IMG/VR virus record: IMGVR_UViG_3300011113_000717
Coordinates: 1 to 63,431 of that record
Reading direction: 5' to 3' (one strand)
DNA length: 63,431 bases
Source: a virus
The first letter of the stretch is position 1, and the number at the start of each line of letters is the position of its first letter. Below the pieces are notes generated by a model. That model ran no database searches, was not told the DNA's origin, and saw nothing but the letters and a program-made list of their open reading frames with translations. Below are positions 1 to 63,431 of the stretch, one piece after another. A program made the translations under genes and the position numbers.

Positions 1-815
1 TATCCACATACTGACATTATGTCTGGCGGGGTCGTCATGTGGAAAACTTTTTCCATTGTGGATAACTTTTATGACCAAAAAACTTGATTTTGTCAAAATG
101 TCAGGGGAGCGTTACATGGGGGATAATCCCTTTGGGGGGTTTTGGTTCCCCCACACTCTACCACTTTCCCCCACCATTAGTACTGAATTTATGGCTGGTT
201 ATAGTGTAATGACCACTTTTTTCCCCCTGACGATAGTGAGAAGACCATTTTTTTACTATATATAAATCCTAGCAAAAAAAGGATTACTAAGTGAGACCCC
301 GCGTGAGTGAACGTAGTGAACCTTTAACCCCCCTTCAACGAACCAATAGGGTATCTTAGATGACCCCTCGTATGGACAATTATAGTCCCCTTCAACGACA
401 TATCGTAGATGGTGGGAGATTGTGGGAGTTATACCTGATGGGGTGTAATTATTTACCGAAGGTATTGTTTTGTACCCCATAGGGTATAGGACTGTAATGT
501 GAAATAATATATGTTAATTCGGATCCCCACCGAATAGGTATGTCTTTATTAACATCTCACCTTCACACAATATCACCATGTCATTCGAAGTCCTCTCATT
601 TGGCGGGGGACACTCTATTAGGAGGGGACAGTTTGTCCCCATGTATAACTCTCCAAATGTGTGTTAAAAAATGAGATTTGGAAGATTATACAACAAGAGA
701 GAGAATGAGGGACAATCCACGGAACGGTAGTGTAGTGGATAATGTCTGTCCCGAGATGAACGAACTTGGTGGATAATCATCACAATTATTTAATATGGTG
801 TGAGTTTCTTTATTC
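1..815. other. Gene-poor, hairpin-rich intergenic region
   Basis: No convincing gene is seen in about 800 bases; the two short open frames here (56-265 plus, 256-480 minus) have odd composition and no start signal. The segment is richer in G and C runs than the coding DNA. It holds several short inverted repeats: a 7-bp stem at 624-640, a 6-bp stem at 517-535 and a 6-bp stem at 265-285. A direct repeat CCCCTTCAACGA lies near 330 and 390. DnaA-box-like sites lie at both ends. It could be an origin, a regulatory RNA or a region between modules; I cannot decide which. Confidence 0.5.
57..65 (-). promoter_or_regulatory. DnaA-box-like site TTATCCACA
   Basis: The plus strand reads TGTGGATAA, the exact complement of the canonical bacterial DnaA box TTATCCACA. 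Bases 1-8 (TATCCACA) would form a second copy if the base before the window is T. Variants TTATCCACT (complement of 734-742) and TTATCCACC (complement of 768-776) lie at the other end of the same gene-poor segment. Clustering in non-coding DNA suggests an origin-like or DnaA-binding region, but four 9-mers are modest evidence. Confidence 0.35.
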
Positions 816-822
816 TATTTAT
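816..822 (+). promoter_or_regulatory. TATTTAT start-proximal element, 4 nt before ATG 827
   Basis: TATTTAT is followed by four bases (tggt) and then ATG at 827. The same spacing recurs before many starts in this window. It supports ATG 827 rather than the upstream GTG 800 as the true start of the glycosyltransferase. Likely a phage promoter -10 element giving a leaderless or near-leaderless transcript. Confidence 0.6.
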
Positions 823-826
823 TGGT

Positions 827-1525
827 ATGATAAAAGATTTACTAACAATCGTTATACCTTGTAAGAATGAATCGGAGTTAATTGATTTGACTCTGAGTTT
901 ATTAAACAAACAAGAAGATATATCAGGTACAAAAGTTATTATTGCTGATTCGTCTGATGATTCTACAAGAGACATTATATTATCAGGAGACCATAGTAAT
1001 TTGAACATTACCATTATTGATGGTGGTTATCCGAGCGTGGCAAGAAACAAGGGTGCCATGATGTCCACAACCCCTTATATATTATTCTTGGATGCTGATA
1101 TATACTTAATTGATAATACCACCATAAGAGAGTGTATGAGTATTATACAGAAAGAACCATTGGAGTTGTTAACCTGTAAGTTTAGATGTGAAGGAAGATA
1201 TTCATTTGTATTCCCCATCTTTGAATTCTTTAGAGATTTATCGATTAGATATTCCCCTTGTGCTATTGGAGGTTTTATGTTATTTGAATTTGAATCCTTT
1301 ATGAGAGTCGGAGGGTTTAATGATGAAGATAAATTTGCTGAAGATTTCCATCTTAGTAGTAAAATCTCGCCTGAATCTTTTAAGGTTATGAATAAAAAGA
1401 TATATACCACAGATAGAAGATTTCAGAAGAAGGGATTATTTTATATGGTTCGTGTTGCCATTTTATCCATAATGAATAAAAACAATCCTGCGTTTTTCAA
1501 ATATGACCACAACTATTGGCTATAA
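827..1525 (+). CDS. Family 2 glycosyltransferase
   Basis: Predicted GT2-type transferase of about 232 residues that would move a sugar from a nucleotide-sugar donor. The N-terminus LLTIVIPCKNE is the classic GT2 first strand, and a GYPSVARNKGA segment is followed by LFLDADIYL, which contains the acidic DxD metal/nucleotide-sugar site. No membrane anchor is obvious apart from a hydrophobic stretch near the C-terminus. ATG 827 is chosen because TATTTAT sits exactly 4 nt upstream. It overlaps the next gene, an LpxH-like phosphoesterase, by 23 nt, so the pair is probably co-expressed. Modification of host or virion glycans is an inference; the acceptor is unknown. Confidence 0.8.
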   Translation: MIKDLLTIVIPCKNESELIDLTLSLLNKQEDISGTKVIIADSSDDSTRDIILSGDHSNLNITIIDGGYPSVARNKGAMMSTTPYILFLDADIYLIDNTTIRECMSIIQKEPLELLTCKFRCEGRYSFVFPIFEFFRDLSIRYSPCAIGGFMLFEFESFMRVGGFNDEDKFAEDFHLSSKISPESFKVMNKKIYTTDRRFQKKGLFYMVRVAILSIMNKNNPAFFKYDHNYWL

Positions 1526-2228
1526 GGTCGTGATAATGTCTGATCTCCACTTGGGAATGAATGATTGTAGACCCAAACGCATTCTTGAATTCCTTGATAG
1601 CATCGATACAGACCTCCTGATACTTAATGGAGATATTATTGATGTGGACGCTCTTCGTCGTGGTAGCAAGTGGAAGGATAAACATATGAAGGTTCTTATT
1701 AAGTTATTGGATATGTCCCGCCAAACAGAGATTATCTATATCAGAGGGAACCACGATAATGATGTGAAGGATCTGTATAATAGCATCCTCGGGAATATTA
1801 AATTCATGGACGAATATATGTATTTTGCTAATGGTAAGAAGTACCTGGTTTTCCACGGTGATAAGATTGATATCACAACAAAATATAAATTGCTCACTCA
1901 GATTGGTTCCATCGGTTATGACCTCGCCCTTCGTCTTAATACTTGGTATAACAAATATAGAGAATTCACAGGAAAACCATATTACAGCATTTCTAAAGTA
2001 ATTAAGGAGAACTTTAAGAATGCCATTTCATTCATTAATGACTTTGAGGTCAACTCATGTGATTATGCAAAAACGCTTAATTGTGATGGTGTCATTACCG
2101 GACATATTCATATCCCCTCAGCTAAAATAATCAACGGAATGGAATACTACAACTCAGGTGATTGGGTGGAAAACTTCTCCGCCCTTGTCCTTACCCAAGA
2201 TAATGAATGGAGGTTAATCAATTTATAG
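1503..2228 (+). CDS. Calcineurin-like metallophosphoesterase, LpxH-like
   Basis: A 241-residue metallophosphoesterase with the full set of family motifs: MSDLHLG, LNGDIID, RGNHD, FHGDK and GHIH. These supply the Asp/His/Asn ligands of a dinuclear metal centre. Length and the NSGDWVENFSALV tail recall bacterial UDP-2,3-diacylglucosamine hydrolases (LpxH, lipid A pathway). Together with the overlapping glycosyltransferase upstream, this suggests action on surface lipids or glycans. The substrate cannot be read from sequence. A start at the MSDLHLG methionine is possible but would remove the first beta strand. Confidence 0.8.
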   Translation: MTTTIGYKVVIMSDLHLGMNDCRPKRILEFLDSIDTDLLILNGDIIDVDALRRGSKWKDKHMKVLIKLLDMSRQTEIIYIRGNHDNDVKDLYNSILGNIKFMDEYMYFANGKKYLVFHGDKIDITTKYKLLTQIGSIGYDLALRLNTWYNKYREFTGKPYYSISKVIKENFKNAISFINDFEVNSCDYAKTLNCDGVITGHIHIPSAKIINGMEYYNSGDWVENFSALVLTQDNEWRLINL

Positions 2229-2271
2229 CCGTATCTTGTTAATCTCAATCTTATTCCCTATTTTTATAACC

Positions 2272-2625
2272 ATGAACAAGACCCTGAAACTTAAGAGATT
2301 GATGATGTCGTACTTGGACTCCGCTCATCCTGAGATTTACCTGTTGAAGTTGGATTTCTTGGGTGATATCGTACAGACCTTTGATGAAAGTAAACAAAAA
2401 GATTGGTTTGACGACAGGGGATTGAATAGTAAACCTGATAGTTGGTATATGATGAGAAAGAAAATCATCGACAGACTGGTGTTGATGTTCTCGGTGGAAT
2501 ACTCATACGCTGACAGTGTATTGAATGATTGGGTAAACTGTAGACCTAAGTATGTGTATGTCAGGAACTCTACGGACGAGCAAATACTTGTTCGCGTGGA
2601 GGAAGAATGTGGTATGACAATCTAA
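2272..2625 (+). CDS. Hypothetical protein
   Basis: About 117 residues beginning MNKTLKLKRLMM. No family recognised; it is helical and moderately charged, without Cys clusters or membrane segments. The start at 2272 is preferred over 2236 because TTTTTAT lies exactly 4 nt before it (2261-2267), a variant of the element seen before other starts, and because the 2236 extension is an unusual hydrophobic stretch. Confidence 0.6.
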   Translation: MNKTLKLKRLMMSYLDSAHPEIYLLKLDFLGDIVQTFDESKQKDWFDDRGLNSKPDSWYMMRKKIIDRLVLMFSVEYSYADSVLNDWVNCRPKYVYVRNSTDEQILVRVEEECGMTI

Positions 2626-2676
2626 CTGTCGTATGCCGGGGTCGATTATCCCCCTACCCCCTTTTTATTTAACTGA

Positions 2677-2683
2677 TATTTAT
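2677..2683 (+). promoter_or_regulatory. TATTTAT element, 4 nt before ATG 2688
   Basis: TATTTATA followed by aac, so the 7-mer ends 4 nt before the ATG. A weak GC hairpin followed by TTTTTATTT (about 2633-2670) lies just upstream and may terminate the preceding gene. Confidence 0.6.
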
Positions 2684-2687
2684 AAAC

Positions 2688-2999
2688 ATGAAATATATTA
2701 TACCTGAAAAAAGAATAGAAAGGTTGGCGAATAAGTACTTAAGTTCTTTAGGGTTAACAGAAGGAAATTATGATGAGGATGGGTTTGATATAATACAAGG
2801 TGTTAATCATATGCTGGCGTACCGTAGTGAAGAAGAGAAATTATACATGAACATTTACTTAATCAAAGACCTCCGAGACCTTTTTGATTTGACCCAAAGA
2901 GAAAGTATGACCTATATCAAAAATTGGTTTCAGGACGCATATGAAACAGATGTGAAGTCAGTATGGTTGTTGTTTCCTGATGAACCATTCACCTATTAA
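2688..2999 (+). CDS. Small MKYII-family protein (paralog 1)
   Basis: 103 residues, homologous to the two tandem genes at 6935 and 7231. Shared features are an N-terminus MKYIIPEKRIERLANKYL (compare MKYIISEGRLDxIMKKYL) and a C-terminal F-x-L-T-x-x-E-S-x-x-x-I-K-N-W-F block. The middle is variable and acidic. The N-terminal I-P-E triplet at residues 5-7 resembles the (I/L)-x-E processing motif seen on other proteins here. Function unknown. It ends convergently with, and overlaps by 11 nt, the SGNH-like gene on the other strand. Confidence 0.7.
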   Translation: MKYIIPEKRIERLANKYLSSLGLTEGNYDEDGFDIIQGVNHMLAYRSEEEKLYMNIYLIKDLRDLFDLTQRESMTYIKNWFQDAYETDVKSVWLLFPDEPFTY

Positions 3000-3720
3000 T
3001 ATGATTATAAAATAAATTGGACATTACCTGATGTCCACTTACCCCCAAATGAAAATCGAATATTTCTTGGTTGGTTTCTTCTTTTATTCTTTCCCCACCA
3101 TTTTTCTCGATTAGTTTAATCATATTATCAATCTCCCACTTCATATAAATCTCATCACCCATAATAATTCTTTGGTTATCTCTATCTTGAATCTCTCTAT
3201 TATAAAGAACATAGGGATCACAAGACCAATAAAACACTTTGAAACCAACCAAATCGGAAATATAATTTATTAATTCCATTCTCTGATTTATGACCTCAGA
3301 ATATAAGTGAAATGTGTTATCACTCGTTCTGTTGAAAACAATCTCATTTGATGTTTGTTCGGTTATATCTTCGGTACCATTTAAAACCGAATGGTTTCTT
3401 CCAAAGTTTGTGTTAATCCATTTTCTCGTATCATGGTTTGCCCACATGAATCTTGAAAGAAATGACCAACCGATGATTACCACATCATTTTTTTGAATTG
3501 TTCTGATTTGTTCGATTACTCTATTGAATATCATGTCATTCCCCGCGCCAGGTATCCCATGATTTACAAGATTCAAGTTCATTCTGTTTGATAATAATTC
3601 AAACCATGTGCTCGGAAAACTTCCCCCACAAAATGTCTTATATCTCCTATACTCATCAGTTTCCTCATGATATGGAGAACTGAAACTACAACCAAATATG
3701 TGAAGATTATTAATTACCAT
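2989..3720 (-). CDS. SGNH-hydrolase-like protein 1
   Basis: 243 residues. LHIFGCSFS near the N-terminus matches block I (catalytic Ser) of SGNH/GDSL esterases. GIPGAGND gives the Gly and Asn blocks, and DFHLGVSGHQ near the C-terminus gives the Asp-x-x-His-type end. Such enzymes remove acyl groups, often acetyl groups from glycans. First transcribed downstream member of a run of three SGNH-like genes (see 3769 and 4703), each strongly diverged from the others. Substrate unknown; surface-polysaccharide deacetylation is an inference from the neighbouring glycosyltransferase-like genes. Confidence 0.65.
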   Translation of the reverse strand: MVINNLHIFGCSFSSPYHEETDEYRRYKTFCGGSFPSTWFELLSNRMNLNLVNHGIPGAGNDMIFNRVIEQIRTIQKNDVVIIGWSFLSRFMWANHDTRKWINTNFGRNHSVLNGTEDITEQTSNEIVFNRTSDNTFHLYSEVINQRMELINYISDLVGFKVFYWSCDPYVLYNREIQDRDNQRIIMGDEIYMKWEIDNMIKLIEKNGGERIKEETNQEIFDFHLGVSGHQVMSNLFYNHINR

Positions 3721-3768
3721 GTATTCTATTCATCTGCCGTGTGTAAGCAACCACATGCCAATAAATCT

Positions 3769-4695
3769 TTATATTTTTTCTTCGGATTTATCAACATGTA
3801 AATCTTGATTTATGGAGTTTATCACAGCTCTCGCAATAACCTCATGACAATATTTGGATGGATGGTAATCTGTTAGCGCATTTTCAGGTATGTTCCCTCC
3901 AAACCCCTCTTTATCATAAGCGATGGTAAACTTTTCTCTACAACTAAGTTGTAAATCACTTATGGTTTTATAAGTTTTACCTTCATGTTCTAATAATATA
4001 TGTCTTTTCTTGTAAAATTCATCTTCGAATAATGAGGGTAAATCATTAACCCAAAATAACACTTTGCTTTTAATACCTTGTGCCTCCAAATGTAAAAGAT
4101 ATTCTTTGATTAAATTTCCAAAATAATTAGTATGTAATTCAAGATAATCTTCTATGGTATAATTGTTTTCTTCTAACCATGGGAAAAAAATGGTATCGAT
4201 TCCGTTTTCAACTGGACATTCTGACCCGTCATCAGCTTTACTAAGAACAACAGACACATCATCATAGTTTGGATTAGGATGTACGAAATAATCTTTTCCT
4301 TTGTATACAAACTTGAATCTGGATCTATATGGTTGAGTCATTTGAAAAATGACATATTCAATATCATCAAAATAATAATTTTCTTCACTTAACCAAGAAG
4401 AACTTTTGATATGTCCATCTGCTGGTTCCTCGTATTTATCAAATATTTTTTTCAAAAACATGAGACTTGTTACATCACTTCCACCATTTGATGCTTTACA
4501 CACTTCAAAAGTATTGAAATGGTTTGCGACTAACCTTGGAAACCTTATAGTATCTTTATATTTGATTAACGCATCAGTCATTAGACTGTAATCAAATACC
4601 CAATCCTCAAATTTAGGAGTATGATTGAGGCTAGAATAAAAATACAGCCCCTGGCCCCAAGTGAAGGAACATCCCGCAAAAACTAATCCTTTCAT
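3769..4695 (-). CDS. SGNH-hydrolase-like protein 2
   Basis: 308 residues with GLVFAGCSFTWGQG at the N-terminus (block I Ser), a NGGSD segment for the Gly/Asn block and TDYHPSKYCH near the C-terminus, carrying a D-x-H-type catalytic pair. It is the longest of three consecutive SGNH-like genes. The coding strand reads ATAAATA 4 nt before this ATG, the reverse orientation of the TATTTAT element seen elsewhere. Probably an esterase or deacylase on glycans; substrate unknown. Confidence 0.65.
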   Translation of the reverse strand: MKGLVFAGCSFTWGQGLYFYSSLNHTPKFEDWVFDYSLMTDALIKYKDTIRFPRLVANHFNTFEVCKASNGGSDVTSLMFLKKIFDKYEEPADGHIKSSSWLSEENYYFDDIEYVIFQMTQPYRSRFKFVYKGKDYFVHPNPNYDDVSVVLSKADDGSECPVENGIDTIFFPWLEENNYTIEDYLELHTNYFGNLIKEYLLHLEAQGIKSKVLFWVNDLPSLFEDEFYKKRHILLEHEGKTYKTISDLQLSCREKFTIAYDKEGFGGNIPENALTDYHPSKYCHEVIARAVINSINQDLHVDKSEEKI

Positions 4696-4702
4696 TGTGT
4701 AT

Positions 4703-5464
4703 TTATTTTTTCATTTCACTAAAATCCACAAAGTTTTTTCGATTTGGATTTATGATATCGTTTATTTTTTTCGGAATAGTTTTTTCCCAATTCTCACAAA
4801 TTAAATCCATTTCTTTAACATAATATTTCCCCATATTTTGTTTAATCCATTCCAAATGTGTTGAAATTGGTGGATGGCCATCTATTTGACCTGCAAGATC
4901 TTCAAAATAATAGTGTTCGTTCCTTTTGTTATGAAATTCTACTAAAGTTTCACCTGAAACCATTTCGTCTAATAATTCCAAACAAACGTCCACTGTTTGA
5001 CCTACGTTTTGCGGTTTCGCATATTCACGTGACCCATCGATTTGATTAAAATCGAAAGACTTCATTAGTTGATACTCACATCCTATTGAATCCAATAATT
5101 GTTTTGCCGATGAAACTGAAAACCAAGTATTGTATAACCCGAATTCCTCGCTCCATTTATTCATAACAAAATCTCCAAACAAACTGTGATTTTTTCCATA
5201 AATGCTGCCATTTGTTTCAAAATAAGAATTTTGATTAATGTAATCGAATCTGTCTATGGATGAAAACATAATTAAGACTACGTCATCCTTAGTAATTTTA
5301 TTCACATGATGACATTGATATAAATTACTAGAAATAAAAAAGTTTCCAGCTCCAGCTTTCCCCCAATTTTGAAATTCTTCAAACTGAGTTCCAATAATGT
5401 TTGCCCAAGTTTGCCATTTGTAATTTGTAAAACTGCAACCAAACGTAAAAAGTCTTTTACTCAT
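4703..5464 (-). CDS. SGNH-hydrolase-like protein 3
   Basis: 253 residues with LFTFGCSFTNYKW (block I Ser), WGKAGAGNFF (Gly/Asn blocks) and DGHPPISTH near residue 205 for the Asp/His block. Its start overlaps the stop of the transferase-like gene upstream (5461) by 4 nt, indicating one operon 6561 to 2989. Unlike the other two, it has a C-terminal extension of about 40 residues rich in Lys/Asn. Function by family: esterase or deacetylase. Confidence 0.6.
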   Translation of the reverse strand: MSKRLFTFGCSFTNYKWQTWANIIGTQFEEFQNWGKAGAGNFFISSNLYQCHHVNKITKDDVVLIMFSSIDRFDYINQNSYFETNGSIYGKNHSLFGDFVMNKWSEEFGLYNTWFSVSSAKQLLDSIGCEYQLMKSFDFNQIDGSREYAKPQNVGQTVDVCLELLDEMVSGETLVEFHNKRNEHYYFEDLAGQIDGHPPISTHLEWIKQNMGKYYVKEMDLICENWEKTIPKKINDIINPNRKNFVDFSEMKK

Positions 5465-6561
5465 ACTGAATACTTTTCATAGAACTTAACCAAAGGGTTA
5501 AATTTATCATTTTTTCTAATCCCAAGAGCAATGTTTTTGTTATATTCCAATTTGTCTTTAATTTTTTCATGTAGTTCGTAATAATTTTGATTCTTCAAAT
5601 TATTAAGATTGCTAATTATTCCCGATATTCTATCATTTATATGGTCTTTTGAATCAAAATCATAGTCAAAAATTTCATCATATAATTCAAATCCATACTT
5701 TGTAATTTCTTTGTTTTGATTCTTTGCCCCATAACAAAGAAATGGATGTTTCAACAAAATTGGCCGGAATGTCTTTTCAGTAACAAAAGGAATATACATT
5801 GAAGATTCTCCAACCAATGACATAAAACAATTTGGTTCTGTAATGATGTCAGTGTATTCATCACTGAATCCAAATTGTTTGATTCGATATCCATCTATAT
5901 TAATTATTTTTTCTTTCCAATATTTGAACTCAAAATGTAAATCTTCATTTACCAATATGTCCGTGACACCACATTCCTCTATTGTTTGATTCCAAGTATT
6001 AATACCATTTTCTAATAAATTGTGATTAGATAGTTGGTCAATCATCAAACATCTATGGAATCTAGATTTATTATTCAAATTTAAATATAATTTATCAAAT
6101 TTGTTTTTTATTGATAACGTTTCTACATTCATTGGCCCATCCAATCCTCTCGGGTGTAAATATAAATCTTTCAACCCATCATATGTGTGTGAAATCAAGT
6201 AAGTTGGCCAATACAGAATCTCAAAGTTCTTAATTGAATTTTCGAATGGTTTATATAATTCAGGGTAATGACACCCGAGTATTAAATAAAACTTACAATC
6301 ATTTTGTAATAAAATACTCTCTAACTCAAAAAATTCAGGATTTATTGCGAAATCTTTATCCTCAGTGTAACAACGACTTAACCATTCTACTGTAGTTTCC
6401 GTTGGATACAAATAGATTACACACTCTGGTTTTTTTTCTGATATTAAATTGATAATAGGTCTTAATGTCAAATCGGAATGGTTTATTCCCCTATCAATAG
6501 ATAAACATTTATCATTTTTATGATTGAAAATAAAATATCCCAAATAATCTTTTCCTAACAT
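5461..6561 (-). CDS. Exostosin/fucosyltransferase-like glycosyltransferase, tentative
   Basis: 366 residues. The C-terminal half has an FVTEKTFRPILLKHPF segment followed by GFELYDEIFDYDFD. This pattern is typical of phage and bacterial transferase-like proteins related to exostosin or GT10 folds, where the T-E-K-T block contacts the nucleotide sugar. No signal peptide or membrane span. It heads an operon with three SGNH-like genes, which fits a glycan-decorating pathway. The last 55 residues are repeated in the next small gene upstream (6563-6838). Confidence 0.5.
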   Translation of the reverse strand: MLGKDYLGYFIFNHKNDKCLSIDRGINHSDLTLRPIINLISEKKPECVIYLYPTETTVEWLSRCYTEDKDFAINPEFFELESILLQNDCKFYLILGCHYPELYKPFENSIKNFEILYWPTYLISHTYDGLKDLYLHPRGLDGPMNVETLSIKNKFDKLYLNLNNKSRFHRCLMIDQLSNHNLLENGINTWNQTIEECGVTDILVNEDLHFEFKYWKEKIINIDGYRIKQFGFSDEYTDIITEPNCFMSLVGESSMYIPFVTEKTFRPILLKHPFLCYGAKNQNKEITKYGFELYDEIFDYDFDSKDHINDRISGIISNLNNLKNQNYYELHEKIKDKLEYNKNIALGIRKNDKFNPLVKFYEKYSV

Positions 6562-6562
6562 A

Positions 6563-6838
6563 TTATTTTATTAATAATTTAACAAAAATGTCCATCATGA
6601 AATCGTTATTTTTATTTTTAAATTCCAAAAAGGATTCTTTCTGTCGTTCAAAAAGGTTTCGAATCTCTGTAGAAATATAAACATCATTTTCTAATATAGA
6701 AATAGCGTTATTTTTATTGTGTTTTATTTTTTCCTCCACTAAATTAAATAGTTCTCGTAGTTCGTGAGATTTTAAATTATTTAGATTTTTGATTATCCCG
6801 TCAATTGATTTGCTCGGAACATAAATCTTAAATTTCAT
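6563..6838 (-). CDS. Truncated paralog of the transferase C-terminus
   Basis: About 91 residues starting MKFKIYVPSKS. Residues 12-60 (IDGIIKNLNNLKSHELREL and following) align with the C-terminal tail of the adjacent 5461 gene (ISGIISNLNNLKNQNYYEL), including the K-x-x-K-N-x-A-I spacing after it. It looks like a partial tandem duplication, or a free-standing copy of a helical tail domain. An alternative start at 6934 would add a hydrophobic segment and abut the divergent gene at 6935; I prefer 6838. Confidence 0.5.
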   Translation of the reverse strand: MKFKIYVPSKSIDGIIKNLNNLKSHELRELFNLVEEKIKHNKNNAISILENDVYISTEIRNLFERQKESFLEFKNKNNDFMMDIFVKLLIK

Positions 6839-6923
6839 TGTTTTTATTTTTATATATAAAGATATAATACTTTTACCGAGTAGAAATATTAAAAAAAAAA
6901 CAAATCTCATTAAAATTTCCTTA

Positions 6924-6930
6924 TATTTAT
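6924..6930 (+). promoter_or_regulatory. TATTTAT element, 4 nt before ATG 6935
   Basis: TATTTAT, then ccat, then ATG 6935. Same spacing as at 827, 2688, 12548, 16232, 18727 and 25908. Confidence 0.6.
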
Positions 6931-6934
6931 CCAT

Positions 6935-7228
6935 ATGAAATACATTATCTCCGAGGGTCGACTTGATAACATCATGAAAAAGTATTTGGATTCATTTTTA
7001 ACCTCCAAACAAATCTTGGATTATGATGATAGTTTGGTAATCGCGGATCCGAATGCTGATGATGATAATCCACATTGGACTGAATATATGTTCTATAACT
7101 ATGACGATGAGGACTTATGGGTGAACAATCAATTTATTGAAGAATTCGGCTATTTGTTTAATAAGGATTATGAAGAATCTCTTGCTTTTATAAAAGATTG
7201 GTTTAAGAAAGAATTCAACCTGAATTAA
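6935..7228 (+). CDS. Small MKYII-family protein (paralog 2)
   Basis: 97 residues, closely similar at both ends to the following gene: MKYIISEGRLDNIMKKYLDS at the start and F-x-K-D-W-F-K-K-E-F at the end, with a divergent acidic centre. An I-S-E triplet at residues 5-7 fits the (I/L)-x-E pattern of the putative capsid-targeting peptides. No known fold recognised. Two bases separate it from paralog 3, so the two are surely co-transcribed. Confidence 0.75.
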   Translation: MKYIISEGRLDNIMKKYLDSFLTSKQILDYDDSLVIADPNADDDNPHWTEYMFYNYDDEDLWVNNQFIEEFGYLFNKDYEESLAFIKDWFKKEFNLN

Positions 7229-7230
7229 AA

Positions 7231-7515
7231 ATGAAATATATTATCTCCGAGGGCCGACTTGATGACATAATGAAAAAGTATTTGGATTCTTTCTTATTAA
7301 ATAAGGATGTAATCGATAATCAAGCGGGTATCGCCGTTTATGATGATGAGGAGAATTATTTAGAATACTTCCCAAGAAAAAGAGAACTATTCATATTGGG
7401 CGAATTCTTGGATGAGTTCGAGACTATGTTCGGTCTTACTCGAAATGAAGCAATTAAATTCATTCGGAATTGGTTCGAGAATGAATTCTATGTGAAGGTT
7501 CAAATGGCTGGATAA
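7231..7515 (+). CDS. Small MKYII-family protein (paralog 3)
   Basis: 94 residues. The first 22 residues are almost identical to paralog 2 and the DNA is nearly identical over the first 60 bases, so this is a recent tandem duplication. The middle has diverged freely and the C-terminal F-I-R-N-W-F-E-N-E-F block is conserved. Ends convergently 7 nt from the end of the minus-strand cluster. Function unknown. Confidence 0.75.
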   Translation: MKYIISEGRLDDIMKKYLDSFLLNKDVIDNQAGIAVYDDEENYLEYFPRKRELFILGEFLDEFETMFGLTRNEAIKFIRNWFENEFYVKVQMAG

Positions 7516-7522
7516 TTTGGTT

Positions 7523-7864
7523 CTATCCCTTATATTTTGTAGTACTTCGGTAATATAACTTTTCAAACTTATCTAACAATTCCTTATTAGCATAGATTAA
7601 ATTACGAAGTCCGTCTTCTAATTCATGCATTTGCGGAACATGAGTATCAGCATAATCCGTAGGTATTACACTTATAACCCCTGAGTATATCGCTCTATCT
7701 AAGTATGTATTGAAATCAGGCATAAATGATGGCACGTACCAATCTGCTGCTTGAATGACTGCGGCGATAAGTTCGGGCATTCTTCTTTTAAGATATGGAT
7801 TTACGGATCCTTCGTTAATCCCCATCACTTCTTTGATTCTATCAATGTCCTCCTGTAAATTCAT
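7523..7864 (-). CDS. Putative head-cargo protein with MNLQEDIDRI leader (A)
   Basis: 113 residues. Residues 1-18, MNLQEDIDRIKEVMGINE, are shared almost exactly with three neighbours. They end in I-N-E, matching the (I/L)-x-E site cut by T4-type prohead proteases. The rest, beginning GSVNPYLKRRMPELIAAV, is a helical domain of about 90 residues also found in the genes at 8579 and 8928 (twice in the latter). No enzyme motif seen. Last gene of a four-gene cluster, 1-2 nt or overlapping junctions. Capsid targeting is inference. Confidence 0.7.
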   Translation of the reverse strand: MNLQEDIDRIKEVMGINEGSVNPYLKRRMPELIAAVIQAADWYVPSFMPDFNTYLDRAIYSGVISVIPTDYADTHVPQMHELEDGLRNLIYANKELLDKFEKLYYRSTTKYKG

Positions 7865-7865
7865 A

Positions 7866-8582
7866 TTAAATCAAACCTTTGTTTACCATCTCTTTAACCA
7901 CAGTCAATTGTTCAGGACTTGGAGTATCCAACCATGAAATTGCAGTGTCGAAAACTTCACTCAACTCAGGTGTTAATAATTTTTTTTCTTGTAATATAAT
8001 TTTAACTTCTATCAACTGTTCTTTCAACTTTCCGACTTGTTGTACAAGAACTTCGACACCTTGAGTTTTCATAAGTTTTGTTATGAAAATCCAAAAAGAC
8101 CATTTGAATTCTCGTTTATCAAACAAAATTCTGTAGTTAATTATTCCTTTTTGTATTGCCCATCTTTGTATTGAATCGGGGGTCATTCGCAATAGGTTTT
8201 TAATCCCCTGCTTGACTCCTACCGATGCAATATTTCCTCCAACAGGATAAAGTCCAAATAATGCCGTTACTAAACCTAAAATAATGAATTCTGTTCTTTG
8301 AAGTCCTGATGTCATGGCAGCTCTTACAAAGTAGGATAAAGCATGAATTTCATCTATTACAAATGAAATAAGATTACCAAAACCTGGTACTACATCTATA
8401 GCCGCAGAAATAGCATCAACCATAAAATCTGCTCCCATGGGTTTTTTTGAATCGATTGCTCGCTTAGATTGACCGAAATTTTCAGGTGGTGCAAATTTTG
8501 GAGCAAGTGTCTTACCTTTCAATTCAAGAGACGTTTGCTCCATCACTTCTTTGATTCTATCTATATCTTCTTGTAAGTTCAT
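7866..8582 (-). CDS. Putative head-cargo protein with hydrophobic helices (B)
   Basis: 238 residues. Leader MNLQEDIDRIKEVMEQ is followed by an unrelated body. The body holds a segment around residues 50-125 with AISAAIDVVPGFGNLISFVI and a second hydrophobic glycine-rich stretch, FIILGLVTALFGLYPVGGNI. These Gly/Pro-bounded hydrophobic helices recall membrane-inserting parts of toxins or DNA-injection proteins. The C-terminal 80 residues are a helical, probably coiled segment. Same leader with a different body argues that the leader is a separable tag. No specific family assigned. Confidence 0.65.
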   Translation of the reverse strand: MNLQEDIDRIKEVMEQTSLELKGKTLAPKFAPPENFGQSKRAIDSKKPMGADFMVDAISAAIDVVPGFGNLISFVIDEIHALSYFVRAAMTSGLQRTEFIILGLVTALFGLYPVGGNIASVGVKQGIKNLLRMTPDSIQRWAIQKGIINYRILFDKREFKWSFWIFITKLMKTQGVEVLVQQVGKLKEQLIEVKIILQEKKLLTPELSEVFDTAISWLDTPSPEQLTVVKEMVNKGLI

Positions 8583-8923
8583 TCCAAATCAAGTTTACTT
8601 ATGAAGATTTGTTTTAGTGTCTGAAGTAGTTCTTTATCTTGAGTAATCGTCTTTAACAATATCTTCTCGATTTCTTCTAATTCTTCATGTGTCAAATCAT
8701 AATTTTCAATGACATTTCTTATTGAATAAAATATTGTCCTATCCAAGAAATTCTTAAAATAATTCTCATCGAATTCTCTGTCACTTCTAACAAATATTTC
8801 GTTAGCGGTATCAACAACTGCATTAAGAAACTCAGGAAGTCTCCTTCTTAAATAAGGATTAAGAAAACCTTCATTAATCCCCATAACCTCCTTAATTCTA
8901 TCTATGTCTTCTTGTAAATTCAT
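8579..8923 (-). CDS. Putative head-cargo protein with MNLQEDIDRI leader (C)
   Basis: 115 residues from the MNLQEDIDRI methionine; the longer frame to 8962 adds 13 residues that no neighbour has and overlaps the upstream gene. Leader ends G-I-N-E at residue 18, followed by GFLNPYLRRRLPEFLNAV, clearly homologous to gene A (7523). Overlaps gene B by 4 nt (ATGA-type junction). No enzymatic motif. Confidence 0.7.
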   Translation of the reverse strand: MNLQEDIDRIKEVMGINEGFLNPYLRRRLPEFLNAVVDTANEIFVRSDREFDENYFKNFLDRTIFYSIRNVIENYDLTHEELEEIEKILLKTITQDKELLQTLKQIFISKLDLE

Positions 8924-8927
8924 TTGA

Positions 8928-9545
8928 TTATATGTTGGAGATATAGTGATCGTAAATCTCATCGTATATCGAATGTTTCTTTACTAACTCCATTATCATT
9001 GGCTCTAACTCTTCACTTATTTTTAACTGTTCTTCGAATTCTCCACCTATTTCATCGGCAACGAAATCTCTTGTTGCTGAGAATATAACCCTTTCTAAAA
9101 AATCATCAAAGTTTTTGAATCTCCGTGGTGATAACCAGTCATATGAAGCTTCAATATAATCAAGTAAAGCATCCATTCTTCTTTTAACACGTATAATTTC
9201 CTTGGACTCATTGATTGATGAATCTTCACTTGAATAGTAATGATGTTTAATTTTTTTTAACAACCATTCATCATTTTGTAATATTCGAAGAGCAATTGGG
9301 AGTAACTCTTCCATTTCATCATTCTTGATAAGAATATTATTATAATCAAAAAACCCATCTATTGCATGCATTAAAACATACTGAAGATATTCTTCAAAAC
9401 TATCCCCTTCTTCTACTTCTATCCACTCGAAAGAATGAAGGATGGTATCAATAAATTCCTTTTGTCTTCTCCTGAAGAACATATCACGGCTTTCGTTAAT
9501 ACCCATGACTTCCTTAATCCTATTTATGTCTTCATGCAAATTCAT
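8928..9545 (-). CDS. Putative head-cargo protein, two-domain (D)
   Basis: 205 residues, first gene of the cluster. Leader MNLHEDINRIKEVMGINE is followed by two tandem copies of the helical domain found in A and C. The first starts near SRDMFFRRRQKEF and the second near IIRVKRRMDALLDYI. The linker between them contains another S-I-N-E triplet (near residue 109), so the same protease could split the protein into two one-domain pieces. Promoter-like TATTTAT lies 4 nt before the ATG and a terminator lies just upstream. Confidence 0.7.
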   Translation of the reverse strand: MNLHEDINRIKEVMGINESRDMFFRRRQKEFIDTILHSFEWIEVEEGDSFEEYLQYVLMHAIDGFFDYNNILIKNDEMEELLPIALRILQNDEWLLKKIKHHYYSSEDSSINESKEIIRVKRRMDALLDYIEASYDWLSPRRFKNFDDFLERVIFSATRDFVADEIGGEFEEQLKISEELEPMIMELVKKHSIYDEIYDHYISNI

Positions 9546-9549
9546 ATAG

Positions 9550-9556
9550 ATAAATA
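9550..9556 (-). promoter_or_regulatory. TATTTAT element, 4 nt before ATG 9545
   Basis: Coding strand reads TATTTAT, four bases, ATG. It lies within 10 nt downstream of the T-run of the DoxX gene's terminator, leaving no room for a -35 element outside the hairpin. Confidence 0.6.
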
Positions 9557-9565
9557 TATGGGAAA

Positions 9566-9594
9566 TAAAAAACCCCCACCTTTTGGGTGAGGGT
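9566..9594 (-). terminator. Rho-independent terminator
   Basis: Minus strand: ACCCTCACC, loop CAAAA, GGTGGGGGT, then TTTTTT. Nine-base stem with one wobble pair. Ends transcription of the DoxX-like gene that stops at 9600. Confidence 0.8.
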
Positions 9595-9599
9595 CTTTA

Positions 9600-9938
9600 T
9601 TAAATTACTCTAAGGAAATGTCCCAAGAGACCTGCAACTCCAATCATGATTGGAATCGAGGTTTTAGCCCCACCCATAAGTGATAGGTGCATTACTGCCG
9701 CCGCACTCATGAAGGACGCGATAAGGATTGCTCCAAAAATTGATAATCCAGGTACCAACAAAAGAACAACTCCAAGTAATTCTCCTGCACCTGTAAGAAC
9801 TCTATACTTCTCTAACTTCATGTAAGCAAAATTACCTACCATTTCTTGTGTTCCGATTAGTTTTTCGATTGCACCTTTTCCTAAAAATAGTGCGGTCGCA
9901 ACGGACAGTACCCATCCGATAATTGATAAAATTTCCAT
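9600..9938 (-). CDS. DoxX-like small membrane protein
   Basis: 112 residues with four hydrophobic segments: residues 4-22, 48-64, 66-86 and 93-110. The arrangement and the ALFLGKGAIEKL and LTGAGELLGVVLLL stretches match the DoxX-like four-helix inner-membrane family. Bacterial DoxX proteins are linked to redox functions, but no role is known in phages. No heme-binding or Cys motif seen. Followed by a strong terminator. Confidence 0.6.
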   Translation of the reverse strand: MEILSIIGWVLSVATALFLGKGAIEKLIGTQEMVGNFAYMKLEKYRVLTGAGELLGVVLLLVPGLSIFGAILIASFMSAAAVMHLSLMGGAKTSIPIMIGVAGLLGHFLRVI

Positions 9939-9981
9939 AGTGTGTTTTTTTATTTAACTTTAATAATTTATTCTGATAATG

Positions 9982-11184
9982 TCAAACAAATACGGAGGGA
10001 ATATCCTCCCATGATGTTGTGTATTTTTGTGACATGAAATCCTGTTTCATCTCCCATTTCTTCTCCACGTTTATGGGTGGTTGAATCAATTGGATTGGTT
10101 CTGTGAATAACGATATCTGCTCCACCGATTCGGGCATAAGATTGTTGAATATAATTCCACACTTCTTGTATGTCCTTGTAGATCTGAACATCCTATTTAA
10201 TTGAGGATAAACCTGAGACCATATCTCCTCCACATCTCGAGTTTGTTTTTGGAAAACTATTTGTTTGAATGAATAATGGTCATTACCCTTGTGTTTGTTT
10301 CCTGAAATAAAGATGGTTGCTTTGTTCGGAGATATTCCATTGTCCGTTAACTTCTTAACCCCGCTCGTAATGTAGGAATACATCGCCTCAGCAATTTGGT
10401 CAAACGAATCAATATCCTGTCCGAAAGATCTGGTGGATGCAATATTTCTCTTTAACTTTGGTACCTTTTGTATTGGGAAACAATACATACCTGTTAATTC
10501 CATCTTCGTCTTTAATCCATTCACGTTCATCATCTTCTTAATAATCATATCTGATTGCATGATGAACTGACCAACACTGTCGACTCCTATGGCTCTCAGC
10601 TTCTTTGACCACTTTCTTCCTATCCCCCAAACATCTGAGGCGGATATGGTATATAAGATATTTCTAAAGTTTGGTAAGGACCAGTAGGAGCATATCCCGT
10701 TATATTGGGATTGTCTCTTGGCGATATGTGAGGTGAGTTTTGCCAAGGTTTTGTTTGGGCCAATACCAATTGATACAGGAATCCCTGTTAACCTCTTCAC
10801 CTCGTTCCTAATGAAGTGTAGTCGGTCTTCCAACTCCTCATCAGGAATGTTGGAGAAGTCCACGAAGGCTTCATCTATGGAATACACCTCCACTTCGGAA
10901 GCATACTTCTTGATTGTTGTCATCACTCTATCAGACATATCTCCATAAAGATTGTAGTTAGAAGAATACACACAGAACCTGTGTTCATCCATGAAATCTT
11001 TTTTCTGAAAGAACGGTTCTCCCATCTTTATCCCCAAATCTTTTGCTTCTTGAGAACGAGCAATCACACAACCATCGTTGTTGGAAAGCACAACTGTTGG
11101 TCTCCCGATTGAAACAGGATTGAATACCCTTTCACAAGAGACATAGAAATTGTTACAGTCAACTATACCAATTTTTTTATTCAT
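9982..11184 (-). CDS. umuC: Y-family translesion DNA polymerase, UmuC-like
   Basis: 400 residues. Starts IGIVDCNNFYVSCER with the first catalytic Asp at 9, followed by the VVLSNNDGCVIARS finger motif typical of UmuC, and YSIDEAFVDF with catalytic Asp104-Glu105. The GIGPNKTLAKLTSHIAK helix-hairpin region and the KYTTSWEDIP tail are also UmuC-like. It is about 20 residues shorter than E. coli UmuC, mostly near the C-terminus. It would synthesise DNA across lesions. Its ATG overlaps the stop of a tiny membrane-protein gene, and a UmuD-like gene lies just upstream, forming one operon. Confidence 0.9.
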   Translation of the reverse strand: MNKKIGIVDCNNFYVSCERVFNPVSIGRPTVVLSNNDGCVIARSQEAKDLGIKMGEPFFQKKDFMDEHRFCVYSSNYNLYGDMSDRVMTTIKKYASEVEVYSIDEAFVDFSNIPDEELEDRLHFIRNEVKRLTGIPVSIGIGPNKTLAKLTSHIAKRQSQYNGICSYWSLPNFRNILYTISASDVWGIGRKWSKKLRAIGVDSVGQFIMQSDMIIKKMMNVNGLKTKMELTGMYCFPIQKVPKLKRNIASTRSFGQDIDSFDQIAEAMYSYITSGVKKLTDNGISPNKATIFISGNKHKGNDHYSFKQIVFQKQTRDVEEIWSQVYPQLNRMFRSTRTYKKCGIIFNNLMPESVEQISLFTEPIQLIQPPINVEKKWEMKQDFMSQKYTTSWEDIPSVFV

Positions 11185-11306
11185 TTTCTCCCAATGAAAA
11201 ACAACACGATTAATCCGATAATTAGGTATCCCATAAAGTTTGGGATATTATTTATTCCCCAAACAACAATAAACCCAACAATTAATATATTGAGAAGTCT
11301 TAACAT
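11181..11306 (-). CDS. Tiny membrane protein between umuD-like and umuC
   Basis: 41 residues starting MLRLLNILIVGFIVVWG, with two predicted membrane helices (3-18 and 25-39) separated by a short turn. The stop overlaps the umuC start as ATGA and the start lies 3 nt after the end of the UmuD-like gene, so it is translationally embedded in the operon. No known family; too short to classify. Confidence 0.6.
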   Translation of the reverse strand: MLRLLNILIVGFIVVWGINNIPNFMGYLIIGLIVLFFIGRK

Positions 11307-11309
11307 AAT

Positions 11310-11630
11310 TTATAGTTTGTTTAATATCCAAGAAACTTTTCCCCACACATTGGATTGACCTTCGAATTTCCGTATCTTGAAACAAGATGTGTCGGCAAGT
11401 ACTACTAAATCATCCTCCACAGGATCCACTGATTTGTCGATGACAAGAATGTTTCCATTCTTAACCCCAAGGGTATCAGGTCCCTTATATCTAAAATAAA
11501 ATGTGGTATGAATGTTATTAACAATCAACTCATTCAGATCCAATCTTTTATCAACATATGATTCAGCAGGAGACGCAAACCCCGTGGTCCGAGATTTAAT
11601 AAAAAGCATATCTTTATCTATGGTAGCCAT
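11310..11630 (-). CDS. UmuD/LexA-like protein without the catalytic serine
   Basis: 106 residues aligning with UmuD from its processed region onward: GFASPAESYVDKRLDLNELI corresponds to the GFPSPAADYVEQRIDLNQLL-type start of UmuD. The Ser of the UmuD G-D-S-M motif is replaced: here the segment reads YKGPDTLGVKNG (residues 48-59). A Lys in KIRKFE (about 85-90) remains. It therefore seems unable to self-cleave by the usual Ser-Lys dyad. It could act as a ready-made UmuD'-like partner of the adjacent UmuC. Short N-terminal arm of only about 15 residues. Confidence 0.75.
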   Translation of the reverse strand: MATIDKDMLFIKSRTTGFASPAESYVDKRLDLNELIVNNIHTTFYFRYKGPDTLGVKNGNILVIDKSVDPVEDDLVVLADTSCFKIRKFEGQSNVWGKVSWILNKL

Positions 11631-11670
11631 AATTGAAAGATACGAAAAAATATTAAATAAAAAAACTTAG

Positions 11671-12099
11671 TTATTTCTTTTTCTTAACACAGTTTGGATA
11701 TCTTTTACCAAACATAGTTTTCATTCCTTTCTGAGTATAACCTTTCCAACATCTTTCCGTTAGTTCACCTTCGAATAAATCTGTAGTATCCTCATCACAG
11801 TTACGAACAAATGCCGAACGCATCCGAGGTGAAATCTCGAAATAATTATTTACAGTAGTGTAAACTTCATCCATTATATCTCTCGCTAAGTCACGTGTAA
11901 GGTGATTATGACTGACTTTGAAAATAACTGAAACCCAATATCTTGGATAATTTACGTTTTCAGTGGAACCCTCGACTTCAATTTTACAAATGTCTTCAGG
12001 ATATTTGGAAACTATAGTTCTATCAACAAGCCTCTGTATTAAACGAGTATAATCAACGTTTCGTTCTTCTCTTAAAATTCTTCGGATAAGATCTCTCAT
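11671..12099 (-). CDS. Putative head-cargo protein with C-terminal CWKGY motif
   Basis: 142 residues. The N-terminus MRDLIRRILREERN is an amphipathic basic helix with an L-R-E triplet at residues 9-11. The C-terminus, CWKGYTQKGMKTMFGKRYPN followed by CV and a Lys run, has two Cys about 20 residues apart. From memory this tail recurs on various phage proteins, but I cannot verify that here. The centre (50-100) is a mixed alpha/beta domain I do not recognise. TATTTAT lies 5 nt before the start. Confidence 0.65.
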   Translation of the reverse strand: MRDLIRRILREERNVDYTRLIQRLVDRTIVSKYPEDICKIEVEGSTENVNYPRYWVSVIFKVSHNHLTRDLARDIMDEVYTTVNNYFEISPRMRSAFVRNCDEDTTDLFEGELTERCWKGYTQKGMKTMFGKRYPNCVKKKK

Positions 12100-12104
12100 T
12101 GTGT

Positions 12105-12111
12105 ATAAATA
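12105..12111 (-). promoter_or_regulatory. TATTTAT element, 5 nt before ATG 12099
   Basis: Coding strand TATTTAT, acaca, ATG. Confidence 0.55.
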
Positions 12112-12120
12112 CCTGAGAAA

Positions 12121-12465
12121 TTAAAATAACTTTCGTAGAATCTTGAACTTAACCCTATCCATTTTAGTCATCCCATTTCGACTCCATAAGTCTTTGTCAA
12201 TCAAACTCTCATATTTCCCATACAGATAGTTTCTTAAGAACAAGAAGTCCCAACGGTCAGTAACGAATCTCTTTACATTAGTTTTGTTTGGAAGTCTGAA
12301 CGACCATGATAATAATGAACTCTTACGTAACTGTTTGGTAATACTGAAGAATGCAAAACCTCCAGCAGAATTCGATCCATCATATTTAGCCGAAAACAAC
12401 ACAAACTTGAAATTAACTCTGTGTAACTTCCAAGAAACTTTTTCTAATAATTCATTAACTTTCAT
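12121..12465 (-). CDS. Hypothetical protein
   Basis: 114 residues, basic, with aromatic-rich beta-like segments (FKFVLFSAKYDGSN, GGFAFFSI) and a C-terminal helical part. No family recognised. Divergent from the gene at 12548 with 82 bases between; 21 nt from the gene at 12099. Confidence 0.55.
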   Translation of the reverse strand: MKVNELLEKVSWKLHRVNFKFVLFSAKYDGSNSAGGFAFFSITKQLRKSSLLSWSFRLPNKTNVKRFVTDRWDFLFLRNYLYGKYESLIDKDLWSRNGMTKMDRVKFKILRKLF

Positions 12466-12536
12466 ACAATTCTATTTACTGATTAAAAATAACAATAATC
12501 CTTGAAATAATAAAGTCAGGAAATCAGGTCAATTTG

Positions 12537-12543
12537 TATTTAT
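12537..12543 (+). promoter_or_regulatory. TATTTAT element, 4 nt before ATG 12548
   Basis: TTTGTATTTAT, cagt, ATG. Same context (TTTG before TATTTAT) as at 18716. Confidence 0.6.
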
Positions 12544-12547
12544 CAGT

Positions 12548-13201
12548 ATGAGCTACTTAGTCGCAAACATCCCCCCAATAGAAGTTTTAATAGATAAAAA
12601 ATTCTTGTACGATTTTCAAAAAGATGAAACGGGAAAATACTTAGGTGATGGTGAGTGGGAAAAAGGACATTGGGTTAGTGTAAAATCTATTCCCAACCGA
12701 GCACTATTGTTTGAGACTTATGTAGACAAATTTGGTGCGGTATATGATAAATTACCAATACACGCTTTTCGATGGAGAGAACCTCAACCAACAGATAAAG
12801 TGTTCCCATTAGACTTTTTACAACTTTGGGATTGCTTATCATATAACGTGTCAGTGATTGAAAAACGAGTCTTGAGAGGTGTTAAGACTTTCACCACGAT
12901 GAAAGACCAAAGTATTGTTGAGGGTGAGTATTTGTTCACAATTGATACCGCCCATTCAGATCCTAATGAAATCGACTGTGGATGGAGTGAAACTCCCAAT
13001 GAACATAAGTGTTACAACATATCGAAGTTGGAAAATGGACAGATATGTGCACAACCTAATAACAGAACGAGATGGTATCAACCGAGTAGAACTTCGGATA
13101 TAACACAAATTCCCTACTTCAGATATTCGACAAAAATTTGGAAATCAGAGGATTATAGTAAATGGCGTCCTTCAGATGAAAATTGGGATTACACTCCCTA
13201 A
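12548..13201 (+). CDS. Hypothetical protein
   Basis: 217 residues, rich in Trp and other aromatics, with beta-like composition and four Cys (WDCLSY, DCGW, KCYN, ICAQ). No domain recognised. Ends with NWDYTP. The Trp- and Cys-containing segments look like a folded beta domain, perhaps a virion or extracellular protein, but nothing in the neighbourhood fixes a role. Convergent with the metallopeptidase-ParB gene, 6 nt apart. Confidence 0.65.
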   Translation: MSYLVANIPPIEVLIDKKFLYDFQKDETGKYLGDGEWEKGHWVSVKSIPNRALLFETYVDKFGAVYDKLPIHAFRWREPQPTDKVFPLDFLQLWDCLSYNVSVIEKRVLRGVKTFTTMKDQSIVEGEYLFTIDTAHSDPNEIDCGWSETPNEHKCYNISKLENGQICAQPNNRTRWYQPSRTSDITQIPYFRYSTKIWKSEDYSKWRPSDENWDYTP

Positions 13202-13207
13202 AAATAA

Positions 13208-14032
13208 TTAAATCTCACCAATCAAAACCATCGGAGTCATTCCTAATGCCGCCGCAGTTGATAACCTTGTATTCCCTGCAACCAAATAATATCTGTCACC
13301 AAATTTGAGTATCATTGGTCTATGATAATCTCCACCCAATAGTGATTTTGCTAATTTCGTGGGATTGGTTTTGTTAAATTCTTTAGCAATTTTCCTCACC
13401 TTATCCATTTCTCCCACCTTAATTTGATTAGAGTGTGTATTTTCTAATTTACTCCAAACTTCGAAAGGAATTTCAATTTCAACACCATTTCTGAATGCAT
13501 CTACAACATCATCGACTGATGTTTCGATTCCCTTTCTTGATAAATCCTCCACCGTTCTTTCAATTTCCTCTATCTCATCATCAATAGGATCTTTTTTTCT
13601 ACGAAAAGAAACGACTTTTTTCTTACCTTTTTTTTCTTCATAAAGGGTGTCTTTGAAATCAGGATTTTGTTTGTCAAACTTCTTGATAAAAATACCTGAG
13701 AGAACATTACTCATATTCTCCTCAGGTCCTCCAATGTCTTGTATCTTTTGCTTGTCGTTCAATCCCATCTTTTGATACTGATATTCATGAACCCATTCAT
13801 GAGATATTGTCCTCAAGATGTCAATTAACATTCTACCTTTAGCCAGGATAAACATTTTACTACCTGGCATTCTTACACCTGTTGTACCTGTAGTGGATTG
13901 ATTGCTAGTAAGGTTAACCTCCACATCTGAAGATAGTGGGAGTTGGCTTTGTAGGAATTTAATAAATGAAGAAATAACCTCTAATTGTTCCTGATTAACT
14001 TCTGACTTTGGACTTTTGATACAAACTTTCAT
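13208..14032 (-). CDS. Zinc metallopeptidase-like domain fused to ParB-like domain
   Basis: 274 residues in two parts. Residues 60-120 contain SHEWVHEYQ (HExxH at 78-82) and then GGPEENMSN about 20 residues later, which could supply a third Glu ligand as in gluzincin peptidases. A charged linker (about 125-170) follows. The C-terminus has RPMILKFGDRYYLVAGNTRL and then STAAALGM, the signature of the ParB/sulfiredoxin-like N-terminal domain that binds CTP or ATP in known members. TATTTAT lies 5 nt before the start. Fusion of these two activities is unusual; function unknown. Confidence 0.65.
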   Translation of the reverse strand: MKVCIKSPKSEVNQEQLEVISSFIKFLQSQLPLSSDVEVNLTSNQSTTGTTGVRMPGSKMFILAKGRMLIDILRTISHEWVHEYQYQKMGLNDKQKIQDIGGPEENMSNVLSGIFIKKFDKQNPDFKDTLYEEKKGKKKVVSFRRKKDPIDDEIEEIERTVEDLSRKGIETSVDDVVDAFRNGVEIEIPFEVWSKLENTHSNQIKVGEMDKVRKIAKEFNKTNPTKLAKSLLGGDYHRPMILKFGDRYYLVAGNTRLSTAAALGMTPMVLIGEI

Positions 14033-14037
14033 CAGGT

Positions 14038-14044
14038 ATAAATA
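14038..14044 (-). promoter_or_regulatory. TATTTAT element, 5 nt before ATG 14032
   Basis: Coding strand AATATTTAT, acctg, ATG. Confidence 0.55.
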
Positions 14045-14062
14045 TTATGAAATACGGTTATT

Positions 14063-14200
14063 TTATTGCGATGTCTCTGTTCGTCTTTTACTTTCAATTT
14101 TTTTACACTTGTCTGCGACGACTTTTACCAACTCTCCCATTGGATTATTCGCTAAAAAAAACCTCATTCTTGTGTCCGATTCTAATTTTCTTACTTTCAT
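14063..14200 (-). CDS. Very small basic protein
   Basis: 45 residues starting MKVRKLESDTRMRFFLAN, rich in Lys/Arg, with one Cys. It fills the otherwise empty gap between the genes at 14249 and 14032 on the same strand. TATTTAT occurs 23 nt upstream of its ATG (14224-14230). The antisense frame across the same bases is hydrophobic and implausible. No function assigned. Confidence 0.45.
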   Translation of the reverse strand: MKVRKLESDTRMRFFLANNPMGELVKVVADKCKKIESKRRTETSQ

Positions 14201-14248
14201 GTTCTGTTATTATTTACTAATTAATAAATAGTTGGATTTCACCAAATA

Positions 14249-14503
14249 TTATTTGGTGTGAGATGTTTTGTCAATTGCTTTGATACACTTTCTCATCGCT
14301 TCAAACTGACCCCAAGAAAGTTGTATTTGTCGTTCCCCCTGAGAATCAAAAATGTGAATATCATATCCTTCACCATTCGACCATTCAGTTACCTCAAGGA
14401 AATGACCCTTGTCTTTATTATCAAAGTCCATAGAACCAATACAATAGTCTTTTAGTTCCACGAATGTAGATTTTCTATTTGTTACTTTTATTTCTTTTTT
14501 CAT
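14249..14503 (-). CDS. Hypothetical protein
   Basis: 84 residues, beta-rich (TFVELKDYCIGSMDF, GYDIHIFDSQGERQIQLSW), ending in a short helix. No family recognised. Overlaps the stop of the membrane-protein gene upstream by 4 nt, so it is part of the 15806-14249 operon. Confidence 0.6.
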   Translation of the reverse strand: MKKEIKVTNRKSTFVELKDYCIGSMDFDNKDKGHFLEVTEWSNGEGYDIHIFDSQGERQIQLSWGQFEAMRKCIKAIDKTSHTK

Positions 14504-14868
14504 ATTTGGTTGGTGTCATAAGATTTAGGTGATGGTAATCCACTATATTCACAATAGAGTTCATCTCGTTTCTTTTGTAAGTCATCTTTTATTTTTTCAG
14601 GGAAATAAATACCGTCAGACTCCATGTCAGCCATGGTTCTATCGATTGTTTTTATTAGAGACTTTTTATCATTTTTTGATAAAGACACATCTTCGAATAA
14701 AGACTCCAAAAGATAATATATAGCGTCACGACCAAACTTCGATCCTTTTGGATCGTATTTGTATTCTTCTTTCTCCATCTTGGAGAATTCTTTGATAGAG
14801 GTAACAATGAATACCACAAAGGCAATCATTACAACCACAGACAAAATTACAATTTCAATGTTTTCCAT
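14500..14868 (-). CDS. Single-span membrane protein
   Basis: 122 residues: one N-terminal membrane helix (residues 5-24, IVILSVVVMIAFVVFIVTSI), then a charged cytoplasmic or periplasmic helical domain. No known family. Overlaps its neighbours on both sides. Confidence 0.6.
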   Translation of the reverse strand: MENIEIVILSVVVMIAFVVFIVTSIKEFSKMEKEEYKYDPKGSKFGRDAIYYLLESLFEDVSLSKNDKKSLIKTIDRTMADMESDGIYFPEKIKDDLQKKRDELYCEYSGLPSPKSYDTNQI

Positions 14869-15040
14869 TTCTTTTCTTAAGGTTAAAAATCATTACAAAT
14901 CCTAAAATAGTGGGACACCACAAGCCAATGAAGATGGCCTTGAGTGGCTCATCCAAGAAAACGAAGTAATATTCTGATATTCCAATCAGTGCAATTACAA
15001 GTAGAAGCAATACTACTTCTGAGATTTTGAAGTTTTTCAT
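14855..15040 (-). CDS. Small two-span membrane protein
   Basis: 61 residues with hydrophobic helices at 8-28 and 33-52, ending in a basic tail. Overlaps the following gene by 14 nt. Unknown function. Confidence 0.5.
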   Translation of the reverse strand: MKNFKISEVVLLLLVIALIGISEYYFVFLDEPLKAIFIGLWCPTILGFVMIFNLKKRNGKH

Positions 15041-15099
15041 GTTTTTATATTTGAATTCAAAAATAAGAAAAAAACTTCAGATTACAAAATGAGTTTGAC

Positions 15100-15420
15100 T
15101 TATGTATTTTTTTTTCTCAGGGAATAAGCAACTGAAAGAGCTCCGAGAAACATAGAAATATGAACAGGAAACATGGGAAATCCTTGTAGTTCATGTAACA
15201 TCCAAAAAATATTCATTGAGACCCAACTTGAAAGTATTAGATTTGTATCTCGTCGATCTTTCTCCGTAATCAATAAAAAAACTGTAAAAAAAATGGTTGG
15301 AAACACCATCAGGGTCGCCAACCATTTGAATTTTAAACACCAAAATAAATCTTTAATTAACCAACAAGTGAAATGGGATTTTTGTAAAGACCAACCTGAC
15401 AAAAGGTTTCTTATTCCCAT
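15100..15420 (-). CDS. Small multi-span membrane protein
   Basis: 106 residues with about three hydrophobic segments (37-54, 62-80, 84-99). The N-terminal 30 residues are amphipathic and contain Cys. Overlaps the S-adenosylmethionine-decarboxylase-like gene by 10 nt. No family recognised. Confidence 0.5.
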   Translation of the reverse strand: MGIRNLLSGWSLQKSHFTCWLIKDLFWCLKFKWLATLMVFPTIFFTVFLLITEKDRRDTNLILSSWVSMNIFWMLHELQGFPMFPVHISMFLGALSVAYSLRKKNT

Positions 15421-15806
15421 ACCCCTTCGGAAAATATCACAGGTTTATTGTTTCTGTCAATCATAATCCATTCCGCTTTTACTAATCCGAATGGTTTAAA
15501 ACATTCCATCACTTGTTCTAAAGTGAAAGACTTACATGAATAGATGTCAAATTGCATCATGGGTAATTCCAAATTGTCCCAAATGTGAATCGAAGCATGT
15601 GAGGTTGCCAAAGTCACAGTTCCTGTCAATCCCTCATTACCTGGATCCGAGACATAAACACTTGTGGGTCCAGCAACTACTTTCATCCCCACTCTTTCAA
15701 CTAAATTTATAAACCAATGATTTAATTCCTCTTCTTTTTTCGGAGGATTAGTTATCCAACCTCTAATTAATAGATGTTGGTGATAGGGAGTAAATTTTTC
15801 CATCAA
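15411..15806 (-). CDS. S-adenosylmethionine decarboxylase-like protein (SpeD-like)
   Basis: 131 residues, about the length of bacterial class 1B AdoMet decarboxylase. ATSHASIHIW resembles the E-S-H-x-S-I-H processing region, with the pyruvoyl-forming Ser and the following His kept but the Glu before Ser replaced by Thr. QFDIYSCKSF matches the D-x-F-x-C block with its catalytic Cys. The family self-cleaves and decarboxylates AdoMet for spermidine synthesis. Whether this copy still self-processes is uncertain. First gene of an operon with three small membrane proteins. Confidence 0.65.
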   Translation of the reverse strand: MMEKFTPYHQHLLIRGWITNPPKKEEELNHWFINLVERVGMKVVAGPTSVYVSDPGNEGLTGTVTLATSHASIHIWDNLELPMMQFDIYSCKSFTLEQVMECFKPFGLVKAEWIMIDRNNKPVIFSEGVWE

Positions 15807-15854
15807 TAGTATATGTAATTTTTACATATATATCATGATTTTATGAAAAATTAA

Positions 15855-16169
15855 TCAATCACAATTATCAGGATGAGGACAAGCTTGGCCAGCTCCCTCA
15901 ATGTATCCATATCGAAGATGAATATTAGTACTTTTTAGGTATGGAGTTTTCTTTCCACACACAACACAAGTATCATAGTCATCAGAACGATTTATAGAGG
16001 TCACCAGTCCATCTTCATTGATTGTGAGACCAACGTGTTCATCATCAAATTGAGGACCTTCTAAGTCCCTCTTTGCTTGCCAATATTTGTTGTTGACTAA
16101 TTTACCCAACTCAAAATAATTTGGAGTTTCTAAAATTTCTTTTTCGGTTACAATGATTTGAAATGACAT
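15855..16169 (-). CDS. Small zinc-binding protein
   Basis: 104 residues. The C-terminal third has CVVC and then CPHPDNC, a likely Cys/His zinc site. The N-terminal two thirds are mixed alpha/beta without a known motif. Standalone gene between the SpeD-like operon and the divergent 16232 gene. Confidence 0.6.
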   Translation of the reverse strand: MSFQIIVTEKEILETPNYFELGKLVNNKYWQAKRDLEGPQFDDEHVGLTINEDGLVTSINRSDDYDTCVVCGKKTPYLKSTNIHLRYGYIEGAGQACPHPDNCD

Positions 16170-16220
16170 AATATGTTTTTTATATTCAAAACATAATTAG
16201 TCAAAAAGAAAAAATAAATG

Positions 16221-16227
16221 TATTTAT
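16221..16227 (+). promoter_or_regulatory. TATTTAT element, 4 nt before ATG 16232
   Basis: TGTATTTAT, caat, ATG. Confidence 0.6.
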
Positions 16228-16231
16228 CAAT

Positions 16232-16597
16232 ATGGTTAACATAAAAACATTGTCTGAAAAATTAAAATATTTGATTGGTGAAGAATCGAATCGACAATTC
16301 GAAATATTGGATTTGGATGTGGATTTTTATGACGGAAACAGTGGTTATCAATTATTTGTTAAGTTTGATTACTTTGGGGTAATTGATTCCCAGATGCCAG
16401 GTTTTGCCAGAGATATCTCTATAATGATAGAAAAAATAGAAAACATTATATCCAAAGTTACAATCACACCTGAAAGAAGATTAACTTTGTCTCAGAAAGT
16501 TGAGGTGGAATCTTTTATCGATAAAATTGATTATAAGTTTGAAGATACACATATTTTTACTATTTCTTTTTTAGTTCATTACCTTGACAAAGATTAA
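16232..16597 (+). CDS. Hypothetical protein with leader-like N-terminus
   Basis: 121 residues. The first 17, MVNIKTLSEKLKYLIGE, form an amphipathic helix ending in I-G-E, like the putative capsid-targeting leaders. The rest is an alpha/beta domain ending VHYLDKD. No family recognised. Three bases separate it from the zinc-finger gene downstream, so the two share the 16221 element. Confidence 0.6.
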   Translation: MVNIKTLSEKLKYLIGEESNRQFEILDLDVDFYDGNSGYQLFVKFDYFGVIDSQMPGFARDISIMIEKIENIISKVTITPERRLTLSQKVEVESFIDKIDYKFEDTHIFTISFLVHYLDKD

Positions 16598-16600
16598 ATT

Positions 16601-17395
16601 ATGGACGAAAAAATAAAAAAAACTGCCACCAAACTTCAAGGTTTAGTAAAACATTACGATGACCCTGGTGAAGTTTATTACGATGTTAGAAAGATCGCCG
16701 AAACTCAAAGTGATTACTTCTATTACTTAGGTCCTGACAATATAATCAAATTGACATTATACATCTATTCACTCAAGAAAACTGGAGATTTGAAATTAGG
16801 TGAAAAAATGATCAACAACTTATCTTTTGTGCAACTTTTGACAACAGAAAATAAATCAACAATAAAGGAGTGCGAATCGTGTGACGGAATGGGTACAACC
16901 CCATGTAAAGTATGTGAAGGTGCTGGTATGATAGAATGCCCAAAGTGTGAAGGTAGTGGTGAATTATCTCATGATTTTGTCGAAGATTATTTCGAAGAAT
17001 GTAATGAATGTAAAGGTAGAGGAGATATAGTTTGCCCTTCATGTAGGAGGGAGGGAGAAACAGTTTGTGAAACATGTGGAGGAGAAGGAGAGATAGAAAG
17101 TGAAGATGAAGTGTCCTATGAGATTTATTTCATCGCTACTTGGAACAAACAGATTCAAGATCTTTGTGAATTACGCGCTGAGACATTAGAACCCGTAATG
17201 TCTTTGATACAATTTCTCAGATCAAGCAACGATTATTTACAGTTGACTAGATGGGACGGATCAGCCGAACTTAATATAGATAAAGACCAAATGTACTGTC
17301 TTGATTACTCTAACGAACCTGAAATGCACCTACAAAAAAACATGCTCATCAGACCACGAAATAGATACATACGAGATTTAGATTACTTAAAATAG
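16601..17395 (+). CDS. DnaJ-type cysteine-rich zinc-finger protein
   Basis: 264 residues with six CxxC pairs between about residues 91 and 160 (CESC, CKVC, CPKC, CNEC, CPSC, CETC), most followed by G-x-G as in the DnaJ central zinc domain. There is no J domain or HPD motif. The flanking N- and C-terminal domains are not recognised. It might bind unfolded proteins or assist assembly, as the DnaJ zinc region does. A separate full DnaJ is encoded at 34068. Followed by a clear terminator. Confidence 0.7.
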   Translation: MDEKIKKTATKLQGLVKHYDDPGEVYYDVRKIAETQSDYFYYLGPDNIIKLTLYIYSLKKTGDLKLGEKMINNLSFVQLLTTENKSTIKECESCDGMGTTPCKVCEGAGMIECPKCEGSGELSHDFVEDYFEECNECKGRGDIVCPSCRREGETVCETCGGEGEIESEDEVSYEIYFIATWNKQIQDLCELRAETLEPVMSLIQFLRSSNDYLQLTRWDGSAELNIDKDQMYCLDYSNEPEMHLQKNMLIRPRNRYIRDLDYLK

Positions 17396-17420
17396 AAAAA
17401 GGAGACCGAAGTCTCCTTTA
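17396..17420 (+). terminator. Rho-independent terminator
   Basis: GGAGAC, loop CGAA, GTCTCC, flanked by an A run and TTTA. It directly follows the stop codon of the zinc-finger gene. Confidence 0.7.
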
Positions 17421-17460
17421 TAGGGCTGTACAGGTTTTGTACAACTTCCACCACCAAGTT

Positions 17461-17760
17461 TTATCGGACTTGGAAACCGTTGTTTCTGAAAATAGAGTTA
17501 GCCAATTCCTCTAACTTTTCAGCTCTCATAAAACCGATGACATCATCACCAAGTTCAGGAAAGAAATAACGTGTAAGAAAATTTCTATCTTTTGTATCAA
17601 AGATTGCAACTTCGAAAGTCTTATCGAAATCTCCATACAATCCTTTTCTACCACCGACAATCGACAGTTCATATTTGTTGTTGAATATATTTGTCATTCT
17701 ACCCCCATCACCAATCGGATGAGGTTTTGACCAGCTTTGAATATCTTTGATAGTTATCAT
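17461..17760 (-). CDS. Hypothetical protein
   Basis: 99 residues, beta-rich with a C-terminal helix: GGRMTNIFNNKYELSIVGGR, FEVAIFD and LEELANSIF. No family recognised. Overlaps the upstream gene's stop by 4 nt. Confidence 0.6.
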   Translation of the reverse strand: MITIKDIQSWSKPHPIGDGGRMTNIFNNKYELSIVGGRKGLYGDFDKTFEVAIFDTKDRNFLTRYFFPELGDDVIGFMRAEKLEELANSIFRNNGFQVR

Positions 17761-18038
17761 TTTGTTACTTCCGCCTCGATTTTAGATTTGTTAATAAGAT
17801 GCTCCGCTAACGTATAAGTATCCACATTTGTGGTGATAATAGATTCAACTAAATGTTTGAATGGTATGTGAACAAAGAAATCCACACCATTGAAGAAAGT
17901 TAAATCATTCTTCAATTCAATACTTCCCTGAATCATCTTAAGAAAAAGTTTGAATTGAGTACCGTTCACAAATGTCTCATTCAAAAGAGTTCCGAACTTT
18001 TCGTGTTGAATCTTGATGTTGTGGGAGGTCATGTTCAT
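17757..18038 (-). CDS. Hypothetical protein
   Basis: About 94 residues starting MNMTSHNIKIQHEKFG. The longer frame (to 18164) runs through two hairpins and a low-complexity stretch, so the internal Met is preferred. A host-type TATATTTG element lies 19 nt upstream. Domain appears alpha/beta; unknown. Confidence 0.55.
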   Translation of the reverse strand: MNMTSHNIKIQHEKFGTLLNETFVNGTQFKLFLKMIQGSIELKNDLTFFNGVDFFVHIPFKHLVESIITTNVDTYTLAEHLINKSKIEAEVTK

Positions 18039-18057
18039 ATCTTCGTCGTTTGTTTTA

Positions 18058-18065
18058 CAAATATA
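18058..18065 (-). promoter_or_regulatory. Bacteroidota-type -7 element TATATTTG
   Basis: Coding strand TATATTTG fits TAnnTTTG, the known -7 consensus of Bacteroidota promoters, 19 nt before ATG 18038. A clear -33 TTG at the usual distance is not seen. Confidence 0.4.
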
Positions 18066-18082
18066 GTAAACTCCCACAATAA

Positions 18083-18116
18083 TAAAAAAAAATCCCCCAC
18101 TTTTTTTTAGTAGGGG
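18083..18116 (-). terminator. Rho-independent terminator
   Basis: Minus strand CCCCTAC, A-rich loop, GTGGGGG, then a long T run (one wobble in the stem). It would stop transcripts coming from the Nudix gene. Confidence 0.6.
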
Positions 18117-18131
18117 TGAGAGAAAAAAAAA

Positions 18132-18173
18132 GTCCCACAAACTCCTTCTCTCTCGAACTCTCATTTGTGGGAC
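18132..18173. repeat. Perfect 10-bp inverted repeat (hairpin)
   Basis: GTCCCACAAA at 18132-18141 and TTTGTGGGAC at 18164-18173 are exact reverse complements around a 22-nt pyrimidine-rich loop. There is no T run on either side, so it is not an obvious terminator. It could be an operator or an RNA structure in the Nudix 3' end. Confidence 0.6.
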
Positions 18174-18290
18174 AAATGTTTCACGAATGTAACAATTCTC
18201 TTTTTCAAAATCGAATTGTAGTGAAACTTTTTGTGGGGGTGTTGAATCTCTCGATTCAGTTATATAAATATAGACAACATTTATAAAAAA

Positions 18291-18701
18291 TCAACTGACA
18301 GAAAAATATTTTTTTAATATTGTCCGCAAATTCGACTCCAACCCCAATTTTTTTGTTTCTTCGAGAGTGAAATATCCACATTTACTGTGCTCGTGTCCAT
18401 CTGATGCCGCATCTAAATCAGGTAGTATTTCATCACCTAATTCAGATATAAACACATAAATAAAGTCATTGTTGGACTCATCATTGTCGATTGTAGGAAT
18501 TGTTCCAATGAAATCTATATCATTCTCTGATAATTCAAAGTCAGTCTCCTCATATAATTCACGAACCGCAGCTTCTCTTGGAGTTTCTCCCCTCTCAATT
18601 TTACCTGTGGGAATGAACCATTGATTTGCATGAGATTGGTTTTCATTACGTTTACATAATAAAAACTTATCTCTGTATTTTAGTATTACACCTGAGTACA
18701 T
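18291..18701 (-). CDS. Nudix hydrolase
   Basis: 136 residues. The Nudix box is present around residues 33-55: G-K-I-E-R-G-E-T-P-R-E-A-A-V-R-E-L-Y-E-E-T, matching Gx5Ex7REUxEE. FIPTGKIERGE and the flanking beta strands resemble the sugar-nucleotide or (d)NTP-cleaving type (GDP-mannose mannosyl hydrolase/MutT-like). Substrate unknown. It begins 15 nt from the divergent DUF192 promoter element. Confidence 0.85.
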   Translation of the reverse strand: MYSGVILKYRDKFLLCKRNENQSHANQWFIPTGKIERGETPREAAVRELYEETDFELSENDIDFIGTIPTIDNDESNNDFIYVFISELGDEILPDLDAASDGHEHSKCGYFTLEETKKLGLESNLRTILKKYFSVS

Positions 18702-18715
18702 TTTAACTTAATTTG

Positions 18716-18722
18716 TATTTAT
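18716..18722 (+). promoter_or_regulatory. TATTTAT element, 4 nt before ATG 18727
   Basis: TTTGTATTTAT, aatt, ATG. The complementary strand reads TATAAATA, the T4 late-promoter core, facing the divergent Nudix gene. Confidence 0.6.
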
Positions 18723-18726
18723 AATT

Positions 18727-19074
18727 ATGGATGTTTCAATAAATAATCACAGATTCGAAGTTATTACTCTTTTGGACCCACGTTCCCAACAAATTGGAAT
18801 GATGGGTAAAAGATTTTCCCATATCAAACAAGGTATGTTATTTTTGATGGGAGGTAAAGAACAATGTTTTTGGATGAAAAACTGTATTGTACCTTTAGAC
18901 ATTATTATAATAAAAAATAATGTCATTGTCAACATCCATCATGATTGTCCTCCTTGTCTTCAAGAGGATTGTCCAACTTATTGTGGTAACGGTAATATTG
19001 TATTGGAATTACGTGGTGGAGCTTGTCAAAAGTTGGATATCAAACCTGGAGACACAGTTAATTATCTGCTTTAG
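18727..19074 (+). CDS. DUF192 family protein
   Basis: 115 residues matching the DUF192 pattern: GMMGKRF, GMLFLM, CFWMKNCIVPLDIIII and the ending LDIKPGD. Known bacterial members are small beta-rich proteins, often exported; this one has no signal peptide. A Cys-rich insert (CPPCLQEDCPTYC, about residues 77-89) is unusual and may bind metal. Convergent with, and overlapping by 17 nt, the DHH gene. Confidence 0.75.
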   Translation: MDVSINNHRFEVITLLDPRSQQIGMMGKRFSHIKQGMLFLMGGKEQCFWMKNCIVPLDIIIIKNNVIVNIHHDCPPCLQEDCPTYCGNGNIVLELRGGACQKLDIKPGDTVNYLL

Positions 19075-20464
19075 ATTGTTCAATTTTTTCTTTTAAAACT
19101 TTTTGAAATTGATTTGCAATCATCTTCGTGAACTTAACCGATGGACTATCTTCCGATTCAGGGTTGTATCTGTAGTTACCTTGAGGTGGTCTTGTACTTC
19201 TTCCTAAGTAGTTTAATCCTGATATGTTTGTGATACACTTATGTCCACCAGAGTTTGATTGAATCAAGTCCCAAGCATTAACACCTATTTTATCCAAAAT
19301 TTTCATTTCATCTTCAGTCAAACTATTGAAAGGTTTTTCCATCAAAGATTGGATTTTATCCATAACTTTTTCACCACCATCTATGACCGTTATTTTGTCT
19401 CCATACAATGCTTTAAAATCTTTGAAGGTAAATCCAATACTTTCAGGACCGACACTTGTTTCACTTACCCACTTTATCGTTGATAATGGAACAGTTTTTT
19501 GTTTTAACTGTTCTTCCCATTTTCCGAGTACTTCTTGAGCAATTTCACCCAAATTCACACCTTTGAGTTGTCTGTCAAGTTTGAATGGATTACATGATGC
19601 TTGAACCAAACCCATCGGCCATACCATAATTAAAAAATCAGCCTCAGGATTGTTCTTATATGGAGTATATCTATCGTAAGAACCTGGCTTGAACATGCTT
19701 CCTCCACCATATTGGAAAATAATATTATCCGTTACAGTCGGAAATGATTTCATCTTCTCTGTATAATCTTCAGCATTTTTCTGAAGTTCTTCAGCTGAAG
19801 GTGCTCCAACCGACTTCATCCAAGATTTAATATTATTCAAGATAGACATCAGAGATGGTTGTGAATCCATAACTAACATCTCTAAGAAACCAGGTTTGTT
19901 CTTAAAGGCTAATAATAGTTTATTAATTACTAATCCCAATAACATCTTATTACCTTGAAGAGAAGTTTCTCTATCTAATCGGAACAAATAATTTACCACA
20001 TCCTCTGGACTTAAGTTTTGTCTTGCAAAATCTGCTGAGTCAACTGTGTTAATTAACAATATATCAGATGATGGGAATAGGTCTCTTGGTGAAACGACCT
20101 GTGAAATAGTTGCAACATTAGACCGAGATTGTCGAAATGACGTAGATTTTGTATCTTCAGCACCCGCTTGTCTATCATGATGATCCGTATGAATAACAAA
20201 CATTGGTTTACCATGCGCAAAGTCAACAAGTACGGGCATTGTATCTCCCATTGCGTCATTCTTTTTTACCGCAAATTCTTTGTCACCATATTGAATTACA
20301 TGGGCATCGACAACATCGATACCGTTATCCTCAAGGTATTTTTTCATTGCAATTGCGGTGGTTACACCATCTAAATCCTGATGGAAGTAGATTTCAGCTT
20401 TTGGATATCTTTTACTTAATCCTTTTATATCCCTAATACCACCCTCTTTTATTATTTTTTTCAT
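19058..20464 (-). CDS. DHH-family phosphoesterase
   Basis: 468 residues. HQDLDGVTTA (residues 28-37) is the first D-x-D motif and VIHTDHHDRQ (about 90-99) the D-H-H motif of the RecJ/NrnA phosphoesterase superfamily; NTVDSADFA gives a further metal ligand. The family cleaves nucleic acids or small phosphodiesters with Mn. The C-terminal half is not recognisable as the usual DHHA1 domain. The N-terminus MKKIIKEGG carries an I-K-E triplet, as on the putative head-cargo leaders. ATGA overlap with the PG-binding-like gene upstream. Confidence 0.75.
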   Translation of the reverse strand: MKKIIKEGGIRDIKGLSKRYPKAEIYFHQDLDGVTTAIAMKKYLEDNGIDVVDAHVIQYGDKEFAVKKNDAMGDTMPVLVDFAHGKPMFVIHTDHHDRQAGAEDTKSTSFRQSRSNVATISQVVSPRDLFPSSDILLINTVDSADFARQNLSPEDVVNYLFRLDRETSLQGNKMLLGLVINKLLLAFKNKPGFLEMLVMDSQPSLMSILNNIKSWMKSVGAPSAEELQKNAEDYTEKMKSFPTVTDNIIFQYGGGSMFKPGSYDRYTPYKNNPEADFLIMVWPMGLVQASCNPFKLDRQLKGVNLGEIAQEVLGKWEEQLKQKTVPLSTIKWVSETSVGPESIGFTFKDFKALYGDKITVIDGGEKVMDKIQSLMEKPFNSLTEDEMKILDKIGVNAWDLIQSNSGGHKCITNISGLNYLGRSTRPPQGNYRYNPESEDSPSVKFTKMIANQFQKVLKEKIEQSKADN

Positions 20465-20823
20465 TGAAACTGTTTTTTAACCCACTCGAGAAAATTTCCC
20501 CAATAATCTTCGTGTACACCATATTCGTTGGCAACTATGTTTTTCAACATAATTTTGTCTTTCTCAGGCATTTTCGCGTAAGTTTTGTCTCCAAATTGAC
20601 CATCTGTAGGATATACTCCAATCATTTCTTGATATTTAGCAATCGCTTTCTCAGTCTCTGAATTTCGTCCAGTTCTACCATCCACTACTAAACCAGCATT
20701 CATTCTTTTATTCAGAAAAGCCTGAATTCTATAAATGTGCTCTCGGTGATACATTTGTTCGTTAATCACTCTTTTAACTACTCTTGTCAAGTCGGACTCC
20801 GTCAATTTAATTATTTTTGCCAT
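20461..20823 (-). CDS. Peptidoglycan-binding-like protein with leader peptide
   Basis: 120 residues. The leader MAKIIKLTESDLTRVVKRVI (1-20) ends with I-N-E at 20-22 followed by Gln, the clearest (I/L)-x-E leader outside the 7523-9545 cluster. Residues 28-80 (IYRIQAFLNKR, VDGRTGRNSETEKAIAKYQ, GVYPTDGQFGDKTY) resemble the PG_binding_1 three-helix fold, which binds cell-wall glycan. No catalytic domain. If packaged and injected it could act at the cell wall during entry; this is inference. Confidence 0.65.
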   Translation of the reverse strand: MAKIIKLTESDLTRVVKRVINEQMYHREHIYRIQAFLNKRMNAGLVVDGRTGRNSETEKAIAKYQEMIGVYPTDGQFGDKTYAKMPEKDKIMLKNIVANEYGVHEDYWGNFLEWVKKQFQ

Positions 20824-20825
20824 GA

Positions 20826-21197
20826 TTAGTACTTAAGGGTTAATAAGTATTTTGATTTGTTTATCGTAGCCAACATTTCATCACGGATGTTCAACAAATC
20901 AGTATCATATCTTGTATCCAATCGATCCGAAAAACTAACCAAAAATTCTGTGATTCCATCCAAAAAATTCTGCATGCTAATTGAAGATATATCTTGGAAC
21001 ATTAACGCAAACTCAGGGTCAAACTTGGGTCTACCATACTTTCCCATCATTACTTCTGTAAATTCATCGATTAAGTCACCGAGTCCATCATATATTTCTC
21101 CGTAAGTTCTGTGTTTTGCATCTCCATATGTCTGCCAATGCAAAAACTTCCATTGAAGTTGCATTTGTACCAATTTTTTTATTAGTTCTTCTTTCAT
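20826..21197 (-). CDS. Dps/ferritin-like helical protein
   Basis: 123 residues, all-helical. KLVQMQLQWKFLHWQTYGDA followed by YDGLGDLIDEFTEVMMGKYG resembles the Dps/ferritin-like fold in which the W-Q-T and D-x-x-x-D/E residues lie near the metal site. I recall a phage family called DUF5856 with this pattern, but this is memory only. Without all ferroxidase ligands visible, iron storage is uncertain. It has its own TATTTAT start element just after a terminator. Confidence 0.6.
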   Translation of the reverse strand: MKEELIKKLVQMQLQWKFLHWQTYGDAKHRTYGEIYDGLGDLIDEFTEVMMGKYGRPKFDPEFALMFQDISSISMQNFLDGITEFLVSFSDRLDTRYDTDLLNIRDEMLATINKSKYLLTLKY

Positions 21198-21201
21198 GAT
21201 A

Positions 21202-21208
21202 ATAAATA
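21202..21208 (-). promoter_or_regulatory. TATTTAT element, 4 nt before ATG 21197
   Basis: Coding strand GGTATTTAT, tatc, ATG. It lies 10 nt downstream of the T-run of the preceding terminator, so the transcript must start inside the last few bases before ATG. Confidence 0.65.
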
Positions 21209-21218
21209 CCTCATAAAC

Positions 21219-21244
21219 AAAAAAAAGGTCTTTCGGGACCTTTT
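21219..21244. terminator. Bidirectional-looking rho-independent terminator
   Basis: AAAAGGTC, loop TTTCGG, GACCTTTT, with a longer A run (T run on the minus strand) at the distal side. It ends the methyltransferase gene, whose stop codon lies at its edge. Confidence 0.8.
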
Positions 21245-22106
21245 AAGTTTGAGTTTGTGTAAAATCAAATTCTCCTTGTTTTTTACTGTTCACAAAAAAC
21301 TGAACCCTTTTTCTAACCACTTCACAATAGTTGGGGCTCAATTCAATTCCAATCCATCTACGGCCAAGAATTTCCGCACTAACCAACGAAGTTCCCGAAC
21401 CAGCAAAAGGGTCTAAAACTACATCATTCTTATATGTAAGAATTTTTATTGCTTTCGAAGGAATATCCATCGAGAATGTTGCCTTTGTTTGTTGTTTTGT
21501 GTCGGCAAAGTATTCCCATTGACCATAAACCAAACTCATAAATTCTTTCTTATCTTCTTCTTTGTATATGGTTTTCCTCTTCGAAGAACCATCTTCTTGT
21601 TCAATGTCAATTACTTCGGATTCCCATTGTGGGTCCCCTTTCAATTTCTTAATTCTATCTTTTTTGTAAGCAAGAATCACACATTCTTTCGGATTATAAA
21701 TGTACGGACTTGAGGGAGACATCCAAGAACCCCAAGCGGTAGTTTTACTTCTATGAGGAGAATTCTCATCCAAGTCCACAAGACCATAAAACTTAAATCC
21801 AACTTTTTTCATGATGGACCAAAACTCCGCCATAAATAAAACTCTACCTCCACGATCTTGAACATTGACTTCATAAGGGATGTTAATCGCAATCCTACCA
21901 TCATCTTTAAGAACTCTGAACGCCTGAGTCAACCAATCATCCGTGAACCTCCAATAAGAGTTCATAGATTGATTATCATCGTGAACGTCGTAATCTATCC
22001 CCACGTTGTATGGGGGTGAGGTAACAATTAAATCAATTATTGACTCAGGTAATTTACCCATCTCAACAACACAATCACCATTTATAATCCTATTTGTTTC
22101 GAACAT
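21243..22106 (-). CDS. DNA methyltransferase, beta class (N4-cytosine or N6-adenine)
   Basis: 287 residues. TSPPYN at residues 29-34 is catalytic motif IV and [20 protein letters not shown] (about 231-250) is the AdoMet-binding motif I placed after it, the order of beta-class enzymes. The S-P-P-Y form occurs in both N4-cytosine and some N6-adenine enzymes. A charged insert near 150-175 may be the target-recognition region. No cognate nuclease gene adjoins, so self-protection against host restriction or epigenetic control is likely. Confidence 0.85.
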
Positions 22107-22111
22107 ATTTT

Positions 22112-22345
22112 TTATTTTATAATAACAACATCACCTTCCCAAATTACCTCATTTGCAAAACAACTAACATGATGTTTATCAACTTTAGTTGCTCTTACAC
22201 TATCCCAAACTTCATCGCGAGTTGTATGAACAGGTACTTCAAAAATAACATTTGAACAAAGGTGTTCTATACCATCAACAATTATTCTCCAATAATGGTA
22301 ATCGTCTTCGCATTGGGTATTCCACCTTACTTTTACATCAATCAT
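22112..22345 (-). CDS. Hypothetical protein
   Basis: 77 residues, beta-rich, with three Cys and several His ([21 protein letters not shown]). No family recognised. Overlaps the nucleotidyltransferase-like gene upstream by 4 nt, in the 23192-22112 operon. Confidence 0.6.
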
Positions 22346-22743
22346 AATTTACCTTCCTTTCTCATTTGTTCTCTGATTTTTGTGGCAGAGATATCCGAAA
22401 CTTCTTGAGGTGGAATGTGTTCAATAATGTCATAACCGACTCCTCTACCAAAATTAATAGATTCTATATTAGGGATAATAATAACTTTAACTCTACCCTC
22501 CATAATTAAGTCTATAAGTTCTCCAGTGATTCTATTCTCAACCTCTTGTGAAGTATAAGGATTTTTATCGTCAGGTTCAATGTCTCTAATACAAATTAGA
22601 ACATTTTTACCTTCGTCTAATATTTCATTCACAATCCACCTATGTCCAGCATGAAAGGGTTGAAATCTTCCCACAAACATGGAATATTGTTTACCTCCCG
22701 TATTTTTTAATTTTGGATCTCCCTCGACGTGTACCTTTTTCAT
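22342..22743 (-). CDS. Nucleotidyltransferase, NMNAT/cytidylyltransferase-like
   Basis: 133 residues. MFVGRFQPFHAGHRWIV has the GRFQPFHxGH motif that binds ATP in NMN adenylyltransferases and related HIGH-type transferases. SATKIREQM near the C-terminus matches the second I-S-A-T-x-x-R-like motif. It is shorter than typical NadM (about 170), so the substrate is unsure: NMN, a sugar phosphate or other. ATGA overlap with the APS-kinase-like gene upstream suggests coupled expression and perhaps a linked pathway. Confidence 0.75.
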   Translation of the reverse strand: MKKVHVEGDPKLKNTGGKQYSMFVGRFQPFHAGHRWIVNEILDEGKNVLICIRDIEPDDKNPYTSQEVENRITGELIDLIMEGRVKVIIIPNIESINFGRGVGYDIIEHIPPQEVSDISATKIREQMRKEGKL

Positions 22744-23192
22744 TTTTGTTTTTGATTTGTTTTTATGAACTCCAAAATAATATTTACAGAATCCTCAATT
22801 GAGACCTTGGTTGTATCAATATCAATGAAATTCTCAGTTGGTTGTTGATATTCTTTAACGAAATAATCTTCTCTACCTCTAACTTCGGTGGTGTGTACAT
22901 AAACTTCGATAAGTTTATCTCCCATCTTTGATTTGAACCTATCTCTTTGGTCTTTATATGGAGACACCAAAGAAACAAATACGTGTTTACCTTTATTATG
23001 AAGATATTCTGAGATTTGTTGAGCAAGTTCAATATTCTTTCTCCGTCCAACTTCGGAGTAATCCTTATTATCAAATAAATCCCTCAAATCATCACCATCA
23101 ATGTGAAATACATCTGACCCCATGTTCAACATTATTTGTTTACATAGAGTTGTCTTACCCGATCCAGGTTGTCCCGTTAACCAAACTATCAT
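22740..23192 (-). CDS. Adenylylsulfate kinase-like P-loop kinase
   Basis: 150 residues. LTGQPGSGKTT is the Walker A, IDGDDLRDLF followed by YSEVGRRKNIELAQ is the APS-kinase signature, and VSLVSPYKDQRDRF is the family's conserved switch segment. APS kinase (CysC) phosphorylates adenosine 5'-phosphosulfate to PAPS; related phage kinases may act on other small molecules. No ATP sulfurylase or sulfotransferase seen here. The partner gene is an NMNAT-like transferase. Confidence 0.8.
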   Translation of the reverse strand: MIVWLTGQPGSGKTTLCKQIMLNMGSDVFHIDGDDLRDLFDNKDYSEVGRRKNIELAQQISEYLHNKGKHVFVSLVSPYKDQRDRFKSKMGDKLIEVYVHTTEVRGREDYFVKEYQQPTENFIDIDTTKVSIEDSVNIILEFIKTNQKQK

Positions 23193-23413
23193 TTTTCTAA
23201 ATTTTTGATTTTTCTATCTAAATAAAATGCGGCTTTCTTCAAGTCTTCAAGTTCTTTTGTTTGGTCTTTTTTACCAGCCCTTGCAACGTATTTAACAACG
23301 TTGAATAGATACGCATCTTTATCTAAATCCCACGCCTCACATACTTTGATAACCTCATAGGTATTGTCCTCACCCCCATAATGATTAGGGTGATTTACCA
23401 TTTCTTTATTCAT
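23189..23413 (-). CDS. DUF3310 family protein
   Basis: About 75 residues from MNKEMVNHPNHYGG. The N-H-P-x-H-Y start, EVIKVCEAW, FNVVKYVARAGKK and DLKKAAFYLDRKI match DUF3310, sometimes described as nucleotide-kinase-like, common in phages. The start at 23413 is chosen because the family begins at this point and the preceding small frame overlaps it by 8 nt. Function unproven. Confidence 0.75.
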   Translation of the reverse strand: MNKEMVNHPNHYGGEDNTYEVIKVCEAWDLDKDAYLFNVVKYVARAGKKDQTKELEDLKKAAFYLDRKIKNLEK

Positions 23414-23573
23414 TGTTTTTACCCCACTTTTTTCCAATGTATTCATTGTATCTATCATATTTTCTTGGACTGTATAGAATCCAAACAAAATAGATATCAA
23501 TGAACCATTCTATTTTTTTTAGAATTTTTTTAATTTTTTCCAAAATATTGTTCGATGGTTTCAAGTCTTTCAT
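23406..23573 (-). CDS. Possible small protein ending RKYDRYNEYIGKKWG
   Basis: Up to 55 residues; the C-terminal part WILYSPRKYDRYNEYIGKKW looks like a real small phage protein, and its stop overlaps the DUF3310 start. The start is unclear: the only in-frame Met codons lie inside the upstream gene (23530), in another frame. It may use a non-ATG start or a slip at the A-rich run near 23518-23545. Confidence 0.35.
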   Translation of the reverse strand: MKDLKPSNNILEKIKKILKKIEWFIDIYFVWILYSPRKYDRYNEYIGKKWGKNNE

Positions 23574-23751
23574 CAGCATCTGCCAACATACGGAGAGCTT
23601 CTTCAGCATTCTCATAAAAGTCTTTGGTTGAATGGTCACCGATACCTACACCTGTATTACCTAACAAGTCCAGGGTTAATAGTGCTTTAGCCTTATCCGC
23701 CTCTGCTGAGGTCTTTAACATTTTGATTAGATTTTTATTCATAACTTTCAT
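23530..23751 (-). CDS. Hypothetical protein
   Basis: 73 residues, helical, containing LLGNTGVGIGDHSTKDFYE and then a second helix. No family recognised. Overlaps the upstream gene by 17 nt. Confidence 0.6.
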   Translation of the reverse strand: MKVMNKNLIKMLKTSAEADKAKALLTLDLLGNTGVGIGDHSTKDFYENAEEALRMLADADERLETIEQYFGKN

Positions 23752-23935
23752 TTTGATTAATTAAATTTAATATTTGTTCATCGGTTTTTCCTTGAACGTG
23801 CATGTTGAAAATAAGAGAACAGGTATCATTCTCGAAATACAACATATCACTTTTCCCGTAATATTCTTTCAATCTCCTTTCTTTGAGGGCTGTGACACAT
23901 TGGTCAAGTTTTACCCATCTCTTGTTAACGCTCAT
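23735..23935 (-). CDS. Hypothetical protein
   Basis: 66 residues, mixed alpha/beta (LYFENDTCSLIFNMHVQGKT). No known motif. Between the 259-residue protein and the 73-residue protein in a compact run. Confidence 0.5.
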   Translation of the reverse strand: MSVNKRWVKLDQCVTALKERRLKEYYGKSDMLYFENDTCSLIFNMHVQGKTDEQILNLINQNESYE

Positions 23936-23953
23936 TTTGAAAATATAATAAAG

Positions 23954-24733
23954 TTAGTTCTGAGAGTCAAAGTTATTAATTTTTTCGAAATTAACAACTT
24001 GAAAAATATAAGACATAACTTTTCTTTTGATAATAGGTACCATCGTTTCCTCGAATGGAAAATTCTGTGAACATTTGATTTCGAATATGGGTAGATTTTT
24101 ATAAAATTCTGTTTGATTCCATTTTGAATTCGAATCAATAATTTCAGTGAGTGTTCGTTCATCCATCCCACCTTCAGATATCAAACTCAAATGTGTCCTG
24201 TTTGTAGACTTATCTTTTTTGTCAGCCTTAATTTCATACTCCCACACGTACATTTTTTCTTCTGACTTTCGATAGAAAAAAATATATCCTGAGCCTGAAA
24301 CTAAATTGTTTTTGTTTTTTCTCAAATACAAATCAATAGATTCGAATGCAATATTCCATATTGATTTGGCGATGTTGAAAGCATCAAATAGTTTTGGGCC
24401 TGAAAACTTCAGAGTTTTATCTAATTCATTTTCTTCTTGTTCGGTTAATTGTCTTGGTTTCTTTGGGGTCAATTCTTTAACAAGAATTTCATCATCAGGT
24501 GATTCGAATTTTTTGTTGGTTAACAAAAGTGTATTCTCCTTTGAGATTGACTGAATATTTGCAAGATGTAATGACAATTCCACAAAATTTGGGTATAACT
24601 CAAACTTATCAAAACTTTCGTCACATTTCTGTAGATAGTCCAACAAAGTGTATTTGTTGTACTCAAAATCCAATGGTTCTTTGAACATCCATTCTGGATT
24701 CAATTTGAATGATATCTTTTTCTTTCTACCCAT
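23954..24733 (-). CDS. Hypothetical protein
   Basis: 259 residues starting MGRKKKISFKLNPEWMF. A helical N-terminal half is followed by a beta-rich C-terminal half (GSGYIFFYRK, MYVWEYEIKADKKDKS). No recognised family and no catalytic motif. It lies 26 nt from the gene at 24760. Confidence 0.6.
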   Translation of the reverse strand: MGRKKKISFKLNPEWMFKEPLDFEYNKYTLLDYLQKCDESFDKFELYPNFVELSLHLANIQSISKENTLLLTNKKFESPDDEILVKELTPKKPRQLTEQEENELDKTLKFSGPKLFDAFNIAKSIWNIAFESIDLYLRKNKNNLVSGSGYIFFYRKSEEKMYVWEYEIKADKKDKSTNRTHLSLISEGGMDERTLTEIIDSNSKWNQTEFYKNLPIFEIKCSQNFPFEETMVPIIKRKVMSYIFQVVNFEKINNFDSQN

Positions 24734-24759
24734 AGGGAAATTATAATAGTTATTAACTA

Positions 24760-25605
24760 TTAATCAATTCTCATTATATAAAATAAGTCTCTGTCATCAT
24801 AAACGTCGTGAGCTTCTCCATCGTAGGTAGCAAGGTAATGTCCGTAACCGTCCATGTCTATCGCTTCCTGTATCAGACTATCAATATCTATAAATGACTC
24901 ATAGTGCAAATCTAAATTCTCTATAAACTCCCAAGGATCGGCTTTGGCTTCTCGTAATTTAGTTTCAATCATATCATCGATTAATTCATCGGGGAATTCT
25001 CCTTGAGGATCAGATCTTATTTCCAAAATTTCTAAAGTATATTCGTCAATTAATTCTTCAAACTCAGATATTTTAGACGCATAAAAATCTTCATTCCCTT
25101 TCTCCATAAAGTTTTGAAGTTGTTTTACACCATTTTCTAATCTTTTTTGTTTGTTTGTCAAGATTTCAACTTGTTCTTTTTGTCTAAATGACAACATCCT
25201 ATCTGCATCATCGAAATACCCTTCAGCGTAATTATAAACATCATCAGTATAATAATCTTGGGCGTATTCCATGACTCTTTTAATGTCCAAGTGACTTTTA
25301 ACGAAATCTTTATTGAAGACCGATACCCCTTCAGAATCTATCATATCTTTGATATATTCTACAGCAGATGCATGTGTGTCATATTCACTACCAATTGCAT
25401 ATTCAGAACCTTCGACACTGAATCTATCTAAATCGTAGTAATCTCCAACGAAGATGATATCTTCCAATGTTGCATCCTCAGATAAATCTCCATTATCTTT
25501 CAACCAACTCAAAAGAAGTTTAGCTCTCAATTTTAGTGAGGGGTTATTTTCCATGTATAATTTGGTTCTATCTTCATCAGATTCATTTTGTAGTGAAAAA
25601 TTCAT
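24760..25605 (-). CDS. Acidic hypothetical protein
   Basis: 281 residues, very acidic, with a helical middle (REQKRL-type coiled segment about 140-190) and repeated D/Y-rich stretches. No family recognised. TATTTAT occurs 13 nt before the start (25619-25625). Shares general acidic character with the convergent-side neighbour at 25908, without clear homology. Confidence 0.6.
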   Translation of the reverse strand: MNFSLQNESDEDRTKLYMENNPSLKLRAKLLLSWLKDNGDLSEDATLEDIIFVGDYYDLDRFSVEGSEYAIGSEYDTHASAVEYIKDMIDSEGVSVFNKDFVKSHLDIKRVMEYAQDYYTDDVYNYAEGYFDDADRMLSFRQKEQVEILTNKQKRLENGVKQLQNFMEKGNEDFYASKISEFEELIDEYTLEILEIRSDPQGEFPDELIDDMIETKLREAKADPWEFIENLDLHYESFIDIDSLIQEAIDMDGYGHYLATYDGEAHDVYDDRDLFYIMRID

Positions 25606-25691
25606 CAGTTTTTATTTAATAAATATCTTTATGCAATATAATTAAAGTAAGGAACTATTTATAGACATAAACAAATTAAATTATCATCACT

Positions 25692-25847
25692 ATGGGATGC
25701 GGATGCAAAAACAATAATCAAGCACAGCCTCAAGCTCAACAACAAGCTACAACTCAATTAGCGAAAGAACAACAAAATGAGAGTGTTAAGGCGGCTATCA
25801 AAAAAACTGTAGAGAAGTACTACAACGTAAACAAAACTTCTAACTAA
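25692..25847 (+). CDS. Very small MGCGC protein
   Basis: 51 residues: MGCGCKNNNQ at the start, a Gln/Ala-rich middle, and a helical KAAIKKTVEKYYN end. Two Cys near the N-terminus. TATTTAT lies 29 nt upstream (25656-25662), and a terminator follows the stop, so it forms a single-gene unit. Composition and context make it convincing; function unknown. Confidence 0.65.
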   Translation: MGCGCKNNNQAQPQAQQQATTQLAKEQQNESVKAAIKKTVEKYYNVNKTSN

Positions 25848-25867
25848 GTTTTAATGTAGGGATTTAT

Positions 25868-25895
25868 AAAAGGGACAATTATTTGTCCCTTTTTT
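25868..25895 (+). terminator. Rho-independent terminator
   Basis: AAAAGGGACAA, loop, TTGTCCCTTTTTT. It ends the MGCGC gene and is followed immediately by the TATTTAT element of the next gene. Confidence 0.85.
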
Positions 25896-25896
25896 G

Positions 25897-25903
25897 TATT
25901 TAT
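25897..25903 (+). promoter_or_regulatory. TATTTAT element, 4 nt before ATG 25908
   Basis: Terminator T-run, g, TATTTAT, taat, ATG. The whole signal fits in about 12 bases between the hairpin and the start codon, strong evidence that it is a promoter rather than part of a leader. Confidence 0.7.
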
Positions 25904-25907
25904 TAAT

Positions 25908-26903
25908 ATGAATTTTCAAAAGATAATTGACGACTTCAATGATGGTGAGTTTGACGCCGAACTTTTTTTCGGTGATTGGAACACATTTTTTACCATTTTG
26001 GACAAAAGAGGTTTTATTAACCAAATTGATATCGAGAATACAGAGGTACAAAACGCATTGTTGATTTGGCTTCATGGTAGAGACCGTAAAAGGTTCCTCG
26101 AATTTGTTGAAGATAAATTGTCAGATATTATCGTTGATGAAAATGGTGTAGTTTATTTGGATTTGGATGACAGGTCTGAGTTATCAAATTTTTTCTGTGA
26201 AAGTTCCCGTAATGGACTTTCGAAAGGATATGTTGAAGATGTTCTATCTGGAGAAAATGACCTTTACCTTTACGACCGCACGACTAATAGTGTCTATCGG
26301 GATGTAATCTACGGACTGAATCCAAAAAATATGGAATACTTAAGAAAACGTGTCTTCGAAATCCTTAAGGACCAAAAAATAGAAACTGAGACTATCCAAT
26401 TAGAAGATATTGCTAAAGAACAAGGTCATCCCGAATACGTGACAGTTGATAATCCTACAACAGCACAGACTATCATAGACGATGAAGAGTCAATGAATTA
26501 CCTTTTGGAAACTCATCTTGAAGAGTTGAATGACCAATTAATGTCCATTCACAATGATGCTTATAACCAAGCATATGAAAGTGAACTTTATAAAAGCATT
26601 TTCAATGAATTACAAGAGTATATAAACGGTAATGGTGAATATTATTCAAAACCTCACCGTTTCAAAAAAGATACAATGACTCAACGATTTAGAGTTCCTG
26701 TTGCATCAAACTTTGACGAAGTAATTTTAGACTATTTAATTTCGAACAAAAATCGAGGATCTCGTGGATTATTAGAATATTGGGGTGAGTACATACCATT
26801 GGTTCAAGATGAACAAGATTGTTTGAAAGTATATCCACCAGATTATCCTGACTTTAGAGAGGTCGAGAATAATATTAATGAAATTTTCACAGATTACCTG
26901 TAA
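25908..26903 (+). CDS. Acidic hypothetical protein
   Basis: 331 residues, acidic, alpha/beta, no recognised domain. The N-terminal MNFQKIIDDFNDGEFDAELF is amphipathic but has no (I/L)-x-E near residue 15. The C-terminal half contains long helices (about 180-220). Expressed from its own start element. Confidence 0.65.
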   Translation: MNFQKIIDDFNDGEFDAELFFGDWNTFFTILDKRGFINQIDIENTEVQNALLIWLHGRDRKRFLEFVEDKLSDIIVDENGVVYLDLDDRSELSNFFCESSRNGLSKGYVEDVLSGENDLYLYDRTTNSVYRDVIYGLNPKNMEYLRKRVFEILKDQKIETETIQLEDIAKEQGHPEYVTVDNPTTAQTIIDDEESMNYLLETHLEELNDQLMSIHNDAYNQAYESELYKSIFNELQEYINGNGEYYSKPHRFKKDTMTQRFRVPVASNFDEVILDYLISNKNRGSRGLLEYWGEYIPLVQDEQDCLKVYPPDYPDFREVENNINEIFTDYL

Positions 26904-26960
26904 TTATTCTATTCTTTTTGCAAGTAAAATTTATTATCATTCAACAAATCAATGAATTAA

Positions 26961-27707
26961 ATGATACTTAAGAAGACCAATAGTAGGGTTTACACAATAA
27001 ATTTATTTTCGGATTATCTGTTAACAAAAATCCCTCACTCAGAGGAATCAATTTTCTCAGTAGCAGATTGTAAAAATTTCATTATCATAAAAGGGAAGAC
27101 TTCATACAAAGAAATTTTAGACATTAGCTCAATAACGAAAGAGTTTAATGAAAAGTATGAACCTGAAACACCAATCTCCCATACTATAGATTTGATTGAA
27201 TATGATTGTAAGTTATCCAAAATAAAAAATTTGGAGTTTATTTTACATCGTTCGGATAACTGTTCCTACCATAAAACCCAAATTGAAAAATTTTTATCGA
27301 GCGAATCCTCATTCGATTTCAGTTGTTACCCATCGGAGTTGTCTGATGAAGAGTTGATTATTACCTCCGAATTCCCTCATGGTTATTCATTGAACCAAGG
27401 AAGACTTATTTACTTTTACGGAAAACACATTTTTTATAATATTCCGACTAACTATACAAATTCATCCATGATTTTCAATCTATCTTTGGACAAAGATGAT
27501 GAAAATGATAATATTATCTCAATATTCAATATCGATAAAAACTCTGAAGATGAAACCTTAAAATCGGCAATATTAGATGTGTTCGATTTTGATATGTCTT
27601 GGTTATCATCTGAAATGAAAAAAGTGGATTGGAGTATTGAACTCACAAATCCACTTGAGGAATATTCTTTTATTAAAAAGAAAAATAAGGACTTTATTAT
27701 TTTCTAA
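26961..27707 (+). CDS. Hypothetical protein
   Basis: 248 residues, alpha/beta, with HGYSLNQGRLIYFYGKHIFY around residues 137-156 as its most distinctive segment. No family recognised. Overlaps the end of the convergent glutaredoxin-like gene by 4 nt. Confidence 0.6.
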   Translation: MILKKTNSRVYTINLFSDYLLTKIPHSEESIFSVADCKNFIIIKGKTSYKEILDISSITKEFNEKYEPETPISHTIDLIEYDCKLSKIKNLEFILHRSDNCSYHKTQIEKFLSSESSFDFSCYPSELSDEELIITSEFPHGYSLNQGRLIYFYGKHIFYNIPTNYTNSSMIFNLSLDKDDENDNIISIFNIDKNSEDETLKSAILDVFDFDMSWLSSEMKKVDWSIELTNPLEEYSFIKKKNKDFIIF

Positions 27708-28003
27708 ATAATCCCGACATTTTTTCGGTGTTCGTTGATTATTTGAAGTGCTTCGGTCAACTCGTTATAATTTTTTTCAGGTGTGTAAAGAAAGGATTTG
27801 TAATCCTTCCCACTACCTTCAATAATCAATAATGCTGGAATCATATCATTATCAGTTATTTCACTGAAAATGTCGTACTCATCTTTGTACTCGTCGATAT
27901 CTCTATCAAAAAATTCAACTCCTTCTTCCTTCAACATTTTTTTGAAGTCAACACAAAAAGGACATCCTTTCATAGTATAGACAATTACATTCAGATCCTT
28001 CAT
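27704..28003 (-). CDS. Glutaredoxin-like protein
   Basis: 99 residues with VIVYTMKGCPFCVDFKKML, the CxxC redox site (CPFC) after the first beta strand, and MIPALLII as the cis-proline strand (Ile-Pro). Thiol-disulfide exchange, possibly reducing ribonucleotide reductase, as phage glutaredoxins do. Pairs with the thioredoxin gene 5 nt upstream. Confidence 0.75.
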   Translation of the reverse strand: MKDLNVIVYTMKGCPFCVDFKKMLKEEGVEFFDRDIDEYKDEYDIFSEITDNDMIPALLIIEGSGKDYKSFLYTPEKNYNELTEALQIINEHRKNVGII

Positions 28004-28008
28004 GATTA

Positions 28009-28326
28009 TTAATCTAACAATTTAAGAAGTTGATCAGGTGACATAACTCCTGGTTTTGAAAAAGTTTCCTCACCATTTTCGAATATTTTAATCGTCGGAA
28101 CTCCCCTCACATTCCATTCTTTCATAAGGTCCATGTCTTGTTCAATGTCAAATTTATAGACCCCGTATTTCGGTGTTCCTTTTTGCATCAAAGTTTCATT
28201 AACTTTTTCAAGGTTCCCCAACATTATTTTGCACGGTCCACACCAAGTTGCAAATAGGTCAAGGACGAAGTTTTCCTTGTTGTTAATCTTTTGTTTTAGT
28301 TCTTCACTTGTTAGTTGTTTTGTCAT
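28009..28326 (-). CDS. Thioredoxin
   Basis: 105 residues. FATWCGPCKIM carries the canonical WCGPC active site and RGVPTIKIF the cis-proline loop. Full-length thioredoxin fold. In phages it may serve as a reductant for ribonucleotide reductase or a replication cofactor. Overlaps the upstream gene by 23 nt. Confidence 0.9.
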   Translation of the reverse strand: MTKQLTSEELKQKINNKENFVLDLFATWCGPCKIMLGNLEKVNETLMQKGTPKYGVYKFDIEQDMDLMKEWNVRGVPTIKIFENGEETFSKPGVMSPDQLLKLLD

Positions 28327-28648
28327 TGTTAAATTGTTTTAATAGTTGTTGTATAAAAATTGTTAGTTCGCTGTGTTGACTTTGATTGTAATACACAATT
28401 AAATTCGATTCAACTTCACCTAACAATAAATATAAATAAAATCCCTGTTTTGTTTTATAAATTTTTTTATTGAATTTAGGTTTTACATTAATGATACCTG
28501 TAGATGCCTCACTCCAAAGGACTTCTAAACTTCTATTATCGATGAATTTATAAATAGAATGGTCAGGAAAATCCAATCTTAAACTCGAAAAAACTCCTGA
28601 AATTTTTTCATTGTTCTTAATCAATTTTGGTTTGTTTATCTTATCCAT
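28304..28648 (-). CDS. Hypothetical protein
   Basis: 114 residues, mixed; no known motif. It sits between thioredoxin and the PcfJ-like gene, overlapping both, so it belongs to the operon 30333-27704. Confidence 0.55.
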   Translation of the reverse strand: MDKINKPKLIKNNEKISGVFSSLRLDFPDHSIYKFIDNRSLEVLWSEASTGIINVKPKFNKKIYKTKQGFYLYLLLGEVESNLIVYYNQSQHSELTIFIQQLLKQFNNDKTTNK

Positions 28649-30333
28649 TCGTGAGTCGTTTGTGTCGAGTTATCAATTTTATACGTCCATTGAATTAGAC
28701 CATCGTCATCCCAATATGAATCAGACTCAAAGAATGTCCCATTATAACACTTCTTTGTTATTTTTACGGTTTCGAATCTATCATCATTCACGTAATATAA
28801 CATTTTCAAATCCAATTTCAATAGCCAGTGTGTCCATTCATCAGATAATTTTCCATTGTACTTACCCAAACTTTGCACCCTTTGACATTTAACCTTATTA
28901 TCCTCTCGGTATAATTGATATTCAATAGTCGCCCTTTCCTCAGAATCTCTACCACCTTTTCTGAGTGAAATAATCAAGTTCGATGATTTACCAATATAAG
29001 TTTTTACACAATTAGATTGTACAGAACTTTCTGAGTTATATGATGTTGAATCATCCAATAAAACTGGATAGTAGTCCCCGAATGGTTCTTCCAAATATTC
29101 ATAAGAATATATAGGATAAATCCTTTCGTAGTGACCTTTTTTATAGAACGATAATTTATCTGACCAGTCCAAATGTTCATTTCTGAAAAATTGACTGTCC
29201 ACTTCATCACTCATCCATTTCAAATCAGTCTCTCCATACAATTTCAATTGGGTGTATATTTCGATGTGATCGATAAAAGTAAAATGGTCTAACAAATCCT
29301 CGAAATACACTTTCTTAAATAAATTGAATACTCTTCGTAACTCATCTTTACCGATAACATTTACGAAGTCTGCGTGGATATCTCTGGGTACAACTTTATA
29401 CTCGGAATTTAGAGTATGTAAAATAAAATCATCGTCCTGATTAATCCAATCATCACCAAATAACTTCCTTGCCACAGAATACAAATCCAAATTCAATTCT
29501 TTACAACTATGGAGAGCTTTCTTCAATTTCTTACCATTCAATCCATTATGAATCATGAAGGCATCGACTAATCGATTACCATTTTTTTTGAGTATTTTTC
29601 TAATTTTGGGCCCGACAAGTTGAGAGGAGTACAATCGGAAGTTGTTTGGATACTTGATTCCCTTTTTATCCAAATAAAACTTGAATAACCTTTTATCGAA
29701 ATTAAAATTAAGTGAGTCCTCTCTCCCGTCAATTTCCTTCATAAACTTTGACAATGCATCATTTGCAACGCCTGAGCTATTATGTGTATAAGACCATCCC
29801 TTATCCCTGATGGTATACATTATAGAGGATATCGGCTCCCCCAAAAAATAGTTTTTGTGAAGTTTTTTTCTAACCTTTTTTTTATTCTGATAGTTGTGTA
29901 AAAGTCCTGAATATACATCACCTGTTTTAACGTTGACTGTTACATAGTCCACACTACGAACGATCTTGAACCATTTGTTCCCCATTTTCCTTTCCCTATA
30001 CCCATTAAAGACCTTCATAGAGACCTTATCTCCATCTCGTTCGACCACAACCATCAAGTAAGATTTCAAGACCCTGGATAAAGGATTTCCGTAGTGTAAA
30101 ATGAAGTCCTGTTCAACGTTGGAAACATAGTTTTCTAAAAAGACATCTGAGGTTTTAGATAAACTGACTTGGTCATAAGCAATTCTATAAAATTCTTTTT
30201 CCCAAACATCCTCAACTTCATCATCATCGAAAAAATATTTGTTTCTTGGATGAGGAAAAGAAATGGGAACGGTGTCGTGAAATACAACTGTGGTGTAGGA
30301 TTCATAATTAACTTTGAAAATTTCTTCTTTCAT
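28636..30333 (-). CDS. PcfJ-like protein
   Basis: 565 residues. The C-terminal 150 residues contain SVQSNCVKTYIGKSSNLIIS, the N-C-V-x-x-Y pattern of PcfJ-like proteins, followed by ATIEYQLY and a Gln/Arg-rich strand (KVKCQRVQSLGKYNG). PcfJ is named from a conjugative plasmid and its molecular role is not settled. The N-terminal 350 residues are helical and unrecognised. Starts only 14 nt after the T-run of an upstream terminator. Confidence 0.6.
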   Translation of the reverse strand: MKEEIFKVNYESYTTVVFHDTVPISFPHPRNKYFFDDDEVEDVWEKEFYRIAYDQVSLSKTSDVFLENYVSNVEQDFILHYGNPLSRVLKSYLMVVVERDGDKVSMKVFNGYRERKMGNKWFKIVRSVDYVTVNVKTGDVYSGLLHNYQNKKKVRKKLHKNYFLGEPISSIMYTIRDKGWSYTHNSSGVANDALSKFMKEIDGREDSLNFNFDKRLFKFYLDKKGIKYPNNFRLYSSQLVGPKIRKILKKNGNRLVDAFMIHNGLNGKKLKKALHSCKELNLDLYSVARKLFGDDWINQDDDFILHTLNSEYKVVPRDIHADFVNVIGKDELRRVFNLFKKVYFEDLLDHFTFIDHIEIYTQLKLYGETDLKWMSDEVDSQFFRNEHLDWSDKLSFYKKGHYERIYPIYSYEYLEEPFGDYYPVLLDDSTSYNSESSVQSNCVKTYIGKSSNLIISLRKGGRDSEERATIEYQLYREDNKVKCQRVQSLGKYNGKLSDEWTHWLLKLDLKMLYYVNDDRFETVKITKKCYNGTFFESDSYWDDDGLIQWTYKIDNSTQTTHEWIR

Positions 30334-30347
30334 ATTTTAATTATAAT

Positions 30348-30375
30348 AAAAAAAATGGGGGATATAAACCCCCCA
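30348..30375 (-). terminator. Rho-independent terminator
   Basis: Minus strand TGGGGGG, loop, CCCCCA, then eight T. Ends the DUF932 gene. Confidence 0.8.
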
Positions 30376-30380
30376 CTTAA

Positions 30381-31130
30381 TTAACAATAAGACTCTGCCA
30401 ACTCCCAAAGATTAGTATTAATCTTGTTGATGGATTGGAAGTTTTTCAATTCTTTCATCGAAGTGAATCTTCCTTTTTCGGATTGGTATCTCAAACCCCC
30501 TCGAACAAACTTCTCTTGAATTACGTTGAACGTAGTCCAAACTGAACTTCCTGAATCCTCATGTCTGATGGGACGAAGGAAGTCCTCAAATTTGATTTTG
30601 GGGATTGACCCACTTTGCCAACGGATTGAGGTGGCTTTGGTGACAAAGTCAACCACTTTTTCTTCATCCAAGAATGTGGACTCCATCTTACCTACAGACC
30701 TTTGGATTACTGGCAGTCTTTCCGCAAATTGGTCTGTGATTTGTCTCACTGTTCCCATGTCAAACTTCATGTGTTTAACAGAAATTTTATCCGAAAGGGA
30801 TGTTGGTACTGTTAAACCATTGGAACAAACTAATCGATGAAGACCAGCACTTACTGAGAACGTACTCATTCCGTTGTGGGAATTTCTGATAATCGCCTCT
30901 ACCAAAGAATCTCCTACTTGTGGAAATTCCACATTACGTAGTCTCAACTCATGTTGGTCGTAAATCCCTCTACCGTTTTGTTTGGCAGAGTATACTTTCC
31001 ATCCTTCATTCTCAAAGTTTTCGAGAATATCCATTGTCGGTACAAAAGTGTACTTATTCGACATTTTTGGAGATGGAGAGGTGGTGAACACTGAAGGAGC
31101 GATTCTCTTGAGGTAGTCTGTCGTTATCAT
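30381..31130 (-). CDS. DUF932 family protein
   Basis: 249 residues. IRNSHNGMSTFSVSAGLHRL followed by VCSNGL is the hallmark of DUF932, a plasmid/phage family of unknown function. A host-type TATCTTTG promoter lies 19 nt upstream, suggesting early expression by host RNA polymerase. Single-gene unit with its own terminator. Confidence 0.75.
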   Translation of the reverse strand: MITTDYLKRIAPSVFTTSPSPKMSNKYTFVPTMDILENFENEGWKVYSAKQNGRGIYDQHELRLRNVEFPQVGDSLVEAIIRNSHNGMSTFSVSAGLHRLVCSNGLTVPTSLSDKISVKHMKFDMGTVRQITDQFAERLPVIQRSVGKMESTFLDEEKVVDFVTKATSIRWQSGSIPKIKFEDFLRPIRHEDSGSSVWTTFNVIQEKFVRGGLRYQSEKGRFTSMKELKNFQSINKINTNLWELAESYC

Positions 31131-31149
31131 GTCTTATTGATTTAGAATT

Positions 31150-31180
31150 CAAAGATATGATAAGAAATTTAATTTGCCAA
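31150..31180 (-). promoter_or_regulatory. Bacteroidota-type promoter
   Basis: Coding strand TTG (31178-31180), 20-nt spacer, TATCTTTG (31150-31157), matching the -33 TTG and -7 TAnnTTTG consensus. ATG 31130 follows 19 nt later. Confidence 0.65.
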
Positions 31181-31182
31181 AC

Positions 31183-31464
31183 TCAATTCAAAAAAAGATA
31201 ACCAAATTTCGTTTTTTGAATAAAATTTTTCGAGAGTTCTTCAACTACCTGTTTATCAGGTTGATTAATTTTGGAGCAGACATCAATTAATTGAGATTGG
31301 GTTAGGCTCACATCCTCACCCTTCTCATAATTCTCAATCGCCACTTCTTTGATTTTTATATAGAAGTATTCTTCCTTTTCTTTGGGGACCAAATTCAATA
31401 AGTCAGTAGGATTTTCCCTGAAAAACTTAATGATGTTATTCATGTATATTTCAACATCAACCAT
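31183..31464 (-). CDS. Hypothetical protein
   Basis: 93 residues (or 86 from the second Met), helical, ending KTKFGYLFLN. No family recognised. Confidence 0.55.
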   Translation of the reverse strand: MVDVEIYMNNIIKFFRENPTDLLNLVPKEKEEYFYIKIKEVAIENYEKGEDVSLTQSQLIDVCSKINQPDKQVVEELSKNFIQKTKFGYLFLN

Positions 31465-31490
31465 ATCGATTAAAATTAATTTGAGAAATA

Positions 31491-32831
31491 TTAATCCTCA
31501 GTTTTGTCCATAAATTCCAAATCCCACATATTAGGACCTATTGGGTCACCTTTTTCGAGTATTTTCTTCGGTACTTGTACGTTATCACATCCTTTTAGAT
31601 TCAAGAACATAAGATTTGGTAAGTCAGCAACACACTCAGGTATCGATCTCAATTCAGGATTTCGAGTAATCGCCAAGAAATTCAAATTTTTGAGTTCACA
31701 TATTGACTCAGGAACTCTCGAGAATGTAATGTTATCCGTGAGAATATTTGTTAGATTTTTGAGTTTACCTATATCTTCAGGTAAATCCACATTAATAGGA
31801 TCTTTACTGTCTCTATTTTGAATTAAAATTCTTTCCAAAGATTGAGGTAAACTTTCAACCAAATCTTCTAAACCATACAATGCTATAAACTTACCCACAG
31901 TTCCTGAAGTTAAACTTTCAATTTTCAATTCTGTACCACCGAGTATCATACCTTTTGCAAACTCAGGTTTGAAGAAAGCTTTTAATTCTTTCATAGGACC
32001 ATTCAACAAGCCTACTAATTCTTGTTGTCTGTCGTCCTTGTCCATAAATTGACCAGATGGGAAATGGAATTGATATCTTTCTTTAGGAAGACCAGTCAAA
32101 GGGCTAACATCTTTATCATTAGGATTGAACACCACATATAAAGGACCATCTTTGATATATCTATCAAACCAGTTTGCTCCAGGAGCTGATGTACACCATC
32201 TTGTTTCCTGATTGTTTCCGCCATAAAAACACGCGGCTTCCTTACCTACAACTCCCTTGTCCTCAATTTGTATGACTCTCCAGTTCTCACCATCATAAAC
32301 CATCTTCGCCCCTGGATGGACAGGTGCAGATTTTCTTTCAGCCTTTGTGGTTGTTGCTAGTGTTAAATCGAAATCCTTAACAGCATCATAAAGTTGATCT
32401 GGTGTCAACTTGTTGATGTCTCTCATTTCTTTAGGCAAACGTCCCTTGAATCTATCAAACTTTTTAAGGTCATCAGTGACCTTGTAAAGGTCTTCCATGA
32501 AAACATCCTTCGCTCGTTTGACATCTTTTTCATAAGTGTAGTCACCAGGGTTTGTCTCGGTTTTCGGTATCAAATAATGCTTTACTAACCATGGTACATA
32601 ACTTCCAGCCTTGATTTTACTGAGTTCATCAGGAGTAGCAGTTTCGATGTCCACATTATTTAATCTAGTTGTTGGGTCAGCCATGACCAAATCAATAAAC
32701 TCTTTCTTTGAAAGTTTAGGTCTTAACCTATTACCCTCTTTATCCGTACCAGGTTTGGTTAAAGCGTTCATCAAGACTTCGAATCTCGACTGTTCAACTA
32801 TGATTGACTTTAATAACGAAGTGAATTTCAT
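31491..32831 (-). CDS. Leader peptide - WCT domain - leucine-rich repeat protein
   Basis: 446 residues in three parts. Leader MKFTSLLKSIIVEQ ends I-V-E|Q (11-13). The middle (about 165-290) contains GGNNQETRWCTSAPGANWFD and PLYVVFN, a domain shared with the gene at 53334 (YGANTKWCTT). The C-terminal 130 residues are leucine-rich repeats (LPEDIGKLKNLTN, VPESICELKNLNF, IPECVADLPNLMF), a protein-binding fold. TATTTAT lies 17 nt upstream. A candidate head-packaged effector; this is inference from the leader. Confidence 0.7.
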   Translation of the reverse strand: MKFTSLLKSIIVEQSRFEVLMNALTKPGTDKEGNRLRPKLSKKEFIDLVMADPTTRLNNVDIETATPDELSKIKAGSYVPWLVKHYLIPKTETNPGDYTYEKDVKRAKDVFMEDLYKVTDDLKKFDRFKGRLPKEMRDINKLTPDQLYDAVKDFDLTLATTTKAERKSAPVHPGAKMVYDGENWRVIQIEDKGVVGKEAACFYGGNNQETRWCTSAPGANWFDRYIKDGPLYVVFNPNDKDVSPLTGLPKERYQFHFPSGQFMDKDDRQQELVGLLNGPMKELKAFFKPEFAKGMILGGTELKIESLTSGTVGKFIALYGLEDLVESLPQSLERILIQNRDSKDPINVDLPEDIGKLKNLTNILTDNITFSRVPESICELKNLNFLAITRNPELRSIPECVADLPNLMFLNLKGCDNVQVPKKILEKGDPIGPNMWDLEFMDKTED

Positions 32832-32875
32832 TTAATTTTAATTTATTAATAAATATATTGGTATGACAAAAATAA

Positions 32876-33715
32876 TTAATAATTCAATATTAACAGCTCT
32901 TCTCCCATATTTTGTTTTGTACCTTTTTTTGCCGCTGCGGCTTTAGCGAATTCTTTTTTCTCCCACGTAAATTTGTTTTCAGGAAACCAATCGTGTAGTA
33001 ATTCGAAATCATAGTATGACAAACTGAACTTACCTTTTATGTTATTCAACGAAATTGCTAATCTTTCGTGGTCATCCCTGTCAAAATCATGGTTACTATA
33101 ATAGTTTTCAGTTTTCCAATAAGGTGGGTCAACATAAAAGTAAGTAGAAGGGGAATCATACTTCTCAATCACGGCTTGAAAGTCTAAATTCTCCACGTCA
33201 GTAATTTTAAGAAAATGGTCAACCCAATTTGGTTTACTCAGTTTGTCCCTGAACGCAAGATATTTCGATCGATACTTACCTTTCAAATCAATAAAATTAG
33301 AAGTTTCGGGTTTACTACCACTAAAAACTTGAGATAATACATAAACGTACTTTGCAGCAGTTAAATAATCACAGGTTCCAACTCTGAACCCTTCACCAAA
33401 AATTTCAGACTGAAAGGTGTTAAACTTTTCTTTGAGTTCGAATGAAGTATCACTTATCCCGACTTGTTGTACCTCTATCTCGTCCATCACCCGTTGAAGT
33501 TCTGATGGGTTCTGAACACACTGAAATAGATTATAATTTAATGGATTAAAGTCATTGTAAACGACTTTCTTAAGGTTTGAGTACTTCTCCAAGTCCATAT
33601 TAAAAAAACACCAGAACATACCTGAAAATGGTTCTACATATGTTTCCATGTCTGTTGGATAAAATGGTACTATCCACTTACCTATTTTTGATTTACCTCC
33701 AATATAACTTATCAT
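32876..33715 (-). CDS. N6-adenine DNA methyltransferase, Dam/D12 class
   Basis: 279 residues. MISYIGGKSKI (AdoMet site F/Y-x-G-G-K), VEPFSGMFW and YVDPPYW (catalytic DPPY, about residue 194) follow in the order of alpha-class Dam-like enzymes. Target sequence not predictable; a GATC-type site would be typical for Dam but is not assured. Probably protects phage DNA. Confidence 0.85.
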   Translation of the reverse strand: MISYIGGKSKIGKWIVPFYPTDMETYVEPFSGMFWCFFNMDLEKYSNLKKVVYNDFNPLNYNLFQCVQNPSELQRVMDEIEVQQVGISDTSFELKEKFNTFQSEIFGEGFRVGTCDYLTAAKYVYVLSQVFSGSKPETSNFIDLKGKYRSKYLAFRDKLSKPNWVDHFLKITDVENLDFQAVIEKYDSPSTYFYVDPPYWKTENYYSNHDFDRDDHERLAISLNNIKGKFSLSYYDFELLHDWFPENKFTWEKKEFAKAAAAKKGTKQNMGEELLILNY

Positions 33716-33750
33716 GACCCAATGATAATAAAAAAATCTAACAAAGGCAA

Positions 33751-33924
33751 TTACTTATAACAATTTTTGTATGGTCGACAGGATGCTTTTTGTGTGAACC
33801 CCATTTCATCACACGGTGTTGATTGACAATAGGATTTACTATATTTACGAGGTTTTTTATATTTTCTTTGTTCCTTCTCGTCAAGGTACATATAAAGAAT
33901 TCTACGAATTTGTTCACTTAACAT
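33751..33924 (-). CDS. Small Cys-rich protein with TPCxxMGFxQKASC motif
   Basis: 57 residues. N-terminal basic helix MLSEQIRRILYMYLDE (L-D-E at 14-16) resembles the leader of the 11671 protein. The rest, YCQSTPCDEMGFTQKASCRP followed by YKNCYK, has four Cys and is probably a small metal- or disulfide-stabilised motif. I recall this Cys motif on other phage proteins but cannot check. It starts 10 nt from the divergent gene at 33935. Confidence 0.65.
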   Translation of the reverse strand: MLSEQIRRILYMYLDEKEQRKYKKPRKYSKSYCQSTPCDEMGFTQKASCRPYKNCYK

Positions 33925-33934
33925 ACTTATAATT

Positions 33935-34075
33935 ATGTCAGAATGTAAAAAATGTAATCAAAAACCAACAAGTAATACTCAATATCTCACAATTGCCGCT
34001 GGTTTCTATCTATTAGGTTCATCAATTTACGGAACCGTAAAAATAGTAGAATTGTTAATTGGATTAATTAAGTAG
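33935..34075 (+). CDS. Very small CxxC membrane protein
   Basis: 46 residues: MSECKKCNQKPTSNTQ then one membrane helix (YLTIAAGFYLLGSSI). CxxC at 4-7 could bind zinc with another copy. TACTTAT lies 4 nt before the ATG, a variant of the start element. Ends inside the last codons of the convergent DnaJ gene (8 nt overlap). Confidence 0.6.
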   Translation: MSECKKCNQKPTSNTQYLTIAAGFYLLGSSIYGTVKIVELLIGLIK

Positions 34076-34982
34076 TTCTTTCAAACTTTACATTCAATTT
34101 CAAATACATATCACCACCGTTGTATCCCTTACCTCTCAACCTTAATGGTTTAGAAGTATCGAATATTTTTGGTGAGTCTATTCTCAACTCACCATCAGGA
34201 TGAGGAATATTATATTTTTCCTTTTTCAAGTCTTCTAAATCCAAAAACAAATTATATATTAAATCATTGTTGAACTTTTCGAAACCATCTTTCGGTACAA
34301 CCTCGATTTGAATTACCAAATCACCGTATTCACCATTTTTGAAATCCCCCGCTCTTTCAATTTTCAAATACTGTCCACTATCAACTCCTTTCGGTATCAT
34401 GAACCTTAAATCCGCAGCAGTCTGTTTGGTCCCTCTACCATCACACCCATAACACTTGTGAACTAAAGTATACCCTCTTCCTCCACAAGTTGGACAAGCA
34501 GATCTAACTTGTTGAGTCATGAATCCAGTACCAAAAGATTTCATAAAGAATCCTTGCCCATTACAAGACACACACTTTTGTTGTTCTCCACCAGCACCAC
34601 TACATATATTGCAATGAGTATCCTTCATGTATTGGATAGTCTTCTCCTCACCTCTATATGATTCAATAGGGTTGATTTGTACTCGAACAATCTTATCAGG
34701 AGCACTCTTTCGTTTTGGTTGTTGAAATCCCCCACCAAACATTTGTGAAAACATTTGTTCATAAGCGGTCCCTTGAAAAGGATTATTCCCTCTGTTGTCA
34801 TACTCCGCTCTCTTATCAGGGTTACCTAAAGTTTCATATGCCTCTGCGATTTCTTTGAACTTTTCTTCACCTTGAGGATTTCTATCAGGATGATATTGTG
34901 CCGCAAGTCTTCTATACGACTTTTTTATTTCGTCCTGAGAGGCTTTCGCTTCAACTTCTAAAATTTTATAGTAATCTTTCAT
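34068..34982 (-). CDS. dnaJ: DnaJ-type co-chaperone
   Basis: 304 residues with the DnaJ order: J domain (DYYKILEVEAKAS, YHPDRNP with HPD near 32-34), a short Gly/Phe linker (QMFGGGFQQP), four CxxCxGxG zinc repeats (CNIC, CVSC, CPTC, CYGC, about 128-185) and a C-terminal peptide-binding domain. Shorter than E. coli DnaJ (376). It would recruit host DnaK, perhaps for replication or capsid assembly. No DnaK or GrpE in the window. Its ATG is two bases from the divergent ATG at 34985. Confidence 0.9.
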   Translation of the reverse strand: MKDYYKILEVEAKASQDEIKKSYRRLAAQYHPDRNPQGEEKFKEIAEAYETLGNPDKRAEYDNRGNNPFQGTAYEQMFSQMFGGGFQQPKRKSAPDKIVRVQINPIESYRGEEKTIQYMKDTHCNICSGAGGEQQKCVSCNGQGFFMKSFGTGFMTQQVRSACPTCGGRGYTLVHKCYGCDGRGTKQTAADLRFMIPKGVDSGQYLKIERAGDFKNGEYGDLVIQIEVVPKDGFEKFNNDLIYNLFLDLEDLKKEKYNIPHPDGELRIDSPKIFDTSKPLRLRGKGYNGGDMYLKLNVKFERTT

Positions 34983-34984
34983 AT

Positions 34985-35629
34985 ATGGAGAACTACGTGG
35001 TGGTCTTATTCAAGAATAAAAAAAAGAAAAAAATTATAAAGAAGTTTATAACATTCTCCCGTGCAAAACAATTTTATGACAAATTAATCGAAGAATCAAA
35101 TCAAGTATTATTCGAAGTTAAGGTCGAAGGTGGATCTGAATGTAGGTATGAAATTGGAATCGTTGAAATGAGTTCGAAACAATTAATACCAGTTTATATG
35201 ACTGATGAGTATGGAAGAAATATTAAAGTTAAATTGGATGAGGATGGTATGACCTTATTCAAAATTAATCCTTACAAAAAAGAAGAAACAATATACGACA
35301 TCAAGGAACAGAAAAAGATTACAACACAAACCTTTCTCAAAAAATATTTGAAAGGTGACGGGTTGAAAATGATATCAGTACTTAATAATAAAATTGTACT
35401 TCAAGAAGATGAAAAGATTCATCTCTTCACGTTAAAGTCGGAAAGTGAATCTTCAAGATTTGTCGACTGTCTTTCCTCACATTTTTTCAAAATAAAAAGG
35501 GGAGATTGTTTATTTGTAAAAGATTATTCTACCGCACAAAGAAAATCACTGTACGCACTATTAGAATCTGCAGGTATTGATAAAAAAATATTATATCGGA
35601 AATTTACGACCCTACCTCAGTCAAAATAA
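34985..35629 (+). CDS. Hypothetical protein
   Basis: 214 residues from MENYVVVLFKNKKKKK; the longer frame from 34898 lies inside dnaJ and is rejected. Alpha/beta with two halves; no recognised family. It may be structural, since such proteins are often next to virion genes, but nothing proves it. Overlaps the convergent gene by 26 nt. Confidence 0.6.
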   Translation: MENYVVVLFKNKKKKKIIKKFITFSRAKQFYDKLIEESNQVLFEVKVEGGSECRYEIGIVEMSSKQLIPVYMTDEYGRNIKVKLDEDGMTLFKINPYKKEETIYDIKEQKKITTQTFLKKYLKGDGLKMISVLNNKIVLQEDEKIHLFTLKSESESSRFVDCLSSHFFKIKRGDCLFVKDYSTAQRKSLYALLESAGIDKKILYRKFTTLPQSK

Positions 35630-35834
35630 AATGGAATTCTGTACCTGAAATATCGATAGTAAATTGTTTGTGATGTCTGTCTATTTCTCTGAAGTGATTA
35701 ATAACACTTGTATATTCTCCCTTTGGTAACTCAAAAACTATGGTTGCCTTACCACTAAAAATTGTTTGGCATGACTCAGCAATCAATGCCAACTTTTCTA
35801 GCTCCCCAAAATTAGTATCTTTATCTTCTGCCAT
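35604..35834 (-). CDS. Hypothetical protein
   Basis: 76 residues, acidic N-terminus and a beta-rich C-terminus (KATIVFELPKGEYTSVINHF, ISGTEFHFIL). No family recognised. Overlaps the upstream gene by 37 nt. Confidence 0.55.
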   Translation of the reverse strand: MAEDKDTNFGELEKLALIAESCQTIFSGKATIVFELPKGEYTSVINHFREIDRHHKQFTIDISGTEFHFILTEVGS

Positions 35835-35992
35835 AGTGTTAATTTTTTAGGTTCTCGGAACAATTCTTCTTTTTTGATACTTCGGATTTCTTCAATATAC
35901 TTTCTTTTTGTATTTTCGATTTCTTTTGAATCTTTCAACTTTTCACTTTCCAACCATTTCAGTATCGTTTGGTTCCTGTTCGTCTTGCTCAT
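35798..35992 (-). CDS. Small basic helical protein
   Basis: About 64 residues from MSKTNRNQTILKW; charged helix followed by a hydrophobic C-terminal tail (LWQKIKILILGS) that could touch membrane. Start at 35992 inside the end of the upstream gene. Unknown. Confidence 0.45.
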   Translation of the reverse strand: MSKTNRNQTILKWLESEKLKDSKEIENTKRKYIEEIRSIKKEELFREPKKLTLWQKIKILILGS

Positions 35993-36416
35993 AGTTAGAA
36001 TCATTTTCATCCTCGTCTAATTCGACATCTAATTCTGGTGTGTCATCACCATCATCAAAGTCAAAATATAAACTTTGAAGTTTATCTAAATCAGTTTTTT
36101 CAAACGTAGATTTCAGTCTTTCAACAGTTTCTTTAAATAACCTCTCCTTTAACTCTTTTTCTTTGTTCAACTTAATGACCTTAGATATTCTTATCATAGT
36201 CTTAGAAACTTCAGAATCATCTATGGAAGAAACAAATGAAATACCTTTAAAGTTTTGATTCTCAGCCTCGAATCCTACGATTTGACCTTCGTCAACAATA
36301 CTTTTAGGTAAAGACCATTTTGTAGGAAAAACCATATCAAAACTTAAGTAAGTTTTTAATTTCCTTATCGAGTGTAAGTACTCAACAAATGGTAATAATT
36401 CTTTATAAAAACTCAT
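35943..36416 (-). CDS. Hypothetical virion-module protein
   Basis: 157 residues: MSFYKELLPFVEYLHSIRKL start, a helical Lys/Glu-rich middle ending DLDKLQSLYFDFD, and a very acidic tail of about 35 residues. Conserved-looking, but no function known to me. Head of a run of small genes upstream of dnaJ; 4-nt overlap with 36413. Confidence 0.6.
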   Translation of the reverse strand: MSFYKELLPFVEYLHSIRKLKTYLSFDMVFPTKWSLPKSIVDEGQIVGFEAENQNFKGISFVSSIDDSEVSKTMIRISKVIKLNKEKELKERLFKETVERLKSTFEKTDLDKLQSLYFDFDDGDDTPELDVELDEDENDSNYEQDEQEPNDTEMVGK

Positions 36417-36601
36417 GATAGATGTATGTAGGTGATAATATAACTTATTGATAATCCTAAGATTATAAGTTCCCTGTTAGAATAAACCAAAGGTTTTGGT
36501 TCTTTTTCCAACAGGGCTCCTATAAATTTTAATGCGTGTCTTAGTGACACTAATATTGTAAACACAAATATAAAAAAATATATTGTATTAATATTATGCA
36601 T
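36413..36601 (-). CDS. Small two-span membrane protein
   Basis: About 62 residues from MHNINTIYFF, with hydrophobic helices at 5-22 and 43-60. It overlaps both neighbours by 4-8 nt, typical of a translationally coupled gene. Confidence 0.5.
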   Translation of the reverse strand: MHNINTIYFFIFVFTILVSLRHALKFIGALLEKEPKPLVYSNRELIILGLSISYIITYIHLS

Positions 36602-36776
36602 TTTTCTCGGTTTTGCTGTGTTCAAGAACTTCAGTTCTGAATTGTTGAAGTAATGCTTTTAGTTCTTGTGCAGATTTTCTTGCACGGGTACCCGCACTTT
36701 TATTACCTTTATAGAATTTAGCGGCATCAACTGACAATAGTTCAGTGAGTTCTTTAATTTGTTCTAATGTTTCCAT
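36594..36776 (-). CDS. Histone H1-like Hc1 family protein
   Basis: 60 residues. DAAKFYKGNKSAGTRARKSA followed by QELKALLQQFRTEVLEHSK matches the short Hc1-type histone-like proteins known in Bacteroidota and Chlamydia. It is a basic helical hairpin that binds DNA or RNA. In a phage it might condense phage DNA or bind the host nucleoid. Strong indication that the host lineage is Bacteroidota. Confidence 0.75.
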   Translation of the reverse strand: METLEQIKELTELLSVDAAKFYKGNKSAGTRARKSAQELKALLQQFRTEVLEHSKTEKNA

Positions 36777-36854
36777 TTTGATTTAATTAACGTTTATTGT
36801 TTATGTGATAAAAATAACTTTATTTGTCTCTGTGTAAATAGAGGATGGTTTTTT

Positions 36855-37322
36855 CTACTTAACATTTTTTTCCATCATTTTGTAAATCTCCGTGAGCATA
36901 TCCAAATCTGATTTACTGAATGGTTTTGACATGTTGAATATATCATTCAGAAATATTGGAACTGAGTCTTTGACTTTCTTTTCACTTTGATTGTAAAATG
37001 TATCCATATAAAATGATTTCAAATAGTCCTTATGTTCCCCATTCAGGGTAATGACAATATTTTCTCTCTTGAAATTTTCAATCATTTTTTCCCAACACCA
37101 GTCAAAATGAGATTTTTTATCATCTTGAGATAAAACTATTTTAGTTTCAATCGCATTACCATTTGAATCACCCATATAGGTGTCGGTAATCACATAGTTC
37201 AATGATTTGAATATGTCACCATATAATTCAATTTTTTCATAAATCATATTGTGCACGTTGAACCAAATGACCACTTCGTCATTGGGGACTGGCTTAGCAA
37301 TCCAATTAAAAAAATTCTCCAT
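36855..37322 (-). CDS. Hypothetical protein
   Basis: 155 residues from MENFFNWIAKPVPND; the preceding Met (37331) is possible. Contains DEVVIWFNVHNMIYEKIELY and FDWCWEKMIENFKRENI, conserved-looking alpha/beta segments. Function unknown. 48 nt downstream of the large acidic protein gene. Confidence 0.65.
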   Translation of the reverse strand: MENFFNWIAKPVPNDEVVIWFNVHNMIYEKIELYGDIFKSLNYVITDTYMGDSNGNAIETKIVLSQDDKKSHFDWCWEKMIENFKRENIVITLNGEHKDYLKSFYMDTFYNQSEKKVKDSVPIFLNDIFNMSKPFSKSDLDMLTEIYKMMEKNVK

Positions 37323-37370
37323 AGAGTTCATCTATGGAGAATATAATACAAATCAAATAAATGTGAATTT

Positions 37371-38807
37371 TTATTGTGTTTTTCTGTTGTAACCAATAAG
37401 ATTTTTCATCTTTTCCATTTCCTCAGAAATCACTTTAGCTTTCTTCTCTTCTTTCGATTCGAGTTGATTCATTATTTTCTGTGCCTTTGCAGTAGATCCC
37501 TTCTTCAACCCACCTGATTCTTTCTTTTCTCCAGCAATATCGACAGGTTGTGGTTGTCTTTTATAAGATACATTCATTTGTTCTGCTCCGTACAAGTTTT
37601 CGTCGAAATTCTTTTTGAATCTTTCTCCAACTTTTTCACTTCTTTTAGAAACATTACCCAAAGCTTTACCATCGGAACCTGTAACAGCATTTCCATTCTT
37701 AGAATCTCCTTTAATTTGTTTTTCAATCATTTCATCATCAGGTTTGATTTCGTCATAGACTAAGTTAGTCATACCTGGATAAGCAAAAGCTTCAATATAT
37801 TCTTCAACAGCATCTGATGGATGATATTTCTTTTCTTTATGGTCTTTTTCCATATCGTAATTACTTTGAGGGAAGTCCTCAGGGTTTTCATCATATCCTT
37901 TACCACCTGAAACCATGTCCTTCATGTAATCTTTCATTTTTTTAACTACTTCTTTAGCATAGTCATCATTTTCTTTTTTATTGAGACCCAACACTTTATC
38001 AGTTTTTTTCAAACCTTCAGGACTCTTGTTAGAAATATTCGATTTTTCGTCTTTATCTTTTACTGATTGCTCCAACACGATTTGTTCAATTAGGTCAATC
38101 AATTCATCCTCAGTCAATTTCAAAGAAGATTTTCTATTTTCCTTAACATTATATGTTTTTCCATCAACTTCAAAGGAATCTTTACCAGATTTCTTCGCAT
38201 CTGCTAATGCTCCACTAAATGCATTTCCTTCTTCAGTCTCAGCTTCTCCCATGTCTCTTGGAGTCCTAACTCTAAATGGTTTACCGAACCTTTCTTTATA
38301 CATGTCGAAGAATTTTTTACCCTCTTTACCTGGCGCGAATAATCTTTGCTTCCCTCCATACTTAGAATCAAATGAATCGAAATCGTCAAACTCTTCTTCA
38401 TCATAGTCAAAGTCAAAATCTCCAGTATATTGTCTTTCGTCTTCGTCATAAAATCCGTGGTCATCATCGAATGAACCCATCATTTTTGGTTTACGAGTCA
38501 CATGAAATTTGTCTCTTCCCATCTCCATTTCTTCATCTTCAGAATCATCTCCATCAAACTCAAAGTAAAACTCATCAACTTCTTTTTTATTCGTTTTATT
38601 ATCTCTAAGTTTTTTGAAGTCCGCAGCGTCTAATTTTCCTTTAGGTTTTGCAACATCCAATTTCTTTTGACCTCCGTGTAATTCTTCGTCAATTTCAATT
38701 TCAGTCCATTCACCCATTTCTTCAGAAATTTGTTTAACTTTATTTTCGATTTCCTCATTTAATATTTTGGAAACTAATTTGTCTATATTATTCTTGAAAT
38801 CACTCAT
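37371..38807 (-). CDS. Acidic, processing-motif-rich protein: candidate prohead core or scaffold
   Basis: 478 residues, highly charged, low complexity. The N-terminus MSDFKNNIDKLVSKILNE ends in L-N-E (16-18), soon followed by QISEEMGEW. Near the middle, LKLTEDELIDLIEQIVLEQ repeats the leader pattern. The C-terminus KVISEEMEKMKNLIG resembles the MNLQEDIDRI leader in sequence. Leader-like motifs at the start, middle and end are what a T4 gp22-like core protein cut several times by the prohead protease might show. TATTTAT lies 15 nt upstream. Assignment to scaffold is inference. Confidence 0.55.
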   Translation of the reverse strand: MSDFKNNIDKLVSKILNEEIENKVKQISEEMGEWTEIEIDEELHGGQKKLDVAKPKGKLDAADFKKLRDNKTNKKEVDEFYFEFDGDDSEDEEMEMGRDKFHVTRKPKMMGSFDDDHGFYDEDERQYTGDFDFDYDEEEFDDFDSFDSKYGGKQRLFAPGKEGKKFFDMYKERFGKPFRVRTPRDMGEAETEEGNAFSGALADAKKSGKDSFEVDGKTYNVKENRKSSLKLTEDELIDLIEQIVLEQSVKDKDEKSNISNKSPEGLKKTDKVLGLNKKENDDYAKEVVKKMKDYMKDMVSGGKGYDENPEDFPQSNYDMEKDHKEKKYHPSDAVEEYIEAFAYPGMTNLVYDEIKPDDEMIEKQIKGDSKNGNAVTGSDGKALGNVSKRSEKVGERFKKNFDENLYGAEQMNVSYKRQPQPVDIAGEKKESGGLKKGSTAKAQKIMNQLESKEEKKAKVISEEMEKMKNLIGYNRKTQ

Positions 38808-38832
38808 TGTTTTATTTTTATAATAAATATCT

Positions 38833-39810
38833 TTATTTGTTTCTTTTACTCTTCATTTCGTACTCATGCTCTAAAATAGTTATAATCACAGATTGGTCGA
38901 TATTCAGTTTATTCGCAACATTCTTTATTGCGTCTTTGACTGATTCATTTTTACTTAGTTTGAGGGCATTGATGTCCCCTTGATTGCAGTACGGGAATTT
39001 GGTACATTTCTTTTTTACTTTAACGAATGAACCTCCCTTATACTGAGTCTTTCTGCTTGGTCCCCAATCTTTTTTACTGGTAGATTTTGCCCACATAGCT
39101 GGTGTCTCATATCCCCCTGAAGAACCTGTGGTTGTTGCCTCTTTTGCTTCAACCTTTTCCACGTCACTTTCTTTTAATTTGGGAGTCTCACTTCTACTTC
39201 TTTCCCAAAACTCATCATCTCCACCGAACACTGGCCCAACATATGCTCCTGATGACCCCGAACCTGTGGCTTCTTTTGGTTCTTCTTTTTTCATTCCCTT
39301 CAACTTACACATCTTCAAAAATTCATTAACATCAACATCAATATTTTCCTTCTTGAATTGTTTAATCATCTTATGGGCAATCTGTTTTTTATTTTCGACA
39401 TCTTTGACTTGATTGATGATGTCAACGATACCACGTACCATCTCATTATCGTTCTTACTCAATTTCAGGTCTTTAGATTCTTTTGTCTCCATTCTTTTTA
39501 ATTTTGTATAATACTCGGGGTCTTCAAACAAATGGTCCATAGCAATTTCTTTTGCTTTGGATTTGTTATCAGTATGTTCCATTTCGGTTTTAATCCCTTT
39601 ACCCAACTCCTTTTCTAAAACACTCAAATCAACTTTGTGTTTCTTTGCAATGTCTTGAAGTGTCTTACCGTCCGAGATACCACCTTCTAAATTTTCCTCT
39701 GTGAACCCTTGTTTATATTTCATATGGTCTTGTAATGTCGATGAGTTCAGACTTATCTGCGAAAACGCCTTATCTAAACTATTCTTAAATAAATCTGCTG
39801 AACTTTTCAT
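38833..39810 (-). CDS. Hypothetical virion-associated protein with EATxTGSSG segments
   Basis: 325 residues. The N-terminal part has MEHTDNKSKAKEIAMDHLFE followed by DPEYYTKL, a motif I associate with DUF5661. The middle has two EATxxGSSGxY segments (about 186 and 230), each followed by a Trp- or Phe-rich stretch. Near the C-terminus a basic CTKFPYCNQGDINALKLS segment occurs. Repeated Gly/Ser segments suggest flexible linkers. Probably virion-related, unproven. 25 nt downstream of nothing else on this strand. Confidence 0.55.
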   Translation of the reverse strand: MKSSADLFKNSLDKAFSQISLNSSTLQDHMKYKQGFTEENLEGGISDGKTLQDIAKKHKVDLSVLEKELGKGIKTEMEHTDNKSKAKEIAMDHLFEDPEYYTKLKRMETKESKDLKLSKNDNEMVRGIVDIINQVKDVENKKQIAHKMIKQFKKENIDVDVNEFLKMCKLKGMKKEEPKEATGSGSSGAYVGPVFGGDDEFWERSRSETPKLKESDVEKVEAKEATTTGSSGGYETPAMWAKSTSKKDWGPSRKTQYKGGSFVKVKKKCTKFPYCNQGDINALKLSKNESVKDAIKNVANKLNIDQSVIITILEHEYEMKSKRNK

Positions 39811-39823
39811 TTAAACTACAATT

Positions 39824-40069
39824 TTAAGCATTTTTAAGTCTTGGTTCCCAATAACTTCTGTTCATCCACATGAATTGATAGAATTCTCGGAACATTCTCA
39901 AAGTAATATCTTTGACTTCCCCTTCAAGCTTCCCTCTTTTTATTTCTTTTTGAATTCTGTCCATCAACTGGTCTTCAAATTGTTTGATAGTATTATTATT
40001 CATAAAAGATTTTATTTCTTTACGAATCATAACTTCTATTTCTTTAGCTTCCGAACTTGTGAGTGCCAT
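39824..40069 (-). CDS. Small helical protein
   Basis: 81 residues, helical and charged, ending MFREFYQFMWMNRSYWEPRL. No family recognised. Stop/start overlap of one base with the spanin-like gene upstream. Confidence 0.6.
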   Translation of the reverse strand: MALTSSEAKEIEVMIRKEIKSFMNNNTIKQFEDQLMDRIQKEIKRGKLEGEVKDITLRMFREFYQFMWMNRSYWEPRLKNA

Positions 40070-40494
40070 TAGTTACCTATTAATAAAACTGTTGTTAATC
40101 CCAATCCCACAAAAGTACCCAACTTCCATAAAAAAGTCTGAGCTCGTTGTCCCTTCAATTCTTTGTGTAAACTATCCGTTAATTCTTTAGATAGTTTAAG
40201 TTGTTCATCCTTTTTTCCAATGATAAACTGATTGTTTTCATCTTTTTGTGTTAAGATGGTAATGATATTATCTTTCTGTGATTCTCTCTCTTCCACTTTC
40301 TGAATCTTGAGTTTCATCAATCCCATCTCTTCTTTTAATCCATCGTATTTTAATAAATCTTGATAGACCAATCTGGCAACTCTAACACTTAATACTACTT
40401 TGGTGGTGTCTGTTGTTTCAGTTTGAATAACGGTCTGCGAAAAGCTTTTCAAGCTCAGCATTACCAATAAAACCAACATTAATAACTTTTTCAT
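40069..40494 (-). CDS. Exported coiled-coil protein, possible spanin component
   Basis: 141 residues: signal peptide (LLMLVLLVMLSLKSFSQ, cleavage likely after S-F-S), a long coiled coil (55-115) and a C-terminal membrane helix (WKLGTFVGLGLTTVLLIG). Signal plus C-terminal anchor with coiled coil is a unimolecular-spanin layout, but the lipobox Cys is missing. It overlaps 40418 by 77 nt in another frame, as Rz/Rz1 pairs do. Lies next to the endolysin region. Confidence 0.5.
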   Translation of the reverse strand: MKKLLMLVLLVMLSLKSFSQTVIQTETTDTTKVVLSVRVARLVYQDLLKYDGLKEEMGLMKLKIQKVEERESQKDNIITILTQKDENNQFIIGKKDEQLKLSKELTDSLHKELKGQRAQTFLWKLGTFVGLGLTTVLLIGN

Positions 40495-40768
40495 CAGTTT
40501 GTTCTTTAACCATGTCTATGTTGTTATCGATTTCATGAATTTCTTTAGTAATAGAATTTACTGATTCTTTGATTACTAAAACTTTTTCATCCATCTCTTT
40601 GTTGACAGATTGAGCAGAATCAATTTCAACTTGAATGTTCTCAATTTTTTGTTTATAGGATTTTACATCTGTTTTTATCCCATTTGTATTCAAAATATTC
40701 CATAACGCTAACACCATTACTATTACAAGTAATATATCATGTCTGTTATTGATTATTTTCTCTCTCAT
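40418..40768 (-). CDS. N-anchored coiled-coil protein, possible inner-membrane spanin
   Basis: 116 residues: cytoplasmic start, one membrane helix (12-28, ILLVIVMVLALWNILN) and a periplasmic coiled coil (about 35-95). This is the layout of Rz-type i-spanins. Its 3' end overlaps the start of the exported protein at 40494. Spanins fuse inner and outer membranes in lysis; assignment rests on topology and context. Confidence 0.5.
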   Translation of the reverse strand: MREKIINNRHDILLVIVMVLALWNILNTNGIKTDVKSYKQKIENIQVEIDSAQSVNKEMDEKVLVIKESVNSITKEIHEIDNNIDMVKEQTDEKVINVGFIGNAELEKLFADRYSN

Positions 40769-40769
40769 C

Positions 40770-41342
40770 TTAAACTGGTGACTCTGCAGTCTTTTTTCTA
40801 TTAGCCAAAACTTTACCCCATTTGGATTTAAATTTCTGGTAAAATTGTTGAAGTTTATTAATTAAGTCCAAGAACTCTTGGTCAACTTTAATCATTTCTC
40901 CGTTAATATAAATTCCACTGTCTTCTCCGATCGTGAAGATAAAATCGATATCTTCATCGATAAGTTTACCTGACCACTCAACACTATTTTTATATACGTT
41001 CAAAGTGTTGAAGTCAACTAAATCAGAAACCTCTTCAACGAATTCATCCATAGTCTCTTGGAATGCAACCTTTTCGTCAGTGGTGATGTCCAAATCACTT
41101 CTGTCCTTACCATGAAGTTTTAAGATACCACCAGAAATTCTATATTTTTGGGATTTGTCTTTCGGAGTTGGTTCTTCGCCAGCCTCAACCTCAGTCTCAG
41201 CGGTATCATATTCAACATCTTGAGCAATTCTGCTCTCAACATCTTTAGCAACGTTTATTTGTCCGTCTTGCTCAAAGAGTAATTTAGACTTCTTTAATAG
41301 AGATTTAATCTCGTCGTACCTTTCGTTATGCAAATTGCTCAT
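40770..41342 (-). CDS. Putative virion protein with leader-like N-terminus
   Basis: 190 residues. MSNLHNERYDEIKSLLKKSK and then LLFE|Q ends in L-F-E (22-24). After an acidic linker comes a conserved-looking domain: SGGILKLHGKDRSDLDITTD, VEEVSDLVDFNTLNVYKNSV and IYINGEMIKVD. I believe it is common in large phages as a structural protein, but no function is known. Overlaps the amidase gene's end by 17 nt. Confidence 0.6.
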   Translation of the reverse strand: MSNLHNERYDEIKSLLKKSKLLFEQDGQINVAKDVESRIAQDVEYDTAETEVEAGEEPTPKDKSQKYRISGGILKLHGKDRSDLDITTDEKVAFQETMDEFVEEVSDLVDFNTLNVYKNSVEWSGKLIDEDIDFIFTIGEDSGIYINGEMIKVDQEFLDLINKLQQFYQKFKSKWGKVLANRKKTAESPV

Positions 41343-41931
41343 TTTCCAAAAATTTAATAAAGGTTTCGAAGTTGAATGATGGACTTAAGTCTGTGAATAT
41401 GGAGTCATAGTTACTTCTCGAACAAATACCCTCGAAGTTTTCTATACCATCCACTTTCGTGTTATGACCTACACACGTCTTTTCAATCTGAAGAGTATCT
41501 GTCAAATACTTACACAACTCAGCAGTCGTTTGAATTTGCTCAGGAGTGTAAGGTTGCCAAAAATAATAGTCCCTCCATTTTTTTTCGTAAACCTGTTGAT
41601 TATAAATACTTCCTTTCCAGTTAATATAATGATTGGATAATGGTTTCTTTTCCAACCAACCCAAATTCTCCAACATGACAATTATTGAAAGTTTGTTTGT
41701 GATGTGGTCATTGAAGAAATTACTGTGTCCTTCATTGGATAATAATTGTAATACCCTTCCATCTCGAGTCACAACATAGTTTGGTATTTTATCGTATTTG
41801 GTATTGTACCTAAACGTAAGGGAAGCCAAGTATTCCTCGACTTCCCTTGAAGTATGACACAAAATTATTTGCGTCTTTTGTTTGTATTTTCCTGTTGGTT
41901 TGAATTTTCCGTATCTTTCAATATTAACCAT
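41326..41931 (-). CDS. N-acetylmuramoyl-L-alanine amidase (endolysin)
   Basis: 201 residues resembling the Amidase_2 fold: IILCHTSRE supplies the first zinc His (26), PNYVVTRDGRVLQLL and SIIVMLENLGWL are core strands, and CVGHNTKVDGIENF gives the second His (about 155). The following region has ICSRSNYD, where a Cys or Asp can complete the site. It cuts the bond between muramic acid and the peptide. No signal peptide, so a holin or carrier is needed. Near spanin-like and membrane genes, forming a lysis module. Confidence 0.75.
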   Translation of the reverse strand: MVNIERYGKFKPTGKYKQKTQIILCHTSREVEEYLASLTFRYNTKYDKIPNYVVTRDGRVLQLLSNEGHSNFFNDHITNKLSIIVMLENLGWLEKKPLSNHYINWKGSIYNQQVYEKKWRDYYFWQPYTPEQIQTTAELCKYLTDTLQIEKTCVGHNTKVDGIENFEGICSRSNYDSIFTDLSPSFNFETFIKFLENEQFA

Positions 41932-42646
41932 GACTTCTTAAATAACTGAGTCTTTTTACTTCGGAATCATTAGATTCTTCGTCTTGAGGAGCTTCTTCAA
42001 CTTCGTTTACTAAAACTCCAAATTTTTGTTCATTCAGTTTTCTTAATTCATCTTCCAACTTTTCCAATTCTTCTTTAGTTGGTGTGTATTTTTCTTTATC
42101 GACCTCAGCTTCCATCTTTCCAGCTTGAATACTTAGTTGGTCAATATCCAAAACTTGAGGTTGTGCAGTAGGTGTCTTTTTCTTTTCCTCTTCTTCAAAC
42201 TTAACTAACATGTGTAAGAATGAAAGAGAAATTATCGGTAACATACCTCCAGCGAATAACGCTAAAAATCTTTTATGACCAACAAAATCTCCAGACTCAA
42301 CACCCAAATAACTAACAAAAGGATCGACTAAATCAACCCAGTCCTTGAATGATGTTGAGTTAACATCAATATATTGATACGCAAAGAAAATATTTCCAAT
42401 GAATTGGATAAGCGTCACAATACCAAAAGGAAAATATACTTTAGATCCCATCTGCGCTGAGATAGCCGCTAATGCAGAAAGTGCCGCAATTTCAATACCT
42501 ACTGACAAATAAATCGCCCAACTTAGAGGATTTGATAATCCATACCAAGAAGTTACGTGAGATATAGATACAAATGCTACGGTTAAGATTGGAACTAAAA
42601 AGGACACATAAATTATTGTCCTGAAATTCTTCTGAACCCAATTCAT
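41924..42646 (-). CDS. Four-span membrane protein with charged C-terminal tail
   Basis: 240 residues. Hydrophobic helices at about 10-30, 42-62, 70-90 and 130-150, then a coiled, strongly charged tail of 75 residues (EEEEKKK, KLEDELRKLNEQ). It lies between the amidase and another small membrane protein with overlapping ends. It could be a holin-like or other lysis membrane protein; larger than most holins. Assignment uncertain. Confidence 0.55.
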   Translation of the reverse strand: MNWVQKNFRTIIYVSFLVPILTVAFVSISHVTSWYGLSNPLSWAIYLSVGIEIAALSALAAISAQMGSKVYFPFGIVTLIQFIGNIFFAYQYIDVNSTSFKDWVDLVDPFVSYLGVESGDFVGHKRFLALFAGGMLPIISLSFLHMLVKFEEEEKKKTPTAQPQVLDIDQLSIQAGKMEAEVDKEKYTPTKEELEKLEDELRKLNEQKFGVLVNEVEEAPQDEESNDSEVKRLSYLRSHG

Positions 42647-42930
42647 TTTCTTTGTGATTTAAGTTTTTTAATCTCCTCTTCGATTTCAGTTTGTCTTCTG
42701 ACATCGAATAATTTTCTATCGGTAGCTTGAATCATTCTTTTTTCTGCTTCCAATCCTGAGATTTGTAATTCAATGTTTAGTTCTTGTTTGGTATATGTTG
42801 AGTCTTTGATTGCGGTAATCTCTTGTCTTACTTTGGTTAACTCTCTTGAATCACCACAAGACTTGAATAGTGTGAGTAGTGTAATCACTAATACGATTAT
42901 AACAAAGTTGTTTTCAATAAATTTTTTCAT
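42643..42930 (-). CDS. Membrane-anchored or lipoprotein-like coiled-coil protein
   Basis: 95 residues: hydrophobic N-terminus (residues 9-22) followed directly by FKSCGDS, which could be an imperfect lipobox with the Cys at 25, then a coiled coil. An outer-membrane spanin-like subunit is possible, as the protein lies in the lysis segment. ATGA overlap with the four-span gene. Confidence 0.5.
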   Translation of the reverse strand: MKKFIENNFVIIVLVITLLTLFKSCGDSRELTKVRQEITAIKDSTYTKQELNIELQISGLEAEKRMIQATDRKLFDVRRQTEIEEEIKKLKSQRK

Positions 42931-42962
42931 AACAATTTTATTTTGATTTATCCTTAAAATAT

Positions 42963-42988
42963 AAAAGGTGTATTAAATAAATACACCC
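42963..42988 (-). terminator. Rho-independent terminator
   Basis: Minus strand GGTGTATT, loop TATTT, AATACACC, then TTTTAT. Ends the sigma-factor gene. Confidence 0.7.
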
Positions 42989-42999
42989 TTTATTCCAAT

Positions 43000-43797
43000 T
43001 TACAGATAGTCAAAAAGAATACCTGTTTCGTTTCGTAACTTTCTCAGAGCTTTTTCTTTGATTTGTCTCACTCTTTCTTTGGTCAAATCGAAGTCACTTC
43101 CGATGTCCTCGAGGGTTCTAGTTGAACCTGATAACCCGAAATAATCCTCGATGATGACCTTTTCTCTCTCGTCCAAAACATCCAACATATTCAAAAGTTT
43201 TTCTTTCAGCGTGTCTTCAGTAGACAAATTTTTATCCGCCAAATCAGCATTAGGATTCACCAAAATATCCAACAATGTATCACCCTCTTCATTAAGTGGA
43301 TTGTCCAAGTTGATTGTATATGGAAGATTCACCATCTTTTCAGGTAATTCAACGCCAGCCTTTTCAAGTTCCTTCTTAGCTTTATGAAGTTCTTGAACAA
43401 CGTTAACTGGAAGACGAATGGTTCTTGCGTTCTCATTAAGAGATTGCAAGATAGATTGTCTAACCCACCATACCGCATATGAAATGAATCTCAATCTTTT
43501 AGTCCAATCAAAGTTTTCTATCGCTTTCATCAAACCAAGATTACCTTCCGCAATCAAATCACACAAATCCAAACCTTGATTTTGGTATTGCTTTGATACA
43601 GTGATAACAAAACGCAAATTACCTTCCAACAATTCTTTTTGGATTTCTTTCTTCTCGTCTTCAGTGATAACTCCCGACAACATTCTCTCAGCAAGTTCAC
43701 GCTCTCTTTCAGGAGTCATGACCTTTATCTTTCGAATGTCTTTTAAGTAATGACTGATCTCTTCTTGATTAATTGGAATTGAAGATTTTTCTTTCAT
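43000..43797 (-). CDS. Sigma-70 family RNA polymerase sigma factor, primary-sigma-like
   Basis: 265 residues with regions 1.2 to 4: region 1.2 (ISHYLKDIRKIKVMTPERE), region 2 (NLRFVITVSKQYQNQGLDLC, FISYAVWWVRQSILQSL), region 3 and a complete region 4.2 helix-turn-helix (TLEDIGSDFDLTKERVRQIK). Order and spacing are those of Bacteroidota RpoD, and it is much closer to a primary sigma than to T4 gp55. It would redirect host RNA polymerase to phage promoters, possibly the TATTTAT elements. Two bases after the upstream gene; followed by a terminator. Confidence 0.9.
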   Translation of the reverse strand: MKEKSSIPINQEEISHYLKDIRKIKVMTPERERELAERMLSGVITEDEKKEIQKELLEGNLRFVITVSKQYQNQGLDLCDLIAEGNLGLMKAIENFDWTKRLRFISYAVWWVRQSILQSLNENARTIRLPVNVVQELHKAKKELEKAGVELPEKMVNLPYTINLDNPLNEEGDTLLDILVNPNADLADKNLSTEDTLKEKLLNMLDVLDEREKVIIEDYFGLSGSTRTLEDIGSDFDLTKERVRQIKEKALRKLRNETGILFDYL

Positions 43798-43798
43798 A

Positions 43799-44353
43799 TT
43801 AGTTATTGCTGTAGTTTTGAAGTAAAGTTAATTCGTATTTGGTAAGGGAGTCCATACCCAAGACATTAATCTTATCCAAGATAGTATCTAAAGTTGTTTT
43901 GGGGGTTGGACTACTCATCCAATGTGGAAGCTTAGACTTAATCTCTGAATGAAATTCGTTTGAAAAACTGATATCGATATCATCCTCATCCAAATCATCA
44001 TACAAATCAGTGTTCTCGATTACACCTTTCATGTCGATGGAATAGTCATTTTCATGGCCAGGGTTATCCAAATCAAATAAGTGTCCAGACTTTTTGAAAG
44101 GGACATGAACTGACACTTTGTCAGAAACTTCTGTCAAAATTAGTATTTCACTATCAACATGAATGAGACCCGTGATGTATTCAAAGATTTCGTCTTTAGG
44201 AACATCTGTCGCGAAATGCATCATTACAATTCCTCCTCCGAACTGATACTTCATATTTGGTGAGTCCACCAATGGTGCGACTGCCATTACCAATTGATTA
44301 CAACTTTCGTCGGTGATGAAATTACCGATAACTGTAGCTAAATAGTTTGTCAT
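43799..44353 (-). CDS. Hypothetical protein with C-terminal DKIxxLGMDSLT motif
   Basis: 184 residues, alpha/beta N-terminal two thirds, acidic linker, then ILDKINVLGMDSLTKYELTL. This tail resembles the ILDKI-x-G-x-D-S-L-T-x-x-E-x-x-x-L tail of some bacterial rhomboid and other proteins. Function unknown. Co-transcribed with the sigma factor gene (2-nt gap). A TATCTTTG promoter lies 18 nt upstream. Confidence 0.6.
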   Translation of the reverse strand: MTNYLATVIGNFITDESCNQLVMAVAPLVDSPNMKYQFGGGIVMMHFATDVPKDEIFEYITGLIHVDSEILILTEVSDKVSVHVPFKKSGHLFDLDNPGHENDYSIDMKGVIENTDLYDDLDEDDIDISFSNEFHSEIKSKLPHWMSSPTPKTTLDTILDKINVLGMDSLTKYELTLLQNYSNN

Positions 44354-44368
44354 GTTTTTGATTATTTT

Positions 44369-44869
44369 TTACAAAGATACTGATTTAATATTACTAACAA
44401 AATAAACTCGTCCTTTAGTTCCCGAATGTTGCTCATACCATCTACCATCTTTATCTTTCCAAACATAAGGATTGGTAGGGTCAACATTCCATCTATACTG
44501 TGAATAGAAGTCGAAGTCTTTTTTTAATAGATTGGATTTGTGTGAGTCATGAAACTTTTGGTTACCAAACCAATCAGGATAATCCACCACCTCATCAATG
44601 TCTTCCCTGTCCATTGTGTTCTTAAACCCACGACTAACCCACTCATCAATACTCGCATTCAAGTACATCTTAAGAAGTGACACATGGTTTCTCCACATAA
44701 CAGAGCATGGATGGTTAATCCACCCTTTGTAGGGGGTACCATCCAACTTTGGTCTGCCAGTGATTGCACTAATAATTTGATAGGTTTCAACTCGTTGTTT
44801 TCCAAGTCTCTTGTCATCAAGGACTCTGAGTGATTCGGTTAAATCTGCGTATGGTAGGAATGTTTGCAT
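44369..44869 (-). CDS. Pyrimidine-dimer DNA glycosylase-like protein (MSMEG_6728 type)
   Basis: 166 residues. MQTFLPYADLTESLRVLDDK followed by RLGKQRVETYQI, HPCSVMWRNH and FHDSHKSNLLKKD match the Pyr_excise relatives annotated as endonuclease V (DenV)-like in bacteria. Such proteins would nick UV-damaged DNA; activity in this subfamily is not well tested. It has a host-type promoter at the start codon (TATCTTTG, 4 nt), so it may be expressed early. Confidence 0.7.
   Translation of the reverse strand: MQTFLPYADLTESLRVLDDKRLGKQRVETYQIISAITGRPKLDGTPYKGWINHPCSVMWRNHVSLLKMYLNASIDEWVSRGFKNTMDREDIDEVVDYPDWFGNQKFHDSHKSNLLKKDFDFYSQYRWNVDPTNPYVWKDKDGRWYEQHSGTKGRVYFVSNIKSVSL
44372..44379 (-). promoter_or_regulatory. 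Bacteroidota-type -7 element TATCTTTG
   Basis: Coding strand TATCTTTG, 18 nt before ATG 44353, with TTTTG about 20 nt further upstream. It would drive the 44353/sigma operon early through host RNA polymerase. It overlaps the end of the DNA glycosylase gene. Confidence 0.6.
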
Positions 44870-44873
44870 ACCA

Positions 44874-44905
44874 CAAAGATATAAATTAATTTGATATTAG
44901 CTCAA
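44874..44905 (-). promoter_or_regulatory. Bacteroidota-type promoter ending 4 nt before ATG 44869
   Basis: Coding strand TTG (44903-44905), 21-nt spacer, TATCTTTG (44874-44881), tggt, ATG. The -7 element is so close that the transcript must begin at or within a few bases of the ATG, implying a leaderless mRNA. Confidence 0.7.
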
Positions 44906-45370
44906 CATTAAATTCGATAATCCATCTATTTTAATTTTACAAGCCAAATAACTCTCGTAATTCAAATATGTTGGATTTTGTTTTGCAACAACTGTAACCT
45001 TACTATGTTCATCTTTCGATAACTTAACAGTAGAGCAATACTTTTTCAAAATTTGGATGAACTTACTCAATTCCATATTCTCATCCCTATCCAACTCAGA
45101 AAAGATAAATTTCATTGCCTTACTTCTTTGAATGAAGTGGTCATCAACCAACTCAGATAACTCCATATTTTTTGCGGACTCAGACATTAATCCAGTCTTG
45201 AAAAATTTACAGTTAGTTACATCCCAAATCGGATTTCTGTTTCTAACAAAAAACTGTCTTAACTTAGTTTCATCACCTTTAATACTTCTATAACGTATCA
45301 GTAATACCTTGAAATCTTCCAAAGTTTCCTCGATTTTGAATAATTGATTATGATTTAGATCTCCTTTCAT
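44897..45370 (-). CDS. Hypothetical protein
   Basis: 157 residues from the ATG at 45370; an upstream GTG (45376) lies inside the promoter and is rejected. Helical, basic, starting MKGDLNHNQLFKIEETL. No family recognised. The promoter sits 5 nt before the ATG. Confidence 0.65.
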   Translation of the reverse strand: MKGDLNHNQLFKIEETLEDFKVLLIRYRSIKGDETKLRQFFVRNRNPIWDVTNCKFFKTGLMSESAKNMELSELVDDHFIQRSKAMKFIFSELDRDENMELSKFIQILKKYCSTVKLSKDEHSKVTVVAKQNPTYLNYESYLACKIKIDGLSNLMLS

Positions 45371-45375
45371 AAACA

Positions 45376-45407
45376 CAAAGATAATGGTTTTATTTTATAC
45401 TGTCAAA
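45376..45407 (-). promoter_or_regulatory. Bacteroidota-type promoter ending 5 nt before ATG 45370
   Basis: Coding strand TTTGACA (45401-45407), 20-nt spacer from TTG, TATCTTTG (45376-45383), tgttt, ATG. The T-run of the upstream terminator overlaps its -33 side. Confidence 0.75.
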
Positions 45408-45409
45408 TT

Positions 45410-45436
45410 AAAAACCCCACCGTTGAAGGTGGGGTC
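45410..45436 (-). terminator. Rho-independent terminator
   Basis: Minus strand ACCCCACC, loop TTCAAC, GGTGGGGT, TTTT. Ends the nuclease-methyltransferase gene, whose stop is a few bases upstream. Confidence 0.85.
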
Positions 45437-45441
45437 TATTA

Positions 45442-47850
45442 CTACTTCTTCAAGAAACCAAGTTCATACACCAATGGTCTCATTCTATCTTCAAGGTTCT
45501 TATACAACTTACGGAACTCTTTGAAATCTTCTTGAAAATATTCTTTCCAAACTAATTTGAGTTGAGCATATCCTGCGTCCCACGAGTTAAGGTGGTTTTC
45601 TTCGTTTGCCATAACTTGACGAAGTTCCATAGATTTCTCAACAAGTTCTGTAGCTTTATCCAAAACTAATTTTGCATCAGGAGAAAGTTTACCATAAATT
45701 CTTTCTTCACCAAATAGAAGTTTGTGAACATAACGATTGGGAGATGTTCTCGCGTCGTTGTAAAGTTCATCATATCCGTTTTGGTCCGCAAGTTCTTTCA
45801 TCTTGTCCACCGACATCCAAAAAAACTCATTTTTGACATCCCATAACTTTTCTTTATATTCTACCCCCCGAAGTGAAGACTGTTGTGAGGAATTATTGAA
45901 CAATGAATAAACTAAAGAATCATATTTGAAAGAAACCCTCTCGAAGTTTTCATTCGGTTCAAAATATTCGTCTTTTTGATTGTACCAAGTGGGATTAATT
46001 ACTTTCCTCGCAGTGAATGTTGAAATCACATTGAAGAAATTATCGGACTTAATAGGATAAGATCTGTTATTTCCACTCATCATTTTGGTAGACCCAATAA
46101 AAACTTCTCTTGTATTGAAATAAGTGTTATTTCCTGAATTCAAAAACTCTCCAATCGAGTTCTCTTCACGATAGTTTTCATAATCTTTTATTGAAAATGC
46201 TGAAGTAAGGGTCAATGTCTCAATTTTGGGAGATTTAATTTTCGTTTTAGTCCATTCTTTTAATGAGTGTTTTTTCGAGTGGGGATAAATAACTTTATCA
46301 TCAATAGATATAATTTCTAAACTTTCATTCAATTCTAATACTTCGAACAATAATTGATTATCGTTCTTGGTATTTTTCCAAACACTGAACGAAAGGCCCC
46401 ATTCTGAAACATCATCGAAGTTTTTAGCATTCATTATAAAACCTTTTTCAAACTGAAAATTTTGATAAAAATGTTCCCTAAATAAAGAATAATCCGAACC
46501 CGACATGAAAAGCATGGGGCTAAACGTACATATATTTATTTTGCAGTTAAAACTTGAAAGTCGATACATGAACTGAGTAAACATATTTTTTTGAGATTTA
46601 CCCAATTTCACATCAATCATTTCTTTATGAACCTTAGAAACTTCATTTTTTTTAACTTTTTTTTCTTCAGACTTTATATTTCTCAAATCATTCTCAGTAC
46701 CATAAGGAGGATTCATTAATACAATAATATCTTTACCACTTCCTATCGCGTTTCTCAATCCGATAGGAAGTTTTTCATAATCATCATTCAAGAAATCATA
46801 TTGAAACTTAACCGCTTCATTATTATATCCCATCTGATTTGCAGTATCAATATCAGATTGATTCAAAGTTGAAACATAAAGTTCTTTGAACTTGAAGTCA
46901 CGGGTAAGATTACCTGTTCCCCAAGCTGGATCCCATACCACATATTTCTCTTTCCAATCCTCACCGAATACTGACGCGACATACTCATGGGCTTTATCCA
47001 CCCAAATTGCAGGTGTGAAGAACTCACCTTGTTTACGACGAGTAGTATCTTCGACAATACGATCAACCACCGCCGCCAACTTATGCTTCTGTGATGGTGT
47101 ATAAGATGATGAGAAGTGACCGAAAAACGATTCAAAAGCATCTCTCGATACAATGGATAGTTCACCAAAAGATTTGGTTACAACGGTCTTTCTTTTAGTT
47201 ACAGGATGAAGATAGTTGTCATCTTTGTTTACCAAGATTTGGACGAATAGATTAGCTCTTTCGTTCGTAGTCAATTTGTTTTTACCCAATACTTTCTCAT
47301 CAAAGTAACGAAATACCTCAGTGATATTTTTATCAGTAACAAGAACTCTTCGTTGAACATTATCGGTCAAGTCTTTAACTTTTTGAACACATTCCATAAA
47401 GTCGTCAGAACTGTAAACAAATGGTCTGATTGACTCATCTTTCATCATTGCCAAAACTAATTCAGCAATGTTATGAGCAGAGGAAGGTGCGGTATTCCAA
47501 TTCAAGTCCATTTCGAGATACTTGATTACATCATTAACGTGTAACGTGAGGCATTCATTTCTATCCCCAATGAAAATTGTGGTAGGTGGAATAATTCCCT
47601 TGTCATAAAAACGCTTGATATAAAACACAGATTGAGCAAGAACCTTCACCAAATCTGACTTATTAGAAAGATTGATGTCATCCTTGTACTCCATGAGAAC
47701 TCTTACCTTATCAGATTTTGAAACACCAAACCCATCACAACCAAAGGGTGACGTGATTTCCATGTCCTTAAATCTTTTAAGGAAGTAGTGACGGTAGGAG
47801 TTTTCAACATCCTTCTCATTGTAGGCAATATTCAGATTATTTGTCATCAT
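45442..47850 (-). CDS. Nuclease-methyltransferase, Type IIG-like (N6-adenine)
   Basis: 802 residues. The N-terminal about 250 contain D-G-F-G-V then VRVLMEYKDDI (ExK) and KVLAQSVFYIKRF, like the PD-(D/E)xK domain of single-chain restriction enzymes. The centre has WDPAWGTGNLTRDF (AdoMet motif I) and MNPPYGT (catalytic NPPY, N6-adenine). The C-terminal 350 residues could recognise DNA. It may cut host or rival DNA and protect its own, or act only as a methylase. The start is one of two adjacent ATGs. Stands alone between two terminators. Confidence 0.75.
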   Translation of the reverse strand: MMTNNLNIAYNEKDVENSYRHYFLKRFKDMEITSPFGCDGFGVSKSDKVRVLMEYKDDINLSNKSDLVKVLAQSVFYIKRFYDKGIIPPTTIFIGDRNECLTLHVNDVIKYLEMDLNWNTAPSSAHNIAELVLAMMKDESIRPFVYSSDDFMECVQKVKDLTDNVQRRVLVTDKNITEVFRYFDEKVLGKNKLTTNERANLFVQILVNKDDNYLHPVTKRKTVVTKSFGELSIVSRDAFESFFGHFSSSYTPSQKHKLAAVVDRIVEDTTRRKQGEFFTPAIWVDKAHEYVASVFGEDWKEKYVVWDPAWGTGNLTRDFKFKELYVSTLNQSDIDTANQMGYNNEAVKFQYDFLNDDYEKLPIGLRNAIGSGKDIIVLMNPPYGTENDLRNIKSEEKKVKKNEVSKVHKEMIDVKLGKSQKNMFTQFMYRLSSFNCKINICTFSPMLFMSGSDYSLFREHFYQNFQFEKGFIMNAKNFDDVSEWGLSFSVWKNTKNDNQLLFEVLELNESLEIISIDDKVIYPHSKKHSLKEWTKTKIKSPKIETLTLTSAFSIKDYENYREENSIGEFLNSGNNTYFNTREVFIGSTKMMSGNNRSYPIKSDNFFNVISTFTARKVINPTWYNQKDEYFEPNENFERVSFKYDSLVYSLFNNSSQQSSLRGVEYKEKLWDVKNEFFWMSVDKMKELADQNGYDELYNDARTSPNRYVHKLLFGEERIYGKLSPDAKLVLDKATELVEKSMELRQVMANEENHLNSWDAGYAQLKLVWKEYFQEDFKEFRKLYKNLEDRMRPLVYELGFLKK

Positions 47851-47883
47851 GAAGCTAATGTAATTATATTTGATTTAGATACC

Positions 47884-47909
47884 AAAAAAAATCTCACAAT
47901 TATTGTGAG
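47884..47909 (-). terminator. Rho-independent terminator
   Basis: Minus strand TCTCACAAT, short loop, ATTGTGAGA, then eight T. The stem includes the stop codon of the gp46-like gene, so the hairpin closes the 54221-47900 operon. Confidence 0.8.
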
Positions 47910-50281
47910 ACTTTTGAAATGTTGTCAATCTTATTAATCCTGACCGTATTATTTGCCCAGTTGTTGACTAATGGGTTGTGAGTAATAACGAATATCTTTT
48001 CAAAATAGTTCTTCATCTTAGAAAAAAATTCACCAACCATTTCCAAGTTGTCATTAGATATCTTTCCGAATACCTCATCCCATACGATTATATTCGGTTT
48101 TGGTAATGAACATACTTTGGATAATACAGCTCTTAACGCCATCGCAGCGATCGTTCGTTCATAACCAGATCCTGAGACCATCAGTTTTTCAATATCAGTA
48201 GAATTGTCAATCATCATGAACTCCACCTCATTCTTGTCATTGATACGAATCTCCAAGTTGAAGTAAGCAGAGTCCTGTAGGAGTCTCTGAAGTTCTGAGT
48301 TGATTAACGGCATCATGGTTTTCATAATCATTTTGGTGATACCATTCTTACCATAGACTTCGACATAGATTTTGTAAATCTTCTCCCTTTCGAACTCTTC
48401 AGCAATTTTCAAGATGAGTTCATTGTTTTTTTCGATTCTTGATTCAAGAGTTTCAATACGAGTTGAGTTTGTGTTCTGAACCTTCTCATACCCCCTCTTC
48501 TCATTAATCAATTCGTCAATACGTAATCCCGCCTTTAACAACTGAGCGTCAATCTCATTGTTCTTCTTGATTTTGTCTTGGACTTCCTCATACCTTTTGA
48601 GTTTATCTTTGACTTGTTCCAATTTAAGTTGAGTGGATTCCAAAGATAACTCATATTTTTCTTTTATGAGTTTGTTTCTCTCATACTCATCAAAATCTTT
48701 TTTGAGTTGTGTGAAGGATTGTTCTTTCTTTTCGTACCCATCGATTTCTTCTTTGAAGTCTTGAACTAGTCTTTTGAATGAGTCTAGTTGTTTAATCTTT
48801 TCATTGGTCAACTTAGCCTCCATCAATTTGATTCCACAATGTTCGCATTGGATTCCATCACCATATTTTTCAATAAGGTCTTGAATTTCCTCAACTTTGT
48901 TCTCACAAGTGACCAGTTCGGCGAATCTAGATTTGATTATCTCTTTTACGTTATCATGTTTGTCCTCATGATAGAATTCTTTGGGCTCAACAATCTTAAC
49001 CTCTTTGATAAGTCTAATTGTCTTTTCTTCAGACTCCTCAAGGTCAGAAATTTCTGATTGTAACTTAATCGGATTCAAAGTAATAAGTTCTTTATCCAAA
49101 TCAGTAAATTTGGATTTTAACAAATTGTCTTTATACTCTTGTCCTTTCTGAAGTCTTTTGTCGACATCTGAGATGTTTTTTGACATCTCGATAATCTCAT
49201 CCTTCATTCGAATAATCTCCTCACCAGAGGTCTCATTATCCTGTTTAAGAGACTCCGTATTATAGACGTTAGAAATCATCCCCTTCGAGAACTCAGAATA
49301 AATTTCTTTTCCTGTTTCTTCTTTTTTCTTGAGGAATTCTAATCCGAGAAATCTGCTTAATACCTGTCCACGAGCAGTCGGTTTTGCCTCCAACAAATCT
49401 TCAAGATTGGATGCGGTTGTAACAATGGTCATCAAAAAGTCTTCCATACTTCCGATGGATTTCTTCATGAAGTTTTCTGTCTCACGTCTTTGTTCACCAG
49501 TGAAGTTTTGAAGTTGACCATCAGCAAGTTTCTTAAAGAACTCAAGTTCGGTCTTAATGTTCCATTCACCCGCCTTGGACTTCTTTCTTTCAATCTGACG
49601 AACAATCACATAGTCTTCACCATCGATTGTGATGTCACCTTTCACACTAACTTTATTTACATCAGTAAATCTGTTGAATATCTCTTCAGCCTTTTGGGTT
49701 TTAGTTGTTGTGTTGAAAAATAAAAACAAAAGAAGGTCGACGGTAAGTACCGTCTTCCCTCCGAAGTTAGGTGGATCTGATTCAACCACAGTAATCCCAT
49801 TACACTTTTCAAAATCAATTACTTGGTTCTGTCCATAAGACAAGAAGTTACTGAATTCAATTTTCTTGATGTACCATCTTTTGAATGGAGTTACTTCAAC
49901 TTCGTTCGCTAACATTCTGTTTTCAACCGCAAGGTCGATGTTCATTAGTTGGTCGAAGTATTGTTCTTGACCTTTGGATTCCAAGTAAGTCTTCACCAAC
50001 TCCTTCTGATAATTTTTATCCATGATGTTCACTGAAACATCAATAGTCTGCATAGAGTCATCATCAGATGTCTTCACTTTGGTGATTACATTAATGTTTG
50101 TTGAAGAATACTTTTTCATAAAGTATTGCTTTACAGACTTAATCCTTTCATGAGTAAAGTTTTCTGGCGTATCCTCCCAAATTACCTGAATGTAAGGATT
50201 TTCTAATGTAGATACATCTAAATTAGTTGGCATATTTGAATAGTTGTAAGTTGGATATGGATTGAATAAATCCCATTTCAT
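47900..50281 (-). CDS. Recombination nuclease ATPase subunit, gp46/SbcC-like
   Basis: 793 residues. The ABC head begins near residue 134 (KIEFSNFLSYGQN) after an extra N-terminal domain. Walker A is unusual: ESDPPNFGGKT keeps G-K-T but has Pro for the first Gly. Two coiled-coil arms flank a zinc hook (CEHC, about residue 480). The C-terminus has VSGSGYERT (signature) and IIVWDEVFGK (Walker B). With the SbcD-like subunit (52351) it would form a DNA end-processing nuclease, as in T4 replication and recombination. Confidence 0.85.
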   Translation of the reverse strand: MKWDLFNPYPTYNYSNMPTNLDVSTLENPYIQVIWEDTPENFTHERIKSVKQYFMKKYSSTNINVITKVKTSDDDSMQTIDVSVNIMDKNYQKELVKTYLESKGQEQYFDQLMNIDLAVENRMLANEVEVTPFKRWYIKKIEFSNFLSYGQNQVIDFEKCNGITVVESDPPNFGGKTVLTVDLLLFLFFNTTTKTQKAEEIFNRFTDVNKVSVKGDITIDGEDYVIVRQIERKKSKAGEWNIKTELEFFKKLADGQLQNFTGEQRRETENFMKKSIGSMEDFLMTIVTTASNLEDLLEAKPTARGQVLSRFLGLEFLKKKEETGKEIYSEFSKGMISNVYNTESLKQDNETSGEEIIRMKDEIIEMSKNISDVDKRLQKGQEYKDNLLKSKFTDLDKELITLNPIKLQSEISDLEESEEKTIRLIKEVKIVEPKEFYHEDKHDNVKEIIKSRFAELVTCENKVEEIQDLIEKYGDGIQCEHCGIKLMEAKLTNEKIKQLDSFKRLVQDFKEEIDGYEKKEQSFTQLKKDFDEYERNKLIKEKYELSLESTQLKLEQVKDKLKRYEEVQDKIKKNNEIDAQLLKAGLRIDELINEKRGYEKVQNTNSTRIETLESRIEKNNELILKIAEEFEREKIYKIYVEVYGKNGITKMIMKTMMPLINSELQRLLQDSAYFNLEIRINDKNEVEFMMIDNSTDIEKLMVSGSGYERTIAAMALRAVLSKVCSLPKPNIIVWDEVFGKISNDNLEMVGEFFSKMKNYFEKIFVITHNPLVNNWANNTVRINKIDNISKVSQ

Positions 50282-50282
50282 T

Positions 50283-50471
50283 TTATTGGTTTGTTTCAGA
50301 AGTTCCGTTTTGCTCAGCTTCTTGTTTTTTCTTAAACTCTTCCATTTGAAGTTTCATTGTTTCATTGAAAAGTTTTTGAATTGCAGACTGTTGGGTCTTA
50401 ATGTTTTGATTTCTATTCTCAACTCTTTTTCTGTGAGCCTTAGCTCCACCTCTTACTTTTGATTTACCCAT
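50283..50471 (-). CDS. Small basic protein
   Basis: 62 residues: MGKSKVRGGAKAHRKRVENR is very basic, then a charged helix. Could bind nucleic acid. One base separates it from the gp46-like gene, so it belongs to the recombination operon. Confidence 0.6.
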   Translation of the reverse strand: MGKSKVRGGAKAHRKRVENRNQNIKTQQSAIQKLFNETMKLQMEEFKKKQEAEQNGTSETNQ

Positions 50472-50475
50472 TTTC

Positions 50476-51069
50476 TTAGTCGTTGTATGTAAATAATTGA
50501 ACGGTCACACCTTTTCCATTAGTTTCTTGAAAGTCATAATCAACTTCCAATTCACTTCCTTTGAAGAAAACTTTATCAATGAAATCATAATCTGCGTAGT
50601 CAGTTCCTATTGTACCAGGGATGTAGGAAAAATCCTTTGCAGTTGGAACTTCTTCAGATTCAAAGTTGAATCCATAAACTATCCCTTTGTTTTCTTCCAT
50701 GAAAAGTAAAACATTCTCATTCTCCCCTTCAGAAGGATATCCATGATAATCGGTACTTTCGTAATTTTCGTCAATCTCATAGTGGTCAGTCATCTCATCC
50801 AACTTGAATGTTGAAATCTGTTCACCATTTTCATCCGCAATTATGAAACTGAGTCCATCATTGTCCATTGGTTTATTGATTACCCACATGTTTGTGTTGA
50901 AAGGTTCGTAACCTTCAACAATTGTTTCCAACTCCCAAGCCATTTCACTCAAGTCTTCATACTCGTTTTCTTCTTGATATTCTTGAATATCTAAAACTTG
51001 TTGTTCGGTCAAGGATTGTGCGGATGCGTTCAGTTCCCATCCATAAACTTTTAATTGATACTTTTTCAT
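50476..51069 (-). CDS. Acidic hypothetical protein
   Basis: 197 residues, very acidic, alpha/beta (ELNASAQSLTEQQVLDIQEY, VLLFMEENKGIVYGFNFE). No family recognised. Resembles small acidic DNA-mimic or binding proteins in composition only. Confidence 0.55.
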   Translation of the reverse strand: MKKYQLKVYGWELNASAQSLTEQQVLDIQEYQEENEYEDLSEMAWELETIVEGYEPFNTNMWVINKPMDNDGLSFIIADENGEQISTFKLDEMTDHYEIDENYESTDYHGYPSEGENENVLLFMEENKGIVYGFNFESEEVPTAKDFSYIPGTIGTDYADYDFIDKVFFKGSELEVDYDFQETNGKGVTVQLFTYND

Positions 51070-51093
51070 TTTGTTTTTATTTAGTTGTTTGTT

Positions 51094-51444
51094 TTATTCA
51101 GATTTCGGTCGATTAACTTCGAACCATTCCACGATTGCATTTATTGCCCATACAGCTCCTGATGCAAACATTCCATCGAAAAACCAAGAATACCATAATG
51201 ATTCCCCAATGATTATATTCCAAGGAGAATATACAAAAATTCCAATAAAGAATCCAACCCAAGTTGATGTACACATCATACATCTTAACATATCAGATAA
51301 AAATATCCAAAAGTCTTGGAAAATCGAATCGACATCTGCTGCCCATCTGTTTATTGCATTTCTTGGTCTATTGAAAATACTACCATAAACGAGGATGTTG
51401 CTCATACCATAAGCCATAATCATCCATATTAATATTTGTACCAT
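51094..51444 (-). CDS. Small membrane protein
   Basis: 116 residues with about four hydrophobic segments; a Cys pair in MLRCMMCTSTWVG resembles the C-x-x-C-x-x-x-W-x-G pattern of DUF1360-type membrane proteins, but this is weak. It lies between replication genes with no clear link. Confidence 0.5.
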   Translation of the reverse strand: MVQILIWMIMAYGMSNILVYGSIFNRPRNAINRWAADVDSIFQDFWIFLSDMLRCMMCTSTWVGFFIGIFVYSPWNIIIGESLWYSWFFDGMFASGAVWAINAIVEWFEVNRPKSE

Positions 51445-51450
51445 AATTTT

Positions 51451-52350
51451 TTATTTATATAATGTGTCGTCCAAATTTGAACCTTTGAGGAATGCCGCTT
51501 TTCTATCTTGTTGGAATCTTTGAATTTCTTCAATAGTTTTTTGGTATTCCATAATCTGTTTATCTTTCTCAATATTGTCTTGTTTCAACTTTTGGACAGT
51601 GTTTTGAATCGCCTCCAACTTTGATTTCAATCCAATATCGGTACTCTCTTTTTCAATAACTACTTCTTTGATAATTTCTACAGGTACTTCTTTAATCACT
51701 TCAACTACTTTTTCGAGTGGTGGAGTTTGTCTAAAAATGTCTAAAGAATGTCTAAGTTCGTCTAATTCTTTATCCTTTTTAGACATTTCTTCTTGGAAAA
51801 TATTTTCCATTTCTTGAGTTTTAGTGGAAAATACTTTGCGTTGTTGTTCGAATTCCTGTTCTTTTTGGAAAATTTTTGTGTTCATCTCTTCTTGGTCAGT
51901 AACATAAACTACTTTCTCAACAGGAACCTCTTTGATGACATCCTTGATTACTACCTTCTCGACTGGTATTTCTTTGATAATCTCAACAACATTTTCAACA
52001 ACCCTTTCAACAGGAACTTCTTTGATAATTTCTACAACCTTTTCGACAGGTACTTCTTTGATGATTTCTTTGTAGACTATTTTCTCAACAGGTTTTTCTA
52101 CTTCAACATATTCAATCTTAACCACCTCTTTGATAACTTCAACTGGAATCTCCACCCGTTTTTCAACAATAACCTCCTTTTCCACCTGTTTTTCACGAGT
52201 TCCACCCACATTTAACAAACCATACCTTTCAATGTTGAATCCTTCAAGGTAAGATTTCTTAATCACCTCACTAATCCTCAAGTCATTCATATTACAATAT
52301 GATATGAGATCTTTGTTTTCAGCGGAAGAAAGGTTTAGTTTATATTCCAT
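51451..52350 (-). CDS. Protein with EVPVEK-type repeats and coiled coil
   Basis: 299 residues. Residues 53-150 and 213-240 are tandem heptad-like repeats on the theme EVPVEKVVEIIK, rich in Val/Glu/Lys. Residues 150-210 and 240-290 are coiled coil. The N-terminal 50 residues look like a small alpha domain. Located between the gp47-like and gp46-like genes, so it may scaffold or bridge that complex, or be a filament-like spacer. No family named. Confidence 0.6.
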   Translation of the reverse strand: MEYKLNLSSAENKDLISYCNMNDLRISEVIKKSYLEGFNIERYGLLNVGGTREKQVEKEVIVEKRVEIPVEVIKEVVKIEYVEVEKPVEKIVYKEIIKEVPVEKVVEIIKEVPVERVVENVVEIIKEIPVEKVVIKDVIKEVPVEKVVYVTDQEEMNTKIFQKEQEFEQQRKVFSTKTQEMENIFQEEMSKKDKELDELRHSLDIFRQTPPLEKVVEVIKEVPVEIIKEVVIEKESTDIGLKSKLEAIQNTVQKLKQDNIEKDKQIMEYQKTIEEIQRFQQDRKAAFLKGSNLDDTLYK

Positions 52351-53130
52351 TTAGTAATTTACAAGTTTTTCGGTTCCGTCAACCAAGTTATCAATTGAAT
52401 TTATATAAAATGAAAGGAAAGGTTTTGGGTTCGGAAGATCGACAAAGTCATACTGGTCTGTCTCAATGTCATAAACACCATAACCATGTTTTGTTACTTT
52501 CTCCCCAAAGTTCTGTTGAATAGTTGAACCAACCATATAAGCTTTCTTACCACCAGGTATGTCGAATACTTGTCTCTTGTGAATGTCACCACAAAGTACC
52601 AAGTCACACCCCTTGAACTTACTAACATCAAACCCATCCTCAAACTTATATCCAATATCGGTGTAAAGACCTGTAATTGGTCCATGAAACAATCCGATAT
52701 TTTTGTTTTTGGATTTCTGAATGTCAGGTTGAATGTTATGGTCCATCAATGAATAAACACACCAATTGATATTCTCATCCTCATATACCCCACGATTCTT
52801 ATAATAGACTATATTATCATTCTTCAACGAGTCGATAATCGGAGTTAGAGCGTCCAAACGAGTATTGTTATTCTCAAGAAAGTCGTGGTTACCAATAATT
52901 ACAATAGTCTTTGTAATTTTAGCGCACTCAGTTAATATCCAAGCAACAAACTCCACCAACTCTGGTGTCATCTGATTTTTGGAATGAACCAAATCTCCAG
53001 TAAAGACTATTCTATCAGGTTGTAGTGTTCTCCATTCTTTTAACGCAGACTCAAGGATTCCACGATATAAATCATGGTCCTTGAATAGTCTTACGTGTAA
53101 GTCAGAAAAATGAACTAATCTGTTAATCAT
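52351..53130 (-). CDS. Recombination nuclease subunit, gp47/SbcD-like
   Basis: 259 residues with metallophosphoesterase motifs in SbcD/Mre11 order: FSDLHVR, FTGDLVHS, IIGNHDF, LFHGPIT and CGDIHKR. It lacks the longer C-terminal capping domain of Mre11, as T4 gp47 relatives vary. Partner of the gp46-like ATPase (47900). One base after the repeat protein; overlaps the zinc-ribbon gene by 8 nt. Confidence 0.85.
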   Translation of the reverse strand: MINRLVHFSDLHVRLFKDHDLYRGILESALKEWRTLQPDRIVFTGDLVHSKNQMTPELVEFVAWILTECAKITKTIVIIGNHDFLENNNTRLDALTPIIDSLKNDNIVYYKNRGVYEDENINWCVYSLMDHNIQPDIQKSKNKNIGLFHGPITGLYTDIGYKFEDGFDVSKFKGCDLVLCGDIHKRQVFDIPGGKKAYMVGSTIQQNFGEKVTKHGYGVYDIETDQYDFVDLPNPKPFLSFYINSIDNLVDGTEKLVNY

Positions 53131-53359
53131 TAATTATTACTTTCGGTTCTTCTTCGAAGGGATTAAACCCTTTGTTTATGTGTCCACAAGAATCACACTT
53201 GTAGATTGGAAATGGTACAGTTGTGTCTTCAGATGAACCAGTCATCAACTTTGGAACTAATTTCAAGTAAGTTACTTCTCTGAAATAAACTCCCCCACAA
53301 TTATCGCACTTGATGGTCGGTACGTCTCTTAAATTAATTTTCGGTTTTTCTAACTCCAT
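53123..53359 (-). CDS. Small zinc-ribbon protein
   Basis: 78 residues with two CxxC pairs (CDNC at about 18-21, CDSC at about 55-58), a classic zinc ribbon of the transcription-factor or ribosomal-protein type. It might contact RNA polymerase or DNA. Overlaps both neighbours; first half basic, tail acidic. Confidence 0.7.
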   Translation of the reverse strand: MELEKPKINLRDVPTIKCDNCGGVYFREVTYLKLVPKLMTGSSEDTTVPFPIYKCDSCGHINKGFNPFEEEPKVIIND

Positions 53360-54221
53360 ATTTTGTATTGTTTAATGTTTCTATAAATGATTCTACTTTT
53401 GTTTGCGCTTTATTAATATAAGACAAATCTCCACCTTCATCAAGTCTTGACAAGTGTAACTCGAACTTTGTAAAATCAAGTTTACTGATTGTATTCACAA
53501 ATGAGTTGACAAAGTCTCTACTCAATTTAGCTTCTCTCGTCTTAAGGAAGTGATATCTAAAAGTTGTGAAGATTTGAAATAACTTTTCGATATCCCATTC
53601 ACTTGCGATTAAATGACTCTCATGAGCATACTTGTCTTTCACATCATATATTTTGATACTTTCGTTCAACCCTCCTTGAGCAAACTCAAGGTACATAGCA
53701 ACCTTTCTGTAATTCTCATTCTTTGTTTCTGTCTTATCAATGAGGTACGCAAGAAATCCGTCTCGGGTGTAGTTCTTAAAAATTGATTCGTTGTTTTTAG
53801 TAGTAGTACACCATTTTGTGTTCGCTCCATACTTCATGGAACCTTTATGGGTTTTGGGTTGAAGTAAAATAAACTCTTCCGTCTCAAGGAGAACATTGAT
53901 ATGGTCTTCTTTTACGAAATATTTTTCTTCTCTAACTTGTTCCGCATTTTCAAGGACATCAATTAACTTTTGATAATTTCCATATTCTTTGGAATAGATA
54001 TCTTTGTTGTTGATGTATGGTAGCAATTCATTGAACTTGGTGACATGTTTAATTATCCCACCAGTCGTTCTGTAATGTCCACCAAGTTTCCTATCCTCCC
54101 ATGTCTTCAACATGAATTCCAAATACTTCTTAGTTGGTGTGGTATCCGCTTCAACAAATTTGGTGAAACTTGCTGTGGAAACCTCAGGATATTTCTTTTT
54201 CAAATCATCTACCTTAGACAT
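53334..54221 (-). CDS. WCT-domain protein
   Basis: 295 residues. MKYGANTKWCTTTKNN and GFLAYLIDKT at about 130-165 match the domain of the 31491 protein (RWCTSAPGANW). Here there is no leader or leucine-rich-repeat end. N-terminal about 90 residues are helical. The domain is unassigned; its spacing resembles other short conserved W-C/N-C cores such as the PcfJ-like one. First gene of the recombination operon. Confidence 0.6.
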   Translation of the reverse strand: MSKVDDLKKKYPEVSTASFTKFVEADTTPTKKYLEFMLKTWEDRKLGGHYRTTGGIIKHVTKFNELLPYINNKDIYSKEYGNYQKLIDVLENAEQVREEKYFVKEDHINVLLETEEFILLQPKTHKGSMKYGANTKWCTTTKNNESIFKNYTRDGFLAYLIDKTETKNENYRKVAMYLEFAQGGLNESIKIYDVKDKYAHESHLIASEWDIEKLFQIFTTFRYHFLKTREAKLSRDFVNSFVNTISKLDFTKFELHLSRLDEGGDLSYINKAQTKVESFIETLNNTKYGVRKTEN

Positions 54222-54279
54222 ATCAATTGTGTAATTTTAATGTTAAACACAATAATACGAATAATTTTTGACTTATCAA

Positions 54280-54306
54280 AAAAAAAAATAACCACCCTTC
54301 GGTGGT
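54280..54306 (-). terminator. Rho-independent terminator
   Basis: Minus strand GACCACC, loop GAAG, GGTGGTT, then ten T. Ends the PD-(D/E)xK nuclease gene. Confidence 0.85.
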
Positions 54307-55151
54307 CATTTCTTAAGATACTTTTTCATATCCATTTCCATAATAATATCGATTACTTCTTGAGGTACTTTGTACTCATCATACACCGAATCTTCTTTCA
54401 AGTGAGAGATAACACATCCATACAACTTGAGATTTTCATATTTGGTCCCTTGTAACATTTTTACAAGCAACTTACCATAGAAAGGTAGTTGAAGGTAATA
54501 GTGCCCCAACGCTGTGTTTGGATACTTTTGAAATGGTTCATACATTCTTTCAGTATATCTTGTTTCCACAAAGTTTTTTGCTTTGTTTGTCTTCCAATCG
54601 GTTATCACCAATCCAAAGTCGGTCTTCTGTCGGTTGGGTATAATCCAAACTTTATCGGGTTGACCAACATATCCTAACTCAGGATCTCCCAAAACCATTT
54701 CGGTATCAAGAAGAACTGCTCCCCTCTCTTCCATCAATTTAATGTACTGTTCTCCCGCCTTTATCATCGCATCCCCCTTAATAAGTTGGGATGGGTCACA
54801 GGTGAAAATGGGTTGTCTAACTTCCTTATAGTTTCCGTTTCTCTCGATGGTTTTTTTCTCCAAGACAAAGTGAACTCGAGAACCCATGTTTGTAGAATAC
54901 TCACCAGCAGCCGCCCATTCTTCTTTCAATCTCTCAGCTTCCTCAGGGTCCCCTCCAGACTTTTTCAGTGCCGCTTCATCGGTAGGGAATTCCCGATAGA
55001 ATTTTTTTAATATTTTAGATACTGAAGGGTAGTCTTGTCTTCCACCCATCGTGTAGATGTGATTGTCTTCTTCGAAAACCAATCCCAAACTTTTTTGTCT
55101 TTCAGCGATGATTTCTCGAATCTCTGAAGCAACCGATTTCAAATCTGTCAT
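54306..55151 (-). CDS. PD-(D/E)xK exonuclease-like protein
   Basis: 281 residues. GSRVHFVLE near residue 90, YVGQPDKVWIIP (about 155-167) with the catalytic Asp, and ITDWKTNK (about 180) with the D-x-K pair match the RecB/Cas4-like exonuclease fold. It may trim DNA ends in recombination or packaging. One base from the primase gene. No zinc-binding Cys, unlike many Cas4 proteins. Confidence 0.75.
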   Translation of the reverse strand: MTDLKSVASEIREIIAERQKSLGLVFEEDNHIYTMGGRQDYPSVSKILKKFYREFPTDEAALKKSGGDPEEAERLKEEWAAAGEYSTNMGSRVHFVLEKKTIERNGNYKEVRQPIFTCDPSQLIKGDAMIKAGEQYIKLMEERGAVLLDTEMVLGDPELGYVGQPDKVWIIPNRQKTDFGLVITDWKTNKAKNFVETRYTERMYEPFQKYPNTALGHYYLQLPFYGKLLVKMLQGTKYENLKLYGCVISHLKEDSVYDEYKVPQEVIDIIMEMDMKKYLKK

Positions 55152-55152
55152 T

Positions 55153-56067
55153 TTATCTTATTTCGTGGTAATACTCGTCAATTTGCCCTCGTAGGTCACA
55201 AACGTCCTTGTCAACGGGCAACTTAACAATTTTAATTTTATTATACAACCTTCCACCATTTAATTCATGGTAAACTCGAAGTCCATCCTCGAAAGCATCC
55301 CCATCGCAACAGATGATGACTTGGGCATTCGCTTTGGTGTATAATGTTTCAAACAACAACTTACTCATCTTTTTCCCCAACATCACAATAGAATTATTCA
55401 GGAAGAAAGAGTCAAACGCTCCTTCACACAAGTATATATCTTTATCCCAATCAATCAAACTCTCATTGAAAATTATCTCATCTTTAGGTACAGAGGGGTT
55501 CTTATACTTCATTTTCTTGGGGACCCAAGATCTGGCAACAAAATAATTCAACACACCCTCCTTATTGTATGAAGGAATAATAATTCTGTAGGCAAAGTCA
55601 CCACTCACGGTATAACCTATCTTGAACCTCTCAATCATCTCATCAGTTATACCTCTTGATTGGAGATATCGGTACGCTTCGATGTGTGGAATGAATCTCG
55701 GATTAGAATCTTTGAAGGTAGTATATCCTTCGGGAAGTCTGAGTTTAGGTCGTTTGATATCCTCTTGTTTGAGTTCCTCAGGTTTGATTAAATTGTAAAC
55801 TTTCTTCTGACTTTTGGTTGCATATTGGTCGAATAGTTTTCCTAGTGGTCCGTGAGTTCCGTGAGTCTCACCACAAGACCAACACTTATAAACGTGTTTA
55901 CCGTAGTTGATTTCCAAGTTACCTTTACCGTCACCACCTTCCAAACCTTTTTCTTCAGCACAGACAGGACAGTCAAAAGATATTTGACCTTTTGATTCGT
56001 AGTGTTGGTGGAAGTCACCAAGAAACTCCGTGAGTAATTCAACTAATACGTCAACCTCGTCTGTCAT
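55153..56067 (-). CDS. DNA primase, DnaG/TOPRIM type (gp61-like)
   Basis: 304 residues. An N-terminal zinc ribbon (CPVC and CWSCG, about 33-66) is followed by the primase core with YLCEGAFDS (TOPRIM Glu) and ICCDGDAFEDG (TOPRIM Asp pair). It makes RNA primers for lagging-strand synthesis with a helicase, which is not in this window. Shorter than bacterial DnaG and without a helicase-binding domain, like T4 gp61. Confidence 0.9.
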   Translation of the reverse strand: MTDEVDVLVELLTEFLGDFHQHYESKGQISFDCPVCAEEKGLEGGDGKGNLEINYGKHVYKCWSCGETHGTHGPLGKLFDQYATKSQKKVYNLIKPEELKQEDIKRPKLRLPEGYTTFKDSNPRFIPHIEAYRYLQSRGITDEMIERFKIGYTVSGDFAYRIIIPSYNKEGVLNYFVARSWVPKKMKYKNPSVPKDEIIFNESLIDWDKDIYLCEGAFDSFFLNNSIVMLGKKMSKLLFETLYTKANAQVIICCDGDAFEDGLRVYHELNGGRLYNKIKIVKLPVDKDVCDLRGQIDEYYHEIR

Positions 56068-56084
56068 TCTACAAGTATAATCAA

Positions 56085-56273
56085 TTATTCCTCATTATCA
56101 TCAGGATAGGAATTCAATCCGACAATGTTTTTTCTCCACCACTTCATAACAGGGTGAGTTTCATCAAGATACCTTTCAATAAAATAATAAGCGATGGTGA
56201 ATATGGTTGTCATAGTCAAACAACCGAAATAGAATAGAATCAACCAATCCATTTTACTTTCTTGATATGCCAA
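56085..56273 (-). CDS. Small single-span membrane protein
   Basis: 62 residues; a hydrophobic helix (about 9-30) and a charged tail ending LNSYPDDNEE. Unknown. Overlaps the upstream gene by 34 nt. Confidence 0.5.
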   Translation of the reverse strand: MAYQESKMDWLILFYFGCLTMTTIFTIAYYFIERYLDETHPVMKWWRKNIVGLNSYPDDNEE

Positions 56274-56608
56274 GAGTATCTTATATCTGAACTGAAAAAA
56301 GACATCCGTGTGTTAACAGAATCAAGGAATCTTTTTCGGAAAAATTTTGTGAGTTTGATTTTGGAAATATTGTTTATTTCGGATAGATAATGGTTGTAAT
56401 CAACCCAAATTCTACCCCCATATCCCATCCCAACAAGTATTTTACCCTTGAAATTTACATCGACCTCTTCATGTACAGAATACTTGCGATATCCTGCAAT
56501 TTGAATTACTCCATCGATACAATCGGTTTTGATTGGCACGGTGCCGTACTTCTTGATGAGTTTTTTTACGGCCTTTGATTCTTCGCTTCTTATTACGTAT
56601 CCTGACAT
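56240..56608 (-). CDS. Hypothetical protein
   Basis: 122 residues, basic, alpha/beta (GVIQIAGYRKY, GKILVGMGYGGRIWVDYNHY). No recognised motif. Between RuvC-like and small membrane genes. The coding strand upstream carries TATCTTAG, a near match to TAnnTTTG. Confidence 0.55.
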   Translation of the reverse strand: MSGYVIRSEESKAVKKLIKKYGTVPIKTDCIDGVIQIAGYRKYSVHEEVDVNFKGKILVGMGYGGRIWVDYNHYLSEINNISKIKLTKFFRKRFLDSVNTRMSFFSSDIRYSWHIKKVKWIG

Positions 56609-56636
56609 GATGCTAAGATACTATAAAAAAATTAAT

Positions 56637-57239
56637 CTACCAAATTTCTTTCATTTTCATGAATCCAAGAGCAGCACAATATGCGTCTGTTTGGTCATAA
56701 TTTTCTTTTTTGAGGGTATTGTTCTTTGTATATTGCCAAGTAATTTGTGGCTCTCTTTTTGCAACTAACTCCCAAATGACAACTTTCTTATCGATGTCTT
56801 TAGGCATCCCACCGAATAGAACGTATTTGTCTTTATCATTAGGTTGGACTAAATGAGGGAATGCAAATTTTCTTGAGTTGTAAGTTGAAATAAATTCAGG
56901 GACTACTCCCAATACGTCATAAACCTCTTTACAAATCAATGTATTGAACCTCATCAAAGTGCTGACAGTATACACGTTATTGGAGTTTAATAACGGTTCT
57001 TCAATTACAACATACTGAATACCAAGTTCTTTATAGGATAATAATTTTTCTCTGAAGATTTGTGCTTTCAACAACAATTCTTCAATCTTATTTTCTACCT
57101 TTGGTTTTGGAACTGGTGAGATGTGAGTTAATTCCAATAAATTTCCTGTACCAATGTCGAATAAAGACCAACCTATCGTTTTGGTCGATACATCGAGCCC
57201 AAGTACTTTGGGCGAATCTTTCCTAATGTTTTTTGACAT
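56637..57239 (-). CDS. RuvC-like Holliday-junction resolvase
   Basis: 200 residues with the RNase H-fold order: GLDVSTKTIGWS (first Asp, 16), VIEEPLL (Glu near 80) and DQTDAYCAALGF (about 183-194, last acidic pair). Resolves four-way junctions, needed before packaging or in recombination. Starts 2 nt after the tail-protein gene's end on the same strand. Confidence 0.8.
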   Translation of the reverse strand: MSKNIRKDSPKVLGLDVSTKTIGWSLFDIGTGNLLELTHISPVPKPKVENKIEELLLKAQIFREKLLSYKELGIQYVVIEEPLLNSNNVYTVSTLMRFNTLICKEVYDVLGVVPEFISTYNSRKFAFPHLVQPNDKDKYVLFGGMPKDIDKKVVIWELVAKREPQITWQYTKNNTLKKENYDQTDAYCAALGFMKMKEIW

Positions 57240-57241
57240 AA

Positions 57242-59428
57242 TTAAAAATCTAACTTCACTACAAATTGTTGTATACCCTGTCTCAATTCAGGGGATTGTA
57301 GCTTAGATATAACAATAAGATCTTTATTCTGATCGTAAAGTCCAATTTCAGTAATATATGATTTTGTACCAGCAGACCACGTAGGATTTGAAGTGTTTGT
57401 AAATTGATTTCTATTCAAGTTTATCAAATACTTCATTTCATAAATGGTTGCAGAAATGTCAGTTTCAAAATTACCGTAAAAATAATACTCGTCTCCGAAG
57501 TTCAATATATCAGACTGACCATTCAATGGAATGTCCAAATAATTCTGTAGTTGGTACGCCGCGGCTCCGTTGTAATCATCAGGTCCTATTTGGAATGTAG
57601 TTCCTGTCAAAGATGCTTGAGTGATGTAACCATTAGATAGAGTCATTGCTGATGTTACATCTATTTGTCTCCAAGCAGTTGGTGAAGGTCTTGTATCACC
57701 CGTAACCATTTGACAAATAATTTTCATGGAAGTGGCAGTGTATCCTGTAAATTGATTAACTCCCAAGAATCCAAACTCTCCTCCGAATCTGACCGCCACA
57801 TTTTGAGTATTCGCAGTGACCGAACTCGTAGGTTGTACTACAGAATAGTAATTGCAGTGGAGAGAACTTGTGACACCAGATTCTGACTCGAACAAATAAC
57901 TCACCCAAAATCTCTGAGTTGGATTGGTCATCAGTCCTGCTGAGTTATTTCCTGTATCACAAATGTTTGGTGTTAACAAACTTAATTTAGGTGCAGGTAA
58001 CGTAAAGTTCCTGTTTGATTTATAGGATAACGCAGCAATTACTTCTTCATCATCAACCACAATAATTTCTTGGTCAGGAAATACTTTACCAATTCTGTTC
58101 AAGTTACCATTACTATCAGCATTAGTATCCCATAAATGATAATATCGAATACCAGGGTCGTTCATATCCAAGTTTTTAGTCGACTTAATGTAAAATGGTT
58201 TACACAAGTCATACCCTGGAGGATCTATATAGAAAGTTTGTCCGATGGTTGTTCCTGTTGATTTGTGCCACATCAAAGTCGGCATACTCAATTTGAAGTG
58301 TCTTGCTAATCCAATATCATTTGTCGGATTTTGCGGGTCGAATGGTTGCGTTGAGAATTTCTCCCCATATATATGGTCAATATCTTGATTGGTGTAATGG
58401 ATAATCGCAATGGCTTTTTGGTCCTGAGGTCTAACAATTACTTTCTCATCAAACGAATTATAATAAAACACTTGACTCGTATCAGTTTGTCCTGATGACT
58501 GATTATATCCCAAATATTCTTTGGTACCTATATATGATACCGAACCAAACTTGGTATAGTCTTCATATGTACTACTGAATAATCCAGCAGGACTCTCAGT
58601 CCAAGGAATATTCATGTTCCAAATGGGTGTATTCTCTCTGTTGCTCACATCACAAGGAGACTCAAAGTTGAGGGTATCTGTTTGCCAATAAGGTGCTGGA
58701 GTCACAAAGTCATATAACTCTGTCATACCTGATGGATAAACATACAATCTAGCATAGTTACTATCGACTGGTAGAAAATCGAAAGTAGGTAAAGCTCTAT
58801 CTAATGTCAAGGTGAATGTAGTACCTGTCGTTCCCGTAGCAGGACTCATATTTTGAATCTTATATGTTAGAATTTGGTTTGTAGTGAAGTCTCCACATCC
58901 ACCATTCCCATCATATACTAAGGTCACAAAATCATTAATCGATGGAGTACCCGATGAAATACAACTTGTTGGTGAACTATCAAATTCGATTTGCATGGAA
59001 GTCTGTCCCGATAAACTTGACATATCAACCCAATAACTTGAAGTCATTGTGTATGCCGAACTTGTTTGTATTTGAGTCACTCCCGTTGTAAAAAACCCTT
59101 TCACTCCCGCAGAATTGTAAACCTGTGTAAAGTTACTATCCATAAATGGAATTCCATAAGTGTTACCTGATGAACTTTGTACGTAGTACGGATACTTTAT
59201 ATTTTGTTTGTTTGATTGTGGTGAACCTGTATCATTTTGTGCGTTGAACGCTGGCATCAAAATATTATTATTCGTTTGATTATAGTTCGGTACTGCAGTA
59301 TAACTTACCTCACTATCTCCGATTTGGAAATAAGAAATGTTGAAGTTACCTTGTGAAAGGTTTCTACGTCCAACATCAGTAAGTCTGGTGTTAATTAGTC
59401 CTGCAGTATTTTTAATAATATAAGCCAT
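57242..59428 (-). CDS. Tail or baseplate-associated structural protein
   Basis: 728 residues. The N-terminus NTAGLINTRLTDVGRRNLSQ followed by GNFNISYFQIGDSEV is typical of phage tail/baseplate or fibre-attachment proteins. The body is Ser/Thr/Asn/Gly-rich beta structure with few charged residues, as in virion proteins. It ends GIQQFVVKLDF. Transcribed from its own TATTTAT element. Exact role (baseplate wedge, fibre base) is not clear. Confidence 0.7.
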   Translation of the reverse strand: MAYIIKNTAGLINTRLTDVGRRNLSQGNFNISYFQIGDSEVSYTAVPNYNQTNNNILMPAFNAQNDTGSPQSNKQNIKYPYYVQSSSGNTYGIPFMDSNFTQVYNSAGVKGFFTTGVTQIQTSSAYTMTSSYWVDMSSLSGQTSMQIEFDSSPTSCISSGTPSINDFVTLVYDGNGGCGDFTTNQILTYKIQNMSPATGTTGTTFTLTLDRALPTFDFLPVDSNYARLYVYPSGMTELYDFVTPAPYWQTDTLNFESPCDVSNRENTPIWNMNIPWTESPAGLFSSTYEDYTKFGSVSYIGTKEYLGYNQSSGQTDTSQVFYYNSFDEKVIVRPQDQKAIAIIHYTNQDIDHIYGEKFSTQPFDPQNPTNDIGLARHFKLSMPTLMWHKSTGTTIGQTFYIDPPGYDLCKPFYIKSTKNLDMNDPGIRYYHLWDTNADSNGNLNRIGKVFPDQEIIVVDDEEVIAALSYKSNRNFTLPAPKLSLLTPNICDTGNNSAGLMTNPTQRFWVSYLFESESGVTSSLHCNYYSVVQPTSSVTANTQNVAVRFGGEFGFLGVNQFTGYTATSMKIICQMVTGDTRPSPTAWRQIDVTSAMTLSNGYITQASLTGTTFQIGPDDYNGAAAYQLQNYLDIPLNGQSDILNFGDEYYFYGNFETDISATIYEMKYLINLNRNQFTNTSNPTWSAGTKSYITEIGLYDQNKDLIVISKLQSPELRQGIQQFVVKLDF

Positions 59429-59433
59429 TGTCT

Positions 59434-59440
59434 ATAAATA
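59434..59440 (-). promoter_or_regulatory. TATTTAT element, 5 nt before ATG 59428
   Basis: Coding strand CTATTTAT, agaca, ATG. The upstream gene ends 14 nt further, so the intergenic signal is again very short. Confidence 0.6.
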
Positions 59441-59454
59441 GTTGTTCTGTTTTT

Positions 59455-61953
59455 TTATGCTATCGGTCCGAAATCACAATTTACCACAACAGTTACACAA
59501 GTAACGTTAGATATGTTATTTGCGTCTCTTAAACCTAAATAAACCGTTCCGCTAGGTACGTAAAGATAATCTCTAGTATTTCCTTCAACAAAACTGAATG
59601 ATCCATTCAACGCGTCATTACAAGTTAGGTAATATGTATCAGTCATCTCATACTGACCCGACCCACCAGCAAGACCAGTAACAAATACCGAGTTGATACC
59701 CTCAAATCCACAAAGTACATTAGCCGTTGCAACTAATGGTTTGGATGGAACATTACCCGTCGAACTGAAGGTTACACTATTATTATTGATAGTATTCGAG
59801 GTTGTATCAGAAATAACTCTACAACATCTACACCCGTTGATACTTGCTTGAGTAAACTGAGCGGTGATTTGTTGTTGAAGGTTAGTCAAACAATTGCTCT
59901 GAGCTCCCGCCTGTCCGTTTGTTATGGACAACACTGACGTATTTGTTATGAGTACAGGAGAGTTCAACCCAATCTGTAGTTGATATGTATCCGCTTCAGT
60001 CACTGCAGTGAATGTTTCAGGGCTACAATTAGGTCTTCCACCAGTCTGAACTATTGTCTGAGTTGTTGTTGGAGTTTTGGTTACTCCGTTCTCAGTAATG
60101 GAGAAAGTATCTGTAATTAATCCTGTACCAGGTCCATTATAAGTTTTAATTGATGATATGGTCAGATTGAAAGGTATAGTGACACCTGGTGGTAGTGGAG
60201 GAGTACTCACAATCTGATAATAAGTTGTATTAGAATTGTAATTACTCAAACTAATATTCTGAGTCGCTAAAGTATTTGCACTCAAGGACAATTGATAAGT
60301 CACAGGTTGTTGGTTGAATCCAACTGTAATAGTTTCTGTGTCTGTATTTCCAGCAGAATCTCTTAGGGTTATGGTATATGAACCAGAACACAAATTTTCA
60401 AAAACATTTGTTGTTTGGTAAGTGGAACCTCCGTTAATTGAGTATAGATATGGAGGGTATCCGTATTGAGCGGTGACAGTGATATCTCCATCACAGTTAG
60501 CAGTACTATTACATGAGTTATTATTTGCCGATAATCTTGCTTGAACTGGTATAACCGCTGGACAAACACCTTGAGTCATAGTTACACTATACATATTTAC
60601 TCCGCCAGCAATGACCCATCCTGAAAGTGGAATCGAAGCCGAAGATGTACTAATGAATATACCCCCACCAACAGGGTTGAAAGGTATTGTAGGATTCGAT
60701 CCAGTAACTTCCCATCTTCCTACAGTTGAGTTCCAAACAATATTGTATTGACCGTCCGCTGTTGTCCAAGTAGTTCGACCATTTCTCATTCCATTACAGC
60801 TGAACTGTAATGGACCATAAGCAGTTGACGTACCAATTGCAATCAAACACAACTGAGGACAAACTCCTGATGGTGTTACTGTTGGTGTCACAGTTGGGCT
60901 TGGTGTGATACTTGGTGTAGGTGGGAACAGACTACAAACAGTGCTCGCGGTATAGTCCCCATAGAAGTCGACAACAGTGACTTGATAATTGCCCTGAGGT
61001 ATTCCCACCAAAGTTTGAGTTCTCTGTCCTCCTTCCCAGTAAATAGAATAAGGACTTGTCCCCCCAGTAATTTTCAAAGATAAAATCCCATCTAAAGAAC
61101 TTGTAGAACTCGGTATTGATATTGGAAAACAAGTTACTCCCATGTCAAATAGAGTGAAGACATCACAATTATTCTTTAATGAAAAAACTTGACTGTTTGT
61201 TGGCGTTTGTGTAGGTGTTTTGGTGATTGACGGAGTTGAAGAAGTTGTAGGAGTTACGGTCGGAGTTATAGTATTCGTAGGTGTTAACGATGGAGTTTGT
61301 GTTGGCGTTGGAGTTGGACAACTTACTGAGGAGCTCACATTCAATTTTACAACACCGTTTGATGGCTTAGTATAATCCATGGTTATGGATAATCCACTTT
61401 GATTTCCTTGCTGGAAATTCCCACAACAGTCGGTATAAAAATAAGTGCTACCAGGATTTACCGAAGTAAAAGCTTGCCCACATAAAATTGGTGTTGGAGA
61501 AGGAGTTGCATTCGGAGTCCTTGTTTGAGTTGGAGTTGTTGTTGGTGACGAGGTAATCGATGGTGTTGGTCTCGGTGTTCGGGTAGGAGTTATTGTTGCG
61601 GTTTGACTTGGAGTATTTGTAGGAGTTAGAGTTGGAGTTGTTGATGGTTCAGGAGAAACTGCAGGATAACAACTGTTATTATCCGTACAAATATTTTCAG
61701 TATCAATTGTGATAATCCCTTCAGGTAAAATTGTATCTCCGAAAAACCCATATTTGAAATTTGGAGTATTCCCTAAGAAAGAGCACACATAAAATACTAA
61801 AGAACTCCCTGATACTATACTTGGTAAAGTTCCTGTATTAGCGTTTTGTTCATTACCATCACAATCGGTGTAAACAATGTATAATTGTTCTCCTCCACTC
61901 GTTAGTAAGTCGAATGGTACTTCAATATAGACACAGGAACAAGGTGATGACAT
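59455..61953 (-). CDS. Tail-fibre-like protein with Pro/Thr stalks and SprB-like repeats
   Basis: 832 residues. Pro/Thr-rich stalks at about residues 98-158, 208-251 and 343-364 (TPTQTPSLTPTNT type) separate beta domains. Two domains resemble SprB repeats of gliding-bacteria adhesins: ITGGTSPYSIYWEGG (about 271-341) and QYGYPPYLYSINGG with a GSYTITLRDSAGN end (about 469-541). Others are immunoglobulin-like. N-terminal CSCVYIEVPFDLL has no signal. It probably contacts the host surface; the repeats may be borrowed from host adhesins. Confidence 0.75.
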   Translation of the reverse strand: MSSPCSCVYIEVPFDLLTSGGEQLYIVYTDCDGNEQNANTGTLPSIVSGSSLVFYVCSFLGNTPNFKYGFFGDTILPEGIITIDTENICTDNNSCYPAVSPEPSTTPTLTPTNTPSQTATITPTRTPRPTPSITSSPTTTPTQTRTPNATPSPTPILCGQAFTSVNPGSTYFYTDCCGNFQQGNQSGLSITMDYTKPSNGVVKLNVSSSVSCPTPTPTQTPSLTPTNTITPTVTPTTSSTPSITKTPTQTPTNSQVFSLKNNCDVFTLFDMGVTCFPISIPSSTSSLDGILSLKITGGTSPYSIYWEGGQRTQTLVGIPQGNYQVTVVDFYGDYTASTVCSLFPPTPSITPSPTVTPTVTPSGVCPQLCLIAIGTSTAYGPLQFSCNGMRNGRTTWTTADGQYNIVWNSTVGRWEVTGSNPTIPFNPVGGGIFISTSSASIPLSGWVIAGGVNMYSVTMTQGVCPAVIPVQARLSANNNSCNSTANCDGDITVTAQYGYPPYLYSINGGSTYQTTNVFENLCSGSYTITLRDSAGNTDTETITVGFNQQPVTYQLSLSANTLATQNISLSNYNSNTTYYQIVSTPPLPPGVTIPFNLTISSIKTYNGPGTGLITDTFSITENGVTKTPTTTQTIVQTGGRPNCSPETFTAVTEADTYQLQIGLNSPVLITNTSVLSITNGQAGAQSNCLTNLQQQITAQFTQASINGCRCCRVISDTTSNTINNNSVTFSSTGNVPSKPLVATANVLCGFEGINSVFVTGLAGGSGQYEMTDTYYLTCNDALNGSFSFVEGNTRDYLYVPSGTVYLGLRDANNISNVTCVTVVVNCDFGPIA

Positions 61954-62142
61954 CTTTGATTTTATTATATCCTATAATTATAAGACCAAGTATTTTTATG
62001 TATAGATAATTAATGTTATTGTACCGAAGTTTGGTTGAAACTTTTACTCGAGAATTATTCATCTACATCAAAACTAAACTCTGATGGTTGTCTATGGTTA
62101 AATAAATATTTGATTGTAATTATTTTTTCGAAAGTAAGTTTA

Positions 62143-63431
62143 TTAAGGGTAATTAACCGTCAGTACCACAGAAATTGGTACATTATTAACAAATAAATTT
62201 GGTGACGGTGTAATTAAAACTGGATTTGATGCTTGAACCATGTCGAATCCTGAATAATAAATCCATTCATCTCCACTTCCTTGAGTGCTAGCACTTAATA
62301 CGACTGTGTTACTTCCTTGTGTCATTGTAATGACCGCTCCGTAGGTTGGAGCATCAGCATATTCAGGGTGAAACAATCCTGAGGCATCGGTTTGGTAAAT
62401 TAAAATTGTATCCAAATTATTAGGGTCATAAGTGACACTACCACCTAAACCAAATTCCAATTGACCGTTTTGATTCAACAAGGTAACGGGATCACCTTCT
62501 GAATATGCCAAGAAATAAGTATTTGGTGCGAAAGGTGTTTTTGTTGGAGTGACAGTCGGAGTTTCAGTCGGAACTGGAGTCTCGGTCGGAGTTTCAGTTG
62601 GTGTTGATGTAGGAGTCTCGGTCGGAGTTTCAGTTGGTGTTGATGTAGGAGTCTCGGTCGGAGTTTCAGTTGGTGTTGGTGTTAGATTTGGATAATTTAT
62701 TTGAATTGAAACGTTTATAGGGGAGCCAGAAACAAAAACATTAGGAGAAGAGCTTACTAAAATTGGATTGTTTGTGTAAATATAATTACCACCATCTATC
62801 CACTCATTTAGATTTCCTTGTGTACTGGCACTCAAAATCGCGGTATTACTTCCCTGTGTCATCGTTACGACCGCTCCGTAGGTTGGAGCGTCAGCATAAT
62901 CAGGGTGAAATAACCCTGAAGAGTCAGTCTTGTAAATCAATATTATATCCAAATTATTAGGATTGTAGGTAACTATCCCGTTAAGGGCAAACACCAATTG
63001 ACCATTCTGATTTGGTATTTGTACTATGCTCCCTTGACTATAAGCAAAGAAATAAGTATTCGGTGCGAAAGGTGTCTTTGTTTGAGTGAGAGTTGGAGTA
63101 TTGGTTAGACTGGAAGTAGGTGTAATCGTTGAAGTCACAGTCGGTGTTTGAGTCGGAGTTACACTTGGAGTATTAGTTGGTGTCACAGTTACAGTCGATG
63201 TTTGAGTTTGTGTTGAAGTTACACTTGGAGTATTAGTTGGTGTCTCAGTCACAGTCGGTGTTTGAGTCGAAGTCACACTTGGAGTAATAGTTGGAGTATT
63301 TGTTGGAGTTACACTCGCAGTATTAGTAGGAGAAACACTCGGAGTATTAGTTGGCGTTTCAGTCACAGTCGGTGTTTGAGTCGAAGTCACACTTGGAGTA
63401 ATAGTTGGAGTATTTGTTGGAGTTACACTCG
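62143..63431 (-). CDS. Tail-fibre-like protein, repeats and Pro/Thr stalk (N-terminus beyond window)
   Basis: The frame is open to the right edge of the window, so at least 429 residues are present and the start lies outside. It has two copies of a domain of about 130 residues ([37 protein letters not shown] and SASTQG segments), spaced 537 nt (179 codons) apart. They are joined by Pro/Thr/Glu stalks ([12 protein letters not shown]). The beta-rich domain is unassigned. Probably a receptor-binding or decoration fibre made by domain duplication. Reads TPT-rich to the edge. Confidence 0.7.
62579..62688 (-). repeat. 36-nt tandem repeat coding for the [12 protein letters not shown] stalk
   Basis: About 2.7-3 near-perfect copies of a 36-base unit (GTCTCGGTCGGAGTTTCAGT and on) starting at 62579, 62615 and 62651. 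Each encodes 12 residues, so length changes keep the frame. Such repeats change the copy number by slippage or recombination, altering stalk length. Confidence 0.8.
63247..63431 (-). repeat. 114-nt direct repeat in the Pro/Thr stalk
   Basis: AGTCACAGTCGGTGTTTGAG begins at 63247 and again at 63361; about 70 bases after each start are nearly identical, giving a period of 114 nt (38 codons). The second copy runs off the window. The unit is longer than the 36-nt repeat at 62579, so the stalk has layered repeat structure. Confidence 0.75.

Follow-up and report, generated by a model that had tools for sequence, protein, structure and literature searches.

What are domains resembling the SprB repeats of gliding adhesins doing in a phage? 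The question arises from a viral contig of 63,431 nt, classed as linear in its IMG/VR record, which we analysed over its full length and call the window. One of its genes encodes a protein of 832 residues. The first-pass annotation saw in it a fibre with two domains like the SprB repeats found in surface adhesins of Flavobacteria. Our answer, to which we give a probability of roughly two in three, is that the protein sits on the surface of the virion of a large contractile-tailed phage, probably one of Bacteroidota, where it would form a fibre, a whisker or a decoration on the tail, and that its Ig-like beads come from the pool of domains of its hosts.

Architecture of the 832-residue protein

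The reading frame runs on the minus strand from an ATG at 61953 to a stop codon at 59455. It is a real gene, since dN/dS lies well below 1 in every part when it is compared with five close relatives (L003, L004, L005, L007 and L009). Its parts and its two neighbours are listed in table 1, in which the limits of N, Y, M, C and T are our own and follow the alignment and the model.

Table 1. Features of the 832-residue protein and of the adjoining genes. Positions are those of the window; residues are those of the 832-residue protein.
Feature	Residues	Position	Strand	Evidence
Multi-domain beads-on-stalk protein, 832 aa (probable virion fibre or whisker)		59455..61953	−	ORF, selection, model
Domain N, variable N-terminal bead, close relatives only	1–96	61666..61953	−	HMM
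Pro/Thr stalk 1	97–156	61486..61665	−	composition; pLDDT < 50 at 99–154
Domain Y, small β domain	157–212	61318..61485	−	HMM; β strands in model
Pro/Thr stalk 2	213–256	61186..61317	−	composition; pLDDT < 50 at 214–267
SprB-A, SprB-repeat-like Ig domain	262–342	60928..61170	−	PF13573, cellular SprB profile, fold
Pro/Thr stalk 3	343–363	60865..60927	−	composition; pLDDT < 50 at 347–363
Domain M, β domain	364–466	60556..60864	−	HMM, model
SprB-B, second SprB-repeat-like domain	469–546	60316..60549	−	PF13573, cellular SprB profile
Region C, all-β, probably two domains	547–735	59749..60315	−	HMM, model
Domain T, variable C-terminal all-β bead	736–832	59458..59748	−	HMM, model
728-aa gene, conserved partner directly downstream (26-bp gap)		57242..59428	−	relatives in IMG/VR
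Neighbouring Pro/Thr-stalk protein, cut by contig end		62143..63431	−	phrog_15511 match

In the AlphaFold2 model of the whole protein (mean pLDDT 78.3) the segments of pLDDT below 50 coincide with the stretches that are rich in Pro and Thr by composition (residues 103–157, 213–256 and 344–362). Ig-like β-sandwich beads were found in the models (pLDDT 78 and 85), with matches of the Ig, FN3 and PKD types; the matches of domain T were fibronectin-III-like, at Z about 7. We picture the protein as a string of small β-sandwich beads on flexible Pro/Thr stalks. The stalks set apart N, Y, SprB-A and the remainder of the chain, but M, SprB-B, C and T are contiguous, so the annotated image of beads parted by stalks is apt for the first three beads and not for the last four.

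Structural matches of the whole model to Ig, FN3 and integrin β-sandwich proteins were generic and tied in score, and we drew no identity from them; Hoc of RB49 (3shs) was among the structural matches. So was GhpA, the grappling-hook protein of Aureispira (structure ranks 7, 9 and 10; Z 7.0), but sequence searches did not return it and we infer no kinship from it.

How evenly are the beads conserved? By HMM, SprB-A occurs in 101 viral proteins and SprB-B in 103 (counts that include multi-repeat proteins), against 13 for N (13 domains) and 14 for T; Y, M and region C were matched in 39, 58 and 53. Against the same five relatives dN/dS was 0.03–0.08 for SprB-A, 0.06–0.09 for M, 0.02–0.11 for Y and 0.06–0.13 for C; it was 0.15–0.23 for SprB-B, 0.15–0.31 for N and 0.16–0.33 for T. 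These values are rough, dS being near saturation. SprB-A is among the most conserved beads and the termini vary, as would be expected if a conserved core that includes the SprB beads carried exchangeable ends. Since SprB-A is conserved while the ends vary, the comparison speaks against SprB-A as a fast-evolving specificity tip; a conserved ligand would be compatible with it.

The order of the core beads, Y-A-M-B-C, is kept among relatives. In five of them (L030, L040, L050, L057 and L078) the fibre gene is split, with A in one gene and B (or M-B) plus C in another; the 832-residue protein may therefore be a fusion of genes that are separate in some relatives.

Kinship of the two SprB-like beads

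Are these beads SprB repeats? The Pfam family is PF13573, with a curated cut-off of 28 bits. Searching with it, as the annotation had proposed, gave a divided result. The 832-residue protein stayed below the cut-off, at 13.4 bits as a whole (E 0.061), 17.7 for SprB-A alone (E 0.0028) and 19.1 for SprB-B alone (E 0.001), but frames of direct orthologs in G003/G004 and G002 exceeded it, the 958-aa one at 31.8 bits and the 984-aa one at 30.2 bits. Despite these sub-cut-off scores PF13573 was the best-scoring Pfam family for both beads.

The alignment of the family (A1) comprises 33 relatives, chosen by hand from a set of neighbours and from L090. PF13573 matched 21 of the 34 whole proteins at E ≤ 0.1 (best 6e-13). 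The domain alignments keep 33 members (A3, excluding L077, whose aligned piece is not the domain) and 30 members (A4, excluding L030, L050, L072 and L077). At this level too PF13573 was the most frequent and best-scoring family, matching domain A in 31 of its 33 members and domain B in 28 of 30. The runners-up were Big_3_5 and BiPBP_C for A (3 of 33) and Big_13 for B (6 of 30). Weak matches to BiPBP_C, Big_9, Big_13 and similar families score below SprB and were rejected.

A second line of evidence is a profile of 43 repeats located by PF13573 in 12 Bacteroidota genomes (97 positions) and not selected by likeness to the phage. It scored 69.0 bits with the 832-residue protein, 35.1 with SprB-A and 43.5 with SprB-B. 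Of 2000 block-shuffled copies 985 returned a score, the highest for any domain being 10.1 bits, and no other ORF of the window matched at E ≤ 1. This profile replaced an earlier one, made from cellular repeats that had been picked because they resembled domain A, whose E of 1.5e-22 was partly circular. By sequence, then, beads A and B are of the SprB-repeat type, as the annotation had said, and that identity is better supported than Pfam alone suggests. They share with the repeats of type IX-secreted Bacteroidota surface proteins the core GGTxPYxxxW ... GxYxVxVxD and the length class. Cellular repeats, however, form a long tandem array, whereas the phage protein has two single beads among other domains, both below the Pfam cut-off.

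If the beads are SprB repeats, are they not Ig-like domains as well? The model of SprB-A (88 aa, pLDDT 85.4) is an Ig-type β-sandwich. Against the PDB all its Foldseek E values exceeded 0.001, and Z was at most 7.4, with tied scores and no specific winner. A PDB search with the single sequence of the SprB-A region gave nothing better than E 0.22, but the profile of domain A matched the gp24 neck whisker (E 2.4e-6, 30.4 bits) and an entry that reads 'Decoration protein', which we take to be of the T5 type (E 1.2e-5, 28.2 bits); the sequence matches include 5lxk, 8zvi and 9occ. The two descriptions are not mutually exclusive, because the beads are Ig-like folds that match T5-type decoration and neck-whisker Ig domains. 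Like these proteins and Hoc, the phage protein would carry Ig-like beads on the virion.

These matches bring in a different origin, in which the beads are ordinary phage Ig-like domains of the Hoc or T5-decoration type that merely resemble SprB, with no borrowing from a host. The generic fold of SprB-A, with its tied Z values below 8, suits that origin, as does the second SprB-repeat protein described below. Cellular SprB repeats nevertheless match domain A more strongly than phage Ig domains do. The best reached 55.8 bits with its profile, and 722 of 1100 cellular domains exceeded the 30.4 bits of gp24, in a comparison that somewhat favours the cellular side, these domains coming from loci found by likeness to domain A. 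A better score for generic Ig-like repeats, the outcome that the annotation had set against its own claim, did not occur either: Ig-type Pfam families were fewer and weaker, and never beat SprB for either bead. A FastTree phylogeny was built from 352 repeats, aligned in 77 columns. In it 32 of 33 A domains formed one group (weak support, 0.41) and all 30 B domains fell in a group of their own with two others (good support, 0.92). The nearest neighbours outside these groups were, at weak support, cellular in 8 of the 8 listed for A and 7 of the 8 listed for B. We consider a purely phage ancestry unlikely. Part of the likeness may nonetheless come from old phage Ig ancestry, because similar Ig domains occur in phages of other hosts.

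In G001–G007 most of the strong PF13573 matches lie in a second protein, of 711–870 aa. Its copy at L096:6540-8675 scored 79.9 bits with PF13573 over five stretches and also matched 'Hoc-like head decoration' and 'virion structural protein'; others are at L091:5126-7261, L092:3630-5768, L093:4710-7310, L094:17105-19240 and L095:5519-7651. These copies measure about 711 aa, except that the L093 one bears a stalk and reaches 866 aa, and by the independent profile they have six or seven repeats. The protein has five to seven overall; it adjoins conserved genes of 302 and 985–995 aa. Among all the viral proteins collected, 24 have four to seven repeats by that profile. Phages matched by the ~711-aa protein were Klebsiella phages and related ones in 38 of 39 records, at about 33% identity to Hoc-like proteins, and an uncultured 642-kb phage in the remaining one. 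Some features listed for the Klebsiella-type records are named Hoc-like, whisker or tail protein.

Origin, host and genomic setting

From where would the beads have been recruited? When 84,980 species genomes were scanned with the A alignment, the best 80 of 427 confirmed loci were all Bacteroidota by title. Of 198 Bacteroidota genomes, 44 contained PF13573 matches above the cut-off; among 14 control genomes the model matched none at E ≤ 0.01 and 10 at a loose E ≤ 10. The name 'gliding adhesin' is thus too specific for a repeat widespread in Bacteroidota surface proteins. SprB itself is needed if Flavobacterium johnsoniae is to move normally, an extract of PMC11205867 states. An extract of a study of Bacteroidetes toxins describes gene neighbourhoods in which SprB and type IX tails abound (PMC7073777). 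Because the relatives among those best loci are Bacteroidota only, recruitment from the surface-protein pool of this phylum is the likeliest origin, and the borrowing that the annotation proposed is likely, with the reserve that the tree imposes for A.

Is the whole protein an adhesin of this kind? All three high-scoring cellular proteins that were scanned combine SprB repeats with CHU_C or Por_Secre_tail, the tails of type IX secretion, whereas CHU_C, Por_Secre_tail, TIGR04131 and TIGR04183 were absent from the family matches of the 34 phage members at E ≤ 0.1. In this feature the phage protein departs from the cellular ones. Its cellular homologues are type IX-secreted surface proteins, so one might imagine it exported to the surface of the infected cell, there to act as an adhesin like SprB, instead of being borne by the virion. 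But no hydrophobic N-terminal signal was seen by eye, the tail families are missing, and the gene sits amid structural and stalk genes; we regard such display as very improbable.

What does that neighbourhood contain? The 832-residue protein itself matches the PHROGs family phrog_26672, 'virion structural protein' (E 1.7e-4), and its upstream neighbour has two copies of a domain of about 110 aa related to phrog_15511 (E 1.1e-12). The 728-aa partner matched no convincing protein family; its relatives are encoded in 492 IMG/VR stretches. Eighty loci were considered, seven with too little upstream sequence; the other 73 fall into 42 clusters at 95% identity. In 71 of these 73 both SprB-type beads are encoded upstream of the 728-aa gene on the same strand, and in 64 of the 71 the spacing is 11–42 bp. 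Among 50,697 named phage records, tblastn found no relative of either protein, and the window had no DNA-level relative among named phage records. Elsewhere in the window, an 802-aa protein (45442-47850, minus strand) lacked both a PHROGs match at E ≤ 0.001 and a relative among named phages.

The largest relatives measure 295–326 kb. A tail-sheath match was found in all five that were searched (one over the cut-off) and PF13573 matches in all eight that were searched (seven over it). The host is probably a member of the Bacteroidota, a reading that follows mainly from the kinship of the domains. Bacteroidota rarely use the Shine–Dalgarno motif, and such motifs precede 3 of 61 genes, against 1.5 expected from shuffles; this scarcity agrees with the proposed host. 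The Bacteroidota −7 promoter motif, TAnnTTTG, was not enriched in the window (92 seen, 91.5 expected). We presume a freshwater origin for the group from the usual sample type of such records.

Precedents and possible roles

If the beads are of cellular type, do phages offer a precedent? The closest one studied is that of the BACON repeats of crAss-like phages, which we take to be tandem arrays without Pro/Thr stalks. They too represent a Bacteroidota surface-protein domain in tail-associated phage proteins, for which an extract of PMC6949934 proposes horizontal transfer and suggests a role in host binding. They differ in belonging to another domain family and to gut phages, not to ~300-kb freshwater phages. 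Other gut phages, whose predicted hosts are also Bacteroidota, have modular adhesins with BACON, PKD and Ig beads, but these bind epithelia, and SprB goes unmentioned in the paper (PMC13370021). SprB repeats in phages were previously known as a database label: the structural matches of the model in BFVD include, at ranks 1, 2 and 12, A0A6J5LDA4, A0A6J5LD72 and A0A6J5MUM3, which UniProt calls 'SprB repeat [uncultured Caudovirales phage]', and no functional study of them was found in the literature searched. Nor did the titles and abstract openings of the PMC papers surveyed yield one that treats SprB repeats in phage proteins. The present case extends the BACON theme: the domain is here a different Bacteroidota repeat, and a very common one, and its bearers are ~300-kb freshwater phages that have no relative of the 832-residue protein among the named phages searched.

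What might the beads do? On the reading that we prefer, a virion surface protein with beads recruited from the host pool, the two SprB-type Ig domains belong, by sequence, fold and distribution, to the set from which Bacteroidota build their type IX-secreted surface proteins. The conserved core Y-A-M-B-C may space out the fibre and perhaps adhere weakly. Specificity would come from the exchangeable beads at the two termini and from the stalk proteins encoded nearby.

The annotation went further, suggesting that the beads share a polysaccharide ligand with the host adhesins or else imitate the surface of the host; either would make them a means of host recognition. Homology to cellular SprB at 69.0 bits is compatible with this, an extract of PMC13288928 names SprB and RemA as possible phage receptors in Bacteroidota, and host binding has been suggested for BACON. 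Yet the literature surveyed names no ligand of the SprB repeat, SprB-A is strongly constrained where the termini vary, the repeats are possibly mere spacers, and at least one BACON domain that was assayed bound nothing, according to an extract of PMC9853417. The proposal is accordingly unsupported, and we hold it to be distinctly improbable.

A bolder scheme can be drawn, for which the odds seem to us poorer still. Both virion proteins, the Y-A-M-B-C fibre and the array of five to seven repeats, might be built from type IX adhesin repeats of the host, with SprB-A making the contact that host adhesins make with the matrix or with each other. A virion would then attach first to the moving coat of adhesins on gliding cells, or to the slime that they share, and the choice of host would fall afterwards to a variable tip. 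Whatever its function, SprB-A offers a conserved single-domain handle for asking if phages exploit host adhesin chemistry, and its sequence may help to flag phages of Bacteroidota in metagenomic data.

The islands of stalk proteins in the relatives hold other components. Their proteins (for example L003:3331-4755) bear other tips, namely DUF5122 β-propellers, Fib_succ_major and DUF285. A sulfotransferase (PF13469, E 9.8e-15) and FkbM methyltransferases (PF05050) also lie within these islands (L094:7188-8009, L024:1929-2780 and L054:774-1616), where they might modify sugars or the stalks.
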